Positions 1 through 61,744 of a stretch of DNA of 61,744 nt are shown here, in pieces. Both the position numbers and the translations under genes were made by a program. How positions within the stretch are numbered: the first letter of the stretch is position 1; each line of letters opens with the position of its first letter. This DNA is from Cyanobium sp. ATX 6F1 (GTDB taxonomy: Bacteria > Cyanobacteriota > Cyanobacteriia > PCC-6307 > Cyanobiaceae), in contig NZ_JAGQCS010000012.1 of the NCBI RefSeq assembly GCF_024346315.1, forward strand, positions 1 through 61,744, read 5' to 3'. The notes under the pieces are model-generated. The model did not search any database. It saw only the letters and a list, made by a program, of their open reading frames with translations, and had not been told where the DNA came from.

Positions 1-52
1 GGAAGGACTTGGGCTTCTGCATGCCCCATTCTGGTGGCCAGACCCATTGCTG

Positions 53-421
53 TCACTGGGATCTGGGCAGATTTATGGGCGTCTGTGGAGAGCTCGGCCG
101 CTGATCTACGCGCAACAGGCTCCTAGCAACTGCATCGACGTGGACCCTGAACTCGCTGATCTTTCCTTCGACCTCATAGGGCACCTCGGTTGCCGCGCAT
201 CCATTGGGAGACGTGGTGTCCGTGCCGGTGGTGGGCTGCTCAGCGGCAGGAGAGCCGAGCTCCTCCACAAGCGGCGTGGTGCCGTTGCTGGCGGCCACTG
301 CCGTTGCGGTGCTGGAGTCCATGGTGTCGGGCTCTGGCTGGTCGCCAGGATCGATCGGCCGGCTGGCGTGATCAGTGTTGTTGCCGTTGTCAGGTGTAGC
401 GGAGGCGAATTTGTCGTCCAT
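53..421 (-). CDS. Hypothetical acidic, low-complexity protein of the genomic island
   Basis: A 122-residue open frame read from an ATG. The first 75 residues are rich in Asp, Thr, Ala, Pro and Ser and look disordered; the C-terminal part (VPYEVEGKISEFRVHVDAVA) looks more like a folded segment. No signal peptide or membrane segment is visible. It lies in the lower-GC island together with the HTH protein and integrase and points the same way. I do not recognise a family. The open frame extends upstream to 559, but that extension looks non-coding. It may not be a real gene. Confidence 0.35.
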   Translation of the reverse strand: MDDKFASATPDNGNNTDHASRPIDPGDQPEPDTMDSSTATAVAASNGTTPLVEELGSPAAEQPTTGTDTTSPNGCAATEVPYEVEGKISEFRVHVDAVARSLLRVDQRPSSPQTPINLPRSQ

Positions 422-590
422 GGTTAGAAGAAATAGATTCAAACGTATAAATGCTCTGCTGGCACTGGTTGGTATTGACATCCAAGTTGCTGGGATGATG
501 CAACCCCACGGGGAAACATCACCGCCACCGCAATGGAATGTTGGAGGAACTCCCACCACCTTGCCTCTACAGAGCTTCCGTGCGGTGGTG

Positions 591-956
591 TTAGTTCTGC
601 CCCCCAGTTCTTGTGCCGCGGCTCAACAACCCCCGATGACTCAGGGCTGCCAGGCAGCGTTCAACCCGCCAGACCATCGGCGAATTGCGGTGAGGCCCGT
701 ACCGGAAGTGCTCTCCTACGTTGAGCACGCCTGCCTTGGCATGACGCTTTAGCGTGTCCGTGCTTAGGCCAAGGGCTATAGCCGCCTGGCCGGTACGCAG
801 CCACAGCTCTGGATGCTGAGCCTGGGGCTTGAGTTTGGATTTACCCGCAGGAGTCAAAGCTCCCCGGGTACTTCCGCGCTGGGGAGGTCGACCTCCCGTG
901 AGGCGAGAATCTTCGGAGTTGCCCCCAAAGTTCGAGTCGATCAGATTCGCAATCAT
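591..956 (-). CDS. Small helix-turn-helix / excisionase-like DNA-binding protein
   Basis: A 121-residue protein. After a basic, disordered N-terminus (about 45 residues), the segment LWLRTGQAAIALGLSTDTLKRH followed by GEHFRYGP is typical of MerR/Xis-like winged helices that read a short site, with a helix-turn-helix and then a wing. It sits between the island interior and the tyrosine recombinase in the same orientation, where a recombination directionality factor or small repressor is expected. An inverted repeat and a row of direct repeats lie just upstream of its start, suggesting that it binds there. The DNA-binding role is inferred from the motif; the excisionase role comes from context only. 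Confidence 0.6.
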   Translation of the reverse strand: MIANLIDSNFGGNSEDSRLTGGRPPQRGSTRGALTPAGKSKLKPQAQHPELWLRTGQAAIALGLSTDTLKRHAKAGVLNVGEHFRYGPHRNSPMVWRVERCLAALSHRGLLSRGTRTGGQN

Positions 957-958
957 TA

Positions 959-987
959 GTAGCCATCAATGGAACTGATGTGGCTAC
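959..987. promoter_or_regulatory. Inverted repeat (operator candidate) before the HTH gene
   Basis: GTAGCCA at 959-965 is matched by its reverse complement TGGCTAC at 981-987, with a TCA/TGA pair inside the arms. The repeat begins 3 bases upstream of the start codon of the HTH gene, in its leader, where an autoregulating protein would bind. No binding is proven. Confidence 0.4.
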
Positions 988-998
988 TCGCTTTGGTT

Positions 999-1074
999 AC
1001 GTGTGGGTTGTAAAAATATTGGTTGGGCGTGAGGGTTACGTAGAGGGCTATGTAGTGGGTTGTGTAGTGGGTTG
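999..1074. repeat. 12-bp direct repeats upstream of the HTH gene
   Basis: TGTAGTGGGTTG occurs twice in perfect tandem (1051-1062 and 1063-1074). A degenerate copy (CGTAGAGGGCTA) directly precedes them at 1039-1050, and another related unit (ACGTGTGGGTTG) lies at 999-1010. The array lies in the non-coding stretch between the HTH gene and the integrase. Short repeats like these in an integrative element often serve as binding sites for excisionase, repressor or integrase arms. Confidence 0.6.
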
Positions 1075-1527
1075 TGTTGTACGCGAGCAAGTGTCGGCCA
1101 GGGTGAGACTCGCTGGCTGAACCAGGTTGTCTCACTTATGGTACATCGTTGGTTCTGGCCAGCTTCAAGAGCCCTGCTGGAGGGCTCAACTGCTGCGGCT
1201 TCGGGAACCCCCGGTTGGGCAGCAGGAAGACGGGTTGGAAGTAGGAAGCACCAAACACTGGAATCAGCATTGCACATGCTCTTGCGGGGGGTCAATAGGG
1301 GTGAAGGTGCGGTTGACCGACCTCTTGCTGATCATCTCGGTGCTATATCCCCAGCGTTCCCAGTTGGATCCTGGGATGCGTGGCCCGCCACCCAATCGGC
1401 GGGTCCAATGAGTGTCGACAGAGAGGATCTGCCCAGTCGGGGCTATACAGAACATGCTCCCTGACTGGGTCTGTACACTCTGAACGTGCTTTTTCAGACA
1501 GTGCCCCCCGATTTCTTCCTGCCACGA

Positions 1528-2805
1528 TCACCGTCGGCGGGCCAGCCGCTCTGGTGCTGGCGGTGACGCCTCGGGCTGCAGCTGCTCGATCCGCTCGCGG
1601 GCTTGGGTGAACGCAGCCTCCTGGACCTCGACGTCGGACCAGGTCCCATACGCACTGTTGTGGGTGAGCGCGGAATGGCCCATTGAATCAGCTGAGGCCC
1701 GCACGGTAAGGCCGCCATCCTGGTGGGCTCGGAGGGCATAGCCGTGTCTGAGGGAGTACGGAGTGAGCTTCTCTCCGCGGGCGGCCGCTTCCTGTTTGAG
1801 TTCTTGCCAGATCGGCCGGCGGTCGAGATAGACCCTCAGGGCTTTCGATGTTTCGCCGTCGGTGGCCCCCAGTGGCGGTAGTCCCGGTTCTCCCGAAGCC
1901 AGTTTCGCAACGGCCCTTGCCGTCAGACCCGGAAGACCAACAGGATCGAGCCCCAGGGCAAGGCGTGGCTTGGTACTGCCTCTGCTCGTGCGCTTGCGGT
2001 AGCTGACCCTCAGCGAGGCACCGTCAGCACCGGGGGAGCAGTGCTTGAGTTCCACGGGCCTGAGCCCAAAGCAGACCAGCAGCTCGACGGCCAGCCGCCA
2101 GCGCGGATCAGCTATCCCTTCAAGGAGCCTGACGATGTCCGGGCTCTTGAGCGGTGTCGAATCTCGCTTGGGCGTGAGCCGCTTGCCGATATAGTCCGAC
2201 AAGCTCGGTGGTGGCAGCCACCGCTTGGGAACTCCCCGCTTGTCGACGGCGTACCGCAGGAACTGGGCTGCATAAAGGATCCGTTGGCGGCGGCCCTGGG
2301 TGCCGGGTGCACCGCCGTAGGCATCTCGCAAGGTGGCAAGGACTGCGGGGCCATCTCGTGGTGCCGGCCGCTGGTCCATCACCTCCAAAAGCTGATTCAT
2401 CACCGGGAGGTACATGCTCTCCCAGGTGCTCAGCTTGATCTCGCCGGAGTCCTCGTTCTTGTGCTTCCGAAACGCCTCGACCAGTACCGGCCAGTTGGTG
2501 GCCCCTTCAGCCGGTGACGACGCTTGGTCACCGGCTGTGAGCTGCTCAACAGCGTCGGCCAGGCTCAGCCCGACATCTTCCATCTGATGGATGGCCTGAA
2601 GCCGCGTCAGCACCGCCGTGGAGCTCGAGCTGCTCCACGGCAAGTCGAGGACCACACTGCTGCGTCCTCCGTCGGGTAGCCGACGCGTCAGCTTGACCTT
2701 CCCGCTTTGCGGGTCGAGCGTCCATCCGCGACCGTGCTCACGACGCACCAACGACCGCAACTCCTTCACCCAAGCAGGCACGGGGGCTCGAGCTGCGGCT
2801 GACAT
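1528..2805 (-). CDS. Tyrosine recombinase / integrase of a tRNA-borne genomic island
   Basis: A 425-residue site-specific recombinase. The first 100 residues look like an arm-type DNA-binding region and residues about 105-200 like the core-binding domain. The C-terminal catalytic domain shows the first arginine in GLRPVEL, a SLRHGYALR box carrying the second arginine, MGH with the histidine, and the nucleophile tyrosine in HNSAYG. The residue before the SLRH box is Tyr (TPYSLRH), where phage integrases usually have His. The gene lies 130 bp from the 3' end of tRNA-Val, the usual place for an integrase using a tRNA as attB. It probably inserts and excises the island to its left. All key residues are present, so it is likely functional. 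Confidence 0.93.
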   Translation of the reverse strand: MSAAARAPVPAWVKELRSLVRREHGRGWTLDPQSGKVKLTRRLPDGGRSSVVLDLPWSSSSSTAVLTRLQAIHQMEDVGLSLADAVEQLTAGDQASSPAEGATNWPVLVEAFRKHKNEDSGEIKLSTWESMYLPVMNQLLEVMDQRPAPRDGPAVLATLRDAYGGAPGTQGRRQRILYAAQFLRYAVDKRGVPKRWLPPPSLSDYIGKRLTPKRDSTPLKSPDIVRLLEGIADPRWRLAVELLVCFGLRPVELKHCSPGADGASLRVSYRKRTSRGSTKPRLALGLDPVGLPGLTARAVAKLASGEPGLPPLGATDGETSKALRVYLDRRPIWQELKQEAAARGEKLTPYSLRHGYALRAHQDGGLTVRASADSMGHSALTHNSAYGTWSDVEVQEAAFTQARERIEQLQPEASPPAPERLARRR

Positions 2806-2830
2806 GTCTCAAGCTCAGCGAGAGCCGTTG

Positions 2831-2852
2831 TTAGCGTAAAAACTAGCGTAAA
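2831..2852. repeat. Paired TAGCGTAAA direct repeats (integrase arm-site candidates)
   Basis: TTAGCGTAAA at 2831-2840 and CTAGCGTAAA at 2843-2852 are direct repeats with a 12-bp period. They lie between the integrase start and the tRNA-Val 3' end, the position of arm-type binding sites in lambda-like attachment regions. The function is inferred from position. Confidence 0.45.
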
Positions 2853-2935
2853 GCTGCTCTAGCGGGCCTGTTCATGGGGGTGCAGCGGCTTGGGCCTGGT
2901 GGCCAAAACCCTTGTGCTGGAGGCGGTTTGGGGTA

Positions 2936-3007
<72 letters not shown>

Positions 3008-3043
3008 GATCGTTCCATTCTGAGGGATCAGCTCCCCCAACGG

Positions 3044-3060
3044 CCCCGGCTCCTCCGGGG
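3044..3060 (-). terminator. GC-rich hairpin after coxC, possible terminator
   Basis: CCCCGG and CCGGGG form a perfect 6-bp stem with a 5-base loop immediately downstream of the coxC stop codon. There is no run of T after it, so a role as intrinsic terminator of the cox operon is only tentative. Confidence 0.35.
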
Positions 3061-3063
3061 GGC

Positions 3064-3669
3064 CTAGAGCAGGTAGATGATCCCGAACAACACCACCCAG
3101 ATGCCATCGACGAAGTGCCAGTAGAGCTCGGCGGCCTCCAGGCCGAAGTGCTCATGGCTGGTGATCGAGCCACCCTCACGAGCCTGCCACCAGACAATCA
3201 GCATCAACATCACCCCAAGGCTGACGTGCAGGCCGTGAAAGCCCGTCAGCACGTAGAAGGTGCTGGCATACAGGTTGCTGGTGAGACCGAAGGGGAGGGT
3301 GAAGTACTCGCGCATCTGGCTCACCAGGAACGCCGCCCCGAGCGCCACGGTGATCATCAGCCAGAGGCGGCAGCCGGCTGAATTCTCGGCGCGCAGCAGC
3401 TTCGCGGATCGATGGAAGGTGAAGCTGCTGAGCACCAGCAACACCGTGTTGATCGTGGGCAGCAGCAGTTCGAGCTCGTAGATCCCACCGGTGGGCAGGG
3501 GATTGACGGCCCGGAAGGTGAGGTAAGCCGCGAACATGCCGGCGAAGGTCATGCCATCGGCCACCAGGAACAACACCAGGCCGAACAGACGGAAATCTCC
3601 GTGCTCTTCGTGCTCATGCGCCTCGGGCGAGTCCTGCAGCTCGGGGCTGATGGAGGGAAGGGTGGTCAT
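3064..3669 (-). CDS. coxC: Cytochrome c oxidase subunit III
   Basis: A 201-residue membrane subunit of the aa3-type terminal oxidase (CtaE/CoxC). It has five hydrophobic segments after a His/Glu-rich N-terminus, the usual number for short bacterial and cyanobacterial subunit III. The family signatures HGLHV and the final YWHFVDGIWVVLF segment, which carries the conserved Trp-His-Phe-Val-Asp, are present. The ATG at 3669 is chosen because it overlaps the coxA stop (ATGA), a sign of translational coupling. It is the last gene of a coxB-coxA-coxC operon. In cyanobacteria this oxidase reduces oxygen at thylakoid or plasma membranes with electrons from cytochrome c6 or plastocyanin. Confidence 0.95.
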   Translation of the reverse strand: MTTLPSISPELQDSPEAHEHEEHGDFRLFGLVLFLVADGMTFAGMFAAYLTFRAVNPLPTGGIYELELLLPTINTVLLVLSSFTFHRSAKLLRAENSAGCRLWLMITVALGAAFLVSQMREYFTLPFGLTSNLYASTFYVLTGFHGLHVSLGVMLMLIVWWQAREGGSITSHEHFGLEAAELYWHFVDGIWVVLFGIIYLL

Positions 3670-5291
3670 GGTTGGGGCTCCGCTCCGTAGCCGTAGGGGT
3701 GACGCACATGGGGAGCTGGTCCGTGCCAGTTCTCCACCGGGGGCGGAGAGCTGGTGAGCCATTCGCTCGTGAGCGCTCGCCAGGGATTATCTCCGGCCAC
3801 CTTGCCGTTGAAGTAGCTGGCGATGACGTTGTAGAGGAAGGGCAGGGTGCTCAGGGCCATCAGCAGGGCGCCGACGCTGCTGATCTGGTTCAACAGGGTG
3901 AACTGCGGGTCGTATTCCGCCACCCTCCTGGGCATGCCATTGATGCCCAGCCAGTGCTGGGGACCGAAGCAGAGATTGAACCCGATGAAGGTGAGGGCGA
4001 AATGCACGAGGCCAAGGCGCTCGTCCAGCATCTTGCCGGTGAACTTGGGATACCAGTGGTAAATGGAGCTGAAGATCACGAAGACCGTTCCGCCATAAAC
4101 GATGTAATGGAAATGGGCGACCACGAAGTAGGTGTCGTGCACGTGGATGTCGAAGGGCACCTGGGCCAGGGCCACGCCTGTGATGCCGCCAAGCACGAAA
4201 TTGACGATGAAGGCACAGGCGAAGAGCATGGCGGAATTCAGGGCAATTCTTCCGCCCCAGAGCGTCGCCAGCCAGTTGAAGAACTTGATGCCGGTGGGCA
4301 CGGCAATGAACGAGGTGGCGATCGTGAAGAACAGCCGCATCCAGGGGGGCGTGCCGCTGGTGAACATGTGATGGGCCCAGACGATCAGGCCCAGGAACAC
4401 GATCGCCAGAATCGAATACACCATGGTGGTGTAGCCAAACAAAGGCTTGCGCGCATGCACCGGCAGGATCTCGCTCACGAGCCCGAAGGCCGGCAACACC
4501 ATGATGTAAACCGCCGGGTGGGAATAGAACCAGAACAGATGCTGATACACCACCACGTTGCCGCCCTGGCCTGGGTTGAAGAAGCCCGTGTGGGCCACGA
4601 TGTCGAAGGCCAGAAGGATCAGGGTGCCCGCCAGCACCGGCGTGGACAGCACCACCAGAATGCTGGTGCCCAGCATGGCCCAGCAATACATTGGTAACTC
4701 CATGAGCTTCAGCCCTGGGCGGCGCAGCTTCAGGATCGTGGCGATGAAATTGATGCCCCCGAGGATGGAGCTGCCCCCCAGCAGAATCACGCTGAAGATC
4801 CAGACCAGCTGCCCCGCCGCTGGTGTGGTGAGGCTCAAGGGGGGATAGGCCGTCCAACCCGACTGGGACGCCCCACCGATGAAGTAGCTGGTGATCAGCA
4901 TCACCCCGGCGGGCGGAATCAACCAGAAGGCAATGGCATTGAGGCGGGGGAAGGCCATATCACGGGCGCCCACATAGAAGGGCACCAGATAGTTGCCGAA
5001 GGCCCCGTTCACCACCGGAACGATCCACAGGAAGATCATGATCGTGCCGTGGAGTGTCAGCACCTCGTTGTAGGCCTCACGGCTGAGGAAGTCAGAGATC
5101 GGAGTGGTCAGCTCGGTGCGGATCATCCCCGCCAGGACACCGCCCACGAGATAGAAAAAGAAGCTCGTGACCAGATACTGAATACCGATCACCTTGTGAT
5201 CGAGGCTGAAGCCGAAGTAACGCCGCCAGTCCTCAGGCTCCGGCCCGTCGAAGAGCCCAGGGGATGGGGAGGTGGAGGTGGTGGTGGTCAT
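3666..5291 (-). CDS. coxA: Cytochrome c oxidase subunit I (YS-motif type)
   Basis: A 541-residue, twelve-helix catalytic subunit that reduces O2 to water and pumps protons. Visible heme and copper ligands are the His in LTLHGTIM (heme a), the His and Tyr in YSHPAVY (CuB), the pair in WAHHMF (CuB), and the two in VAHFHYIV (hemes a3 and a). The Glu normally found in HPEVY is Ala, and a YS pair lies before the His. This is the alternative A2-type proton-entry motif of heme-copper oxidases, so it is a natural variant rather than damage. The start at 5291 (MTTTTSTSPSPG) gives a normal N-terminus; the longer open frame has no cox-like sequence before it. Overlaps coxC by 4 bases. Confidence 0.97.
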   Translation of the reverse strand: MTTTTSTSPSPGLFDGPEPEDWRRYFGFSLDHKVIGIQYLVTSFFFYLVGGVLAGMIRTELTTPISDFLSREAYNEVLTLHGTIMIFLWIVPVVNGAFGNYLVPFYVGARDMAFPRLNAIAFWLIPPAGVMLITSYFIGGASQSGWTAYPPLSLTTPAAGQLVWIFSVILLGGSSILGGINFIATILKLRRPGLKLMELPMYCWAMLGTSILVVLSTPVLAGTLILLAFDIVAHTGFFNPGQGGNVVVYQHLFWFYSHPAVYIMVLPAFGLVSEILPVHARKPLFGYTTMVYSILAIVFLGLIVWAHHMFTSGTPPWMRLFFTIATSFIAVPTGIKFFNWLATLWGGRIALNSAMLFACAFIVNFVLGGITGVALAQVPFDIHVHDTYFVVAHFHYIVYGGTVFVIFSSIYHWYPKFTGKMLDERLGLVHFALTFIGFNLCFGPQHWLGINGMPRRVAEYDPQFTLLNQISSVGALLMALSTLPFLYNVIASYFNGKVAGDNPWRALTSEWLTSSPPPVENWHGPAPHVRHPYGYGAEPQP

Positions 5292-5305
5292 GGCTGGAGA
5301 TTCCC

Positions 5306-6133
5306 TCAGGCGGCAACGGGGTCGGGGCTGTTCTGCTTCAGCCACTGCTCGTAGGCATCTTGCCCGTGCACCACCACCGACGTGCGCATGCCGCCGTGAT
5401 AAGGCCCGCACAGCTCAGCACAGATGATCGGGTAGGTGCCTTCCCGGGTGGGGGTGAAGGCAAGCACGGTCGGCTGGCCCGGAATGATGTCCTGCTTGAG
5501 GCGGAACTGCGGCACCCAGAAGGCATGGATCACATCGTTGGCCTTCATGTGCAGTTCCACCGGCTGACCCACGGGCACATGCAGCTCGCCGCTGATGATG
5601 TTGCTGGAGGGGTAGCTGAAGATGAAGGCGAACTGCATCGCCGTGACATCCACCGTCGTGGCAGGAGCCACGCCGGCGCTGGTGCCGATGCCCCCCCAGA
5701 CCTCGCCCTCGGGTGGCGCCGCCATGGTCGCCATGGCCTCCATCGAATGCATGCCGCCGTGGTCCCCGAGGGAGGTCATGCCGCCCATGCGGTCATAGAT
5801 GTTGTAGCTGTAGAGGCCGACGAACAACACGACCACAGCCGGAATGGCGGTCCAGACGATCTCCAGGGGCAGATTCCCCTCGATCGCCGCCCCATCGCTG
5901 ACATCACCGTCACGGCGCCGAAAGCGGACCATGCTGTAGATCAGCACCCCGAAGACCCCCAGGAACAGGATCGTTCCGATGCTGTACAGCACTTGAAACA
6001 GCTGGTCGTAGAGCGGAGCGTTGAGGCTGGCCTGCACCGGCAACAGCGAATGGTCGCTTCCCACCCAGAGGCCGATGAGGATGGTCGCCACGACCAGGGC
6101 GACGACGAGCACCCTCGAACGTACGGAAACCAA
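5306..6133 (-). CDS. coxB: Cytochrome c oxidase subunit II
   Basis: A 275-residue subunit that receives electrons from a soluble carrier at its binuclear CuA centre. It has an N-terminal signal/anchor helix, a second membrane helix around residues 45-70, a third hydrophobic stretch around residues 95-115, and a C-terminal cupredoxin domain outside the membrane. The CuA ligands are visible in CAELCGPYHGGM (two Cys, His, Met), and the electron-entry aromatic is in FWVPQF. No ATG or GTG is available at the 5' end; the open frame starts at a TTG (6133), preceded by an in-frame stop nearby. First gene of coxBAC, 14 bp before coxA. Confidence 0.95.
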   Translation of the reverse strand: MVSVRSRVLVVALVVATILIGLWVGSDHSLLPVQASLNAPLYDQLFQVLYSIGTILFLGVFGVLIYSMVRFRRRDGDVSDGAAIEGNLPLEIVWTAIPAVVVLFVGLYSYNIYDRMGGMTSLGDHGGMHSMEAMATMAAPPEGEVWGGIGTSAGVAPATTVDVTAMQFAFIFSYPSSNIISGELHVPVGQPVELHMKANDVIHAFWVPQFRLKQDIIPGQPTVLAFTPTREGTYPIICAELCGPYHGGMRTSVVVHGQDAYEQWLKQNSPDPVAA

Positions 6134-6248
6134 GCTCAGGCGGGCAAATCGGCTTTCACATTATGGAAAGCGGACCCTTTGGCGCGATCGCCGGGGGGTT
6201 TGTGTTGAAGGACGGATCGAAACCGGGCCGAGGTCCAGGGGCGCCCCC

Positions 6249-6344
6249 TCAACCGCCGGCGGCGAAGGCGGAGAGCACCAGCACGGACAGCAACATGCCC
6301 GGAAGGAGCAGCATCACCAGCTGGCCCAGATCGTGGATGGTCAT
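6249..6344 (-). CDS. 31-residue membrane peptide upstream of coxB
   Basis: An ATG-started frame encodes 31 residues with one strongly hydrophobic segment (LVMLLLPGMLLSVLVLSAF), preceded by MTIHDLGQ and ending in two glycines. Its coherent single-pass membrane-peptide character, in the otherwise empty 327-bp stretch before coxB and in the same orientation, suggests a real small protein. I cannot assign a family. It could assist the oxidase or be unrelated. Comparing this stretch in related genomes would decide. Confidence 0.5.
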   Translation of the reverse strand: MTIHDLGQLVMLLLPGMLLSVLVLSAFAAGG

Positions 6345-6462
6345 GGCCGAAGCAGTGGCATGGGGGTGAGGTTAAGCAGGCGATCCACTGAAACAGATGT
6401 TGACAGATTGATTCAAACCGGCCCGGCCTGCCTTAGCTGAGGACGAGCCCGACTGATCCCCC

Positions 6463-6726
6463 ATGGACCGCCTCCAGGCCTACCAGCTCCGTTGCACCCT
6501 CACCTTCGGGGACATCTACGGCCAGATCATGATCTGGATGGTGGTCATCTTCGTGAGCCTGGCGGCCGGCATGGCGCTGATGGGGGCGAGCAGCCCGATC
6601 TATGCCCTGGTGGTGGTGGGCGTGATCCTTGTGCTCTCCCTGCCCTTCCTGCTGTTCGCCTTCACCACAACCCTGCTGAACCACATCGCCCTCGATCCGT
6701 CGGCCGATCCGGTCCAGGCGCCCTGA
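6463..6726 (+). CDS. Small two-helix membrane protein, unknown function
   Basis: An 87-residue protein with two hydrophobic segments (about residues 22-45 and 47-72) and short polar ends. I do not recognise a named family. It is 3 bp upstream of the DUF2227-like gene, so the two are probably co-transcribed. It is divergent from coxB, and the 327-bp gap before it must contain its promoter. Confidence 0.75.
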   Translation: MDRLQAYQLRCTLTFGDIYGQIMIWMVVIFVSLAAGMALMGASSPIYALVVVGVILVLSLPFLLFAFTTTLLNHIALDPSADPVQAP

Positions 6727-6729
6727 TCC

Positions 6730-7311
6730 ATGGCCAGCGGCCGCGAGCACGACCGCCTGACCCTGTGGCTCAGCCTGCCCTTCGCCCTGCTCTGGTGGCC
6801 GGCCTTGGGCCCATCGGGGGCGGCCACGGCCCTGGTCAGCTTTCTGGTGGGGGGCCTCTGGCTCTCCCCTGACCTCGACACCCCCTCCAACCCCACCCGC
6901 CGCTGGGGCCCCCTGGCGCTGCTCTGGCTCCCCTACCGCAAGCTGCTGCGCCACCGCTCCTCCCTCTCCCACACGCCGTTGGTGGGCACCGCCGGGCGGT
7001 TGCTTTATCTGTCGGCGGTGCTGGTGGCCCTGGGCCTGCTGCTGAAGCCCCTGGGGCTGGTCCACATGGGTCTGATGGGCCCCGCCCGGGCCCTGGCGGC
7101 GGCTGAGCAGCTCTGGCGGCAGCAACGGCCCCTGGTGCTGCTCGCCTTGGTGGGGCTGGAGGCCAGCGCCTGGCTGCACCTGCTCCAGGACGGCGATCCC
7201 ATGCCCAAGCGGCCACGGCTGTTGAGGCGTAACTCGCTGTTGAGACGCAACTCGCTGTTGAGACGCAGATGGCTGTTGAGACGGCGGCGCCAGCGATCGA
7301 TGCGAAGGTGA
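6730..7311 (+). CDS. DUF2227-family putative metal-binding membrane protein
   Basis: A 193-residue protein. The pattern SPDLDTPSNPTRRWG followed by LWLPYRKLLRHRSSLSHTP matches the cyanobacterial putative metal-binding DUF2227 family, whose conserved Asp, Arg and His residues resemble those of membrane-bound metal-dependent hydrolases such as YdjM. Several hydrophobic segments are present. The C-terminus is a run of LLRRNS-like units created by an 18-bp tandem repeat, which gives a very basic tail. The enzymatic role is unknown. Confidence 0.8.
   Translation: MASGREHDRLTLWLSLPFALLWWPALGPSGAATALVSFLVGGLWLSPDLDTPSNPTRRWGPLALLWLPYRKLLRHRSSLSHTPLVGTAGRLLYLSAVLVALGLLLKPLGLVHMGLMGPARALAAAEQLWRQQRPLVLLALVGLEASAWLHLLQDGDPMPKRPRLLRRNSLLRRNSLLRRRWLLRRRRQRSMRR
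7219..7290 (+). repeat. 18-bp tandem repeat in the 3' end of the DUF2227 gene
   Basis: Four adjacent units begin CTGTTGAG (7219, 7237, 7255 and 7273); the first two differ at 2 of 18 bases and the last two are more diverged at their ends. The unit length is a multiple of three, so copies add LLRRNS blocks without breaking the frame. This suggests slippage, and copy number may vary between strains. Confidence 0.85.
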
Positions 7312-7345
7312 GCGCCCGTGAGGGCCCCAATCCCAGACCACCGCC

Positions 7346-8197
7346 ATGAGCGCCGCGCCTCCCCCTGAGACCGCCACCACCGACGCCCTCGCCGAGCTGG
7401 TGGCCGTGGTGGACCGGCTGCGCGATCCCGAAGGCGGCTGCCCCTGGGACCTCAAGCAGACCCACAGCTCGCTGATCCCCTACGTGCTCGAGGAGGCCCA
7501 CGAGGTGGCCGATGCCATCCGCCACGGGGACGACGAGCACCTGTGCGAGGAGCTCGGGGACCTGCTGCTGCAGGTTGTGCTGCACGCCCGCCTCGCCTCA
7601 GAGGAGGGCCGTTTTGACCTGGCGCAGGTGGCCCGGGGCATCAGCGCCAAGCTGATCCGGCGTCATCCCCACGTGTTCGAGCCGGAGAACGGCTCCCCCG
7701 CCACCTGGGAGGCGATCAAGGCGGCCGAGCGGGCCGCCCGCGGCGCCGCAGAGAGCAGCCTCAGCGATCGGCTGCGCGAGCAGGTCCGCGGCCAGTCGGC
7801 CCTGAGCGGGGCGATGACCATCTCGAGAAAGGCCGCCGCGGCCGGCTTCGAGTGGGAATCGATCGCAGGGGTGTGGGGGAAGGTGGAGGAGGAGCTGGGG
7901 GAGCTGCGGGAGGCGGTGGCCAGCGGTGATCGGGCCCACGCCCAGAGCGAGCTGGGGGATCTGTTGTTCACCCTGGTGAACGTGGCCCGCTGGTGCGATC
8001 TGGATCCCGAGGAGGGCCTCGCCGGCACCAACCGTCGCTTCCTGGCGCGCTTCGCCCGGGTGGAGGAGGCCCTCGGGGGCGAGCTGGAGGGCCAGAGCAT
8101 CGAGCGGCTCGAAGGCCTGTGGCAGCAGGCCAAGGCCGCGATCCGCGCCGAGACCACCAGCGCGGAGGCGAGCTGCTCCGGGGAAGCCCGCCCCTGA
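7346..8197 (+). CDS. mazG: Nucleoside triphosphate pyrophosphohydrolase MazG
   Basis: A 283-residue enzyme that hydrolyses nucleoside triphosphates to monophosphates and pyrophosphate, a house-cleaning role that may also affect (p)ppGpp. Two MazG-fold repeats are visible: the first has CPWDLKQTH, EEAHEV and ELGDLLLQVV, and the second has EEELGEL and ELGDLLFTLVNVARW. The EExxE and ELGD metal-binding boxes are intact in the first repeat. The length is close to that of the E. coli protein. It precedes speE by about 57 bp on the same strand. Confidence 0.93.
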   Translation: MSAAPPPETATTDALAELVAVVDRLRDPEGGCPWDLKQTHSSLIPYVLEEAHEVADAIRHGDDEHLCEELGDLLLQVVLHARLASEEGRFDLAQVARGISAKLIRRHPHVFEPENGSPATWEAIKAAERAARGAAESSLSDRLREQVRGQSALSGAMTISRKAAAAGFEWESIAGVWGKVEEELGELREAVASGDRAHAQSELGDLLFTLVNVARWCDLDPEEGLAGTNRRFLARFARVEEALGGELEGQSIERLEGLWQQAKAAIRAETTSAEASCSGEARP

Positions 8198-8254
8198 GGT
8201 GTGCGGGACGACAACGGCGAACCGCTTAGCTGGGAAGACCCGATCAAGCCCCCC

Positions 8255-9106
8255 ATGGACTCCAACGACGGCTGGGTGGATGAGATCCACGCCGGCTGCC
8301 GCTACGGCATGAAGGCCACGGTGCTGGTGGACACCCACAGCCCCTTCCAGCGGGTGACCGTGATCGACAGCGAGCCCTATGGCAAGGCGCTGCTGCTCGA
8401 TGGCTGCTGGATGACCGCCGAGCGCCAGGAGCGCCAGTACCACGAATCGCTGGTGCACCCGGCCCTCACCTCGGCGGCCTCGATCGAGCACGTGCTGGTG
8501 ATCGGCGGCGGCGATGGGGGCACCGCCCGCGAGGTGCTGCGCCACCGGGGCGTGCGCCAGCTGGACATGGTGGAGATCGATGGGCTGGTGGTGGAGCTCT
8601 GCCGCGAGCACCTGCCCAGCCTGGGGGCCACGGCCTGGGATGACCCCCGCTTCCAGCTCACGATCGGCGATGGCCTCGCCTGGGTGGCCGCGGCCCCAGA
8701 CGCCAGCTACGACGTGGTGATCGTCGATGGCTCCGACCCCGCCGGCCCCGCCGAAGGCCTGTTCAACGAAGCCTTCTTCCAGAACTGCCGGCGCCTGCTC
8801 AGACCCGGGGGCGTGTTCGCCACCCAGAGCGAATCCCCCGAGGCCTTCCGCGCCGTGCACATCGACACCGTGCGCCTGCTGCGGCAGGTGTTCGGCCACG
8901 CCGATCCGCTCTACGGCTGGGTGCCCATGTACCCCAGCGGCTGGTGGAGCTGGATCTTCGCCGCCGTGGATGGCCCCCGCTACCTCACGCCCCAACGGGA
9001 ACGGGCCGAAGCGGTGGCGGCGGGCTGCGAGATCTGGAGCCCCCGCTGGCAGGGCGGCGCCTTCGCGGCGGTGCCGGCGGCGATCGAGCGGGAGCTCAAA
9101 CGATGA
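8255..9106 (+). CDS. speE: Spermidine synthase (polyamine aminopropyltransferase)
   Basis: A 283-residue enzyme that transfers the aminopropyl group of decarboxylated S-adenosylmethionine to putrescine. It has an N-terminal beta domain ([15 protein letters not shown]), a catalytic Rossmann fold with [10 protein letters not shown] and VEIDG, the substrate loop ERQERQYHE, and [14 protein letters not shown] near the active site. The ATG at 8255 is preferred over an upstream GTG because the family begins close to the WVDEIH segment. The stop overlaps the speB start, so the two genes are coupled. Confidence 0.92.
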
Positions 9107-9972
9107 GTGAGCTATTTGATCAAGGGCTGTTTGACACAGATGGCGCCATCTACATGGCCAGCCGCCGGGACCCCGCCGGCTGCCGCGTCGGCCTGTTCGG
9201 AGTGCCCTACGACGGCACCACCTCCTTCCGCCCCGGCACGCGCTTCGGGCCGGCGGCGATCCGTGAGGTGAGCAGCGGCCTGGAGACCTACGACCCCCAG
9301 CTCGACCTCGACCTGGAGGAGGCCGCCATCGCCGATCTGGGCGCCCTTGACATCCCCTACGGAGCCCCCGAACCCGTGGTGGAGGCCGTGGGCCGCGCCA
9401 CCCGGGCGGTGATGGGCCTTGGCCTCAAGCCCCTGATGCTGGGCGGAGAGCATTCGATCAGCAGCGGCGCCGTGGCGGCGGTGGCCGAACGGCACCCGGA
9501 GCTGGTGCTGGTGCAGCTCGATGCCCACGCCGACCTGCGCGAGCAGTGGCTGGGGGCCCGCCACAGCCACGCCTGCGCCATGCGCCGCTGCCTGGAGGTA
9601 CTGCCCAGCGGCGACCTGCTGCAGATCGCGATCCGCAGTGGCACCCGCGAGGAGTTCGGCGAACTGCGCCGCAGCGGCCGCCTGATCGGCCTCGATGGCC
9701 TGGTGGCTGCCCTCACCCCCCTGCGCGGGCGGCCCTTGTACCTGACGGTGGATCTGGACTGGTTCGATCCGGCGGTGCTGCCGGGCACGGGCACCCCCGA
9801 ACCCGGTGGCTTCTTTTGGCACCACTTCGCGGCCCTGGTGGACGAACTCCGCCATCACCAGCTGGTGGCCGCCGATGTGGTGGAGCTGGCACCCCAGCTC
9901 GATCCCAGCGGTGTCAGCGCGGTGCTGGCCGCCAAGGTGGTGCGAAGCCTGTTGCTGTTGCTGGATCAGTAG
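9103..9972 (+). CDS. speB: Agmatinase-type ureohydrolase
   Basis: A 289-residue manganese ureohydrolase that would convert agmatine to putrescine and urea. The metal-binding motifs of the arginase/agmatinase family are intact: [13 protein letters not shown] and [10 protein letters not shown]. The overlap with speE (ATGA) links putrescine formation directly to spermidine synthesis. The urea released could feed the urease encoded in this window. Agmatinase is favoured over arginase by the speE partner, but guanidine-type ureohydrolases are close relatives and cannot be excluded. Confidence 0.9.
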
Positions 9973-10364
9973 CAGCAGGTGCCGCTGGTGCGCTGCTCGC
10001 GCAAACGGTCGTGCTGCTGGGCGATCAGGTGCACCGCCAGGGTGGGGTGGTTGTGCAGCAGGTTCAGGAACCGCAGCCGGTCGAGCCTGATCAACTCAAC
10101 GGGCGTTCGGGCCACCGCCGTGTGGCGATAGGGGCCTTCACTCCAGACAATGTCCTGATAACTGAACAGTTCACCGGGGCGATAACACAACGTGTCGCCC
10201 TGATCACCAATCAATTCGACAATTCCACGGCGCACGGCATAGATGGAGTCGGCCGATTCACCGGGGGTGAAGACATGGGTGGCCGTGGGAAACGTGAGGA
10301 CCTCACTGTCGATCTGAGCGCCGAGGAGCTCAGCAGGAGTCGAACTTGCCAGCAGCGTGACCAA
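9966..10364 (-). CDS. Stand-alone cyclic-nucleotide-binding-fold protein
   Basis: A 132-residue protein consisting almost entirely of one cNMP-binding (CRP-type) beta-roll: FTPGESADSIYAVRRGIVEL, then a PGELFSYQDIVW phosphate-cassette region and a C-terminal helix. No helix-turn-helix follows, so it is not a complete transcription factor of the CRP/NtcA type. The Arg that contacts cyclic phosphate in true cAMP receptors is not obvious (SEGPYRHTAVA), so ligand binding is uncertain. It overlaps the convergent speB by 7 bases. The start is a TTG at the 5' limit of the frame and is not certain. Confidence 0.75.
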   Translation of the reverse strand: MVTLLASSTPAELLGAQIDSEVLTFPTATHVFTPGESADSIYAVRRGIVELIGDQGDTLCYRPGELFSYQDIVWSEGPYRHTAVARTPVELIRLDRLRFLNLLHNHPTLAVHLIAQQHDRLREQRTSGTCCY

Positions 10365-10472
10365 TAACCCACCTCAGCAACGAAATTTGGATGATCCCCC
10401 ACATTGACAGCCGCTGAGGCCGTTTCAAGTGCCGATCAGCACCTTCTGGCCCCGAATCGATGACAAGCCGTC

Positions 10473-10733
10473 TCAGCCCTCGAACAGCAGCGGCGTGAGC
10501 GCCAGTTGCTGGCTGACGCCAAGGGGTGACGAATCTGCGCCAGTGAGGCTGGTGCCCTCGCCACCCTGGCCGGTGAGAGGCAGCCGCGGCGGCAAGGGTG
10601 TCCAGTGGTGGCACCAGAACTCGCCACTGAGCTCGGGATGGATCGCCAGGCGCCGCAGCTTGCACCAGCCCATCCCCGCCGCCGTGGGGGGGGCGCAATG
10701 GAGACAACTGCGGCAGCTGGGGCGCTTGCCCAT
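10473..10733 (-). CDS. Small cysteine/histidine-containing conserved-type protein
   Basis: An 86-residue protein with CRSCLHC near the N-terminus, then GWCKLRRLAIHPEL, then FWCHHWTPLPPRLP. The spacing of five Cys and three His suggests bound zinc or an iron-sulfur cluster, a pattern seen in small unnamed cyanobacterial proteins. It is soluble, with no signal peptide. A longer frame on the same strand (10330-10755) looks like a shadow. Function unknown. Confidence 0.65.
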   Translation of the reverse strand: MGKRPSCRSCLHCAPPTAAGMGWCKLRRLAIHPELSGEFWCHHWTPLPPRLPLTGQGGEGTSLTGADSSPLGVSQQLALTPLLFEG

Positions 10734-10887
10734 TGAGGCGGAGAATTTTGGTCACTCAACTTAATGAGAAGCCTTCCCCAACACCTGTGTGCGGACCGAA
10801 CCTGCGGGAAGTCTTCGGATTCGGGCCCGGCCCCATCCAGCCAGGGGCCTCCATAGGATCCGCCCCATCCCCGCGCCCGACCCCGCC

Positions 10888-12024
10888 ATGGCCGACGCCC
10901 TGCAGCGCACGCCCCTGTTCGAGGCCGCCCGCGCCGCCGGCGGCCGCCTGGTGCCCTTCGCCGGCTGGGAGATGGCGGTGCAGTTCGCCGGCCTGGTCCA
11001 GGAGCACCAGGCGGTGCGCCAGCACTGCGGCGTCTTCGACATCTCCCACATGGGTGTGCTGACCCTGCGCGGCGACGGCGTCAAGGAGGCCCTCCAGGCC
11101 CTGGTGCCCAGCGATCTGCACCGCATCGGCCCCAGCGAGGCCTGCTACAGCGTGCTGCTCAACGAGGCGGGCGGCATCCGCGACGATCTGATCGTCTACG
11201 ACCGCGGCCGGGTGGCGGGCCCCGAAGGCGAAACCGATGAGCTGGTGCTGGTGATCAACGCCGCCTGCGCCGACGCCGACACCGCCTGGATCCGCAGCCA
11301 GCTGGAACCGCTGGGGTTCGAGATCACCGATCGCAAAGGCGACGGGGTGCTGCTGGCCCTGCAGGGGCCCGAGGCGGCCAGACGCCTGGAGGCCCTCAGC
11401 GGGGCCGATCTCTCCGGCCTGCCGCGCTTCGGCCACCGGGAGCTGGCCCTGGCGGGCACGGCCACCGGCGCCGCCCTGGGGGCGCCCGTGTTCGTGGGGC
11501 GCACGGGCTACACCGGCGAAGACGGCTTCGAGCTGCTGCTGGGGCGTGAGGCGGGCCTGGCCCTGTGGCAGCAGCTGCTGGCAGGCGGTGTGAGCCCCTG
11601 CGGCCTGGGCGCCCGCGACACCCTGCGCCTGGAGGCGGCGATGCACCTCTACGGCAACGACATGGACGCCACCACCACCCCGCTCGAGGCCTCCCTGGGC
11701 TGGCTGGTGCACCTGGAGATGCCGGCCACCTTCATCGGCCGCGAGGCCCTGGAGCGCCAGACGGCCGAGGGGGTGGGACGCCGGCTGGTGGGCCTCAAGC
11801 TCTCGGGCCGCGCCATCGCCCGCCACGGCTACCCGGTGCTCCTGGGCGGCCAGGAGGTGGGGGAGATCACCAGCGGCACCTGGTCGCCAACCCTGGGGGA
11901 AGCGATCGCCCTGGCCTACGTGCCGGCCGCGGCCGCCAAGGTGGGCACGGAACTGGCGGTGGAGATCCGCGGCAAGTCCGAACCGGCGCTGGTGGTGAAG
12001 CGGCCCTTTTATCGGCGTGCCTAG
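10888..12024 (+). CDS. gcvT: Aminomethyltransferase, T-protein of the glycine cleavage system
   Basis: A 378-residue enzyme that transfers the aminomethyl carbon from the H-protein to tetrahydrofolate and releases ammonia. Family landmarks include PFAGWEMAVQF, GVFDISHMGV, the folate-site GRTGYTGEDGFEL, and RDTLRLEAAMHLYGND in the middle domain. The ATG at 10888 matches the usual N-terminus (LQRTPLFEAARAAGG); the longer frame upstream reads into an untranslated leader. In cyanobacteria the enzyme supports photorespiration and one-carbon supply. It precedes aspS by 38 bp. Confidence 0.95.
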   Translation: MADALQRTPLFEAARAAGGRLVPFAGWEMAVQFAGLVQEHQAVRQHCGVFDISHMGVLTLRGDGVKEALQALVPSDLHRIGPSEACYSVLLNEAGGIRDDLIVYDRGRVAGPEGETDELVLVINAACADADTAWIRSQLEPLGFEITDRKGDGVLLALQGPEAARRLEALSGADLSGLPRFGHRELALAGTATGAALGAPVFVGRTGYTGEDGFELLLGREAGLALWQQLLAGGVSPCGLGARDTLRLEAAMHLYGNDMDATTTPLEASLGWLVHLEMPATFIGREALERQTAEGVGRRLVGLKLSGRAIARHGYPVLLGGQEVGEITSGTWSPTLGEAIALAYVPAAAAKVGTELAVEIRGKSEPALVVKRPFYRRA

Positions 12025-12062
12025 TGCCGTGGGAAAATCCCTGATTCATCTCTCTCCCCCCC

Positions 12063-13883
12063 ATGCGCAGCCACGGATGCGGTGACCTGCGCAGCGCTGA
12101 CGCCGGCCAGTCGGTCCAGCTCTGCGGCTGGGTCGACCGGCGCCGGGACCACGGCGGGGTGATCTTCATCGACCTGCGCGACCGCAGCGGCACCGTCCAG
12201 ATCACGGTCGATCCGGATCGCGGGGATGGTGCCTTCGCCGCCGCCGAGCAGCTGCGCAGCGAGTTCGTGCTGCAGATCCAGGGCACGGTGCGCCAGCGGC
12301 CGGCCGACTCCCTCAACGAGCGCCTCGCCACCGGCGCAGTGGAGGTGCTGGCGGAAACGATCACCGTGCTGAACACGGTCAAGCGCACCCTGCCCTTTGC
12401 GGTCTCCGTCCACGACGACGAGAGCGTGCGCGAGGAGCTGCGCCTGCGTCACCGCTACCTGGACCTGCGCCGCGAGCGCATGAACGGCAACCTGCGCCTG
12501 CGCCACAAAACCATCCAGACCGCCCGCCAGTACCTGGAGGCCGAGGGCTTCATCGAGGTGGAAACCCCCGTGCTCACGCGCTCCACCCCCGAAGGCGCCC
12601 GCGACTACCTGGTGCCCTCGCGGGTCAACGGCGGCGAGTGGTTCGCCCTGCCCCAATCCCCCCAGCTGTTCAAGCAGCTGCTGATGGTGGGCGGCCTCGA
12701 GCGCTACTACCAGGTGGCCCGCTGCTTCCGCGATGAAGACCTGCGCGCCGATCGCCAGCCGGAATTCACCCAACTGGACATCGAGCTGAGCTTCACCACC
12801 CAGGAGCAGATCCTGGCGCTCAACGAGGGCCTGATCGCCGCGATCTGGAAGGCCGTCAAGGGCATCGAGCTGCCCCGGCCCTTCCCGCGGCTCACCTGGA
12901 CGGAAGCGATGGAGCGCTACGGCACCGACCGGCCCGATACCCGCTACGGCCTGGAGCTCACCAACGTGAGCGACATCGTGGCCACGAGCGGCTTCAAGGT
13001 GTTCTCCGGCGCTGTGGCCGCCGGCGGGGCCGTGAAGTGCCTCGCGATTCCCGGCGGCAACGAGGCCCTCAGCAACGTGCGCATCAAGCCCGGCGGCGAT
13101 GTGTTCGCTGAAGCCACCGCCGCCGGCGCCGGCGGCCTGGCCTTCATCCGGGTGCGCGAGGGCGGCGAGATCGACAGCATCGGCGCCATCAAGGACAACC
13201 TCTCAGAAGCGGGCAAGGCCGAACTGCTGCGCCGCACGGGCGCGGTGCCCGGCACCCTGCTGCTCTTCGGCGCCGGCGAGACCGCGACGGTGAACAAGGC
13301 CCTCGATCGAGTGCGCCAGTTCCTGGCCAAGGAGCTGGGCCTGGTGGCCGAAGGGCGCGCCAATGACACCTGGAACTTCCTCTGGGTGGTGGATTTCCCG
13401 ATGTTCGAGTTCAACGCCGGCGAACACCGGCTCGAAGCCCTCCACCACCCCTTCTGCGCCCCCAACTCAGGCGATCTGGGCAACGATCCGGCCGCCTGGG
13501 CCGAGCGACTGCCAGGCGCCCGCGCCCAGGCCTACGACCTGGTGCTCAACGGGCTCGAACTCGGCGGCGGCTCCCTGCGCATCCACGATTCCGCCCTGCA
13601 GCGCCAGGTGCTGCAGACCATCGGCCTGCCTTTGGAGGAGGCGGAGCGTCAGTTCGGCTTCCTGATCGAAGCCCTCGACATGGGGGCCCCGCCCCACGGC
13701 GGCCTGGCCTTCGGGCTCGATCGGATCGTGATGCTGCTGGCCGGGGAAGAATCGATCCGCGACACGATCGCCTTCCCCAAGACCCAGCAGGCCCGCTGCC
13801 TGCTCACCGGCGCCCCCGCCGGCGTCGCGCCCCAGCAGCTGGCGGAGCTGCATGTGGCCAGCACCTGGGTGGATCCTCAATAG
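12063..13883 (+). CDS. aspS: Aspartyl-tRNA synthetase
   Basis: A 606-residue class IIb synthetase of bacterial type: an N-terminal OB-fold anticodon domain (to about residue 110), motif 1/2 catalytic core ([33 protein letters not shown]), the inserted GAD domain (about residues 280-420), and motif 3 ([16 protein letters not shown]). The length is normal for bacterial AspRS. Whether it also charges tRNA-Asn cannot be told from the sequence alone. Confidence 0.97.
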
Positions 13884-13911
13884 GCTGAGCCCCTGCGCCC
13901 AGCCTTCATCC

Positions 13912-16124
<2,213 letters not shown>

Positions 16125-16140
16125 GGGTGAGGGCTGAGGC

Positions 16141-17304
16141 CTAAATCTTCTTGAGCGAATCGGTCTTGTCCTTGAAGTCGGAGAGCAACAGCTGCAGGTA
16201 GGTCACCTTGCGCAGCTTGATGTTCGCGGTCAGCGACATGCCCACCTGCAACGGCAACAGCTGGCCGCTCTTGAGCTTCAAGGTTTGTCTTGAGAGCTGG
16301 ATCTGGGCCGGGAAGCGGTAGGTCTGCTTGAGCTGGTCGGGGGGCAGGGCATCGGAGCCGATTTCCTTGACCGTTCCCTCGATCACGCCGAAATCGGAGG
16401 AGGGGAAGGAGTCGATGCTGATCTCCGCCGGCTTGCCGACGCGCACGAAGCCGATCTTGTTGCTGGGGATCTCCACCTTGGCCAGCAGGTTGGCGTAGGG
16501 CACGATCTTCATGATCGGTTCGCTGCCCTGGGCCACGAAGCCGGGACCCGTGGGCTTGAGGTCGAACACCACCCCGTCCACGGGAGAACGGATGTCCTGG
16601 TAGCGGATGTTCACCCTCAGCTCGGTGAGCTTGCTGCCCAGATCCGCCAGTTCGCCCTTGAGCTGCTCGATCGCCTGCTCCACGATTGCGCTCTGGCGCA
16701 GGCGATCCACCCGGGTCTTGTCGAGTTCGCCCTGCACCTCCTTGACCTTGTTGCGCTGCTGCAGGTACTGGAGTTCGGCCGTGGCCCCCTGCTTCTGCAG
16801 AGTTTCGAGGCGATCGAGGATCTCCTGCTCCAGGTCGCGGTTGCGGCCCAGCACCCCCTGTTCGGTGTCGTTGAGGTTGAGGTAGCGGGCCAGCTCCACG
16901 GTCTTGAGCCGCAGCTGCTCTTCCTTGGCGGCGATGGTCTGGATCAGGCTGCGCTGGCGATCGAGGGTGGCCTCGTTGTCGAGGCGCAGCAGCACCTGGC
17001 CACTCTTCACGCGTTCGCCGTCCTTGACGAGCATCCTGTCGAGCACACCACCCACGGGCATCTGCACGATCTTGACGTTGCCGATCGGCTCCAACTTGCC
17101 GGGGGCCACCACCACCTCCTCGGTCTTGGCCAAGGCCAGCCAGGCCAGCGCCAGGCCGGTGCAACCGATCAGGGTCCAGGTGAGGGTGCGGGCCAGAAAG
17201 CGCGACTGCTGCAGCGCCAGCTCCTCATGGCTGCTCTGCGCCCGCCGTTCGATGGCGCTCTGGGCGGCGCGTACGAGGGCGCCGGGTTTGTTCGGGCGGG
17301 CCAT
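16141..17304 (-). CDS. HlyD-family membrane-fusion protein of a type I secretion system
   Basis: A 387-residue periplasmic adaptor. One membrane helix (about residues 34-54, TLTWTLIGCTGLALAWLAL) is followed by a biotinyl-lipoyl half (VVVAPGKLEPIGNVKIVQ), a long coiled coil with many Glu, Gln and Arg (about residues 110-210), the second lipoyl half (IRSPVDGVV) and a beta-barrel end. This is the standard HlyD layout linking an inner-membrane exporter to an outer-membrane channel. It overlaps the exporter gene by 1 base, so the two proteins are made together. No TolC-like gene lies in the window. Confidence 0.93.
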   Translation of the reverse strand: MARPNKPGALVRAAQSAIERRAQSSHEELALQQSRFLARTLTWTLIGCTGLALAWLALAKTEEVVVAPGKLEPIGNVKIVQMPVGGVLDRMLVKDGERVKSGQVLLRLDNEATLDRQRSLIQTIAAKEEQLRLKTVELARYLNLNDTEQGVLGRNRDLEQEILDRLETLQKQGATAELQYLQQRNKVKEVQGELDKTRVDRLRQSAIVEQAIEQLKGELADLGSKLTELRVNIRYQDIRSPVDGVVFDLKPTGPGFVAQGSEPIMKIVPYANLLAKVEIPSNKIGFVRVGKPAEISIDSFPSSDFGVIEGTVKEIGSDALPPDQLKQTYRFPAQIQLSRQTLKLKSGQLLPLQVGMSLTANIKLRKVTYLQLLLSDFKDKTDSLKKI

Positions 17305-20255
17305 CAGCTGTCCTCCTGCTGCTGAACCAGGGCGTAGTAGCGGCCCCGTTGGGCCATCAGTTCATCGTGGGTGCCGCTCTCCACCACGGAGCCCTGGTGC
17401 AGCATCACGATCCGATCCACCCGGCGGATGGTGGAGAGCCGGTGCGTGATGAAGAACACCGTGGCGTGCTTCACGTTCTCGATCAGGTTGTCGAACACCT
17501 GGCGCTCGGTGGCGTAATCCAGGGCACTGGTGGCCTCATCGAGCACCAGCAGCTTGGGGCGGCTCAGCAGCGTGCGGGCCAGGGCGATCCGCTGACGCTG
17601 GCCCCCCGAGAGGCTTGCTCCTCTCTCGCCCACGTTGGTGCTGTAGCCGGCCGGCAATTCCATGATGAAGTCGTGGGCACAGGCCAGCCGGGCCGCCGCC
17701 ACGATCGCGTCGCTGCTGGCATCGGGGTCGGTGAGGGCGATGTTCTCGGCCACGCTGCCGGAGAACAGCAGCGGATCCTGGGGCACGATGCCGATCTGAC
17801 GACGCAGGGAATACAACTCAACTTTGTCGATGTCGTGGCCATCGATCAGGATCCGGCCGCTCTGGGGGGAATAGAGACGTGAGAGCAGCTTGGTGAGGGT
17901 GCTCTTGCCGCTGCCGCTCTGACCCACCACGCCCACGAAGGTGCCGGCGGGGATCGACAGATCGATGTGGCTGAGCACCGACGCGGTGCCGCTCTGGAAG
18001 CTGAAGCTCACATCATCGAAGCGGATCTCCCCATCGATCGGGGGCAGGGGGATCTTCTGCTTGTCGGCGTCGTCGGATTCCTCCGGGGTGTCGACCACAT
18101 CCGCCAACCGCTCAAAGGACACCTTCAGCTCCTGGATCGTCTGCCAGATCGAGGAGAGCCGCAGCAGCGGCTGGGTGACATAACCGCTGATGATGCGGAA
18201 GGCGATCAGTTGACCCAAGGTGAGCTCCCCCTTGAGCACCAAGGTGGTGCCCACCCACAGCACCAGCAGCTGGGAGAGCTTCTGGAGCACCTGGCTGGTC
18301 TCGTTGAGGGCCGTGCCGGTGATCGTTTTCTCGAAGCTTCGGGCGATGTACTTGGCGTAGAGGTCCTGCCATTTCCAGCGGCTGATCATCTCCACGTTCT
18401 GGGCCTTCACGGTCTGGATGCCGCTGAGCACCTCCACCAGGTGGCTCTGGGTGCGCGCGTTCTCCTGGGCGGCGTCGCGGTACTGGCGCCGGAACAGGGG
18501 GGCCCCCAGCACGGTGAGCAGCACCTGGATCGGCACCACGCAGAGGGCGATCAGCGTCAGCAGCCAGCTGTAGATCACCATCACCACGATGTAGATGACG
18601 GAGAAGGCCGCATCCAGCAGGGTGGTGAGCGCCTGGCCGGTGAGGAAATTGCGGATCTTCTCCAGCTCCGCGATCCGGGTGCCCAGTTCCCCCACCGGGC
18701 GCCGGTCGAAATAGCCCAGGGGCAGCCGCAGCAGGTGATCGATCACCTCGGCGCCGAGCCGCATGTCGAGGCGGTTGGTGGTTTCGGTGAACAGGAAGGT
18801 GCGCAACGAGCCGATCACCCCTTCCATCAGGGTGACCACCACCAGGGCGATGCCGAGCACCTGCAGGGTGTCGAGGCTGCGCTGGTTGATCACCTTGTCG
18901 ATGATCACCTGGATCAGCAGGGGGTTAGCCAGGCTGAACAGCTGAACGACGAACGAGGCCAGCAGCACCTGGAAGAGGAGGCCGCGGTAACGGCTCAGGG
19001 CGGGCCAGAACCAGCTGAAGCCGAACTTCTGCTCCGGCGTGGCGTTGCTGCGCTCCACCAGCAGCAGATCGATGCCCTCGGGGAAAACCTCCGCAAGACG
19101 GCCTGGTGGCAGCTCCACCCAGCCCTCCCGGGGCGAGGCCAGCAGCAGGCCGCGGGCGTTGCTGAAGCGCACCAGGGCGAAGCCCCCCTGCCAGGGGATC
19201 AGGGCCGGGGTCATCAGCCGCGTGCCCTGGGAGGCCGGCACGCGCACGCCGCTGACATGCAGCCCCATCATCGCCGCCAGGTTGCCGCAGAGCTGCAGAT
19301 CGGGGGTCTGGCCGCGGCGCAGGGCATCGCGCAGGATCTTCTCGATCGCGTCGCGGCGGAAGGGCAAGCGCAGCTCCGCCGCCAGCATCTGGAAGCAGGC
19401 GAGGGTTTCTTCCAACGGGCCGTTGCCGCGCAGCAGCCGGAAAACGGGGCGATCCCGTTGGCCCAGATCAAGGCCGGAGGCCAGGGGCGGACCGGCGAGA
19501 TCGGAGGAGCCGGCGGCCACCAGGGCCGATCCTTCCCCATCCAGCAGCTCGGCCTCGAGAACGGGCGCCGCCCCGATCTCCGTCTCCAGGGCCCTCGGCA
19601 GGGCGATCAACCGGGGCGGCAGCGGCGGCAGGGCCTGGGGCACCCCGGCGGCGGGCTCCAGGCGGCTGCCGATCGGATGGCGCTCGATGTTGTTGCTGGA
19701 GACCAGCAACACCTGATCGGCGTCCAGCAGCTCCAGCACCGCTTGGCTCGGGGCCACCAGCCGGGCCTCGGGCCGGATCCGCTCGAACTGCTCCACCAGG
19801 GTGAGGTGGGTCTGGGGATGCTGGCGGCGCAGCTCCTGGATCAGGGCCGCCAGTTCGGCGCTGAACAGTTGGGCGGCGCACCAGGCCGCAAAGCTGGGTT
19901 CGCTCTGCAGCAACTGCAGCACCAGGGCATCGCCCAGGGCGGCGGCGGCCACGGGCTCGGCGGCGCTGACCTCCTCGCAGGGGCTCGCCCGCAGCAGCGA
20001 GGCCAGGCCGACAAACTCGCCGGGGCGCAGCTTCGTGAGCGTGAGCAGGCGGCCGCCCTCGCGCACCAGCAGCCGCGCCTCTCCCTCCAGCAGCAGCAGG
20101 ATCTCGCTCGGGATCAGCGCAGCGCTGGAGAGGGACTGGCCGAGGGCGTAGCGATTGAGCCGGGCCTGGCCCTCCAGAAGGGCGCGGCCGGCGGAGGAAA
20201 GCCGCGCGAAGGCGGGATGGCCCAGCAGGGCCGCCAGGGAGGGGGCCGCGCTCAT
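17304..20255 (-). CDS. Type I secretion ABC exporter with N-terminal cNMP-type domain and dead C39 domain
   Basis: A 983-residue exporter. Residues about 1-130 form a cyclic-nucleotide-binding-type roll (SSAALIPSEILLLLEGEARL). Residues about 270-420 form a C39-like domain. Residues about 430-720 are the six-helix ABC membrane domain. The ATPase has Walker A GQSGSGKST, signature LSGGQRQR, Walker B LLVLDEATSALD and the H-loop THRLS. In the C39 domain the position of the catalytic Cys appears to be Glu283 (EETLACFQML; the second Cys of the usual DCGxACL box is kept), the His position is Gly (GGFALV) and the Asp position is Ser. It should therefore bind rather than cleave its substrate, as HlyB does. 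The layout resembles HetC-like exporters of cyanobacteria. Confidence 0.92.
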   Translation of the reverse strand: MSAAPSLAALLGHPAFARLSSAGRALLEGQARLNRYALGQSLSSAALIPSEILLLLEGEARLLVREGGRLLTLTKLRPGEFVGLASLLRASPCEEVSAAEPVAAAALGDALVLQLLQSEPSFAAWCAAQLFSAELAALIQELRRQHPQTHLTLVEQFERIRPEARLVAPSQAVLELLDADQVLLVSSNNIERHPIGSRLEPAAGVPQALPPLPPRLIALPRALETEIGAAPVLEAELLDGEGSALVAAGSSDLAGPPLASGLDLGQRDRPVFRLLRGNGPLEETLACFQMLAAELRLPFRRDAIEKILRDALRRGQTPDLQLCGNLAAMMGLHVSGVRVPASQGTRLMTPALIPWQGGFALVRFSNARGLLLASPREGWVELPPGRLAEVFPEGIDLLLVERSNATPEQKFGFSWFWPALSRYRGLLFQVLLASFVVQLFSLANPLLIQVIIDKVINQRSLDTLQVLGIALVVVTLMEGVIGSLRTFLFTETTNRLDMRLGAEVIDHLLRLPLGYFDRRPVGELGTRIAELEKIRNFLTGQALTTLLDAAFSVIYIVVMVIYSWLLTLIALCVVPIQVLLTVLGAPLFRRQYRDAAQENARTQSHLVEVLSGIQTVKAQNVEMISRWKWQDLYAKYIARSFEKTITGTALNETSQVLQKLSQLLVLWVGTTLVLKGELTLGQLIAFRIISGYVTQPLLRLSSIWQTIQELKVSFERLADVVDTPEESDDADKQKIPLPPIDGEIRFDDVSFSFQSGTASVLSHIDLSIPAGTFVGVVGQSGSGKSTLTKLLSRLYSPQSGRILIDGHDIDKVELYSLRRQIGIVPQDPLLFSGSVAENIALTDPDASSDAIVAAARLACAHDFIMELPAGYSTNVGERGASLSGGQRQRIALARTLLSRPKLLVLDEATSALDYATERQVFDNLIENVKHATVFFITHRLSTIRRVDRIVMLHQGSVVESGTHDELMAQRGRYYALVQQQEDS

Positions 20256-21118
20256 CGGCCCACCGGGGCAGCGCCCGGCTGGGGCGGGGCCAACCCAGGT
20301 TCACCCGGCTGCTCCCGGGCCAGCCCGGCCAGCCGCTCAACCACCTGCTCCTCCACCCATTCCTCCAGCAGTTCAGCGGCCATCTGCCGGCGGGTGGCCT
20401 CATCGAGGCTGGCGTCGGTCTGGCTCTCGAGGCGCACCACCAGCCACCAGGTCTCCACATGGAACGGCTCCAGCAGCGCCCCCACCGCAGCCGTGCGCAG
20501 TCGCTCCAGCAACTGGGGGTGGGCCTGGGACAGGGGAACGGGGCCGACGATGCCGCGGGACTCCTTCTCCGGGCCCTCGGCATAGCGGGCCGCCAGCTCA
20601 CTGAACTCGGCCTCGCCCTCGGCGATGCGCAGGTAGAGCTCCCGGGCCAGCCCCGCATCCCGCACGCGCAGCAGGCTGTAGACGATGCGATCGAGCTGGG
20701 GCTTGCGGCTCAAGAAGCGAGCTCCCGCCCGGGCCAGGAAACGTGCCTCCATGGCCCGCTGCAGTTGCAGGGGTTGCTCGGCCAGGGCGCGCAGATCCTC
20801 CTCACTGAGCAGGTTGGCGGCCAGGAAGCGGGCCAGGGCCTCAGGCTGCTCCAGGCCCCGCTCCCGCCGCACGGCCTCGAAGCGTTCCTGCCGCTCCTGC
20901 TCCTGCAGGGGAAAGCCCGCCGCCAGCTCGGCGAGCACCTGCTGCTTGAGCAGTGGCCGGAGCAGATTGTGGCGGGCCAGCTGTGACACCACGGCGGGGG
21001 TCAGCCACGGGTCGGAAGGCAAACGACCAAGGCGCGAATCAACCAAGGCTATGGGCGGGCGGTGGTGCGGACCGTTGTTGACGGATGGGTTGCTTAGGGT
21101 TCCACATTGAGCGTGCAC
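20252..21118 (-). CDS. Parvulin-type peptidylprolyl isomerase (PpiC/SurA-like)
   Basis: A 288-residue protein with an N-terminal SurA-like helical region (residues about 30-150) and a C-terminal PpiC rotamase domain (VYSLLRVRDAGLARELYLRIAEGEAEFSELAARYAEGP is its core, about residues 145-205), ending in a Pro/Gly-rich tail. There is no signal peptide, so it probably acts inside the cell. Its stop overlaps the exporter start (ATGA), so it is the first gene of a PPIase-exporter-HlyD operon, presumably keeping the exported protein competent for secretion. The start is a GTG at 21118, only 20 bp from divergent queE, and may lie further inside. Confidence 0.85.
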   Translation of the reverse strand: MHAQCGTLSNPSVNNGPHHRPPIALVDSRLGRLPSDPWLTPAVVSQLARHNLLRPLLKQQVLAELAAGFPLQEQERQERFEAVRRERGLEQPEALARFLAANLLSEEDLRALAEQPLQLQRAMEARFLARAGARFLSRKPQLDRIVYSLLRVRDAGLARELYLRIAEGEAEFSELAARYAEGPEKESRGIVGPVPLSQAHPQLLERLRTAAVGALLEPFHVETWWLVVRLESQTDASLDEATRRQMAAELLEEWVEEQVVERLAGLAREQPGEPGLAPPQPGAAPVGR

Positions 21119-21138
21119 GAGGCCACGTGGAGCGGCCC

Positions 21139-21807
21139 ATGGCTCTCGACCTTCCCGTCGTTGAAACCTTCCACTCCCTGCAGGGGGAGGGCCTCCACGC
21201 TGGCCGCAGCGCCTTCTTCATTCGGCTGGGGGGCTGCCGGGTGGGCTGCCACTGGTGTGACACCAAGCATTCCTGGCCCGAGGCGGTCCATCCCCGACGA
21301 ACCGTTGGTGCCCTGGCTGCTGAAGCCGAAGCCGCCGCCGCCACGGGCGCGGCCTTTGTGGTGATCACCGGCGGTGAGCCCCTGCACCATGACCTCACCA
21401 ACCTCTGCGCCGCCCTGCGGGCCGCCCGGGGCGGCGCAGAGGTCCCCCTGCCCCTGCACCTGGAGACCAGCGGCGTCGATCAGCTCAGCGGCCATTTCGA
21501 CTGGATCTGCCTCTCCCCCAAGCCCCACCAGCCCCCCACCAGGGAACTGCTCGCCGCCTGCGACGAGCTCAAGGTGGTGATCCACGGCCCGGAGGATCTG
21601 GTCTTTGCCGAAGCGATGGCCGCCGCCGCCCAGGACGCTCGCGGCTCTGATGCGCAGGGCCCTGGCGCCGCTGCCTCCAGAGCGCAGCTGCTGCTGCAAC
21701 CGGGCTGGGGGTGCCCCGAAGGCGCGGCCCTGGCGATCGAGCACGTGCGCCGCCATCCCACCTGGCGCCTCAGCCTGCAGAGCCACAAGTGGCTGAACGT
21801 GCGCTGA
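21139..21807 (+). CDS. queE: 7-carboxy-7-deazaguanine synthase (radical SAM)
   Basis: A 222-residue radical SAM enzyme of queuosine/7-deazapurine synthesis that converts 6-carboxytetrahydropterin to 7-carboxy-7-deazaguanine. The iron-sulfur motif is CRVGCHWC, preceded by the family sequence ETFHSLQGEGLHAGR and followed by VVITGGEPLHH. The ATG at 21139 gives the normal start. queC follows about 600 bp downstream on the same strand, with the ecotin gene inserted in opposite orientation between them. Confidence 0.95.
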   Translation: MALDLPVVETFHSLQGEGLHAGRSAFFIRLGGCRVGCHWCDTKHSWPEAVHPRRTVGALAAEAEAAAATGAAFVVITGGEPLHHDLTNLCAALRAARGGAEVPLPLHLETSGVDQLSGHFDWICLSPKPHQPPTRELLAACDELKVVIHGPEDLVFAEAMAAAAQDARGSDAQGPGAAASRAQLLLQPGWGCPEGAALAIEHVRRHPTWRLSLQSHKWLNVR

Positions 21808-21838
21808 GCGGCCCCGACCTGACGGCCCCGCTGCTGCC

Positions 21839-22366
21839 TCAGATCTCCTGGGCGCGGCGGGTCTCCTTTTCCGCCTTCCAGATCCGCCAGCGCAGCTCGT
21901 AGCCCTTCGGGGTGTAGACCACGACCGGCAGGCTGGCGTTGTAGGGCACCACGAAGGGCTTGCTGCCGGCGCTCACGAACTGGGGCCTGAGGGGCTCCCC
22001 GGGGGGGCAGGCCTTGCGGGTGGAGAGCATCGGGCCCACCTCCGTGAGCCGGAACAGGGTGTAACCCCAGCCGGGGATCGTCTCGGGCTTGAGCTTGCCG
22101 CCGAGGCGGTGCTGGTTGCAGTCGAGTGGCAGGGTCTTGCCAGCGATCAGCTGCACCCGCCAGTCGGCTGGATCCGCAGAAAAGGAGGGGTCCCTGGTGG
22201 GGGGGAGCAGGCCCGGCAACTGGATCACCCAGCGCAGCTCATCGGCCGCCGGGGCCGGATAGGGCTTGAGATCGAGCCGGGGGATCGCCCGGGCCGGCAG
22301 CGAGGCCGCGGCAAAGGCCGCCCCAAGGGCCACCACCAGCCCAGCCCTGACGCGCACCTGTCCCAT
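21839..22366 (-). CDS. eco: Ecotin-type serine protease inhibitor
   Basis: A 175-residue exported protein: a signal peptide (VRAGLVVALGAAFAAASLPARA) and then a domain matching ecotin along its length, including VIQLPG, LDCNQHRLGGKL, GWGYTLF, KACPPG, YNASLPVVVYTP and WRIWKAEKE. Both disulfide cysteines are present. Ecotins are periplasmic dimers that block trypsin-like serine proteases. The reactive-site loop reads STRKAC, so the P1 residue is Arg where E. coli ecotin has Met, suggesting a preference for Arg-cleaving proteases. The ATG at 22366 is chosen because it starts the signal peptide. The gene lies on the opposite strand between queE and queC. Confidence 0.92.
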   Translation of the reverse strand: MGQVRVRAGLVVALGAAFAAASLPARAIPRLDLKPYPAPAADELRWVIQLPGLLPPTRDPSFSADPADWRVQLIAGKTLPLDCNQHRLGGKLKPETIPGWGYTLFRLTEVGPMLSTRKACPPGEPLRPQFVSAGSKPFVVPYNASLPVVVYTPKGYELRWRIWKAEKETRRAQEI

Positions 22367-22418
22367 CGATCCTGGAATCCAACTGCCATGATCATGGCCG
22401 CCGCCAGCCCCAGCGCCG

Positions 22419-23114
22419 TTGGCCTCCGCGTTTCCAGCCTCCGGCGCCACAGCCGTGGCCCTGCTCTCGGGCGGCCTCGATTCGGCCACCGCCACGGCCC
22501 TGGCGATCGAGGCGGGGCAGCGGGTGATCGGGCTGTCCTTCGACTACGGCCAGCGCCACCGCCGCGAACTGGAGGCCGCCCGGGCCCTGGCCGAGCGCCT
22601 GGGTCTGGCGGAGCACCACACCATTGCTGTGAACCTGGCGGCCTGGGGCGGCTCCTCGCTCACCGATGCCGCCCTGGCGGTGCCCAGCGATGGGGTCGCC
22701 GACGGGGTGATCCCCTCCACCTACGTGCCTGGCCGCAACACCGTGTTCATCGCCCTGGGGCTGAGCCTGGCGGAAGCGCGCGGGGCCACGCGGCTGGTGC
22801 TGGGGGTCAACGCGATCGACTACTCCGGCTACCCCGATTGCCGGCCCGACTACCTCGACGCCTTCCAGACCCTGGCCGATCTGGCCACCAGGGCGGGCCG
22901 CGCCGGACACGGTGCCCGGCTCTGGGCCCCCCTGATTCACTGGAGCAAGACCGAGATCGTGCGCCAGGCCCTACGGCTCGGGGTTCCGATCGAGGTCACC
23001 TGGAGCTGCTACGCCGGCGGCGAGCTCCCCTGCGGCCGCTGCGACAGCTGCCGCATTCGCGACGCGGCCCTGATCGAAGCCGGGCGGCCCGATCTGGCCA
23101 GCCACCGGCCGTGA
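22419..23114 (+). CDS. queC: 7-cyano-7-deazaguanine synthase
   Basis: A 231-residue ATP-dependent enzyme that makes preQ0 from 7-carboxy-7-deazaguanine and ammonia. The PP-loop is [11 protein letters not shown], and the zinc site is CGRCDSCR together with the upstream Cys in TWSCYAGG. No ATG is available in frame: the frame opens at a TTG (22419) 28 bp after an in-frame stop, and a GTG at 22452 is the alternative. The stop overlaps the GTG start of pabB. Confidence 0.95.
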
Positions 23115-24472
23115 GGCGGGAGCTGCCCTGGCGGGACCCCTGGGCGGTGGCGCTGGCCCTGGCGGCGGCCTTCGGCCAGGACGGGCTGGTGTGGCTCGAT
23201 GGCGATGGGTCCCCAGCTGGGCCGGCAGCGGCGGGAGGCGGAGCCGAACCGTTCGGGGCGGGCCTGAGTGCGCGCAGCATTCTGGCGGTGGCTCCGTTGG
23301 AGACCCTCTGCTGCCGGGGGCTGCCGGGGGAGCCCGGTGCCCACGATCCATTCGCGGCCCTCGAACGCATGGAGGCCCAGGGGGGCGATTGGCTCGGCTG
23401 GCTGGGTTACGAGGCGGGGGCCTGGGTGGAAGCCGGTGACCACTGGCAGCGCCCGGCGATGGCCACCCTCTGGGCCGGCCGCTACGACCACCTGCTGCAC
23501 ATCAACCTGAAGGAGCGGCAGCTCTGGCTGGAGGGCTGCGGAACCGAGCGGCTGGCGACGATCGCCGCCGTGGTGGAGGCCCTCCCGGAGGGCGCCGGGG
23601 CGCCCACCGCCGGCGATCCGGCAGCGATCCCGATCTCCACCTGGCACTGGCACACCGACGCCGGCGGCTTCGCGGCCCAGGTGGAGCAGCTCCAGGCCTG
23701 GATCGCCGCCGGGGATCTGTTCCAGGCCAACCTCACGGCCTGCTGCGAGACCACCCTGGCGGCGGAAACCGACCTGCTGGCCCTCTACGGGCGCCTGCGC
23801 CGCGCCTGCCCGGCGCCGTTCTCGGGCCTGGCGATCGCCAATGGCGCGGCCCAAGGGGAAGCGGTGCTCTCCGCCTCGCCTGAGCGCTTCCTGCGGCTGA
23901 GCGCCGATGGCCAGGTGGAAACCCGGCCGATCAAAGGCACCCGCCCCCGCCGGGCCGACCCCGAGGCCGATGCCCGCGAGGCCGCCGAACTGATCACCAG
24001 CCCCAAGGACCGTGCCGAGAACGTGATGATCGTGGATCTGCTGCGCAATGACCTTGGGCGGGTGTGTGTGGCGGGGAGCATCAGCGTGCCCCAGCTGGTG
24101 GGGCTGGAGAGCTACCGCCAGGTGCATCACCTCACCTCGGTGGTGGAGGGGCGGCTGCGGCCGGGGCTGGGGGTGGTGGATCTGCTGCGGGCCTGCTGGC
24201 CCGGGGGCTCGATCAGTGGCGCCCCCAAGGTGCGGGCCTGCCGGCGTCTGAACGCGCTGGAGCCCGTGCCCCGGGGCCCCTATTGCGGCAGCCTGTTTCA
24301 CCTGGCCCCTGGCGGCGCCTTCGATGGCAACATCCTGATCCGCAGCCTGCTGATCAACGGCCGCCAACTGCGGGTGCATGCCGGCTGCGGCATCGTCGCC
24401 GACTCCGATCCGGCCGGGGAGGCCGAGGAAATGGGCTGGAAGATCCAGCCGCTGCTGGAGGCCCTGACATGA
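23111..24472 (+). CDS. pabB: Aminodeoxychorismate synthase component I
   Basis: A 453-residue chorismate-using enzyme for p-aminobenzoate and folate synthesis. The C-terminal half carries the anthranilate synthase/PabB signatures [17 protein letters not shown] and GGSISGAPK. The neighbouring pabC, overlapping by 4 bases, argues for PabB rather than TrpE. The start is a GTG overlapping the queC stop. No glutaminase subunit gene is present here. Confidence 0.88.
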
Positions 24473-25323
24473 ACGCGATCGCCTGGATCGGCGATCCCGC
24501 TGGCGGTCCCCAATCGGGCCTTTGGGGGGCGCCCGGCGCCCTGAGCCTGCCACTGGATGACCGGGGCCTGGGCCTGGCCGATGGCCTGTTTGAAACGGTG
24601 CGGGTGGAGAACGGCCAGGCCCTGCTGCTGGCGGAGCACCTGGAGCGCTGGGATCGCGCCGCCGCCCTGCTGGCGATGGCAGCGCCACCGGCCAGCGCCG
24701 CGGTGCGGGCGCTGCTATCGGAAGCCGTGGGCCGCTGCGGCCAGGGCGATGGTGCCCTGCGGCTCAACTGGAGCCGGGGGGCGGCCGCCGGGCGGGGGAT
24801 TGATTTACCCAGCATCGGCGCCACACCATCACCCGCTGCCGGCCATCGCTTCTGGCTGCAATTCAGCCCCGGCGCGGCTTGCTTCCAGCCGGTATCGGTA
24901 CTGATCAGTCGCCTGGAGCGCCGTAACGCCTCAAGCCAGCTGAGCGGTTGCAAGACCTTTGCCTATGGGCCCGCGATCCAGGCCCGCCGTGAAGCGCGCT
25001 CAGCCGGCGCCGAGGACGCCCTGTTGCTCAGCACGGCCGGTGGGCTCTGCTGCGGCACCGCCGCCAACCTGCTGGTCCGGCGCAACGGAGGCTGGTGGAC
25101 GCCACCCCTGGCCAGCGGCTGCCTACCGGGGGTGATGCGCGGCCGGGCCCTGGCCCTGGGGCTGGCCAGGGAGGGCGAACTGAACGCCGAGGACCTGGTG
25201 GGCGCCGAAGCCGCGCTGCTGATCAACAGCCTCGGCTGCCGGCCGATCACGGCCGTCGATGGGGCACCCATGGCGTTTCTCAGCCCCACGGAGGCCGAGA
25301 CCTTCTGGCGTCAGTTGTCGTAA
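24469..25323 (+). CDS. pabC: Aminodeoxychorismate lyase (fold-type IV PLP enzyme)
   Basis: A 284-residue PLP enzyme that would release pyruvate from aminodeoxychorismate to give p-aminobenzoate. Class IV aminotransferase features are LDDRGLGLADGLFETVR, the PLP lysine in SGCKTFAYG, and LLLSTAGGLCCGTAANLLV. The ATG overlaps the pabB stop. Branched-chain or D-amino-acid aminotransferases share the fold; the pabB partner decides the call. Confidence 0.88.
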   Translation: MNAIAWIGDPAGGPQSGLWGAPGALSLPLDDRGLGLADGLFETVRVENGQALLLAEHLERWDRAAALLAMAAPPASAAVRALLSEAVGRCGQGDGALRLNWSRGAAAGRGIDLPSIGATPSPAAGHRFWLQFSPGAACFQPVSVLISRLERRNASSQLSGCKTFAYGPAIQARREARSAGAEDALLLSTAGGLCCGTAANLLVRRNGGWWTPPLASGCLPGVMRGRALALGLAREGELNAEDLVGAEAALLINSLGCRPITAVDGAPMAFLSPTEAETFWRQLS

Positions 25324-25350
25324 CTCCACAACGGCTTGAGCTGGGACGAC

Positions 25351-26070
25351 TCAGACCTTGAGGAAGCGGTTCACCACCTCCTGACTGAGCTCTTCGGTGG
25401 GGCCACTGGCCACCATCCCCCCCCGCTGCATGGCATAGAACCAGTCAGCCTGCTCCACGAAATTGACGTGCTGCTCCACCAGCAGGACGCTGATTCCCGT
25501 GGTCTTGATGATCCGCTTGACCGCGCGCTCGATGTCGAGAATCACGGACGGCTGAATGCCCTCGGTGGGTTCATCGAGCAGCAGCAGTCGAGGCTTGCCC
25601 AGAAGGGCACGGGCGATGGCGAGTTGCTGCTGCTGTCCGCCGCTGAGATCGCCGCCGCGACGGTTGAGGAACTTCTCGAGAACCGGGAACAGCTCGTAGA
25701 CCACAGGATCGATGTGGCGGTTCTTCTGCAACCCCCCCGGCAGAGCCTCCAGACCCAGCAGAAGGTTCTCGCGCACCGTGAGCTGGGGAATGATCTCCCG
25801 GCCCTGGGGCACGTAGCCGATACCGCTGCGGGCCCGCTGATGGGGCGGCAGGGCGGAGACGTCTCGATCCTCGAGCTCAACGGCTCCACTGCGCTGCCGC
25901 AGCAACCCGATCACGGTCTTGAGCAGGGTGGTTTTACCGACACCGTTCCTGCCGATCAGACAGACCATCTGGCCTGGTTTGACGGTGATGTCGACATCCC
26001 TGAGGATATGGCTGTCACCGTAGTAGACGTTGAGGCCGCGAACCTGCAGCACCGCATCCGTGGTGGTCAT
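25351..26070 (-). CDS. urtE: Urea ABC transporter ATPase UrtE
   Basis: A 239-residue LivF-type ATPase that powers urea import. Walker A GRNGVGKTT, signature LSGGQQQQ, Walker B LLLLDEPTEGI and VEQHV are all present. It is the last gene of urtABCDE and overlaps urtD by 4 bases, which is usual for this operon. Confidence 0.95.
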   Translation of the reverse strand: MTTTDAVLQVRGLNVYYGDSHILRDVDITVKPGQMVCLIGRNGVGKTTLLKTVIGLLRQRSGAVELEDRDVSALPPHQRARSGIGYVPQGREIIPQLTVRENLLLGLEALPGGLQKNRHIDPVVYELFPVLEKFLNRRGGDLSGGQQQQLAIARALLGKPRLLLLDEPTEGIQPSVILDIERAVKRIIKTTGISVLLVEQHVNFVEQADWFYAMQRGGMVASGPTEELSQEVVNRFLKV

Positions 26071-26840
26071 GCGTCGTCCTCCATCGAAATGCCCAAGTAG
26101 ACCTCGATCACCTTTGGATTCTTCTCGACTTGATCCATGGGCCCCTCACACAGCACATGGCCCTCATGCAGCACCGTGACCTGGGAGTCGAGATCGCGGA
26201 TGAACTCCATGTCGTGCTCAATGACCAGCACGGTGTGATCACCGGAGAGCTGCTTGAGCAGATCAGCGGTGCGGCGGGTTTCCTCATCGGTGAGGCCGGC
26301 CACGGGCTCATCGACCAACAACAGATCGGGGTCCTGGGCCAGCAGCATGGCGATCTCCAACCACTGTTTCTGGCCATGGGACAACCCACCCGCCGGCACG
26401 TTGGCCTGGGCCTCCAGATCCACCACCGCCAGCAGCTGCTGCACCCGCTCCCGAGCCTTGGAATCGAGAGAGCCGAAGAGGAGATCGATTGGGGAATTGC
26501 GGTGGCTCACCGCCAGCTCGAGGTTCCGGCGTGGCGAAAGGTTCTGATACACCCGCGGCGTCTGGAATTTGCGGCCGACCCCCAGCCGTGCGATCTGGTG
26601 CTCCGTGGTGCCCACCAGGGATTTCCCCCGGAAGACCACATCCCCCTTGGTGGGCCTCACCTTGCCGGTGATCACATCGAGGAAGGTGGTCTTGCCGGCA
26701 CCATTCGGACCGATCACCGCCCGCAGCTCGCCGGGTGCCAGCTGCAGATTGAGATCGTTGAGGGCCCAGAAACCATCGAAGCTGACGCTCACCGAGCGCA
26801 GTTCCAGCAGCGGACTCACGCCGGTGGACGGGGTGCTCAT
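26067..26840 (-). CDS. urtD: Urea ABC transporter ATPase UrtD
   Basis: A 257-residue LivG-type ATPase. Walker A GPNGAGKTT, signature LSHGQKQW, Walker B LLLVDEPVAGL and the H-loop IEHDM are visible. The ATG at 26840 overlaps the urtC stop; the longer open frame upstream is a shadow of urtC. It pairs with UrtE on the cytoplasmic face of UrtBC. Confidence 0.95.
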   Translation of the reverse strand: MSTPSTGVSPLLELRSVSVSFDGFWALNDLNLQLAPGELRAVIGPNGAGKTTFLDVITGKVRPTKGDVVFRGKSLVGTTEHQIARLGVGRKFQTPRVYQNLSPRRNLELAVSHRNSPIDLLFGSLDSKARERVQQLLAVVDLEAQANVPAGGLSHGQKQWLEIAMLLAQDPDLLLVDEPVAGLTDEETRRTADLLKQLSGDHTVLVIEHDMEFIRDLDSQVTVLHEGHVLCEGPMDQVEKNPKVIEVYLGISMEDDA

Positions 26841-27994
26841 GGCTCGACTCCTCGGGTGGACGGCGGGGTGAGTTCGGCGGCCTCGGCCTGCACGACGGGA
26901 TCGAGATCCAAGGCGGGATAGGTGGGCGCCAGGGGCGGCCAACCGAGCATCGCCTGGAGCTGGCGCACTCCGCCCTGGCGCCACCAGCCCACCAGGCCAT
27001 CGGGCAGGGCGGTGACCACCAGCAGGAACAGACCCCCCTGGATGAACAGCCAGGTTTCGGGCAGCTGCTCACTGATCAGGCTCTTGGCATAGTTGATCAG
27101 CACGGCCCCGAGCACAGCCCCGATCAGGGTGCCCCGTCCGCCCACCGCCACCCAGATCACCATCTCGATCGAGAACGGCACCGCCATGAACTGGGGGCTG
27201 ACGATGCCGGATTGGACGGTGTAGAGCGCTCCGCTCACCCCGGCCAGGGCTCCGGCCACGGCGAAGACGAGGGTCTTGTAGGCGGTGGGGTTGTAGCCCG
27301 TGTAGCGAAGCCTGGGCTCATCATCTCGGATCGCCACCAGGGCATCACCGAAGCGGCCGCTGGTGAGCCAGCGGCAAAGGAACCAGGCCGCCACGGTCAG
27401 CACCACGGTGAGCAGGAACAGGCTGCGCTGCATGGCATCGGAGCCGACCAACTCGCCGAAGATCCGCGCGGTGTCGGTCTTGAGGCCGTTGGTGCCGTTG
27501 ATCAGCTTCTGTTGGCCGTTGAAAAAGTTGAAGAAGACCAGCAGGGCCGCCTGGGTGAGGATCGAGAAGTAGACCCCCTTGATCCGGTTGCGGAACACCA
27601 GAAAGCCGAGCAGGCCAGCCACCAGGGCAGGGATCACCCAGATCGCCAGAAACGTGAACACCGGCGAGGTGAAGGGCTGCCAGAAGGTCGGCAGCTCCTT
27701 GACGCCGTAGAGGCCGAAGAACTCCGGCAACTGGCCGGGCTCGAGGCTGTCGAGCTGCAGGTACATGCCGATGGCATAACCACCGATGGCGAAGAAGATC
27801 CCCTGGCCGAGGCTGAGCAGGCCGGTGAAGCCCCAGATCAGATCAATGCCCAGGGCGACGATGCCCAGCGAGAGAAACCGACCGAGCAGGTTGAGCCGGA
27901 AGGGGGGCAGTAGCACCGGCAGGATCAGGGCCGCGGCCACGATCAGCACCCAGGGCAACAGGCGACGCCAGAGGGGAGCAGCGGTGGGCGCCAT
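26837..27994 (-). CDS. urtC: Urea ABC transporter permease UrtC
   Basis: A 385-residue LivM-type permease with about nine hydrophobic segments and the family motif GRFGDALVAIRDDEPRLRYTG in the cytoplasmic loop that contacts the ATPases. UrtC forms the membrane channel with UrtB. The start lies 3 bp downstream of the urtB stop on the minus strand. Confidence 0.95.
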   Translation of the reverse strand: MAPTAAPLWRRLLPWVLIVAAALILPVLLPPFRLNLLGRFLSLGIVALGIDLIWGFTGLLSLGQGIFFAIGGYAIGMYLQLDSLEPGQLPEFFGLYGVKELPTFWQPFTSPVFTFLAIWVIPALVAGLLGFLVFRNRIKGVYFSILTQAALLVFFNFFNGQQKLINGTNGLKTDTARIFGELVGSDAMQRSLFLLTVVLTVAAWFLCRWLTSGRFGDALVAIRDDEPRLRYTGYNPTAYKTLVFAVAGALAGVSGALYTVQSGIVSPQFMAVPFSIEMVIWVAVGGRGTLIGAVLGAVLINYAKSLISEQLPETWLFIQGGLFLLVVTALPDGLVGWWRQGGVRQLQAMLGWPPLAPTYPALDLDPVVQAEAAELTPPSTRGVEP

Positions 27995-27997
27995 GGC

Positions 27998-29155
27998 TCA
28001 GGCCTCCACCATGCGGCCCTTGGGCGGGAAGATCCCCGCCGGGCGGAACTGCAGGAAGACCACGATGATCGCAAACACGAGCACCTTGGCCATCGAGGTG
28101 GTGGCGAAGAAGGTGATCAGCTCGTTGAGGCCGCCGGGCATGGCAGGCCAGACCAGAAGCAACGAACCGGAACCGACCACATAACTCAGCACACCGATGG
28201 CGAGGGCCGCCACCACCGTGCCCATGAGCTTGCCCACCCCTCCGAGCACCACGACCATGAAGCAGTCGACGATGTAATTGCCTCCGAGGTTGGGGCCCAC
28301 CGATCCCAGCAGGGTGACGGCGACACCAGCCACACCGGCCAGACCGGAGCCGACCAGGAAGGTGAGCGCATCCACCTTCTGGGTGGGGATGCCGAGGCAA
28401 TCGCTCATCGGCCGGTTCTGGGTGACCGAGCGGATGCGGATGCCCCAGACGCTCTTCTGCAGGAACCAGGTGACCGCCACCAGGGCGGCGATGGTGAGGG
28501 CGATGATGAACAGGCGCGCAGTCGGCATGTTCACGGCCCCCACGTCGATGGAACCGCGCAGCCAGCTGGGCGCGGTGACATCGAGGTTGCGGGCGCTGAA
28601 CCAGGGTTCATCAAGGGCCCGCTGCTGTCCGAGGACGGCGGCCACGGCGATCCCCACCAGGCCGGCGACGAGCCAGTTGCCCACGGCGAGGATCGGGGTC
28701 CAGCGCTGTTGCCACCAGGCCTTGGGGGTGAGGCGAGGCAGCAGCAGACCGAGGGCCACCGCCAGCACCAGGCCGATGGCGAAGGCACTCGAGACCGAGC
28801 GCACAAACTGCTGCAGGATCAGGCTCACCCCCCAGGTGGCCAGCAGGGTTTCCAGGGGCCGCCCGTAGAGCCTGCGGATCACGGTCTTCTCCAGCAGCAG
28901 ACCGGCCAGACCACTGACCAGGAAGGCGATCGGAATGGCAATCAAGATGTAAATCGGGAACAGCGCTTCCGGCACGGCGGCCTTGAAGATGTTCTGCACC
29001 ACATAGGTGGTGTAGGCCCCGATCATCATCAACTCGCCATGGGCCATGTTGATGACGCCCATCAGCCCGAAGACCACGGCCAGTCCGAGTGCGGCGAGCA
29101 CCAGCACCGAGCCGATGGCCAGGCCGTTGAACAGTGTTTCGTAGAGAAGATCCAT
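27998..29155 (-). CDS. urtB: Urea ABC transporter permease UrtB
   Basis: A 385-residue LivH-type permease with many hydrophobic helices and landmarks such as GLMGVINMAHGELMMIGAY and the coupling loop VWGIRIRSVTQNRPMS. The ATG at 29155 matches the family start (MDLLYETLFNGL). It follows urtA after 103 bp containing a terminator-like hairpin, so it is probably expressed at a lower level than the binding protein. Confidence 0.95.
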   Translation of the reverse strand: MDLLYETLFNGLAIGSVLVLAALGLAVVFGLMGVINMAHGELMMIGAYTTYVVQNIFKAAVPEALFPIYILIAIPIAFLVSGLAGLLLEKTVIRRLYGRPLETLLATWGVSLILQQFVRSVSSAFAIGLVLAVALGLLLPRLTPKAWWQQRWTPILAVGNWLVAGLVGIAVAAVLGQQRALDEPWFSARNLDVTAPSWLRGSIDVGAVNMPTARLFIIALTIAALVAVTWFLQKSVWGIRIRSVTQNRPMSDCLGIPTQKVDALTFLVGSGLAGVAGVAVTLLGSVGPNLGGNYIVDCFMVVVLGGVGKLMGTVVAALAIGVLSYVVGSGSLLLVWPAMPGGLNELITFFATTSMAKVLVFAIIVVFLQFRPAGIFPPKGRMVEA

Positions 29156-29209
29156 GGCGTCCCGGCGGAACCGGGCAAGGTGAACGGTCAGCCCAGAAAG
29201 CCAGGCACG

Positions 29210-29236
29210 AAAAGAGGGGAGATTCCTCCCCCCTCT
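29210..29236 (-). terminator. Terminator-like hairpin between urtA and urtB
   Basis: On the minus strand AGAGGGGGG pairs with CTCCCCTCT (9 pairs including one G-T) around a 6-base loop, and TTT follows. It lies 22 bp after the urtA stop. It looks like an intrinsic terminator that lets part of the transcription continue, giving more binding protein UrtA than membrane components. Confidence 0.7.
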
Positions 29237-29258
29237 GAGGTCGATGGCCTGACGGCGA

Positions 29259-30572
29259 TCACATCTTGAACTTGCCGGCGTCAGGACGCTTCTGGGTCCA
29301 GTCGCAGGTGTAGCCCTTGGTTTCAGGCACAAACTGGTTCCAGGCAATGGGCTTGAGGATGCCCTTGTTCTCGATGATCTTGAACATCCCATCCTTCTGG
29401 ACCTCGCCGATCATCACCAGTTCAGTGGTGTGATGGTTGGGTTGAACTTCGATCGGACCCTGAGGGGCATCGAACTTCACTCCGATCAAGGCCTCACGCA
29501 CCTTGGCGTTATCGGTGCTGCCGGCCTTCTCGGCACCCTTGGCCCAGAGGTAGACCATGTTGTAAGCCGACTCAGCCGGGTCGTTGGTGACCCGCTTCTC
29601 GCCATACTTCGCCTTGAAGTCAGCGGTGAACTTCTTGGAAGCCGGGGTATCAAGGCTTTGGAAGAAGTTCCAGGCGGCATAGGTACCTTCAAGGTACTCA
29701 GGCCCGATGGCGGCCACTTCCTCTTCCGCGATCGAGAAGCTCATGATCGCGTAACCGTTGGCCGGGGTGATGCCGGCAGCCTTCATCTGCTTGAAGAAAG
29801 CAACATTGCTGTCACCGTTCAGGGTGTTGACGATCACACCACCCTTGGGCAGGGCCTGCTTGATCTTGGCAATGATCGGCGCCACCTCAGTGTTTCCAAG
29901 GGGAAGGTAGTCCTCACCCACCAGCTTGCCGCCTTCTGCCTTGAGCTGTTCCTTCATGATCGTGTTGGCCGTACGTGGGTACACGTAATCGGAGCCCACC
30001 AGGAAGAAGTCTTTGCCCTTGTTCTTCAGCAGCCAAGACACAGCCGGCTCGGCCTGCTGATTGGGCGTAGCCCCGCTGTAGAAGATGTTCTTGGAGCACT
30101 CCTGACCTTCGTACTGGATTGGGTAGAAGAGGAAGTGATCCTTGGCCTCGAACACCGGCAGCATCGCCTTGCGGCTGGCGGAGGTCCAGCCTCCGAACAC
30201 CACGTCGACCTTGTCCTGATCAATGAGTTTCTTGGCTTTCTCGGCGAAGGTGGGCCAGTCGGAAGCGCCGTCTTCCTCGACCGGAACGATCTTCAGCTTC
30301 TTGCCAGCAACATTGACACCACCGGATTTGTTGATCTCCTCGATCGCCATCAGCTCGGCTTCGGCCACCGTGTTCTCGGAGATAGCCATGGTGCCGGAGC
30401 GGGAGTGAAGGATCCCGACCTTCACTTCACCGTCGAAACCGCCGCCGCCGTCTCCGGAGGCCATCTTGTCGCCGCCACCGCCCCCACAGGCCACGAGGGA
30501 AAAGGACGTGGCCAGAGCGGTGGCGCCGCCCAGCAGACGAAAGGCCGTCTTCTGCGTCGAGGTGGGCTTCAT
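29259..30572 (-). CDS. urtA: Urea-binding lipoprotein UrtA
   Basis: A 437-residue substrate-binding protein of the urea ABC transporter. The signal peptide ends in a lipobox with Cys29 (SLVAC), so it is a lipoprotein, followed by a Gly-rich linker. The mature part has family features such as VKVGILHSRSGTMA near the start, VFGGWTSASRKA, LFYPIQYEGQECS and VYPRTANTI. Upstream lies a perfect NtcA-type palindrome. Urea taken up here feeds the adjacent urease. Confidence 0.96.
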   Translation of the reverse strand: MKPTSTQKTAFRLLGGATALATSFSLVACGGGGGDKMASGDGGGGFDGEVKVGILHSRSGTMAISENTVAEAELMAIEEINKSGGVNVAGKKLKIVPVEEDGASDWPTFAEKAKKLIDQDKVDVVFGGWTSASRKAMLPVFEAKDHFLFYPIQYEGQECSKNIFYSGATPNQQAEPAVSWLLKNKGKDFFLVGSDYVYPRTANTIMKEQLKAEGGKLVGEDYLPLGNTEVAPIIAKIKQALPKGGVIVNTLNGDSNVAFFKQMKAAGITPANGYAIMSFSIAEEEVAAIGPEYLEGTYAAWNFFQSLDTPASKKFTADFKAKYGEKRVTNDPAESAYNMVYLWAKGAEKAGSTDNAKVREALIGVKFDAPQGPIEVQPNHHTTELVMIGEVQKDGMFKIIENKGILKPIAWNQFVPETKGYTCDWTQKRPDAGKFKM

Positions 30573-30619
30573 TGAACAAAACTCCTGGGTGTGGTCCGCC
30601 AACTAGCGGAAAGGGCAAC

Positions 30620-30633
30620 GTATCGACGGGTAC
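30620..30633 (-). promoter_or_regulatory. NtcA-type binding site upstream of urtA
   Basis: The sequence GTA-N8-TAC at 30620-30633 is an exact match to the consensus of NtcA, the CRP-family nitrogen regulator of cyanobacteria. It lies 48 bp upstream of the urtA start codon. No good TAN3T -10 box is found at the standard 20-24 bp spacing, so the activation geometry is not confirmed. Confidence 0.7.
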
Positions 30634-30710
30634 CTCGGAAAACATGTAGCGGATCGCACCGTTTGGCCAACCCATGGGCGGCCTGTCACAGACCCAACGT
30701 CAAACAAGTC

Positions 30711-31310
30711 TCAATCCGGTAGCTGTTGCAACAGAAACTTCTCCACCTGATCGAGGCCCTCTCCCGAGCGGAGGTTGGTGAAGCACCACGGCAGACCCGG
30801 GCGCATGCGCTCGGTGTCCCGCTCCATCACCTCCAAAGAAGCGCCCACCATCGGGGCCAGATCGATCTTGTTGATCACCAGCAGATCGGAGCGGGTGATG
30901 CCCGGTCCCCCCTTGCGGGGGATCTTGTCGCCGGCGGCCACATCAATCACATAGATGCAGCGGTCGACGAGCTCCGGGCTGAAACTGGCGGCCAGGTTGT
31001 CACCGCCGCTCTCCACCAGCACCAGATCCAGGTCGGGGAAGGCCTGCTCCAGCTCCTCCACCGCCGCCCGATTGATCGAGCAGTCCTCACGGATCGCCGT
31101 GTGGGGGCAGCCGCCCGTCTCCACCCCGCGGATGCGCTCGGGGGCGAGGGCACCGGCGCGGGTGAGGAACTGGGCGTCTTCCTGGGTGTAGATGTCGTTG
31201 GTCACCACCGCCAGCTGCAGCCGGTCCCGCAGCGAGCGGCACAGGGCCTCCACCAGGGCCGTCTTGCCGGAACCCACGGGCCCGGCCACCCCCACGCGCA
31301 AGCGGCTCAT
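30711..31310 (-). CDS. ureG: Urease accessory GTPase UreG
   Basis: A 199-residue SIMIBI-class GTPase that drives nickel delivery to urease. The P-loop is GPVGSGKTA, with [13 protein letters not shown] (switch region), the nickel/zinc-binding CPH in [13 protein letters not shown], and NKIDL for guanine. It starts directly at the ureF stop. It is the last of ureEFG and lies upstream of urtA on the same strand. Confidence 0.97.
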
Positions 31311-31985
31311 CTAACTGCGGAACAGACGGGAGTAGAGCTCAGCATGCTGCAGCTGGGCCAGGGCCGCCCCGACCCCGCCGCTCCAGAGGGCGCGGGGGTC
31401 GGCGCCCACCAGCTCCCGGGCGCGGCGCTCCAGCAACGGCCCCAGCCGCAGCTGCAGGGCCTGGCCCGAGGTGGCCCCCAGGGGCACCAGGCGCACGGCG
31501 GCACTGATCTGATTGGCCACCCAGCCGTGGAGGTAGGCCTCGATCAGCTCAAGGGGCTCCAGCTCCAGGCACACCCCCGCCCAGGCCCAGGCGGCGCTCC
31601 AGCCCAGCCCAGGAGCTGCAGCTCCAGCCCCAGCCGGAGGCAGGGGCCAGCCCAAGTCCTTCAGCAACTGCAGCAGCGAGCGCCCCATTTGACGCTGCTG
31701 GGCCCGCAGCTCCGCCGCCTCCCGCTGGGCCAGCAGCCAACCGTCGAGTTCGGCCGCCGCCGGCAGGTCCCCCTGGGCCAGGGCCTCCATCAAGGGACCC
31801 AGGGCCGCGGCCTCGATCGCCACCAGGCCGCGCTCCAGCTCAGCGATCAGCCAGCCCTCCAGGGCGGCGACCTCGGCCAGCTGACCGCGCTGCACCAGCA
31901 CCTCCAACCCCTCCGAATAACTGAAGGCGCCCACCGGCAGGGCTGGGCTGACCAGCTGATAAAGGCGCAGGCGGGACAGGCTCAC
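31311..31985 (-). CDS. ureF: Urease accessory protein UreF
   Basis: A 224-residue all-helical protein that joins UreD and UreG in the urease activation complex. The family motif PVGAFSYSEGLE is at residues 17-28. An Ala/Pro/Gly-rich insert lies in the middle. The start is a GTG overlapping the ureE stop. The identification is supported by position between ureE and ureG. Confidence 0.93.
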   Translation of the reverse strand: MSLSRLRLYQLVSPALPVGAFSYSEGLEVLVQRGQLAEVAALEGWLIAELERGLVAIEAAALGPLMEALAQGDLPAAAELDGWLLAQREAAELRAQQRQMGRSLLQLLKDLGWPLPPAGAGAAAPGLGWSAAWAWAGVCLELEPLELIEAYLHGWVANQISAAVRLVPLGATSGQALQLRLGPLLERRARELVGADPRALWSGGVGAALAQLQHAELYSRLFRS

Positions 31986-32524
31986 GGCTGGTGGTGATCG
32001 TGGGGCCCCTGATGGCTGTGATCGTGGTGGCTGGGCCCAGCCCCGGCATAGGCACCGCCCTCGGGCAGGAAGGGCGCCTGCAACCGCTCCACCAGCAGGC
32101 CCCGCTGCCGCAGCAGGTCCTCGAGCACGCTGTCGACCCTCAGCCGCAGCTGATTGGCATGAACTTCCAGGGGCACATGGCGGTTGCCCAAGTGGTAAGC
32201 CGCCTGCAGCAGCGCCAGGGGATCGGCGGCGCGCACCACCAACAACGGTTCGGGGGCCGCCTCCACCAGCACCACAGGGCTGCCGCCCGCCGGGACCAAG
32301 CGCTCGCCGGGCTCCAGGGCCGCGCCCCGGGGCAACTGCAGCAGCAGATCCCTCCCGCAGGCGCTCCTGCGGTGGCCCCGCAGGCTGGTGCGTTGGTCAG
32401 CGTTCAGGGGCAGGAGCAGGACCGAACCGGCCTCGGGCCCTTCGGCTGGGCCGCCCAGGCGATTCACCAGCACCAGGGGCGTCGTGGCTGAGGAGCCGGA
32501 GGGGCCGAGGGGAGAGCGACTCAT
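31982..32524 (-). CDS. ureE: Urease accessory nickel chaperone UreE
   Basis: A 180-residue nickel-binding protein. The N-terminal peptide-binding-like domain is followed by the metal-binding domain with AYHLGNRHVPLEV (conserved His) and a His-rich tail (HHDHSHQGPHDHHQP) typical of nickel-storing UreE. The ATG at 32524 is chosen; a GTG one codon earlier is possible. It is divergent from ureD with about 70 bp between them, where the promoters of both operons should lie. Confidence 0.95.
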   Translation of the reverse strand: MSRSPLGPSGSSATTPLVLVNRLGGPAEGPEAGSVLLLPLNADQRTSLRGHRRSACGRDLLLQLPRGAALEPGERLVPAGGSPVVLVEAAPEPLLVVRAADPLALLQAAYHLGNRHVPLEVHANQLRLRVDSVLEDLLRQRGLLVERLQAPFLPEGGAYAGAGPSHHDHSHQGPHDHHQP

Positions 32525-32595
32525 CACTGGCGACGGGGAAGGCGACAGGATGGGCGCCTAAGCCATTCCACCATCAGCCCCCGCTTGCCCCCCGC

Positions 32596-33510
32596 GTGAT
32601 CGTCAGCCCACCCGAGCGCACCACCACCCCCTGGCGGGCCAGCGCCCAGCTGTGTTTCAGCCGAGCGGACCCTGGCGGAGCCACGGTGCACCAGGGCGGA
32701 GCCACGGCACCGCTCAAGATCCAACGTGCCTTCCGCCAGCAGGATGGTCGCTGCGAACTGCCGCTGCTGCACACCGCCGGCGGCCTCGTGGGGGGCGATG
32801 AGCTCGCCATCGAGGCCCAGCTGGGCCCCCGAAGCCAGGCCCTGATCACCAGCGTGGCGGCCCAGAAGGTCTATGGCACGGTGGGACGCTCGCGGATCAC
32901 ACCCAAAGGCACCTGGGCCCGGCAGCGACTGCAGTTTGATCTCGCCGCCGGGGCGGACCTGGAATGGCTCCCCCAGGAGCTGGTGCTCTACGCGGGCGCC
33001 CTGTTCGAGCAGCACAGCCGGGTGGAGCTGACGGCCGGGGCCAGCTGGCTGGGGGCGGAGGTGGTGCGGCTGGGCCGCAGCGCCGACGGCGAAACCCTCG
33101 GCTCCGGCAGCTGGCGTTCCTCCCTGGAGATTCGGCGCGCCGGGAGCTGGAGTCTGGTGGACCGCTTGGCACTGGGGGGCGAGAGCCTCACGGACCCCCA
33201 TGGCCTGGGGGGATCCCCCGTGTTCGGCAGCCTGGTCTGGGCGGCGCCAGAACCCGTGAGCGAGGCGCTGCTGGAGGCATGCCGCGCCGATCGACAAGGG
33301 CTGGAGGGGGCCATGGCCTGCGGACGATTGGATCAGGGGCTGGTGGCCCGTTACCACGGGCCCTCCACCCAGGCGGCCCGCTGGTGGTTCACGCGCCTCT
33401 GGGCACGCATCCGCGCCGAGCGCGGCCTGCCGCCACCTGAACTGCCGCGGGTGTGGCCGTTTCAGGAATCACCCTTCACTCACCTCCCCTCCCCTGGGGA
33501 AGCCCCATGA
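32596..33510 (+). CDS. ureD: Urease accessory protein UreD
   Basis: A 304-residue scaffold protein (UreH in some species) that binds apo-urease and receives nickel. Family features include [26 protein letters not shown] and [17 protein letters not shown]. The start is a GTG at 32596. It is first in ureDABC, but 269 bp separate it from ureA, longer than usual. Confidence 0.94.
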
Positions 33511-33779
33511 GCCGGCAACGGCTGGGCGCGCTGAGCGAGCGGGGGCTGTTGGCGATCGGGCCCATGCCCTGCTGGATGTCGGCAGCGGCAAGCTGGCGAA
33601 CGCCTGCCGGTGCTCCGTGGGGGCCGCCTGCAACGGGGGGATCCCGTCTGGCTGGAGACCGAGGGCGCCTGGGGGGAGCAACAACGCCAGGGGATCTCAT
33701 AGGAGTCGTCACAACCGTTCCCCCTGAACCCGTCCACACGCCCAACCACTGCCAGAGTGCAGCCGGCACGCCAGCACCC
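33507..33779 (+). other. Open frame between ureD and ureA, in frame with ureA (possible gene remnant)
   Basis: An ATG at 33507 overlaps the ureD stop (ATGA), and the frame stays open for 91 codons straight into the ureA start. The translation has no recognisable domain and is Gly/Pro/Trp-rich. In another frame the stretch before 33704 reads [20 protein letters not shown], which looks more protein-like. The stretch may be an eroded small gene. An N-terminal extension of UreA is unlikely because UreA is otherwise of standard length. Confidence 0.3.
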
Positions 33780-34082
33780 ATGCACCTGACCCCCCAGGAG
33801 AAGGACAAGCTCCTGATCGTCACCGCCGCCCTGCTGGCGGAGCGACGGTTGAACCGCGGCCTCAAGCTCAACCACCCGGAGGCGGTGGCCCTGCTCAGCT
33901 TCCTGATCCTGGAGGGGGCCCGTGACGGCCGCAGCGTCGCCGAGCTGATGCGCGATGGCAGCACCTGGCTCAAGCGCAATCAGGTGATGGAAGGCGTTCC
34001 GGAGCTCATTGGCGAAGTGCAGATGGAGGCCACCTTCCCCGACGGCACCAAGCTCGTCACCCTCCATGACCCCATCCGCTGA
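33780..34082 (+). CDS. ureA: Urease gamma subunit
   Basis: A 100-residue structural subunit of standard length. It begins [13 protein letters not shown] and contains [15 protein letters not shown] and [12 protein letters not shown], all diagnostic. It assembles with UreB and UreC into the nickel enzyme that hydrolyses urea to ammonia and CO2. Confidence 0.97.
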
Positions 34083-34094
34083 GCGCCTGAACCC

Positions 34095-34427
34095 ATGAGC
34101 CCACTGATTCCTGGTGAAATGATTCCCGGTGAACTGATCCCCGAGCCCGGCGTGATCGAGCTCAACGCCGGTCGCCCCGTGACCACCATTGGGGTCGCCA
34201 ACCGCGGCGATCGGCCCGTGCAGGTGGGCTCCCATTTCCATTTCCACGAGGCCAACGAAGCGCTGGTGTTCGATCGCGACGCCGCCCGCGGCCAGCGGCT
34301 CGACATCCCCGCCGGCACGGCGGTGCGCTTTGAACCCGGCGATGCCCGCGAGGTGCAGCTGGTGCCCTACGCCGGCGCCCGCCGGGTGTTTGGTTTCAAC
34401 GGCCTGATCAACGGACCCCTGGAGTAA
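34095..34427 (+). CDS. ureB: Urease beta subunit
   Basis: A 110-residue subunit with the signatures [19 protein letters not shown] and VFGFNGL. The N-terminus holds a repeat, [15 protein letters not shown], so the ATG at 34119 (giving 102 residues and the common start MIPGE) may be the real start; the longer version arises from a short in-frame duplication. It lies between ureA and ureC with 6-12 bp gaps. Confidence 0.96.
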
Positions 34428-34433
34428 GCAGCC

Positions 34434-36152
<1,719 letters not shown>

Positions 36153-36165
36153 GCAACCTGCTCAG

Positions 36166-36705
36166 ATGCAAGCTCTTCTGCTTCTCGCCCTCGCCACCTG
36201 CCCGCCCCAGGCCAGCGCCGTGGTGAAGGACGTCTACGGGTGGTACCTCAAGGACCAGAACCACTGGCCCCGCTCCCTGCCGAGCCAGCGGGAGCGGTTC
36301 GAGCCCGGGCTCTACGCGAAGCTGAGTGAAGCGAGCAAGCCCTTCCAATCTCCCCGCAACGATGGGAGCGGCGTGCTCGATTCCGATCCCTTCCAGGGCA
36401 CCCAGGTGGGCGCCATGAGCTATCGCATCGCCGGCTGCCAGCTGACGGCGCCGGACCGAGCCATCGTGTCAGTCCCGGTGAGTGTGGGGCGCTCCAAGGC
36501 CTCCGCCAGCCTCCAGGCCATCCAGGTGCAGGTGAACGCCACCGGCGGCCGCTGGCGCCTCGCCGACATCAGCTTTCCGGCGCCCGAGGGATCGCCGGAG
36601 CAGACCCCCCGCCGCACGTTGAGCGATCAACTGCGGCAGATCCTGGCCATGCGCAGCCCCTCATGGGTCCCCCCCGGAACGAAAGGCCCGGTCCACACGC
36701 CATAG
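36166..36705 (+). CDS. Exported protein of unknown function (possibly DUF3828-like)
   Basis: A 179-residue protein with a short signal peptide (MQALLLLALATCPPQASA). The mature part has VKDVYGWYLKDQ, a GLYAKLSEA segment and a later VNATGGRWRLADISF, an arrangement like small secreted alpha/beta domains of the DUF3828/NTF2-like type; this is a weak guess. It lies 13 bp after ureC and overlaps the tail of the convergent frameshifted gene by 45 bases. Confidence 0.65.
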   Translation: MQALLLLALATCPPQASAVVKDVYGWYLKDQNHWPRSLPSQRERFEPGLYAKLSEASKPFQSPRNDGSGVLDSDPFQGTQVGAMSYRIAGCQLTAPDRAIVSVPVSVGRSKASASLQAIQVQVNATGGRWRLADISFPAPEGSPEQTPRRTLSDQLRQILAMRSPSWVPPGTKGPVHTP

Positions 36706-37203
36706 CTGCACCAGACCCCAGCTGCTGGCCAGCATCCCCGCCGCCCCCACCAGGCCCAGGGACCAGGGGGGAGCCGTTGCCGGGGGCGCGCAGGGCACCG
36801 CTCCAACCCGCCCAGAGCACGAACGCCGTGGCCAGGCCATAGACCCTGAAGGCGTGGAGGCTCTGGCGGCGGCCAGCGGGATCGACGGGATCCTCGCGGT
36901 CGTAGCGGTGGGGCAAAGCACCAGGAAATGGGCCGCCTGCCACAGGCAGGTGAGCAGGAACACCGGCATCGCCAGCAGGCTGCCGATGGCCAGCATCAGA
37001 CCGCCGGCCCCCACGATCGGCGCGCCGCCATAGAGCCTCAGCGCCCGTTCGCGCACCAACCGATCAGGGCGCCGCGCCGCGAGGCCATCGAGAGCCGCTT
37101 CGAGCAGGGTGTCGCGGATCGCCGCCCGGGCGGCCACCACACCGGCGAACGCGTAGGACAGCCCCACCAGCACCGTTGAAGCGGCCCCAGGAAGGCTGGC
37201 CAT
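36661..37203 (-). pseudogene. Membrane protein gene with two compensating frameshifts
   Basis: Starting at an ATG at 37203, the frame reads a membrane protein (VLVGLSYAFAGVVAARAAI, then MLAIGSLLAMPVFLLTCLW and AAHFLVL). Coding character then moves to another frame (PHRYDREDPVDPAGRRQSLHAFRVYGLATAFVLWAGWSG), and later returns to the first frame (LGLVGAAGMLASSWGLVQLWRVDRAF) to the stop. The two shifts lie near the A-run at 36915-36917 (one base missing) and the G-run at 36766-36771 (one base extra), so the restored product would be about 180 residues. This could be a young pseudogene or two sequencing errors in homopolymers. Function unknown. Confidence 0.7.
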
Positions 37204-37246
37204 CCCTCGGCGTCGTGGGGGCAACGATCGACAGGCCAGCTTGGGC

Positions 37247-37771
37247 TCAATGACGTTCTGCCGCCTGGGGCTGATAGATGGCCCCATCGAAGCGGTAGAG
37301 GGTGCGGCCGCGGGGCCCGTAGCGCGTGCGCAGATCGGCGTAGCCCAGGGTGCGGCTGCCCGGGACCTCCAGACCATCCTCGGCGCCACTCATCAATTCG
37401 CTGTAAACCCCGTCGGGCCGTCGCTCGACAATCCAGAAGGGCACCGAATGACCGCCGAAGTAAGCCGGGCAACGGCGGGTGGGGACCACAAGCCAGGCCG
37501 CCCCCGAGGGCGCCAGCCGCGGCATTGGCAGCGCCGCGAAAAACGCCTCGGCCCGCCGAAGGCCCACGGAGGGATCGGCCACGCAGCGGGCGAGCGCAGA
37601 CCGGTGCTCAGGATCGGCGGCAAGCTGACGGCTCAGCGCCGGCGGTGCCGGTGTGCGGGTGGAACCACGCATTAATGACTCAAGGTCGTAGCTCTGGGCG
37701 CGGGCAGCGCTGGCTCCGAGCAACGCCAAAAAAAGCGTCAAACCCACGGCATCAGAACTCCACCGTTTCAC
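37247..37771 (-). CDS. Exported hypothetical protein
   Basis: A 174-residue protein. A GTG at 37771 starts a good signal peptide (AVGLTLFLALLGASAARAQ) ending at an Ala-x-Ala site. The mature domain contains LARCVADPSVGLRRAEAFFAALP and ends with YGPRGRTLYRFDGAIYQ. Two Cys in the mature part could form a disulfide. I recognise no family. Confidence 0.65.
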   Translation of the reverse strand: MKRWSSDAVGLTLFLALLGASAARAQSYDLESLMRGSTRTPAPPALSRQLAADPEHRSALARCVADPSVGLRRAEAFFAALPMPRLAPSGAAWLVVPTRRCPAYFGGHSVPFWIVERRPDGVYSELMSGAEDGLEVPGSRTLGYADLRTRYGPRGRTLYRFDGAIYQPQAAERH

Positions 37772-37821
37772 CCGTCCAGCCCAGCGCCCGGCCGAGCGTA
37801 TCGAAGAAGTTGGGCCACTAG

Positions 37822-38313
37822 TCAGGCCCCACCGCAGGCGTGCTGGCTGTCTGGAAGTGTCCAGAATTCGCCCGTGCGCAGGTTGCGCGTGGTGTACCTC
37901 CGACCGCGCCGATCGTCCTTCGCGGCCTGCCGGCAATCGGGGATGAAGCTCAGGCACAGCTGCACCACATCCCCCTCGCGGCTGCGATGGATCGCCGGCA
38001 CGGTGTCATAGGAGACCTGGTAACCGCCGTTGGTGAAGGTGATGGCGGACCCCGATCCTGGGATGGGGATCAGGACGCCATTGGCATCGGTGGAGCTGAG
38101 CCGGTAGAGCACCTCCTTGACGCTGCTGCGGCGGCACTCCCCCAGCCGCTGGGGCAAGGGAGCTCCCTGGGCCCCGGCGGGAAGCAGCGCCACCGCGCTG
38201 AGCAGCCACGCCAGGCCCAGCGGCCGCCAGCTTGTGGTGCCCCTGATCCTGAGCAAGGTGATCCACGGCGCCGGTCCACTACGAAGGCGGGCAGGGGGGA
38301 ACTGAAACGCCAT
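37822..38313 (-). CDS. Exported hypothetical protein with four cysteines
   Basis: A 163-residue protein from the ATG at 38313. An unusually long basic N-region (about 30 residues) precedes the signal hydrophobic core (LGLAWLLSAVALLPAGAQG). The mature part has ECRRSSVKEVLYRLSS, LCLSFIPDCRQ and a C-terminal HACGGA, so four cysteines may form disulfides in the periplasm. No family recognised. It is divergent from the VanW gene with 190 bp between, where promoters for both should lie. Confidence 0.65.
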   Translation of the reverse strand: MAFQFPPARLRSGPAPWITLLRIRGTTSWRPLGLAWLLSAVALLPAGAQGAPLPQRLGECRRSSVKEVLYRLSSTDANGVLIPIPGSGSAITFTNGGYQVSYDTVPAIHRSREGDVVQLCLSFIPDCRQAAKDDRRGRRYTTRNLRTGEFWTLPDSQHACGGA

Positions 38314-38503
38314 CGGAGGCCCTCCACTCGAAGGGGACGATCGGCTCCGATTCTGGCCCTGCACCCACCGATGGACATCGGCCGCCAACTCCGTCGCTCA
38401 GGCCGTTCCAGGGCAGGGCCGGAAGCTTTGCCCTTCACCACCTGCCCGAGCGGGAGTGAACCGGTGCAACACCCCTAAACTGCCGATCCCCGGACCCCAG
38501 CCC

Positions 38504-39355
38504 GTGTCGAGGCGGCTGCTCTCCCAGCGCCACCCTTTCCTGTACCGCGCCTCGGTGGCGTTCCACCGCCTGCGGCGACGCCTGCGTGCCCGCTTCGATG
38601 GCCGCACCTACTGCACAGTCGCCAGCGTTGGCGCCGAACCGCTGCCTTACCGGATCAAGAAGCACCAGTCGCTGCTGATGCGCAAGCTCGGCAGCACCGA
38701 CCTGCGCCTTCAGCACAACAAGGTCGACAACCTGCGCCTGGTGGTGGCCAACCTCGATGGCGTGCTGTTGCGCCCGGGGGAAACCTTCTCCTTCTGTCAG
38801 CTGGTGGGCAAACCAAGCCGCCGGCGCGGTTTCAAGGAGGGGGTCGAGCTCTCGTTCGGGGTGGCGCGGCCGGGTATCGGCGGCGGCATCTGCCAATCGA
38901 CCAACCTGCTCTACTGGCTGGCGCTGCACGCGGAGCTCACGATCAGCGAGCGCCATCACCACACCTGTGATCCCTTCCCCGATGAGGGCCGGGTGCTGCC
39001 CTGGTCATCGGGGGCGGCTGTGTTTTACAACTACCTCGACTTCCAGCTCACCAATCCCACCCCGTCCACGTTTCAGATCCGCCTCTGGCTCACCGACACC
39101 CACCTGGTGGGGGAGCTGCGCAGCGATCGGGAACCTGCCTTCAAGTTCCACGTCTACGAGGAGAACCATCGCTTTCTCAAGGGCGAGAACGCCTACTTCC
39201 GCAGCAACGAGATCTGGCGCCGCGCCGTGAACCGTGCCAGCGGCCGCACCGAGCGCCATGAGCTGATCTCCCACAACTTCGGCAAGGTGCTCTACGAGCC
39301 GAGTGAGGAGATCAAGCGGGCTGCCGTGCCACTGGAGGAGACGGTGACGTTGTGA
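38504..39355 (+). CDS. VanW-domain protein
   Basis: A 283-residue protein (GTG start chosen at 38504; an earlier GTG at 38456 is less likely). Almost the whole length matches the VanW family: HNKVDNLRLVVANLDGVLLRPGETFSFCQLVG, then GGGICQSTNLLYWLAL and HHHTCDPFPD. VanW accompanies vancomycin-resistance genes in Gram-positive bacteria, but its biochemical role is not established, and most bacterial copies are unrelated to resistance. No clear signal peptide is seen. Its stop overlaps the GTG of the first CHAT gene, so it is the first gene of a five-gene operon. Confidence 0.9.
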   Translation: MSRRLLSQRHPFLYRASVAFHRLRRRLRARFDGRTYCTVASVGAEPLPYRIKKHQSLLMRKLGSTDLRLQHNKVDNLRLVVANLDGVLLRPGETFSFCQLVGKPSRRRGFKEGVELSFGVARPGIGGGICQSTNLLYWLALHAELTISERHHHTCDPFPDEGRVLPWSSGAAVFYNYLDFQLTNPTPSTFQIRLWLTDTHLVGELRSDREPAFKFHVYEENHRFLKGENAYFRSNEIWRRAVNRASGRTERHELISHNFGKVLYEPSEEIKRAAVPLEETVTL

Positions 39356-41946
39356 GGAGGAGGCAATGGCTGTCCGCGCTTGCGCCCCTGGTGCTGATGC
39401 TGGGAGCCCAGACCATGGCCATGAGCGCCATGCCATCAGACGTGCAGGAATGGGTGCGGCAGGCCGAGGCCCGTGAGAAGCAAGGAGCTTTTGGCGAAGC
39501 GGCTGAGTTCTGGAAACGGGTCGTCCGCCGCAGCGAGCAGGTGCAGGGCGGCAATCATCCCGATACCGCCACGGCGTTGAACCACCTCGGCGAGAACCTC
39601 TACTACATGGCCGCGTACGGCGAAGCTCTCATCGCCTTCGAACGGGCCCTGCGCATCCGCGAAAGCAGGCTCGGTCCCCGTCACCCGGACACGGGCACCT
39701 CCCTCCAGAACCTGGCTGCGCTCTATGAGAAGCAGGCCGCCTACGGCAAGGCTGAACCCCTTTACGAGCGGGCCCTTGAAATCCAGGAAGCGACCCTCGG
39801 GTCTCAGCACCTCGCCACGGCAACCACCCTCAACAACCTTGGAGGACTAAGCCGCCGCCAGGGAGCGATGGCCAGGGCCGAGGCCTTCTATAGGCGGGCC
39901 CTCGTGATCGTCGAACAACGGTTGGGGCCCAAGGATCCCCAGACCGCTGACACGCTGCACAATCTCGCCAGCCTGTATGCCAGCGAGGGCCAGGGCGAGA
40001 AAGCCGAGCCCCTCTTCCTCCGAGTGGTCGCCATCAGTGAGGCCACGCTCGGACCCAATCACCCGGAGACGGCCACGACCCTCAATTCCCTTGCGCTTCT
40101 GTACGACAAAAAGAAAGAGTTCTCCAAAGCGGAATCGCTCTACCGCCGCAGCCTCGCGATCCGGGACAAGGTCCTGGGGGCAGGCCACCCCGACACAGGA
40201 GCATCACTCAACAACCTGGCCCTATTCCTCTCCAGTCAAGGGCGATTCGAGGACGCAGAACCCCTGGCCCGGCGCGCCCTGGAGATCAAGGAACGAGCCT
40301 TGGGCCCGAACCACCTCGGCACCGCACTCTCGCTGGATACCTTGGCTGGCCTGCTCCTCAACCAGGGCGCCCATCAGTCCGCTGAACCTCCCCTCCGTCG
40401 CAGTATTTCGATTCAGGTCAGCTTCCTACAGAGGGAACTGCCCCTGTTGCCCGAATCCAGCCGCCTTCCCCAGATCCAGGCCCTGGGCAACGCCTGGGAG
40501 GCGGCCTACTCCCTGGCCGGCCGCACCCCCAGCGGCGCCGATCTCGCCCTGTTCACACGCCTCAACCGCCACGGCCTCCTCCAGGACATCGAACGCCGGC
40601 AGGCCCTGCTCGCCCGTGCACCAGGGCCCCAGCAGGCCCTCAGCCAGCGGATTGCCGCCCTCACCGCCCTCCTCGCCAACGTCGGACTGCCCCCCGCCCA
40701 GCGACAGCCCCTCCAGGACCAGCGCCAGCAGCTCGAGCAGCAGCTCTACCGCCAGCTCCCCGCCCTCCAGCCCAGGCTGGTGGAACCCGCTTCCGTGGCC
40801 CAGGCCCTGCCTCCCGATGGAGTGCTGATCGAGTTCCAGCGCTACCGGCCCTACGACGGGCGTGCCAACAAGGACCAGCGCTGGGGTGAACCCCGCTACC
40901 TCGCCCTCGTGCTCCAGCCCTCCGGCGCCATCACCGCCACTGATCTCGGGCCCGCCAGTGCCATCGATCCCCTCATCCGCCAGGCACTGGCCGTCAGTGA
41001 AAAGGGCGAGCGCCCCGCCGATCCCCTCTGGCAACAGGTCACCGTCAAGGTGCTCAGCCCCCTGCTCCCCCAGCTCGCCGGCCGCCGACGCTGGTTCCTC
41101 TCCCCCGATGGCGAGCTCAACCGCATCCCCTACGCCGCCCTCTCCGATCCAAGCAACCCCAGCCAGCGCCTGGTGCAGGCCGTGCAGCTGCGCCTGCTCA
41201 CCAGCGGCCGCGATCTGCTGCCAGGCGAGCCCAGCTCCGCTGGCCAGTTACCCCTGGTGGTGGCCGGCCCCGATTTCGGTGGTGCCCGCCCCTGGGCCGC
41301 CCTCCCCGCTGCCGCCCAGGAAGGCCAGCAGGTGGCCAGCCAGCTCAAGGCCACCTTGATCGCGGGAACTGCCGCGACCACCACAGCCCTCAAGCAGGCC
41401 CGCGGGCCCAGCGTGCTGCATGTGGCCAGCCATGGCTTCTTCCTGCCCGCCGCCAACGGCGGCGACCCCCTGCTCGATTCCGGTCTGGTGCTCGCCGGCG
41501 CCAACCGCAGCGGCCTGCCCAATCAGCCAAGCGCAGCCCCAACAACGGCAACTCGCAAGAGCGGTGCCGGCGACGATGGCTACCTCACCGCCAAGGAGGC
41601 CGCCCAGCTCCAGCTCGACGGCACCCAGCTCGTCGTCCTCTCCGCCTGCGACACCGGCTCCGGCACCGTTCAGGGCGGCGAGGGCGTCTACGGCCTCCAA
41701 AGAGCCCTCACCGTCGCCGGTGCCCGCTCCACACTCCTCTCCCTCTGGAAGGTCGACGACGACGCCACCGCTCAGTTCATGCGCCGCTTCTACGACCTCC
41801 TCAAGGCCGGCAAAGGACGCATGGAGGCCCTCGTTCAGGTCCAGGAGGAGTTCCGCACCAACCCTCCCGTGCGCGACTGGCGCGACCACAAGTACTGGGC
41901 CGCCTGGCAGCTCTCCGGTGATGTAGCACCGCTGCCGGGGCTGTGA
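39352..41946 (+). CDS. Exported TPR-CHAT protein (caspase-like), copy 1
   Basis: An 864-residue protein. The N-terminus (RRRQWLSALAPLVLMLGAQTM) looks like a signal peptide. About seven or eight 42-residue kinesin-light-chain-type TPR units follow (residues about 55-360, pattern LGxxHPxTAxxLNNLA). A linker with a coiled-coil-like QRQPLQDQRQQLEQQLYRQL region leads to a CHAT domain (about 500-860). The catalytic dyad of caspase-like proteases is present: His694 in HVASHGFF and Cys766 in VVLSACDTGSG. It may be a peptidase or signalling protein acting outside the cytoplasm, with the TPR array binding a partner. The GTG start overlaps the VanW stop, and its own stop overlaps copy 2. Confidence 0.92.
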   Translation: MRRRQWLSALAPLVLMLGAQTMAMSAMPSDVQEWVRQAEAREKQGAFGEAAEFWKRVVRRSEQVQGGNHPDTATALNHLGENLYYMAAYGEALIAFERALRIRESRLGPRHPDTGTSLQNLAALYEKQAAYGKAEPLYERALEIQEATLGSQHLATATTLNNLGGLSRRQGAMARAEAFYRRALVIVEQRLGPKDPQTADTLHNLASLYASEGQGEKAEPLFLRVVAISEATLGPNHPETATTLNSLALLYDKKKEFSKAESLYRRSLAIRDKVLGAGHPDTGASLNNLALFLSSQGRFEDAEPLARRALEIKERALGPNHLGTALSLDTLAGLLLNQGAHQSAEPPLRRSISIQVSFLQRELPLLPESSRLPQIQALGNAWEAAYSLAGRTPSGADLALFTRLNRHGLLQDIERRQALLARAPGPQQALSQRIAALTALLANVGLPPAQRQPLQDQRQQLEQQLYRQLPALQPRLVEPASVAQALPPDGVLIEFQRYRPYDGRANKDQRWGEPRYLALVLQPSGAITATDLGPASAIDPLIRQALAVSEKGERPADPLWQQVTVKVLSPLLPQLAGRRRWFLSPDGELNRIPYAALSDPSNPSQRLVQAVQLRLLTSGRDLLPGEPSSAGQLPLVVAGPDFGGARPWAALPAAAQEGQQVASQLKATLIAGTAATTTALKQARGPSVLHVASHGFFLPAANGGDPLLDSGLVLAGANRSGLPNQPSAAPTTATRKSGAGDDGYLTAKEAAQLQLDGTQLVVLSACDTGSGTVQGGEGVYGLQRALTVAGARSTLLSLWKVDDDATAQFMRRFYDLLKAGKGRMEALVQVQEEFRTNPPVRDWRDHKYWAAWQLSGDVAPLPGL
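40538..40772 (+). repeat. Block A of near-identical DNA, copy in CHAT gene 1
   Basis: This 235-bp block matches 43696-43930 with only 2 mismatches, while the DNA on both sides is clearly more diverged. Such a sharp, synonymous-level identity block between tandem paralogues points to recent gene conversion. Confidence 0.85.
41578..41918 (+). repeat. Block B of near-identical DNA, copy in CHAT gene 1
   Basis: This 341-bp block, which encodes the catalytic Cys region to near the C-terminus, matches 44739-45079 with 2 mismatches. Identity drops at both edges. The match explains why the two proteins are almost identical from DDGYLTAKEAAQL to AAWQLSGD. Confidence 0.88.
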
Positions 41947-44900
41947 GGAAGCGGGCGCTGCTGGCCGTGGTGGGAATCCTCGCGGCCCCGGCGCTGGCGG
42001 TCGCAGCGCCGGGGCCGATCCCTTCCCGCTCCGATTCCCGGCAGGCACAGGTGCCCTCCGCGTCCAGCCGCCGTCGCACGATCGCCCCAGCCGACCTCCT
42101 CAGCGAGGTGCACCGGGCACAAGCCCTGGAAGCCCGTGGCGCCATCGCGCAGGCAACGGCGCTGATGGAGCAGATCCTGCACTCGGTCGAGAAGCAGGCC
42201 GGCTCCAGCCACCCCACGACGGCCGCCGTGCTCTCCGCTCTGGCCCGCCTTCTCCAGAAGCAGGGGAACGGCAAGCGTGCCGAGGCTCTCCACCTGCGGG
42301 CTCTCGCCATCTTCGAGCGGCTCCACGGCCGCGGTCATGCCGACACGGCGACAGCGCTCCAATACCTGGCCGACTTCTACGACAACCAGCACCTCTTGCC
42401 TCAGGCCGAGTTCTTCCACCGCCGAGCTCTGGCAGCACAGGAGCAGGCCCTCGGACCCGATGACCCGGCCACGGCCACCTATCTGAACAACCTTGCCGTC
42501 CATCTGATGCGCCGGGGCGCTTACGACAATGCCGAGCCCCTGCTTCAGCGGGCACTCTCGATCGTCGAGCGGCACCACGGCCCTCTCCATCCTGACACCG
42601 CAACCACCCTCATCAACCTGGGCGGGCTCCATCAGGGACTTCATGACTACGACAGAGCCCAAGCCCTGTTCACCCGTGCGCTCCATGTGGCCGAAACCTC
42701 GCTGGGCGCGGGGAGTCCACTCGCGCTGCAGGCCCTCGGCAGCCTCGCCCTTCTCTCTCACATTCAGGGGGCCTACCCCGAAGCGGAAGTCCTCTACCGG
42801 AAGGTGCTGACCGGCATGGAGGAGAACCGGAGCACAGCTCCGACCGATGCGGCGAGGGTTCGGATAAACCTGGCTCAACTTCTTGTGCTCCAGTCCAGGT
42901 ACGGGCTGGCGGAACCACTCCTGCTGAGCGCCCTGGATCTGCAGCGCCGTGCCCTGGGTGCACGGCACCCGGAAATCGGCCTGACGCTGAACAACCTGGC
43001 CCAGCTCCACATCGATCAGGGAGCCTACGAGCGGGCAGAGCCGCTGCTCCGGCAAGCCCTTGCGATGAGCGAATCCACCCTGGGACCCTCCCATCCCGCC
43101 ACAGCTCTGGGGCTCAGCAACCTGGCCCAGCTCCACCAGCGCAGCGGGACCCCGGATCGAGCCGAGCCGCTCCTGCTGCGGGCCCTCGCCATCAACGAGA
43201 AGGTTCAGGGCCGTGAGGCTCCGGGCACAGCGGTCGTCCTCAACAACCTGGCTCAGAACTACCTGACACAAGGGGCATTCACGCGAGCTGAAGCGCTCCT
43301 GCTGCGTGCCCTCTCGATCAACGACAAAGCCTTCGGTGCCGATCACCCCACCTCATCGGGCTATCTCCTGAACCTGGCCGAGGCCTATCGGCAACAGGGT
43401 TCCGCCGTCCGCGCCGAACCGCTCTACCGCAGGGCCCTGATCATCCAGGAGCAACGGCTCGGAGCGGAGCATCCCGTGACGGCCAACACCCAGATCAACC
43501 TGGCCCTGCTCTACGACGGCCAGGGCGCCTCCGCCCGCGCCGAACCCCTGCTGCGCCAGGGCATCCGCGGCCAGACCCTCTTCCTTCAGCGCGAAATCCC
43601 CCTCCTTCCCGAATCCCGCCGCCTCCCCCAGATCCGCTCCCTCGGCAACGCCTGGGAAATCGCCTACAGCTACGCCGGCCGTTCCCCCGCCGGCTCCGAT
43701 CTCGCCCTGTTCACACGCCTCAACCGCCACGGCCTCCTCCAGGACATCGAACGCCGGCAGGCCCTTCTCGCCCGTGCACCAGGGCCCCAGCAGGCCCTCA
43801 GCCAGCGGATTGCCGCCCTCACCGCCCTCCTCGCCAACGTCGGACTGCCCCCCGCCCAGCGACAGCCCCTCCAGGACCAGCGCCAGCAGCTCGAGCAGCA
43901 GCTCTACCGCCAGCTGCCCGCCCTCCAGCCACGCCTCATCGAACCTGCTGCCGTGGCCAAGTCCCTGCCTTCCGATGGTGTGCTGATCGAGTTCCAGCGC
44001 TTCCAGCCCTTCCAGGGACGCCCCGGAACGGCCTCCCCCTGGGGAGAACCCCGCTACCTCGCCCTCGTCCTCCAGCCCTCGGGCGCCATCACCGCCACCG
44101 ACCTGGGGCCCGCCAGTGCCATCGATCCCCCCATCCGCGAGGCCCTCGCCGTCAGCGAAAAGGGCGAGCGTCCCGCCGATCCCCTCTGGCAGCAGGTCAC
44201 CGCCAAGGTGTTGGCTCCCCTGATGCCCCAGCTGGAGGGTCGCCGCCGCTGGTTTCTCTCCCCCGACGGCGAACTCAACCGCATCCCCTACGCCGCCCTC
44301 TCCGATCCCCGCAACCCCAGCCAGCGCCTGGTGCAGAACGTGCAGCTGCGCCTGCTCACCAGCGGCCGTGATCTCCTTCCCACCGATCCAGCCCCCAACG
44401 CCCAGCCACCCCTGGTCGTCGCCGGTCCCGATTTCGGCGGCGTCAAACCTTGGGCCGCCCTGCCCGCCGCCGCCAAGGAAGGACAACAGGTAGCCGACCA
44501 GCTCCGCGCACGCCTGATCGAGGGATCCGCCGCCACCGCCACCGCCCTGGAACGGACCCACGGGCCCCGGGTGCTGCACGTCGCCAGCCATGGTTTCTTC
44601 CTGCCCGCCCCCACCGGAGGTGATCCCCTGCTCGATTCCGGCCTCGTGCTGGCGGGCGCCAACCGCAGCGGCCTGCCCAACCAGCCCAAAGCCCCTGCCG
44701 GCCCCCCAACCACCCGCTCTGGCGCCTCCCTTGATGACGGCTACCTCACCGCCAAGGAGGCCGCCCAGCTCCAGCTCGATGGCACCCAGCTCGTCGTCCT
44801 CTCCGCCTGCGACACCGGCTCCGGCACCGTTCAGGGCGGCGAGGGCGTCTACGGCCTCCAAAGAGCCCTCACCGTCGCCGGGGCCCGCTCCACACTCCTC

Positions 44901-45107
44901 TCCCTCTGGAAGGTCGACGACGACGCCACCGCTCAGTTCATGCGCCGCTTCTACGACCTCCTCAAGGCCGGCAAAGGACGCATGGAGGCCCTCGTTCAGG
45001 TCCAGGAGGAGTTCCGCACCAACCCTCCCGTGCGCGACTGGCGCGACCACAAGTACTGGGCCGCCTGGCAGCTCTCCGGCGACACCTCTCCCTTGCCGGG
45101 GCTATGA
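41943..45107 (+). CDS. Exported TPR-CHAT protein (caspase-like), copy 2
   Basis: A 1054-residue paralogue of the preceding gene. A clear signal peptide (RKRALLAVVGILAAPALAVAA) precedes a longer TPR array (about residues 50-545, roughly 11-12 units) and a CHAT domain with His883 (HVASHGFF) and Cys956 (LSACDTGSG). It differs from copy 1 mainly in the TPR part, which has more units, so the two may recognise different partners with the same catalytic end. The GTG start overlaps the copy 1 stop, and its stop overlaps the next ATG. Confidence 0.92.
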   Translation: MRKRALLAVVGILAAPALAVAAPGPIPSRSDSRQAQVPSASSRRRTIAPADLLSEVHRAQALEARGAIAQATALMEQILHSVEKQAGSSHPTTAAVLSALARLLQKQGNGKRAEALHLRALAIFERLHGRGHADTATALQYLADFYDNQHLLPQAEFFHRRALAAQEQALGPDDPATATYLNNLAVHLMRRGAYDNAEPLLQRALSIVERHHGPLHPDTATTLINLGGLHQGLHDYDRAQALFTRALHVAETSLGAGSPLALQALGSLALLSHIQGAYPEAEVLYRKVLTGMEENRSTAPTDAARVRINLAQLLVLQSRYGLAEPLLLSALDLQRRALGARHPEIGLTLNNLAQLHIDQGAYERAEPLLRQALAMSESTLGPSHPATALGLSNLAQLHQRSGTPDRAEPLLLRALAINEKVQGREAPGTAVVLNNLAQNYLTQGAFTRAEALLLRALSINDKAFGADHPTSSGYLLNLAEAYRQQGSAVRAEPLYRRALIIQEQRLGAEHPVTANTQINLALLYDGQGASARAEPLLRQGIRGQTLFLQREIPLLPESRRLPQIRSLGNAWEIAYSYAGRSPAGSDLALFTRLNRHGLLQDIERRQALLARAPGPQQALSQRIAALTALLANVGLPPAQRQPLQDQRQQLEQQLYRQLPALQPRLIEPAAVAKSLPSDGVLIEFQRFQPFQGRPGTASPWGEPRYLALVLQPSGAITATDLGPASAIDPPIREALAVSEKGERPADPLWQQVTAKVLAPLMPQLEGRRRWFLSPDGELNRIPYAALSDPRNPSQRLVQNVQLRLLTSGRDLLPTDPAPNAQPPLVVAGPDFGGVKPWAALPAAAKEGQQVADQLRARLIEGSAATATALERTHGPRVLHVASHGFFLPAPTGGDPLLDSGLVLAGANRSGLPNQPKAPAGPPTTRSGASLDDGYLTAKEAAQLQLDGTQLVVLSACDTGSGTVQGGEGVYGLQRALTVAGARSTLLSLWKVDDDATAQFMRRFYDLLKAGKGRMEALVQVQEEFRTNPPVRDWRDHKYWAAWQLSGDTSPLPGL
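43696..43930 (+). repeat. Block A of near-identical DNA, copy in CHAT gene 2
   Basis: Partner of the block at 40538-40772 (235 bp, 2 mismatches). It covers the region encoding FTRLNRHGLLQDIERRQ through the coiled-coil-like linker. Confidence 0.85.
44739..45079 (+). repeat. Block B of near-identical DNA, copy in CHAT gene 2
   Basis: Partner of the block at 41578-41918 (341 bp, 2 mismatches). It covers the catalytic Cys segment of the CHAT domain. Confidence 0.88.
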
Positions 45108-45958
45108 GAGGTAAACACACTGAACCCACCCACCCAGCTGCCGTCGTGTCCCAGCCCTCGACCCCCGGGTTCCTGATCTCCGCACTGTTGCTGGCCGCCA
45201 GCGCCGGCGCCACCTTGGCCCCAGCGGCCGTGGCCGCCCCGAATCCTGCGACCGACCTGCAGGCAGCGGTTCAGGCCGTCAGCGGGCCCCTGCAGCAGGC
45301 CTGGAAGGGGGATCCAGCCACCGCCGCCCTGCCCTGGCCGGCCCTGCGGCTGGTCCCTGCGGGCAACGGTCTTCTCTCCAGCTGCCCCAGCGCCCAGGGC
45401 GCCAGCGCCGACACCAGTGCCCTCTACTGCCCGGCCAGTGGCGAGCTGCTGCTGGAGGCGAAAGGATTGAGCAGCGATCGGAAGCGCTACGGACCGTGGG
45501 GAATCGCCTACTGGGTCGCCTCCGGCCTGGGCCAGGCCTTCCTCGCCCGACAGAAGGCCGGCACCGCCCTAGAGGGACCGGCTCTCAATCTCCAGGCCAT
45601 CTGTCTGGCGGGAGTGCTACTGGATTCCAGCCCGGGACTCAAGCCCAGCACCCCCGCCCAGAAACTCTCGCCGGCGCGCTCCGCCTACGGCAGCGCCGAT
45701 GCGGCCCTGCAGGGCACCCGAAGCCAGCGGGCCTACGCCCTGCTCAGCGGTTTCGGCGCCACCGCCAGCCCCTGCACGGCCGCGGCCATGGAGGGCCTGG
45801 CGAACGACCGCGTCAGCGATCTGAAGCTGTTGGCCGAGGTGGGCGAGGAGCCCAACCGGGCCTTGAGCAGCGTCAGCAACGCCCCAACAGCCTCCTGCCG
45901 CAAACCCCTGCGCTGCCCCCGCCGGGTCGGTGAGGTCTTCGCCGCCGCCCGGCCCTGA
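45104..45958 (+). CDS. Exported pseudo-metallopeptidase, YpfJ/neutral zinc metallopeptidase-like without zinc site
   Basis: A 284-residue protein with a signal segment (FLISALLLAASAGATLAPAAVAA). The mature part follows the YpfJ-type zinc peptidase pattern: ALYCPASGELLLEAKGL, then AYWVASGLGQAFLARQ, LNLQAICLAGVLL, and GTRSQRAYALLSGFGA with a final Cys. In active members the second piece holds HExxH; here it reads SGLGQ, so both His and the Glu are gone. The ELQADC ligand box reads NLQAIC. It should therefore be catalytically dead and may act as a binding protein or decoy. Its ATG overlaps the CHAT 2 stop. The family call is by pattern and needs a profile search. Confidence 0.7.
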   Translation: MRGKHTEPTHPAAVVSQPSTPGFLISALLLAASAGATLAPAAVAAPNPATDLQAAVQAVSGPLQQAWKGDPATAALPWPALRLVPAGNGLLSSCPSAQGASADTSALYCPASGELLLEAKGLSSDRKRYGPWGIAYWVASGLGQAFLARQKAGTALEGPALNLQAICLAGVLLDSSPGLKPSTPAQKLSPARSAYGSADAALQGTRSQRAYALLSGFGATASPCTAAAMEGLANDRVSDLKLLAEVGEEPNRALSSVSNAPTASCRKPLRCPRRVGEVFAAARP

Positions 45959-45961
45959 GCC

Positions 45962-46786
45962 ATGGCCGAGCCAGAGCAGCCGCCAACCGCAACGCCCCGC
46001 GCAGCGGCAGCTACCCCCGCGGCGTCCAAGGATCCGGTGCCCTCCTGGGTGCGCTCGAACGTGCTGCACAACTGGATTCAATCGGTCGGCATCGTGGTGG
46101 CGGCCACCTGGGGGGCCTACACCTTCATCTGGAAGGAGGTCCTGGTGCCGGACATGGCCCCCGCCAGCCTCAGCCTGCAGATCGCGGTGAGCCCCAGCCG
46201 TCGGCTGCGGCCGACCCAGACAACGGGCCAGGCCAACCTGGAACTGGAAGTGGAGATCACTGCTTCCAATTCCAGCAGCCGCAGGCTGTACCTGCTACCC
46301 AGCGTCTGGCAGCTGAAGGGGATCCGACTCCATCAGGATGGCGAGGATCCTGCCTTCGCAGAGAGGGCCACCGAGGTGCTGATTCTGCTGGGCCCCCAGG
46401 ACCGGGCCGAGCGCTTCGCCCCCTCAGACCCCGGCCGCACCCTCTCCACTGGCTGGCTCTTCCTCGACGATGTGATTCACCCCGGCGAGAAGCTGAGCCG
46501 CAACCTGCTGTTGCGATTGCCGGCCAAGAGCTTCGAGGCCGCCAGCTTCGATCTGCTGATCCCCACGCTCACCCAGCCGCCGAAGCCATCCCTGTTCGGG
46601 GGCCGGGCCCTGCGCTGGTCCTACGACCCCCGGGCCACGGCCGCCATGGAACTAGTGCCCAATCTCTGCCCTAGGGATCCTTCCAAGGACTGCGCCCCCA
46701 TCAGCCTTGAGGCCCTCACCCACCAGGTGAAGGCCTTCGATCCCAAGTCAATCTTCTTCAAGGCCACACGGGAAGTGGCGCTGTAG
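45962..46786 (+). CDS. Single-pass membrane protein of the CHAT operon
   Basis: A 274-residue protein. A Pro/Ala-rich, probably cytoplasmic N-terminus (about 35 residues) is followed by one membrane helix (SVGIVVAATWGAYTFIW) and a large C-terminal domain with beta-like stretches (LELEVEITASNSSSRRLYLLPSVW). It begins 3 bp after the pseudo-peptidase gene, so it belongs to the same operon. I do not recognise the domain. It could anchor the exported CHAT or pseudo-peptidase proteins at the membrane. Confidence 0.75.
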   Translation: MAEPEQPPTATPRAAAATPAASKDPVPSWVRSNVLHNWIQSVGIVVAATWGAYTFIWKEVLVPDMAPASLSLQIAVSPSRRLRPTQTTGQANLELEVEITASNSSSRRLYLLPSVWQLKGIRLHQDGEDPAFAERATEVLILLGPQDRAERFAPSDPGRTLSTGWLFLDDVIHPGEKLSRNLLLRLPAKSFEAASFDLLIPTLTQPPKPSLFGGRALRWSYDPRATAAMELVPNLCPRDPSKDCAPISLEALTHQVKAFDPKSIFFKATREVAL

Positions 46787-46802
46787 GTGACGACCAACCG
46801 CC

Positions 46803-47225
46803 TCAGGCCAGCTCTGGCGGGGGATCGAACGGCTGATCGAAGCCCACGCCGAGGCTCACCAGCAGTCCGCCTTTGACGTACCAGCGCAAGTTGACCGAAA
46901 TCTGCTCGACACCGAAACCCGGCTGACTGCTGAGGTTGAGCAGCAGGCGGTTGACGGGCTCAAACTCCTGGCCAGAGGTCAGCACCAGGCAGAGCCCGCC
47001 GGCGCTCAGGTCAAGAATGTCGGCCGAATACCAGGGCCCGATCGCCTCACCATCGGCTGACGCCAGGGCCAGAGAGATGGGCTTGGTGACCTCGATGGAG
47101 TTTCGGAAATGCTCGCGTCGGTTGGCGCCATGGTCTTTTTCCCCCTCTTCCTGGAGGGATCCGCCCGCCTCAGAACCATCGCCAGGGACCTGGATGAATG
47201 GGCTCGTGAGAGTGGGTTCGGTCAC
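46803..47225 (-). CDS. PilZ-domain protein (c-di-GMP receptor candidate)
   Basis: A 140-residue protein with a PilZ domain from about residue 35: the arginine motif RREHFR and the second motif DLSAGGLCL (D/NxSxxG type) are the residues that bind c-di-GMP in known receptors. The end is Pro/Asp-rich. The start is a GTG at 47225. It is divergent from the ATP-grasp operon, which encodes a diguanylate cyclase, so the two may form one signalling unit. It converges with the CHAT operon. Confidence 0.9.
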   Translation of the reverse strand: MTEPTLTSPFIQVPGDGSEAGGSLQEEGEKDHGANRREHFRNSIEVTKPISLALASADGEAIGPWYSADILDLSAGGLCLVLTSGQEFEPVNRLLLNLSSQPGFGVEQISVNLRWYVKGGLLVSLGVGFDQPFDPPPELA

Positions 47226-47444
47226 AGTGATGAGAATGAAGAGGACTGTGAACGATTGAGCAGCTGAGCTCGCTTGATCTCATCAACATTAACGGTGTCT
47301 ACACTTGCCGACAGCCCAGGCCAAGGGACCCTTCCAGCCCATCGGCAGGCTTGACAACAGGCCCGTAAACCCCCCTGATTCGTAACAACGGTCACCAGAG
47401 CGGGTCCCACCGCTGTTCATGATCACGACCTCCAAAGGGCCCCC
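47226..47444. promoter_or_regulatory. Divergent intergenic region between PilZ gene and ATP-grasp operon
   Basis: These 219 bp must contain promoters for the PilZ gene and the five-gene operon. A TTGACA element is visible at 47351-47356 in the direction of the operon, but no strong -10 sequence is found at 17 bp. No NtcA-type site or hairpin was found. Confidence 0.4.
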
Positions 47445-48884
47445 ATGTTCACGGATTACAGGCCCCACAAGGGCTACGACGAGTACTTCAGCGCCACGGC
47501 CCAACCCCGCCAGGCCCTCAAGCCCCTGCTTTCCTCCCTCGGGCAGCTAGGCCTCGATCAGCTCAACACCAGCCACGCCGCGGCGGAGATCCTGCTCAAG
47601 CGCCTCGGGGCCACCTTCCGCCTGAACGACTCAGGTGACAAGGGCAGCGAACGCATCCTGCCCTTCGATCCCCTGCCCCGCCTGATCTCCACCAGCGCCT
47701 GGCAGATCCTGGAGAAGGGCCTGGTGCAGCGCCTGGAGGCCATCGACGCCTTCCTGGGCGACGTGTATGGACCCCAGAAGATCCTCCGCGACGGCGTTGT
47801 GCCCCGCGAAGACGTAGAGAGCTCCCAGGGCTGGCGCCCCCAGATGAACGGCTTCAAGCCACCCTTGGGCCGCTGGTGCCACGTCTCCGGCCTGGATCTG
47901 ATTCGCGACGGCTCGGGGACCTGGCGGGTGCTGGAGGACAACCTGCGCTGCCCCTCCGGCGTGGCCTACTTCCTGGAGAACCGGCGCGTCATGAAGCGCA
48001 TGTTCCCCAGCCTGTTCGCCGGTCGGGCCGTGCAACCGATCGACGACTACGCCTCCCACCTGCTGCGCACCCTGCGGGAGCTGGCCCCCTGGACCGACTC
48101 CCCCAAGGTGGTGCTGCTCACTCCCGGGGTGTTCAACAGCGCCTACTTCGAGCACAGCTACCTGGCCCAGCAGATGGGCATCCAGCTGGTGGAGGGCCGT
48201 GATCTGGTCTGTGAGGGCAATCGGGTGTGGATGCGCAGCACCGCCGGGCTGGAGGTGGTGGATGTGATCTATCGCCGCATCGACGATGACTTCCTCGATC
48301 CAGCTGTCTTCCGCAGCGATTCGATGCTGGGAGTGCGGGGGCTGATGGAGGCCTACCGGGCCGGCCGGGTCGCGATTGCCAATGCCCCAGGCACCGGCGT
48401 CGCCGACGACAAGCTCATCTACGCCTACGTGCCGGAGATGATCCGCTACTACCTGGATGAAGAGCCGATCATCGAAAACGTTCCCACCTACATCTGCTCC
48501 CGCGAAGACGACCGTGCCTACGTGCTGGCCCACCTCAAGGAGCTGGTGGTGAAATCAGTGGCGGAGGCCGGGGGCTACGGCATGCTTATCGGTCCCCATT
48601 CCACGGAAGAGGACATCCTTTCCTTCGCCGCCAAGATTCAGGCCGACCCGCGCAACTTCATCGCCCAGCCCACGTTGGATCTCTCCACGGTGCCGTCCCT
48701 TAGTGAAGGAGAGCTCTATCCCTGCCATGTGGATCTGCGCCCCTATGTGCTCCGCGGCCAGGATGCCTGGGTGAGCCCCGGGGGCCTCACCCGCGTCGCC
48801 CTTCGCCGGGGCTCCTTGGTGGTCAACTCCTCCCAGGGGGGCGGCTGCAAGGACACCTGGATCGTGGACGAAGCCTCATGCTGA
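47445..48884 (+). CDS. Circularly permuted ATP-grasp protein (DUF404/DUF407 type)
   Basis: A 479-residue ATP-grasp protein. Features include YDEYFSATAQPRQ, the family core DLIRDGSGTWRVLEDNLRCPSGVAYFLENR, and VKSVAEAGGYGMLIGPHS. These enzymes are predicted peptide or amide ligases, and comparative genomics places them with alpha-E and transglutaminase proteins in a predicted peptide-making and modifying system whose product is unknown. It starts the operon and overlaps the alpha-E gene by 7 bases. Confidence 0.93.
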   Translation: MFTDYRPHKGYDEYFSATAQPRQALKPLLSSLGQLGLDQLNTSHAAAEILLKRLGATFRLNDSGDKGSERILPFDPLPRLISTSAWQILEKGLVQRLEAIDAFLGDVYGPQKILRDGVVPREDVESSQGWRPQMNGFKPPLGRWCHVSGLDLIRDGSGTWRVLEDNLRCPSGVAYFLENRRVMKRMFPSLFAGRAVQPIDDYASHLLRTLRELAPWTDSPKVVLLTPGVFNSAYFEHSYLAQQMGIQLVEGRDLVCEGNRVWMRSTAGLEVVDVIYRRIDDDFLDPAVFRSDSMLGVRGLMEAYRAGRVAIANAPGTGVADDKLIYAYVPEMIRYYLDEEPIIENVPTYICSREDDRAYVLAHLKELVVKSVAEAGGYGMLIGPHSTEEDILSFAAKIQADPRNFIAQPTLDLSTVPSLSEGELYPCHVDLRPYVLRGQDAWVSPGGLTRVALRRGSLVVNSSQGGGCKDTWIVDEASC

Positions 48885-49864
48885 GCCGTGTCGCCGACTC
48901 GCTTTACTGGATCAATCGCAATGTGGAGAGGGCCGAGAACATCTCCCGCTTCGTCGAAGTCAGCGAGGCTATGGCGCTCGACTGCCCCCCCGGCAGCGCC
49001 GAACCATGGCTGCCCCTGATCGACGCCTGCGGCGATCGAGAGCTGTTCGACAAGCTCTACCCCCAGGGCCAGCCCGAGGATGTGGTGCGCTTTCTGGTGC
49101 GGGAGGAGGGCAACCCCAGCAGCATCGTCAACTGCATCGCCGTGGCCCGGGAAAACTCCCGTCAGATCCGCGAGGTGATCACCACCGAGATGTGGGAGCA
49201 GATCAACGGCCTCTACTGGACGTTGCAGGAGAGCGACACCTTCTGGGCGCAGCCCCCCCAGGAGCAGCTGCGGGAGATCCGCCGTGCCTGCCAGCTCTAC
49301 TACGGCATCACCGACGCCACCTTGAGCCGCGATCTCTCCTGGCACTTCTCCCGCCTGGGCCGGCTGATCGAGCGTGCCGACAAGACCAGCCGCATCCTGG
49401 ATGTGAAGTACTTCCTGCTGCTGCCCAGCCCGGAGGATGTGGGCGGTGTTCTTGATGAACTCCAGTGGATTTCACTGCTGCGCTGCACGGGGGCCTACCA
49501 GATGTTCCGCCAGGCCCAGCAGCAGGGCATCACCCCCAAGGCCGTGGCGGAATTTCTGCTGCTCGATCCGATCTTCCCCCGCTCGCTGCGCTACTGCCTG
49601 GAGGGCATCAACCGGACCCTGCGCGTGATTCGCGGCAATCCCGTGCCCGGTCCACCCGATGATCTGGAGTGCCTCAGCGGCCTGATGCTGGCCTCCTGGA
49701 GTTTCGTGCGGATCGATGAACTGATGGCCCAGGGGCTCCACGAGGCCATCGATCAATTTCAGAGCGATCTCAACCGGCTGCACGCGCAGATCGACGGGCG
49801 GTACTTTGTCATTTCCACCCCCTCCCTCCCCAGTCCACCGGAGCCGGCATGCGCGCCCGACTGA
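48878..49864 (+). CDS. Alpha-E domain protein (DUF403)
   Basis: A 328-residue all-helical protein. The start MLSRVADSLYWINRNVERAENISR and the internal FSRLGRLIERADKTSRILDVKY are the diagnostic repeats of the alpha-E family, which always accompanies the permuted ATP-grasp. The biochemical role is unknown. It overlaps the ATP-grasp gene (7 bp) and the transglutaminase gene (16 bp). Confidence 0.94.
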   Translation: MLSRVADSLYWINRNVERAENISRFVEVSEAMALDCPPGSAEPWLPLIDACGDRELFDKLYPQGQPEDVVRFLVREEGNPSSIVNCIAVARENSRQIREVITTEMWEQINGLYWTLQESDTFWAQPPQEQLREIRRACQLYYGITDATLSRDLSWHFSRLGRLIERADKTSRILDVKYFLLLPSPEDVGGVLDELQWISLLRCTGAYQMFRQAQQQGITPKAVAEFLLLDPIFPRSLRYCLEGINRTLRVIRGNPVPGPPDDLECLSGLMLASWSFVRIDELMAQGLHEAIDQFQSDLNRLHAQIDGRYFVISTPSLPSPPEPACAPD

Positions 49865-50748
49865 CCCACACGCTCACCTACCGCTACAGCGCACCGGTGC
49901 AGCTCGGGCCCCATCGGGTCTGCCTCAAGCCCCGCGGCCACGGATTCCAGCGACTGATCAGCTTCGCGCTGCGCTTTTCGCCGGAACCCAGCCGCTCCTG
50001 GCCCCTGGTGGCCGCCAGCGGCGATGAGATCCAGCGGGCCTGGTTTCTGGGCGACACCGACAACTTTGAGCTCCAATCCTTGAGTGAAGTGGAAACCTCA
50101 ATGCCACCTCCCCTGGAGATCTGCCTGGAGCAGAATCGCCTCGCCCTCCCCTATCCGGTGGGGCATCTCAACGGCGATCTGATGGGCAGCCTTGAGGGCT
50201 GGCTGCCCAATGGGCAGCACGACCCTGCCGCCGTGGAGCTGGCCCAGGAGGCCCTGATGGGCAGTGACCAGCAGGCGCTGATGTTCCTGGCCCAGCTGGT
50301 GGAAACGATCCAGGACCGGGTCAAGTACACCCAGCGCCACTCCGGTCCAGCCTGGCCCGCCGGCCGCACCCTCAAGGAGCGCGTGGGTTCCTGCCGCGAC
50401 CTGGCGATGCTGATGATCGAGGCCTGCCGCTGCGTGGGGCTGCCGGCCCGGTTCGTCAGCGGCTACCACCTGGTGGAACCCGCACCGGAACGCTACGACC
50501 TCCACGCCTGGGCGGAGGTCTACCTGCCCGGAGCCGGCTGGCGCGGCTTCGACCCCAGCGGCATGGGGGCAATCGATGACCGCTACATCCTCCTGGCCAC
50601 CTCCTCGAAACCGGACCTCACCGCGGCCGTCAGTGGCACCTACTCCGGGCCACCGGGGGTGGAGAGCAAGTTCAAATGGTCGATCACGGCCGAAGTGCTC
50701 GACGAGACTCACCTGAGCGTCCCGATTGCCCCCAGCCTGAGCCGATGA
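49849..50748 (+). CDS. Transglutaminase-like cysteine peptidase/transferase
   Basis: A 299-residue protein with the bacterial transglutaminase N-terminal beta domain (LTHTLTYRYSAPVQLGPHRVCLKP) and the catalytic core. The Cys is in GSCRDLAMLMIEACR, the His in YDLHAWAEVYLPG and the Asp in GFDPSG, so the Cys-His-Asp triad is complete. No signal peptide is visible. It probably hydrolyses or cross-links peptides made by the ATP-grasp partner. In many bacteria it is fused to DUF2126; here the DUF2126 part is a separate gene with a diguanylate cyclase gene between. Confidence 0.92.
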   Translation: MRARLTHTLTYRYSAPVQLGPHRVCLKPRGHGFQRLISFALRFSPEPSRSWPLVAASGDEIQRAWFLGDTDNFELQSLSEVETSMPPPLEICLEQNRLALPYPVGHLNGDLMGSLEGWLPNGQHDPAAVELAQEALMGSDQQALMFLAQLVETIQDRVKYTQRHSGPAWPAGRTLKERVGSCRDLAMLMIEACRCVGLPARFVSGYHLVEPAPERYDLHAWAEVYLPGAGWRGFDPSGMGAIDDRYILLATSSKPDLTAAVSGTYSGPPGVESKFKWSITAEVLDETHLSVPIAPSLSR

Positions 50749-51995
50749 CCCTCGCTGGCCATCCGCTTCAGTCGAACCTGGCCGACGAGGTCAACCAGCG
50801 CCTGATCCGAATCATGGCGTTGGTGGGACTGCTCGGCAGCGCCCTGATCGGGATGTCCACAGGCTCCCTGGCCCTGATCGCAGCCAACCGCAGCATCGTG
50901 CGTCAGAGCGATCAGATCAGTGCCTCGATCAGCACCTTCCTGCAGGCGGAAAGTAGCAAAAGCGAACAGCAGCGAATGGTGCAGCTTTACCGCAGCCAGA
51001 CCGTCAGCCCTGACACCGACAGCCTCGATCAGCTGGTGGTGTTCGACGGGAGTGGCCAGGTGCTGCTGAGCTCGAGGCCATCCCTGGTGGGCCGCTCCCT
51101 CGCGGAGCTGCTCCAGCGCGGCGACCTTGGCGACGGTGTTGATCGCGCCAGCCTGCGCTGCTTCGCCCAGCCCACCCCGGGCTGCCGCCTGGCCAGCCGA
51201 TCGTTCCACCTGCCCTGGCAACGCACCCAGACCGAGTGGCGGCTGCTGAACCAGCTCAGCTTCGACGCCACCCCAAGGGAAACGCGTTACCTGGTGCTGA
51301 TGACCTTCAACGCTGAGGCCACCAACCTGCTGGTGTTTCAGCAGATGCTGCTGCTGGCGAGCCTCAGCATCCTGATCCTGGGCAGTCTGCTGACCGTGCT
51401 GACCCTGACCCTCAAGCAGAGCTTGCTTCCCGGATTGCATCAGGTGGCCGAAACCGATGGGCTGACGGGCCTGGCCAATCGCCGCACCTTCATGGAAATC
51501 AGCGAAAAGATGCTGAACCGGGGCCTCGATGAGGGCCTGCCCTTTGTGCTCACGGTGATCGACATCGATTTCTTCAAACGCGTCAACGACACCTACGGCC
51601 ACGTCTGTGGGGATGCGGTGCTCAAGGCGGTGGCGCAACAGATTCGGGTCTCCGTGCGTGAGCGTGACCTGGTGGGCCGGCTGGGGGGCGAGGAATTCGG
51701 CTTGGTCCTGTCCAGCAGCACCACCACGGCCGATTCGATTCTCGAGCGCGTGCGTCAGCAGGTGGAAGCCTCACAGATCGATTGGGAGGGTGAACCCGTG
51801 AAGGTGACGATCAGCCTGGGGGCCGCCAGCAGCGAACACCTGGACCACTCCCTCGATCACCTCTATGCCGCCGCCGACACGGCTCTTTATCAGGCCAAAT
51901 CGGAGGGGCGGAACCGGGTGCGCTGGGCGGCGGCTCCCCGCCCTGCGTCCAGCTCCGCCAACAACCCCTCCCCCCCACAAACGGACCGCCGATGA
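50745..51995 (+). CDS. Membrane diguanylate cyclase (GGDEF)
   Basis: A 416-residue protein. Two membrane helices (about residues 22-45 and 202-224) flank an extracytoplasmic segment of about 150 residues that does not match a domain I know and probably senses a signal. The C-terminal GGDEF domain is complete: TDGLTGLANRRTF, FFKRVNDTYGH, the active GGEEF, and the inhibitory RxxD site (RERD) five residues before it. It should make c-di-GMP. Its start and stop each overlap the flanking genes by 4 bases (ATGA), so it is an integral operon member. Confidence 0.95.
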   Translation: MTLAGHPLQSNLADEVNQRLIRIMALVGLLGSALIGMSTGSLALIAANRSIVRQSDQISASISTFLQAESSKSEQQRMVQLYRSQTVSPDTDSLDQLVVFDGSGQVLLSSRPSLVGRSLAELLQRGDLGDGVDRASLRCFAQPTPGCRLASRSFHLPWQRTQTEWRLLNQLSFDATPRETRYLVLMTFNAEATNLLVFQQMLLLASLSILILGSLLTVLTLTLKQSLLPGLHQVAETDGLTGLANRRTFMEISEKMLNRGLDEGLPFVLTVIDIDFFKRVNDTYGHVCGDAVLKAVAQQIRVSVRERDLVGRLGGEEFGLVLSSSTTTADSILERVRQQVEASQIDWEGEPVKVTISLGAASSEHLDHSLDHLYAAADTALYQAKSEGRNRVRWAAAPRPASSSANNPSPPQTDRR

Positions 51996-54085
51996 CCACT
52001 CCTCCCTGGCTCACCGGGTCCCTGGCCGTCGCCAGTGAGATCGATCGCCGCCTGGCCGCCGCCGGCGTGAAGCTCACCCTCGGTGGGGAACCCACCTACG
52101 TGCCGGACCTGCCGGAAGGGGCCGAGTGGACCGTGGCCGCCGATGGCCCCACCAAGCTTGGTTACGCGCGGGCCCTGGGCCTGGAACTCCAGCGCCGAGC
52201 CTGGCCCAGCAGCACATTGATCTATTGCCCGGGCAAGCGTTACGACGGCGAGGTGAACCCCCGTTGGGCCCTGCGCCTGATCATCGGAGCCGACGGAGAA
52301 CCGATCGTGCGCTGGCCCCAGCAGGGAATCAGCGACGAGGCCGCCGCGGCCCTGGGCCCCCTGCTTGAGGCCGATGCTCTGCCCTTCCTGGAGGCCATCG
52401 GCGCGTCCCTGGGTTGCGGCCTGCGGCCCCTGGCCCTGCGGGACACCCTCGACCCGGAGCGGCGGGTCTGGGCCGCCCCCCTCTGCCACCACGACCCTGA
52501 ACTCGATCCGGAGGCCCCACCGGGTTGGGAGGCCGCCGAATGGCCGCTGGATGAACCCCTGAGGGAGCTGCTGGGCGCCGCCGGACCGGCGGGTCTGCGC
52601 TTGCCCCTGCAGCATTTCCCCGAGGGTGTGCTGCGCCAGGTGCTCACCCTGGAGGTGCACCCCGGCGGCTGGAGCCTGTTCCTGCCGCCCCTGGCGCGGG
52701 AGCCCCTGGAGCAGCTGCTGCGCTTGATCGCCGCCGCCAGCGCGGGGAAAAGCCAACCGCTGCTGAGCGGTGTGCTGCCCCTGGACATCACCGGCCACTG
52801 GCAGGTGCTGGGGCTGACCGCCGATCCGGGTGTGCTGGAGGTGAACCTGCCGGTGTGCGCCAACTGGCAGGCCTATGCCGGCTGGATGGTGAGGCTCGAG
52901 GAAGCGGGGGCGACGGTGGGCCTGCGCTCCTGGAAGGACGACGATGGTCACATCGTCGGCACCGGCGGCGGCAACCACCTGCTCTGGGGCGGCCCCGATC
53001 TGGAAACGAACCCCTTCTTCAGCCGCCCCGCCTGGCTGGTGGGGGTGCTGCGCTTCTGGCAGCGCCATCCCAGCCTGGCCTACCTGTTCAGCAACCCCTC
53101 GGTGGGTCCCGCCTCCCAGGCCCCGCGGCCCGATGAGGGCAGTGCCTCCTGGCTCGATCTGGAGCTCGCCCATCAGGTGATCGAAGACCTGCCAGAGGGC
53201 GATCAACGCGTGCTGATCAGCGAAACCCTGCGCCACCTCCATGCCGACCGCAGTGGCAACACCCACCGCAGTGAGATCAGCATCGACAAATTCTGGAATC
53301 CCGCCTGGGCCGCCGGCTGCCAGGGACTGATCGAGTTTCGGGCGATCGAAACCCTGCCGCGCACCGAATGGATCGGGGCCATCGCCCTGCTCTGGAGCGC
53401 CCTGGCGGTGCATCTGCTGGAGCCAGCGCACCGGCCGGAGACGATGGAGCCCTTCGGCCCCCGGCTCCACGACGCGCTGATGCTGCCCAGCGCCCTGCTG
53501 GCCGACCTGGAGGCGGTGCTGGCCCGGCTGGCGGCCGATGGACTGATGCTCGATCCCAAGACCTTCCGTACCATCTGGGACTGGCAGAACCCACGGCTGC
53601 TGGCCTGGGAGCAGGGGGAGGCACGGCTGGAGGTCCGCCGGGCCCGGGAAGCCTGGCCATTGCTCTGCGACACCCCGGTGGAAGGGGGCAGCACCAGCCG
53701 CTTCGTCGACAGCTCCCTGCGCCGCTTCGAACTGATTTCCTCCGCGGCCTTCCGCCAGCGCTTCGCGGTGGTGCTGAACGGGCGACCGCTGACCCTGGGA
53801 GAACGGCCGGTGGCCGTGCGTTATCGCCAGGAGCAGCTCTACCCCTGCCTGCATCCCGCGATCGCCCCCCATGTGCCCCTGGAGCTGGCGGTGCTGGAGA
53901 CCGGCGCCGGCTCGGACGCGGCACTGGAGGGCTACTGGACCCTGGCCAGCGAGCGCGACGGCTTCCGTCCGGAGACCCCTAGCGACGGGAGCTCTCCCGG
54001 CGAAGGGCTGAAGGCGGCCCCCTGGCGCGCCGCCAACCCCGGGGACGTCACGGTCGATCTGCGCCTGGAACCCCTGCCCGCCTGA
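51992..54085 (+). CDS. DUF2126 protein, large transglutaminase partner
   Basis: A 697-residue protein that matches the C-terminal half of the large bacterial transglutaminase-like proteins (DUF2126): GVKLTLGGEPTYVPDL, LIYCPGKRYDGEVNPRW, TGTGGGNH-like GTGGGNHLLWGGP, and IEFRAIETLP. The GGGNH segment and several conserved acids suggest an enzyme active site, but the reaction is unknown. It completes the ATP-grasp, alpha-E, transglutaminase set. Confidence 0.92.
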   Translation: MTTPPWLTGSLAVASEIDRRLAAAGVKLTLGGEPTYVPDLPEGAEWTVAADGPTKLGYARALGLELQRRAWPSSTLIYCPGKRYDGEVNPRWALRLIIGADGEPIVRWPQQGISDEAAAALGPLLEADALPFLEAIGASLGCGLRPLALRDTLDPERRVWAAPLCHHDPELDPEAPPGWEAAEWPLDEPLRELLGAAGPAGLRLPLQHFPEGVLRQVLTLEVHPGGWSLFLPPLAREPLEQLLRLIAAASAGKSQPLLSGVLPLDITGHWQVLGLTADPGVLEVNLPVCANWQAYAGWMVRLEEAGATVGLRSWKDDDGHIVGTGGGNHLLWGGPDLETNPFFSRPAWLVGVLRFWQRHPSLAYLFSNPSVGPASQAPRPDEGSASWLDLELAHQVIEDLPEGDQRVLISETLRHLHADRSGNTHRSEISIDKFWNPAWAAGCQGLIEFRAIETLPRTEWIGAIALLWSALAVHLLEPAHRPETMEPFGPRLHDALMLPSALLADLEAVLARLAADGLMLDPKTFRTIWDWQNPRLLAWEQGEARLEVRRAREAWPLLCDTPVEGGSTSRFVDSSLRRFELISSAAFRQRFAVVLNGRPLTLGERPVAVRYRQEQLYPCLHPAIAPHVPLELAVLETGAGSDAALEGYWTLASERDGFRPETPSDGSSPGEGLKAAPWRAANPGDVTVDLRLEPLPA

Positions 54086-54110
54086 AACCCTTTCGCCAGC
54101 CCCACCACCG

Positions 54111-55292
54111 ATGCAACGCCCTACCGCCCGCCTGCTGCTGAGCGCTCTGCTGCTCATGGGCTTCGCTGGGGCTTCTGCGGCCGAGGCCGCCACCCCCAAG
54201 ACCACCCGCCGGGGCCCGGCAGCCGCCGCCAAGACCACCCCCTTGGCCCGCTACCGGATCAGCGCGGAGACCACCACCGCGCGCACGATCAAGATGCCGT
54301 CCTTGGGCCAGATGATGGGCGGCGGCTCGGTGAGCTTCAGCACCGAGACCAACCGGAGCCTGCTGCTGCGGCTCCAATCCCCCCGCACCCCAGCCACCGC
54401 ACCCCAGGCGGAGCACAGGATCCCTGCGAGACTGCAACTGGGCACGGCCCTGCCCCTGCTGAGCCCCCAGGGCAGCAGCCCTGAGCCGCCTGGGGAGATC
54501 CCGCCGATCGAGCCCGGCGCCAAGGCGAGGCTGCTGCGCTTCTGGGGCTGTGGCGCCCAGGCGGGACCCGGTCAGCCGGAGGTGATCGAGCTGGGCACCG
54601 ACCGCACGCGGCTGGCGGAAGCGTTCAGGACCCTTCGGGCCAACCCCGCCCTTCGCCCTGGGCCCGGCGGCACCACCGGCACCTGGCCCAGCGGCAACGA
54701 GTCCCCGAAGATTCCCCTCAGCGCCTCCCTGGTGGGGGAGCACGTGGTGAGCGGGAACTACAGCCCCGAGATTCGTTTCAGCCTCGATGGCTCCCAAGAT
54801 TTCCTCGGCGCCCTGGATCTGAAAACGGCCCCGGAGGGTGAGGCCCTGCGCCTGAGTTGGGGCACGCTGCCCAAGGCCCTGGCCTACGGCGGCCAGGTGA
54901 TCGGCCTGGGCAAAGGCGGCGGCAAGGAGAACCGGGACATCGTGATCTGGGAATCCAGTGCCCAGCGCGATGGACTCAGCCAAGCCGAAGGCGAGCTCAC
55001 CCCATCGGTGGTCGCCAAGCTGGTGGCCCAGGGGCAGCTGCTGGGCCCTGAGCGCAGCTCCTGCGTGATGAGCGCCGAAGCGCGTCGGGCGATGGAGTTA
55101 CCCACCACCAGCCTGCAGGCCTACGGCGGCGTGACCGTTCTCCAAGGCCCCGATTGGGTGGTGACGCTGGAGCGCCAGTCGCGGACGACCTTGCCGCCCT
55201 TCGACGGGATGGGCCTCCCAGACGGCGGAGGCAAGCCCGAGGGCAAAGGGGGCAAGGGAGGCGGGGGCTTCAACCCCTTCAAGCTGTTCTGA
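54111..55292 (+). CDS. Exported protein with Gly/Lys-rich tail, unknown function
   Basis: A 393-residue protein with a signal peptide (ARLLLSALLLMGFAGASAAEA), an Ala/Lys/Pro-rich linker, a large mature region without a recognised domain (RFWGCGAQAGPGQPEVIELG, SCVMSAEARRAMELP) and a tail of repeated GGGKPEGKGGKGGGG ending in FNPFKLF. It lies 25 bp after the DUF2126 gene, so it is probably the last operon gene. The flexible tail could be a site for cross-linking or binding, which is speculation. Confidence 0.75.
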   Translation: MQRPTARLLLSALLLMGFAGASAAEAATPKTTRRGPAAAAKTTPLARYRISAETTTARTIKMPSLGQMMGGGSVSFSTETNRSLLLRLQSPRTPATAPQAEHRIPARLQLGTALPLLSPQGSSPEPPGEIPPIEPGAKARLLRFWGCGAQAGPGQPEVIELGTDRTRLAEAFRTLRANPALRPGPGGTTGTWPSGNESPKIPLSASLVGEHVVSGNYSPEIRFSLDGSQDFLGALDLKTAPEGEALRLSWGTLPKALAYGGQVIGLGKGGGKENRDIVIWESSAQRDGLSQAEGELTPSVVAKLVAQGQLLGPERSSCVMSAEARRAMELPTTSLQAYGGVTVLQGPDWVVTLERQSRTTLPPFDGMGLPDGGGKPEGKGGKGGGGFNPFKLF

Positions 55293-55300
55293 GGCTTTCC

Positions 55301-55777
55301 CTACCAGCTCACCCCGTGCAGCTTGGGCAGCGGCGCGGTGCGGGAGGTGGTGGCGAACAGACGCGGGATGCGGCTGCTGTTGTAGACCCGGAACTCACGC
55401 ACGAGGCTGGCCCCCTTTTCCCGCACCGCCTGGTTGAGCACCAGGGAGCCATTGGGGTCGGAGACCGAGCGGTGGAAGGTGCCGGGAGGAATGCGCAGGA
55501 TGTCGCCACCCATCTCCAGGCGCACGATGTGGAATGGGTAGTTCCAGCCCAGGTTGACCAGATAGAAGGTGCGCCCGCCCTGCATCGCCAGCAGGTTGTC
55601 CTCCTGGTGGGGGTGCAGATAGAACTGCCAGGAACCGCTCTCAGGATCGTCGGGGGGGCTGATCGCCGGGCCCGTGTGCACCACCAGATCACGGGCATTG
55701 GAGGTGGGCACGGTGATGTCGAAGAAACGCACCGCGGGGGTGTCGCGGAACTTCTCGTAGGGGATCAGCTCGAACAT
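55301..55777 (-). CDS. Cupin-fold protein
   Basis: A 158-residue single-domain beta barrel. HPHQEDNLLAMQG and PPGTFHRSV give the two cupin motifs with metal-binding His and Glu. The ATG at 55777 (MFELIPYEKFRDTPAVRFF) is preferred; an upstream ATG at 55834 is possible. In dTDP-sugar epimerases and sugar-binding cupins a similar HPHQ-like motif occurs, but the substrate here is unknown. It converges with the exported protein gene. Confidence 0.75.
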   Translation of the reverse strand: MFELIPYEKFRDTPAVRFFDITVPTSNARDLVVHTGPAISPPDDPESGSWQFYLHPHQEDNLLAMQGGRTFYLVNLGWNYPFHIVRLEMGGDILRIPPGTFHRSVSDPNGSLVLNQAVREKGASLVREFRVYNSSRIPRLFATTSRTAPLPKLHGVSW

Positions 55778-56029
55778 CGGTGCCGGGCGTGGTCCCCGCC
55801 GGGCTGGATCCAGAAGCAGGCCTGAACTGGGCATGGCGATCGTCCTTCCGATCAAGGAAGGTCAAGTCCTCCCACCTAACCGAACCGCCGCCCCCCCGGG
55901 CCGTTCAGTTCGCTACCGAACGGGCGGTAATCCAAGGTTCGCAGCCGGTGCTGCAAGTGGCGTCATCACCCATCGGTGGCCACCCGGGTGCATTGCTTCA
56001 ATGAGCAGGCCACCCCACCCGAGCCCGCC

Positions 56030-56902
56030 GTGCCCTCCTTGCGTGCGTTTCTCTCCCCGCTGTCGGCCCTGCTGCTGGTGACGGGCCTGGGCTTGAGCCC
56101 CCTGGTTGCCAGCGCCCAGCAGAGCCAGCCGATCCGCTCCAGCCAGCGACGCCCCACCGTCTCGGTACCCGACTTCAAGAACACCGTCACCCAGAGCACC
56201 TGGTGGTGGCAGGGGCCCGTGGCCCAGGACCTGGCCGCCGCCCTGGCCAATGAACTCCAGGCCACCGGTGATCTCCAGGTGGTGGAGCGCCGCAACCTCA
56301 AGGAGGTGCTCTCCGAGCAGGAGCTGGCCGATCTGGGCATCGTGCGCAAGGGCACCGGCAGTTCCGCCGCCAAAAAGGGCCAGATGACCGGCGCCCGCTA
56401 CATCGTGCTCGGCACCGTCACCTCCTATGACAGCAACGTGGAGAGCAAGGCCTCCGGCAGCAACTTCGGCTTGATGGGGGTGGGCACCGCCAAAGAGCAG
56501 CTGGAAACCAAGGACTACGTGGCGATCGACATCCGCGTGGTGGACAGCAGCACCGGCGAGGTGGTCGGCTCCCGCACCGTGGAGGGCCGCGCCAGCAACG
56601 CCGCAGAAGCCAGGTCGAGCGGCGTCAGCCTGCTGCCCGCAGCTGGCCTGGCCCTGTTGCTGGCCCCGAACATGGGTCGCACCGGCCAGGTGCTCACGGG
56701 CGCCGCCGGTACCTTGAATTTCGGCAACCGCAACAGCCAGAGCCAGCGCACCCCGGCGGCCAAGGCCCTGCGGGCGGCCCTGATCGATGCCTCCGACTAC
56801 GTGAGTTGCCTGCTGGTGCCCAGGGGGAACTGCATGGCCGACTTCAACGCCCAGGACCAACAGCGGCGCCAGCGCACCCGCGGGGTGCTCCAGCTGGAGT
56901 GA
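56030..56902 (+). CDS. CsgG-family exported protein
   Basis: A 290-residue protein. A GTG at 56030 starts a signal peptide (LSPLSALLLVTGLGLSPLVASA). The mature part has the CsgG/curli-assembly pattern: VSVPDFKN near the start, LANELQATGDLQVVERRNLKEVLSEQEL, GARYIVLGTVTSYD and VAIDIRVVDSSTGEVVGSRTVEG. E. coli CsgG is a lipoprotein pore for curli; this one has no lipobox, and no curlin gene is nearby, so a related outer-membrane or periplasmic role is possible but unproven. Confidence 0.88.
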   Translation: MPSLRAFLSPLSALLLVTGLGLSPLVASAQQSQPIRSSQRRPTVSVPDFKNTVTQSTWWWQGPVAQDLAAALANELQATGDLQVVERRNLKEVLSEQELADLGIVRKGTGSSAAKKGQMTGARYIVLGTVTSYDSNVESKASGSNFGLMGVGTAKEQLETKDYVAIDIRVVDSSTGEVVGSRTVEGRASNAAEARSSGVSLLPAAGLALLLAPNMGRTGQVLTGAAGTLNFGNRNSQSQRTPAAKALRAALIDASDYVSCLLVPRGNCMADFNAQDQQRRQRTRGVLQLE

Positions 56903-56910
56903 GCCTGGGC

Positions 56911-57471
56911 TCAGCGCCGGAGCAGGGACCGACGATTCACCATCACGGCGGAATCATCGGCTCGGATGGGCACAGCCATGAGCTCAACGCCTTGGATCGT
57001 GCCGAAGTCGTCGGAACGATCTGACCCCTCTGAATCCGGTGCAAGCAGCCCGGAGACAATGCCGGCATCAAAGGAGAAACGGCCCGGACCGTTCAGCAGG
57101 ATCGCCAGGCTGCCGCCCATGTAGAGCACCACCAGTTCAAGCACGTAGATGTTCAGCCCGCTGGTGAGGATGTGCTGGTAAGCGGCCACCGACATCGTTC
57201 CGGTCAGGGCAAGGGCTCCCAGCGGGGAGAGAAAGCCGAGAATCACGAACCAGGAGCCGAACAGTTCGGAGAAACCGGCCAACTGGGCGAAGAACAGCGG
57301 GAAGGGGAGGTGCAACGGCACCACGTAATTGGCGGCGAAGGTGGCCGGATCGGCCAGCTTTTCCTGGCCGTGATGGATCATCATCAGGCCGATCGACAGC
57401 CGCAGGATCAGCAGGCCGGCGTTGGCGAAGAAGCCGTCCTTGAGGAAATAGCGGCTCAGCAGAGATTTCAT
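56911..57471 (-). CDS. DoxX-family membrane protein
   Basis: A 186-residue protein with four hydrophobic segments and the DoxX signature ILRLSIGLMMIHHGQEKLADP. The C-terminal 40 residues are an Asp/Ser-rich extension beyond the common domain. DoxX proteins take part in quinone-linked or sulfur redox and stress reactions in some bacteria; here the role is unknown. It converges with the CsgG gene. Confidence 0.88.
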   Translation of the reverse strand: MKSLLSRYFLKDGFFANAGLLILRLSIGLMMIHHGQEKLADPATFAANYVVPLHLPFPLFFAQLAGFSELFGSWFVILGFLSPLGALALTGTMSVAAYQHILTSGLNIYVLELVVLYMGGSLAILLNGPGRFSFDAGIVSGLLAPDSEGSDRSDDFGTIQGVELMAVPIRADDSAVMVNRRSLLRR

Positions 57472-57530
57472 CGGGGAAAGGGGGTCGGAAGGTTCTCAGG
57501 AGTGGTGAGGGCCCTGTCGTTGACTTAGGG

Positions 57531-57551
57531 CTTGGAGCCGACGGCTCCAAG
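57531..57551. other. Perfect 9-bp inverted repeat, terminator-like
   Basis: CTTGGAGCC, a GAC loop and GGCTCCAAG form a perfect hairpin between the 33-residue membrane ORF and the DoxX gene. No T-run follows on either strand. It could end transcription of the small ORF or stabilise an RNA end. Confidence 0.5.
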
Positions 57552-57568
57552 GGCGACCAAGGGGGCGT

Positions 57569-57670
57569 TCAGGGCTGCAGTCGGGGGGAGGCGGAGAGGC
57601 GAAAGGCCCAGAGCGCCACGGTGGCGATCAGAAAGCCCAGGAAGCCTTCGAGCAGCGAGAGGGTGGGCAT
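57569..57670 (-). CDS. 33-residue single-pass membrane peptide
   Basis: An ATG-started frame encodes MPTLSLLEGFLGFLIATVAL followed by WAFRLSASPRLQP, a short N-end, one membrane helix and a basic C-end. The size and shape resemble the small subunits of cyanobacterial photosynthetic complexes (PsaM, PetM and PsbT size range), but the sequence does not match any I know well. The hairpin at 57531-57551 lies 17 bp after its stop. It is presented as a probable small protein. Confidence 0.5.
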   Translation of the reverse strand: MPTLSLLEGFLGFLIATVALWAFRLSASPRLQP

Positions 57671-57788
57671 GGCTTGAAGATCAACAGCCTTCATCCTGGC
57701 TCGCTGGATGAAGAAATGTGAGGACGGCTTGACGGAAACCGCCAAGCTGCCCGGCATGGGCCGCGCCACTGGGCTCACCAGGGGGGCG

Positions 57789-58574
57789 TCAGAAGGGGAT
57801 CGGCAGCTCCACGTCCGCGGGGGCGGGGGCGCAGGACGGCACCCGCTCCTCCACCACCTGGCCGATCACCACGATCGAGGGGGACTCAAACCCCTCCGCC
57901 TCCACCCGGTCCGCCAGCTGGGCCAGCTCCGTGACCAGCTCCCGCTGGCCGTTCACCGTTCCCTGCTGGATCACCGCCGCCGGCGTGGTGGCCCCCAGGC
58001 CTCCCGCCATCAGTTCCTCGCAGATCCGGCGCAGGTTGTGCAGGCCCATGTAGATCACCAGCCCGTCGCTGCAGCGGGCCAGGCCGCGCCAGTCGACCCC
58101 TGGCCGGCCCTTGTCGATCTCCTCATGACCGGTCACAAACGTGACCGATGAGCCCGCCCGGCGGTGGGTGATCGGGATGCCCACATAGGCGGGCGCCGCG
58201 ATGCCGGCGGTCACCCCCGGCACCACCTCCACCGGCACCCCATGGCGCACCAGGTGGGCCGCCTCTTCGCCACCGCGGCCGAACAGGAACGGGTCCCCCC
58301 CCTTGAGCCGCACCACACAGCGGTGGCGCTGGGCCAGCTCCACCAGCACGGCGTTGGTGCTGGGCTGGGGCACGGAATGGTGGCCGCGGCGCTTGCCCAC
58401 GAAGTGGCGCTCGCAATGCTCCGGCGTGAGTTCCAGCAGCTCCTTGGGCACCAGGGAGTCGTAGACGAGGGCATCGCACGCGCGCAGGAGCCGATGGGCC
58501 TTGAGCGTGAGCAGCTCCGGATCCCCCGGACCCGCCCCCACCAGGTACACCTTGCCGGGGATCGGCTCACTCAT
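57789..58574 (-). CDS. cobA: Uroporphyrinogen-III C-methyltransferase
   Basis: A 261-residue SUMT that adds two methyl groups to uroporphyrinogen III to make precorrin-2 for siroheme and cobalamin. SUMT motifs VYLVGAGPGDPELLT and VVRLKGGDPFLFGRGGEEA are intact. There is no fused oxidase/chelatase (CysG) part. It overlaps the CbiX-like gene by 4 bases. The siroheme would serve nitrite and sulfite reductases. Confidence 0.95.
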   Translation of the reverse strand: MSEPIPGKVYLVGAGPGDPELLTLKAHRLLRACDALVYDSLVPKELLELTPEHCERHFVGKRRGHHSVPQPSTNAVLVELAQRHRCVVRLKGGDPFLFGRGGEEAAHLVRHGVPVEVVPGVTAGIAAPAYVGIPITHRRAGSSVTFVTGHEEIDKGRPGVDWRGLARCSDGLVIYMGLHNLRRICEELMAGGLGATTPAAVIQQGTVNGQRELVTELAQLADRVEAEGFESPSIVVIGQVVEERVPSCAPAPADVELPIPF

Positions 58575-59188
58575 GGCAGGGCAACGAGCCGTTGCAGCAG
58601 AACCTGATGGAATCGGAGGCGTTGCAACAGAGGTGGGCCGAGCTGATCGGTGAGACGGTTGGCCGCCAGAGCCAGGGGCAGCGCCACCTGGTCCCTGGCG
58701 GGGCTGGCCTGAGTGTATGAATCAGCCCCCTCAGCGGGCCGACAGGGGGCTTCGATCACCCGCTCCAGGTGGCGCAGATAGCGCGCGGCCAGGGGGCCTT
58801 CGAGCGGGTGGTGCCACCAGACCGGCTGACGTCCCGCCACGCGCACCTCGGCGCCCGCCTCCGCCAGGGCCCGCTGCCAGAGGGGCCAGGCCCCGAGGAA
58901 CGGCAGGCGCCGCAGGGGACCCTGCCGTCGCCAATCGGCGGCGATGACCTTGATGTCATGGCGCACGTGATGGCCGGGCAACAGGAACAGGGGCACCAGG
59001 GTGAGACCCGAGAGCCGCTGCTCCGGTGACGGGAAGGCTGGCTGTTCGCACGCCGAGAGGGCCTGGAGTCGCACCGGGCTCTTACGGGACTCCTCCACCG
59101 CCGCGGCCAGCGCCTGCAGCTCTTCAGGAATCTCCCCACCGGCGCGGCCGTGCACCACGAGCAGTAATGGACTGGGGAGGTCGGTCAA
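58571..59188 (-). CDS. Sirohydrochlorin chelatase-like protein (CbiX type)
   Basis: A 205-residue protein. LLLVVHGRAGG at the N-terminus and LVPLFLLPGHHVRHDI carry the metal-site His residues of the CbiX/SirB chelatase family. It is one domain, with a C-terminal extension. It overlaps cobA and would insert iron (siroheme) or cobalt into the product of the cobA pathway. Cobalt or iron preference cannot be decided. Confidence 0.82.
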   Translation of the reverse strand: MTDLPSPLLLVVHGRAGGEIPEELQALAAAVEESRKSPVRLQALSACEQPAFPSPEQRLSGLTLVPLFLLPGHHVRHDIKVIAADWRRQGPLRRLPFLGAWPLWQRALAEAGAEVRVAGRQPVWWHHPLEGPLAARYLRHLERVIEAPCRPAEGADSYTQASPARDQVALPLALAANRLTDQLGPPLLQRLRFHQVLLQRLVALP

Positions 59189-59309
59189 CGGCCGACTTGG
59201 ACGCTAGTTCTGCCCACCCTGCCACCCTGTCCCACCCGCCGGGGGCCGATGGCAACCATCCACCGGCGGGAATGCCCAGAATCCACGGGCCTCTGCCCCG
59301 ACCGCAACC

Positions 59310-60374
59310 ATGGAGGTGCGCCCCCAGCTCTTACCGGCCGCCGCGCTGAGTCCGGAGCGACTGCGGTTCCGGGAACTGATCGGCAAGATCGGCAGTGGGG
59401 AGCACACCAGCACAGGGCTCAGCCGAGCCGAGGCCCAAGAAGCCCTCGACCTGATGCTGCAAGGGGCTCCGAGCGAGGCCCAGCTTGGGGCGTTTCTGAT
59501 CGCCCACCGCATCCGCAGGCCGGCGCCACAGGAGCTGGCGGGCATGATTGACAGCTACAGGGCACGAGGGCCCGTGTTGCGCACGTCAGGCCAGCGGGCC
59601 CTTTGCTTCGGCGTCCCCTATGACGGCCGAAAGCGCACGGCGCCGCTGTTGCCCCTGGTGGCGCTGCTGCTGGCGGCCAGCGGCCAGCCTGTGGTGCTGC
59701 ACGGCGGCGGTCCGATGCCGGTCAAGTACGGCGTCACCCTGGCCGAGCTGTTCGCCGCCCTCGGGATCGAATGGCGGGGGCTGACGCTGGAGACCGTGCA
59801 GGCGCGGCTCGACCGCTTCAACCTGGCGCTCACCCACCAACCCGATCACTTCCCAGCCGCCGAACGACTGCTGCCGGTGCGGGTGGAGATCGGAAAGCGA
59901 CCACCGGTGGCCAGCCTGGAACTGCTCTGGACGCCGCACCAGGGGGAGCATCTGCTGGTGAGCGGTTTCGTCCACCCACCCACCGAACCGCGGGCCTGGG
60001 AGGCGCTGGCGGAAGCGGGCGAAACCGACCTGTTGACGATCAAGGGGCTGGAGGGTTCCACCGACCTGCCCACCAGCCGCTCCGGCATCGCCGCCCGGGT
60101 CAGGCATGGCCAGGTGGAGCGTCTGATCCTCGATCCCCAGGGCCATGGACTCGGCGGCGAAGACCTGGGCTGGCAGGGGATCGAAGCCTGGGGTGATCAG
60201 GCCAAGGCGGCCTTGGTGGGCGAGGGACCCCTGGCCAGGCCCCTCACCTGGAACCTGGGAACCTTCCTGTGGCTGGCTGATCGATGCAACAGCCTGGAGG
60301 CGGGTCTGGATCAGTCCCGGACCCTTCTGAGCAGCGGCAACGGCGAAAGAAGGCGCCAGGATCTGATCCCATGA
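59310..60374 (+). CDS. Anthranilate phosphoribosyltransferase-like protein (TrpD2 family)
   Basis: A 354-residue glycosyltransferase family 3 protein: N-terminal helical domain (ELIGKIGSGEHTSTGLSRAEAQEALDLML) and catalytic domain with VLHGGGPMPVKYGVTLAELFAALG. In true TrpD the PRPP loop is GTGGDG; here the corresponding site reads FGVPYDGRKRT, so tryptophan synthesis is unlikely. Relatives (YbiB/TrpD2) bind nucleic acid. It overlaps narM by 4 bases, which ties it to nitrate assimilation. Confidence 0.85.
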   Translation: MEVRPQLLPAAALSPERLRFRELIGKIGSGEHTSTGLSRAEAQEALDLMLQGAPSEAQLGAFLIAHRIRRPAPQELAGMIDSYRARGPVLRTSGQRALCFGVPYDGRKRTAPLLPLVALLLAASGQPVVLHGGGPMPVKYGVTLAELFAALGIEWRGLTLETVQARLDRFNLALTHQPDHFPAAERLLPVRVEIGKRPPVASLELLWTPHQGEHLLVSGFVHPPTEPRAWEALAEAGETDLLTIKGLEGSTDLPTSRSGIAARVRHGQVERLILDPQGHGLGGEDLGWQGIEAWGDQAKAALVGEGPLARPLTWNLGTFLWLADRCNSLEAGLDQSRTLLSSGNGERRRQDLIP

Positions 60375-60868
60375 CTCCGCAGAAACCCAGCCTCCACAAC
60401 CACTGTTTCAGGTTCGAATCGGACTTCGTGAGCGATCTGCGCTGTCTGCCGATGGCGGTGCGCCGCAAGCTCGACCTGGCCGGGGTGAAACTCAAGTTGA
60501 GCCACTGGCATGCCCTCGAGGGCCAAGAGCGTGCTCTCGTTCTGGCCTGGTCCGATGATCCCGCCGCGATGGCCGAGCTGCGTGGCTGGCTGATGGAGCA
60601 CACGGCCTCGATGCCGGACGGACCCGCCCAACCCCTGGAGCCTGCCATGGCCACCTTTTGGCAACAAACCGCCGTCGTTCCGGAGGTCCTGCAGCTGGCC
60701 TGCGATCAGATCGAAAACGCCATCACCCTCCGGGATTGGGAGGCACTCGATGAACTGCAACGCTTCGCCCTCGTCAAACTCAGCCACCCAGGCCATGAGC
60801 ACCGCAACCTGCCGCGGGCCCTCCAGGAATTCGGCCTGATCGATCCGCCATGCAACGGGGAAAGGTGA
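60371..60868 (+). CDS. narM: Nitrate reductase associated protein NarM
   Basis: A 165-residue protein matching the cyanobacterial nitrate-reductase-associated family (HNHCFRFESDFVSDLRCLPMAVRRKLDLAGVKLKLSHW). In cyanobacteria NarM is needed for active nitrate reductase NarB. It lies directly before mobA and moaA, which make the molybdenum cofactor of that enzyme. narB itself is not in the window. Confidence 0.9.
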   Translation: MTPQKPSLHNHCFRFESDFVSDLRCLPMAVRRKLDLAGVKLKLSHWHALEGQERALVLAWSDDPAAMAELRGWLMEHTASMPDGPAQPLEPAMATFWQQTAVVPEVLQLACDQIENAITLRDWEALDELQRFALVKLSHPGHEHRNLPRALQEFGLIDPPCNGER

Positions 60869-60899
60869 TCGAAAGCTCTGCCCAGCGAAAGGCAATCTG

Positions 60900-61526
60900 A
60901 TGGAGTCAGAGCTCCAAGCGAACGCTGGCGACTCGGCCCTGCGGACCTGCCTGCTCAGTGGCGGTGAGAGCTGCCGCATGGGCCGCGACAAGGCCCTGCT
61001 GCCCCACCCGGAAGGGGGCAGCTGGCTGGAGCGCAGCCTGCGGTTGCTGGCCCAGCTCGAAGCCCCGATCAGCGTGCTCAGCCGGCACCCCAGCCATCTG
61101 GAGCTGGCCCGGGCCATCGCCCCCTCCCTGGCGGTGCCCCTGGAGGCCCTTGAAGAACCGGCCCCCTGGGAGGGGCCCCTGCGGGCCCTGGGGCGGCTGA
61201 TGGAGCACCACCCGGGCGCCCTGTTGCTGCTCTGTCCCGTCGACATGCCCTGGCTGGATCGCACCAGCCTCGACATCCTCTGCCAGGAAGCGCACGGCGA
61301 CCCCGGGCAGCCGCTGGTGGCCCACGATGGCGAACGCCTGCAGCCGCTGCTCGGGATCTACCCCGCCGATCAACAGCACCGGGCGTCGCTTGAGGCTCAC
61401 CTCGCCCTGGGCCGCCGCAGCCTGCAGGGCTGGCTGGAGGCGGTGGGCGCCCGCAGCGTGCCCCTGCCGGCCGCCCCCCTGCGCAACGCCAACGACCCCG
61501 CCACCGCCGCCGCGCTCTGGCCCTAG
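60900..61526 (+). CDS. mobA: Molybdenum cofactor guanylyltransferase MobA
   Basis: A 208-residue nucleotidyltransferase that adds GMP to molybdopterin. The family motif LLSGGESCRMGRDKALL has the Lys and Arg that bind GTP, and CPVDMPWL is the metal-binding Asp box. It is 31 bp after narM and 10 bp before moaA. Note that cyanobacterial NarB uses the guanylated cofactor, which fits. Confidence 0.93.
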   Translation: MESELQANAGDSALRTCLLSGGESCRMGRDKALLPHPEGGSWLERSLRLLAQLEAPISVLSRHPSHLELARAIAPSLAVPLEALEEPAPWEGPLRALGRLMEHHPGALLLLCPVDMPWLDRTSLDILCQEAHGDPGQPLVAHDGERLQPLLGIYPADQQHRASLEAHLALGRRSLQGWLEAVGARSVPLPAAPLRNANDPATAAALWP

Positions 61527-61536
61527 CCTGCGCCCC

Positions 61537-61744
61537 ATGGCGCAAGGTCCACTGGATCAGCTCGGCCGGCCCCTGGGGGTGCTGCGCCTCTCGCTCACGG
61601 CCCGCTGCAACCTGGCCTGCCCCTACTGCTGCCCGGAGGGGGAAGATCCACCTGAGCTGCTCAGCCAGGGCGAGCGCGTTCAGCTCGTGGAGACGGCCGT
61701 ATCCCTTGGGGTGCACACCCTGCGACTCACCGGTGGTGAGCCCT
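61537..61744 (+). CDS. moaA: Cyclic pyranopterin (GTP 3',8-cyclase) synthase MoaA, partial
   Basis: The first 69 residues of a radical SAM enzyme that starts molybdenum cofactor synthesis from GTP. The iron-sulfur motif CNLACPYC is followed by TLRLTGGEP, both typical of MoaA. The gene is cut by the window end, so the C-terminal GTP-binding cluster is not seen. Confidence 0.93.
   Translation, partial: MAQGPLDQLGRPLGVLRLSLTARCNLACPYCCPEGEDPPELLSQGERVQLVETAVSLGVHTLRLTGGEP

Follow-up and report, generated by a model that had tools for sequence, protein, structure and literature searches.

The analysis of the window, which comprises 61,744 nucleotides of Cyanobium sp. ATX 6F1 and corresponds to an entire contig from a genome of 2.96 Mb, revealed a head-to-tail arrangement (within 38504-46786) of two TPR-CHAT genes, a gene encoding a metallopeptidase homolog devoid of its zinc site (gene 4) and a gene encoding a membrane protein (gene 5, or MEM). 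It is very likely that the CHAT genes, gene 4 and gene 5 make up a genuine module. As a working interpretation, to which we assign somewhat less than even confidence, their products might constitute a three-part envelope protease module, encompassing an exported, ligand-triggered and caspase-like CHAT protease, a metallopeptidase partner turned pseudoenzyme and a membrane tie. The features of the locus are listed in Table 1.

Table 1. Genes of the CHAT locus in the window, in order of position
Feature	Coordinates	Strand	Length (aa)	Description
VanW-family gene	38504..39355	+		PF04294; 4-base overlap with TPR-CHAT 1
TPR-CHAT 1	39352..41946	+	864	N-terminus resembling a signal, then seven TPR units of 42 residues recognized by motif, a linker and CHAT at the C-terminal end
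TPR-CHAT 2	41943..45107	+	1054	Signal-like N-terminus, longer TPR region, CHAT
Gene 4	45146..45958	+		Pseudo-metallopeptidase related to PF04228; probable GTG start at 45146, frame open from ATG 45104
Gene 5 (MEM)	45962..46786	+		Predicted from a model: long N-terminal helix and C-terminal Ig/FN3-like beta-sandwich

Profile searches were in agreement with the gene families proposed in the initial annotation, identifying a VanW protein (PF04294), two proteins combining TPRs with a CHAT domain (PF12770) and two proteins without any family over cut-off. The spacing described there, with three overlaps of 4 bases and one gap of 3 bases, was also recovered in the open reading frames, with the third overlap holding only if gene 4 starts at the upstream ATG. 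In near relatives, the start of gene 4 is the codon matching the window GTG, located 41-43 bases from the CHAT frame (starts having been chosen by the analyst), and in a sister species the gene-4 frame opens only past the CHAT stop. The VanW frame is itself open from 38456, with 38504 being an inner GTG. Co-transcription, as in the proposed single unit, is a possibility suggested by the tight spacing. No sigma-70-like promoter was found at the locus, and terminator-like matches numbered 5, versus 4.8 in shuffled sequences. Beyond the locus, two small genes at 37247-38388 on the reverse strand match no Pfam family and occupy positions conserved in G001, the nearest relative of the window among the compared genomes. 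A run of genes headed by a circularly permuted ATP-grasp gene (47445-54085) is likewise conserved in G001, and the genes that follow ATP-grasp presumably encode alpha-E, transglutaminase-like and other proteins.

The distribution of gene 4 was analyzed in 400 genomes of the family, using a profile built from seven aligned relatives, out of eight picked by sequence, with G029 (a weak match with stops) omitted. Up to six candidates were scored per genome, and matches were obtained in at least 80 of these genomes. The strong set, all of which was read, comprises at least 42 gene-4 matches (E-values up to 4.4e-37) in 38 genomes; about 50 weaker matches were left out, apart from five read as controls. 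A CHAT gene was located within 3 kb of gene 4 in 36 of the 42 loci, and in the stretch read around none of 25 other PF04228-type loci (five plus twenty, two of them on contigs shorter than 5 kb). Among the loci without CHAT at this distance, L019 presents a CHAT gene at 3.9 kb and L091 a short CHAT at 4.9 kb, while the contig ends inside a TPR gene in L018. No CHAT was found in L023 and L103, which form the first split on the midpoint-rooted tree. CHAT is likewise missing at L102 (1098-1892), where a zinc-type gene 4 is followed by a gene of outer-membrane-like appearance, and an integrase-like gene is located upstream at a distance of two genes, both labels having been assigned by eye.

Gene order varies considerably among the 42 loci. 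The arrangement CHAT-gene 4-MEM was observed in 18 loci, gene 4-MEM-CHAT in two, CHAT-gene 4 in nine, gene 4-CHAT in six and a reversed CHAT preceding gene 4 in two, with one convergent locus and four presenting no such order. Clustering of the open reading frames within 8.5 kb of gene 4 placed gene 4 in 42 loci and CHAT/TPR-type proteins in 40, in 13 genera each, and MEM in 20 loci from four genera. The remaining clusters among those listed span at most four genera, and several appear to be antisense shadows of module genes. All the CHAT-linked gene-4 loci found belong to one family of picocyanobacteria, as would be expected if unrelated genes had been brought together by chance or in frozen synteny. 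We regard that explanation as highly improbable, since linkage persists despite the varied order and orientation, no flanking gene is as widely shared, and the 25 control loci contain no CHAT gene in the stretch read. The genes of the module also appear to diverge in concert: gene-4 and MEM identities are correlated over 171 pairs with r = 0.98, a value that includes shared descent, and two genomes hold two modules each, diverged in all genes at once.

Several uncharacterized genes were observed next to zinc-type modules. Genes of about 405 and 435 amino acids recur in their vicinity (L019:3163-5684, L020:6373-8908), in seven loci from four genera and six loci from three genera, respectively. 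No family was detected over cut-off for the uncharacterized genes beside zinc-type modules, except for a CHASE2 gene near L021.

Members of PF04228 are putative metallopeptidases, and we take this putative neutral zinc metallopeptidase family to be YpfJ-like. The window gene 4 does not itself match PF04228 at an E-value of 0.1. Zinc-type relatives of gene 4 in G034, G040, G003 and G030 match this family over cut-off in all four cases tested, and present the HExxH and ELQADC motifs. Single-sequence searches with gene 4 retrieved the relatives in G034, G040 and G003 with E-values of 8.0e-18, 1.4e-13 and 3.5e-12, and the alignment displays nine invariant columns over 31 rows. Judging from these comparisons, gene 4 shares descent with PF04228 members. 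In the window protein, the HExxH position reads SGLGQ, ELQADC reads NLQAIC and the third-ligand Glu is missing. The initial description of an exported-type zinc peptidase without its zinc site hence fits the sequence comparison, which identifies a homolog whose ligands are gone.

An AlphaFold model of gene 4, generated with 31 of the 42 rows, presented a mean pLDDT of 85.2 and a pTM of 0.79. Foldseek returned nothing at an E-value of 0.001 with this model, and re-ranking of its list with VIA-align 2 placed zincin peptidases at the top (best 3c37, Z 7.7, rmsd 4.0, 143 aligned residues). A Z-score of 7.7 proves little on its own, and the kinship of gene 4 is based on sequence. A search of PDB chains with the gene-4 profile, up to an E-value of 1, yielded no convincing relative (best E 0.48).

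The HExxH motif is kept in 18 of the 42 gene-4 loci and absent in 24. When the zinc columns were left out of tree building, the sequences lacking the motif, 24 in number, all fell on one side of a single branch (support 99/97), so that the loss of the zinc site maps as one change. In this clade the third-ligand column contains Asn in 20 of 24 sequences, and the nearby Leu and Cys are found in all 24. The dN/dS ratio of gene 4 ranges from 0.28 to 0.44 among four species, indicating that the dead form is retained rather than decaying; on these estimates, purifying selection acts on the dead peptidase. The loss of catalysis in a sequence that remains constrained would suit a decoy, and it is conceivable that the CHAT protease has gene 4 as its natural substrate, derived from an old peptidase and cleaved so that a signal is released, in the way Csx29 cleaves Csx30. 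A co-encoded substrate has a TPR-CHAT precedent in that pair (PMC10028731). When the g30 outgroup is set aside, every one of the 16 zinc-type members nonetheless has the full zinc site, which would be odd for a mere substrate, and we consider this explanation rather unlikely.

The product of gene 5 had been proposed to be a single-pass membrane protein, and its model bears this out, with one long N-terminal helix (residues 33-65) followed by a beta domain. This model, for which 17 of 20 MEM sequences were used, has a mean pLDDT of 78.8 and a pTM of 0.64. The gene-5 profile did not match any PDB chain up to an E-value of 1. The best Foldseek matches were ApaG-type proteins (E 5e-5), and VIA-align 2 gave the top rank, with a Z of 11.9, to beta-sandwich domains of factor XIII; we take these matches only as suggestive of an Ig/FN3-like fold. 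The dN/dS ratio of gene 5 lies between 0.15 and 0.24 among four species.

Gene 5 was identified in 20 of the 24 loci with a dead gene 4 (pseudo loci) and in none of the 18 zinc loci, and searching with the full profile at an E-value of 10 did not uncover any further gene 5 in the 42 loci. The pseudo loci without MEM are L018, L104, L119 and L121, some of them near contig ends, and these few absences are losses or unread contig ends. Because MEM presence requires three changes on the tree and zinc loss one, the association of gene 5 with the dead form amounts to little more than one event. All 14 strong gene-5 matches in 300 family genomes were located inside such modules, with four weak ones elsewhere. 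Among named genomes, 17 of 20 gene-5 matches were cyanobacterial, all 17 accompanied by CHAT and a dead gene 4, although 16 of these 17 seem to repeat loci already counted. In the stretch read, no gene 4 and no CHAT accompanied the non-cyanobacterial relatives (L165-L167). In one of these, from a gammaproteobacterial MAG (L165:5971-9119), the gene-5 relative directly precedes a gene whose product, of 792 aa, matches Nal1_C below threshold. L022 (G048:C224:3838-4425) contains a remote relative of gene 5 that has a TGA in frame, in a genome without a gene-4 match.

CHAT domains bearing a His/Cys dyad are cysteine proteases, and TPRs bind peptides or proteins. The two window CHAT proteins score 219.7 and 222.3 bits with PF12770, for which the cut-off is 24, with the CHAT domain of TPR-CHAT 1 spanning residues 561-857 of 864. 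The dyads noted initially (His694/Cys766 in TPR-CHAT 1 and His883/Cys956 in TPR-CHAT 2) are intact, and the dyad was detected in 38 of 39 CHAT sequences longer than 350 aa, the 39th being cut by a contig end; this count omits four shorter CHAT pieces. CHAT matches were obtained in 101 of 300 family genomes. A search of PDB chains with TPR-CHAT 1 retrieved kinesin light chain and other TPR structures, and a profile of 19 CHAT domains (A4) did not match any PDB chain at an E-value of 0.01. The window genome encodes three other CHAT proteins of 388-427 aa (L024:7415-8692, L025:4632-5798 and L026:9145-10428), two of which present a signal-like start by eye. Their genes adjoin open reading frames of 1,500 to 2,900 aa, some of them cut by the end of the stretch and one matching DUF5650 repeats.

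Signal peptides had been proposed for both CHAT proteins of the locus. Signal-like N-termini were indeed identified in both using a hydropathy heuristic (other than SignalP), and also in their relatives, with export itself being a prediction. Among 54 other genes of the window, the same heuristic flags seven, including one that by eye resembles CTP synthase, a cytoplasmic enzyme. For gene 4, the heuristic recognizes a full signal only with translation from the ATG, which provides two Lys/Arg before the hydrophobic stretch; translation from the GTG yields none there. The signal-like stretch stands at the very beginning of the open frame in some low-GC relatives, L093 and L096 among them. The CHAT pair is hence predicted to reside in the envelope. 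Signal-like N-termini on both hydrolases, together with intact catalytic residues on both in zinc-type loci, would also agree with plain extracellular digestion, in which two secreted enzymes scavenge peptides or break up competitors and the second died in one clade. The persistence of a dead enzyme in 24 loci, under constraint among the four species measured, is difficult to accommodate in such a scheme, and large TPR arrays with a membrane partner would fit regulation better; we deem digestion improbable.

The two TPR-CHAT copies in the window are 86.4% identical in their CHAT part and 40.0% in their TPR part. At the DNA level, a conversion-like tract (40422-41918 and 43580-45079) presents 87.6% identity over 1506 columns and, in the CHAT part, a 197-base identical run, in contrast with mostly 44-68% in 75-column blocks outside it. 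Comparison of the window with the sister species gave identities of 77.0% for gene 4, 90.5% for gene 5 and, for the first copies, 75.4% for CHAT and 44.8% for TPR. The TPR arrays of G001 copy 2 and G370 are 79.4% alike, and the CHAT part of window copy 1 is closest, among other genomes, to that of G370 (80.8%), a pattern that points to exchange of TPR and CHAT parts or to CHAT conversion. Mean identities across the pseudo clade are 0.46-0.48 for gene 4, 0.47 for MEM, 0.49 for TPR and 0.60-0.61 for CHAT, with TPR values possibly affected by repeat misalignment. Among close pairs, the TPRs are the least conserved part in L112/L114 and L106/L107, but not in L110/L111, where they are more alike than gene 4 or MEM. 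Fast TPR change thus appears clear from these identities near the window, and is unproven across the rest of the clade.

These patterns bear on a possible role in conflict or self/non-self recognition, in which exported TPR receptors would diversify against ligands from phages, predators or rival strains and trigger CHAT-mediated damage. Around the window, that is, between it and its closest relatives, TPR parts have diverged, and the window's own two CHAT parts have been homogenized; this is in line with such a role, as are the two or three strong gene-4 loci present in each of three g6 genomes. Described conflict systems include CHAT domains and variable repeat sensors (PMC10907252). Across the clade, TPRs are no more diverged on average than gene 4 or MEM, which lends less weight to the conflict reading. 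Moreover, the five genes, of which genes 4 and 5 match no family, yielded no STAND, NACHT, TIR or gasdermin match and no vWA or MoxR partner of the kind known from gasdermin or STAND/VMAP systems, and PADLOC-DB returned only a general TPR match. We therefore judge a conflict role to be distinctly unlikely. Its most elaborate form, an exported system resembling an immune receptor in which TPR turnover, CHAT conversion and a pseudoenzyme switch on a membrane beta-sandwich would combine to release caspase-like proteolysis upon ligand binding outside the inner membrane and signal inward, must be considered speculative and of low probability.

The sister species presents both CHAT genes, gene 4 and gene 5 in identical order, with flanks common to the window, and its VanW gene is a pseudogene with stops and frame changes. 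A profile built from the window VanW protein matched only the window and the sister remnants, and did not detect VanW in the other 40 of the 42 gene-4 loci. The protein matches the general PF04294 domain over cut-off, does not reach the NCBIfam equivalog for glycopeptide-resistance accessory proteins (178.7 bits against a cut-off of 365) and does not present a signal-like N-terminus under the hydropathy heuristic. VanW was rejected as a module member, being broken in the sister species and undetected in the other 40 loci; as far as locus comparison can tell, it is a passenger.

The five-gene unit put forward in the initial annotation is hence incorrect, because VanW is a passenger, most related loci contain one TPR-CHAT gene by gene 4, and 18 of the 42 loci carry an HExxH gene 4 without gene 5. 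Conservation of the neighborhood in relatives extends to CHAT and gene 4, plus gene 5 in most of the dead clade, and does not include VanW. The broader proposal of one system, formed by a CHAT pair, a dead metallopeptidase and a membrane protein, survives once VanW is removed, supported by linkage that persists under changing gene order, by the one-time origin of the dead clade and by the co-divergence of the genes.

Under the envelope protease interpretation that we favor, the TPR array would bind a ligand in the periplasm or outside the cell, and binding would activate the C-terminal CHAT protease. Gene 4 would control, or be controlled by, this protease. As long as the zinc site is intact, the two enzymes might act on each other or in series, and in the window clade the dead peptidase could serve as a scaffold, an inhibitor or a partner released by cleavage, with gene 5 possibly tying it to the inner membrane. 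The module offers a comparable pair, in which an exported-looking CHAT protein has an intact zinc peptidase as its neighbor in other picocyanobacteria and in small genomes of low GC, probably Prochlorococcus-like to judge from size and GC, and a dead peptidase plus a membrane protein as its neighbors in Cyanobium-type species. This pair allows one to ask how a protease partner becomes a pseudoenzyme. CHAT proteases are best known for intracellular work, and Csx29 is a cytoplasmic protein; the module bears on whether CHAT proteases also act in the bacterial envelope.

No account of linkage between CHAT and a zinc metallopeptidase, whether intact or dead, was found in the literature searched. 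Secreted CHAT proteins are not new, given the mention of "secreted CHAT domain-containing proteins" in the marine Synechococcus island Syn_GI122 in a 2020 genome study, whose passage on this island names no metallopeptidase, pseudo-peptidase or membrane partner (PMC7522525). PF04228 peptidases present HExxH and the additional Glu, both of which the window gene 4 lacks, and its subfamily is linked to CHAT, unlike the 25 other loci read. M16 peptidases combine active and inactive halves of one protease, and pseudo-orthocaspases are caspase relatives without the dyad. Both have other folds, and the dead partner in the window is a zinc-peptidase relative beside a dyad-bearing CHAT protein. HetF of Anabaena is a CHAT protein and divisome component with a conserved active site needed for function, and its CHAT domain is N-terminal (aa 1-555) (PMC8406250). 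The window proteins carry theirs at the C-terminal end, preceded by TPRs and a signal-like start.

No Cas7-11-like gene was found among the ten window genes scanned, nor as a widely shared neighbor. The closest parallel in architecture is with Csx29 and Csx30 of Craspase (type III-E CRISPR), where TPRs and a CHAT protease are likewise joined to a linked partner, Csx30, described as both substrate and sigma-factor inhibitor (PMC10028731). Csx29 is triggered by RNA within the Cas7-11 complex, whereas the window CHAT proteins present signal-like N-termini and have a zinc-peptidase homolog as their partner (PMC10028731).
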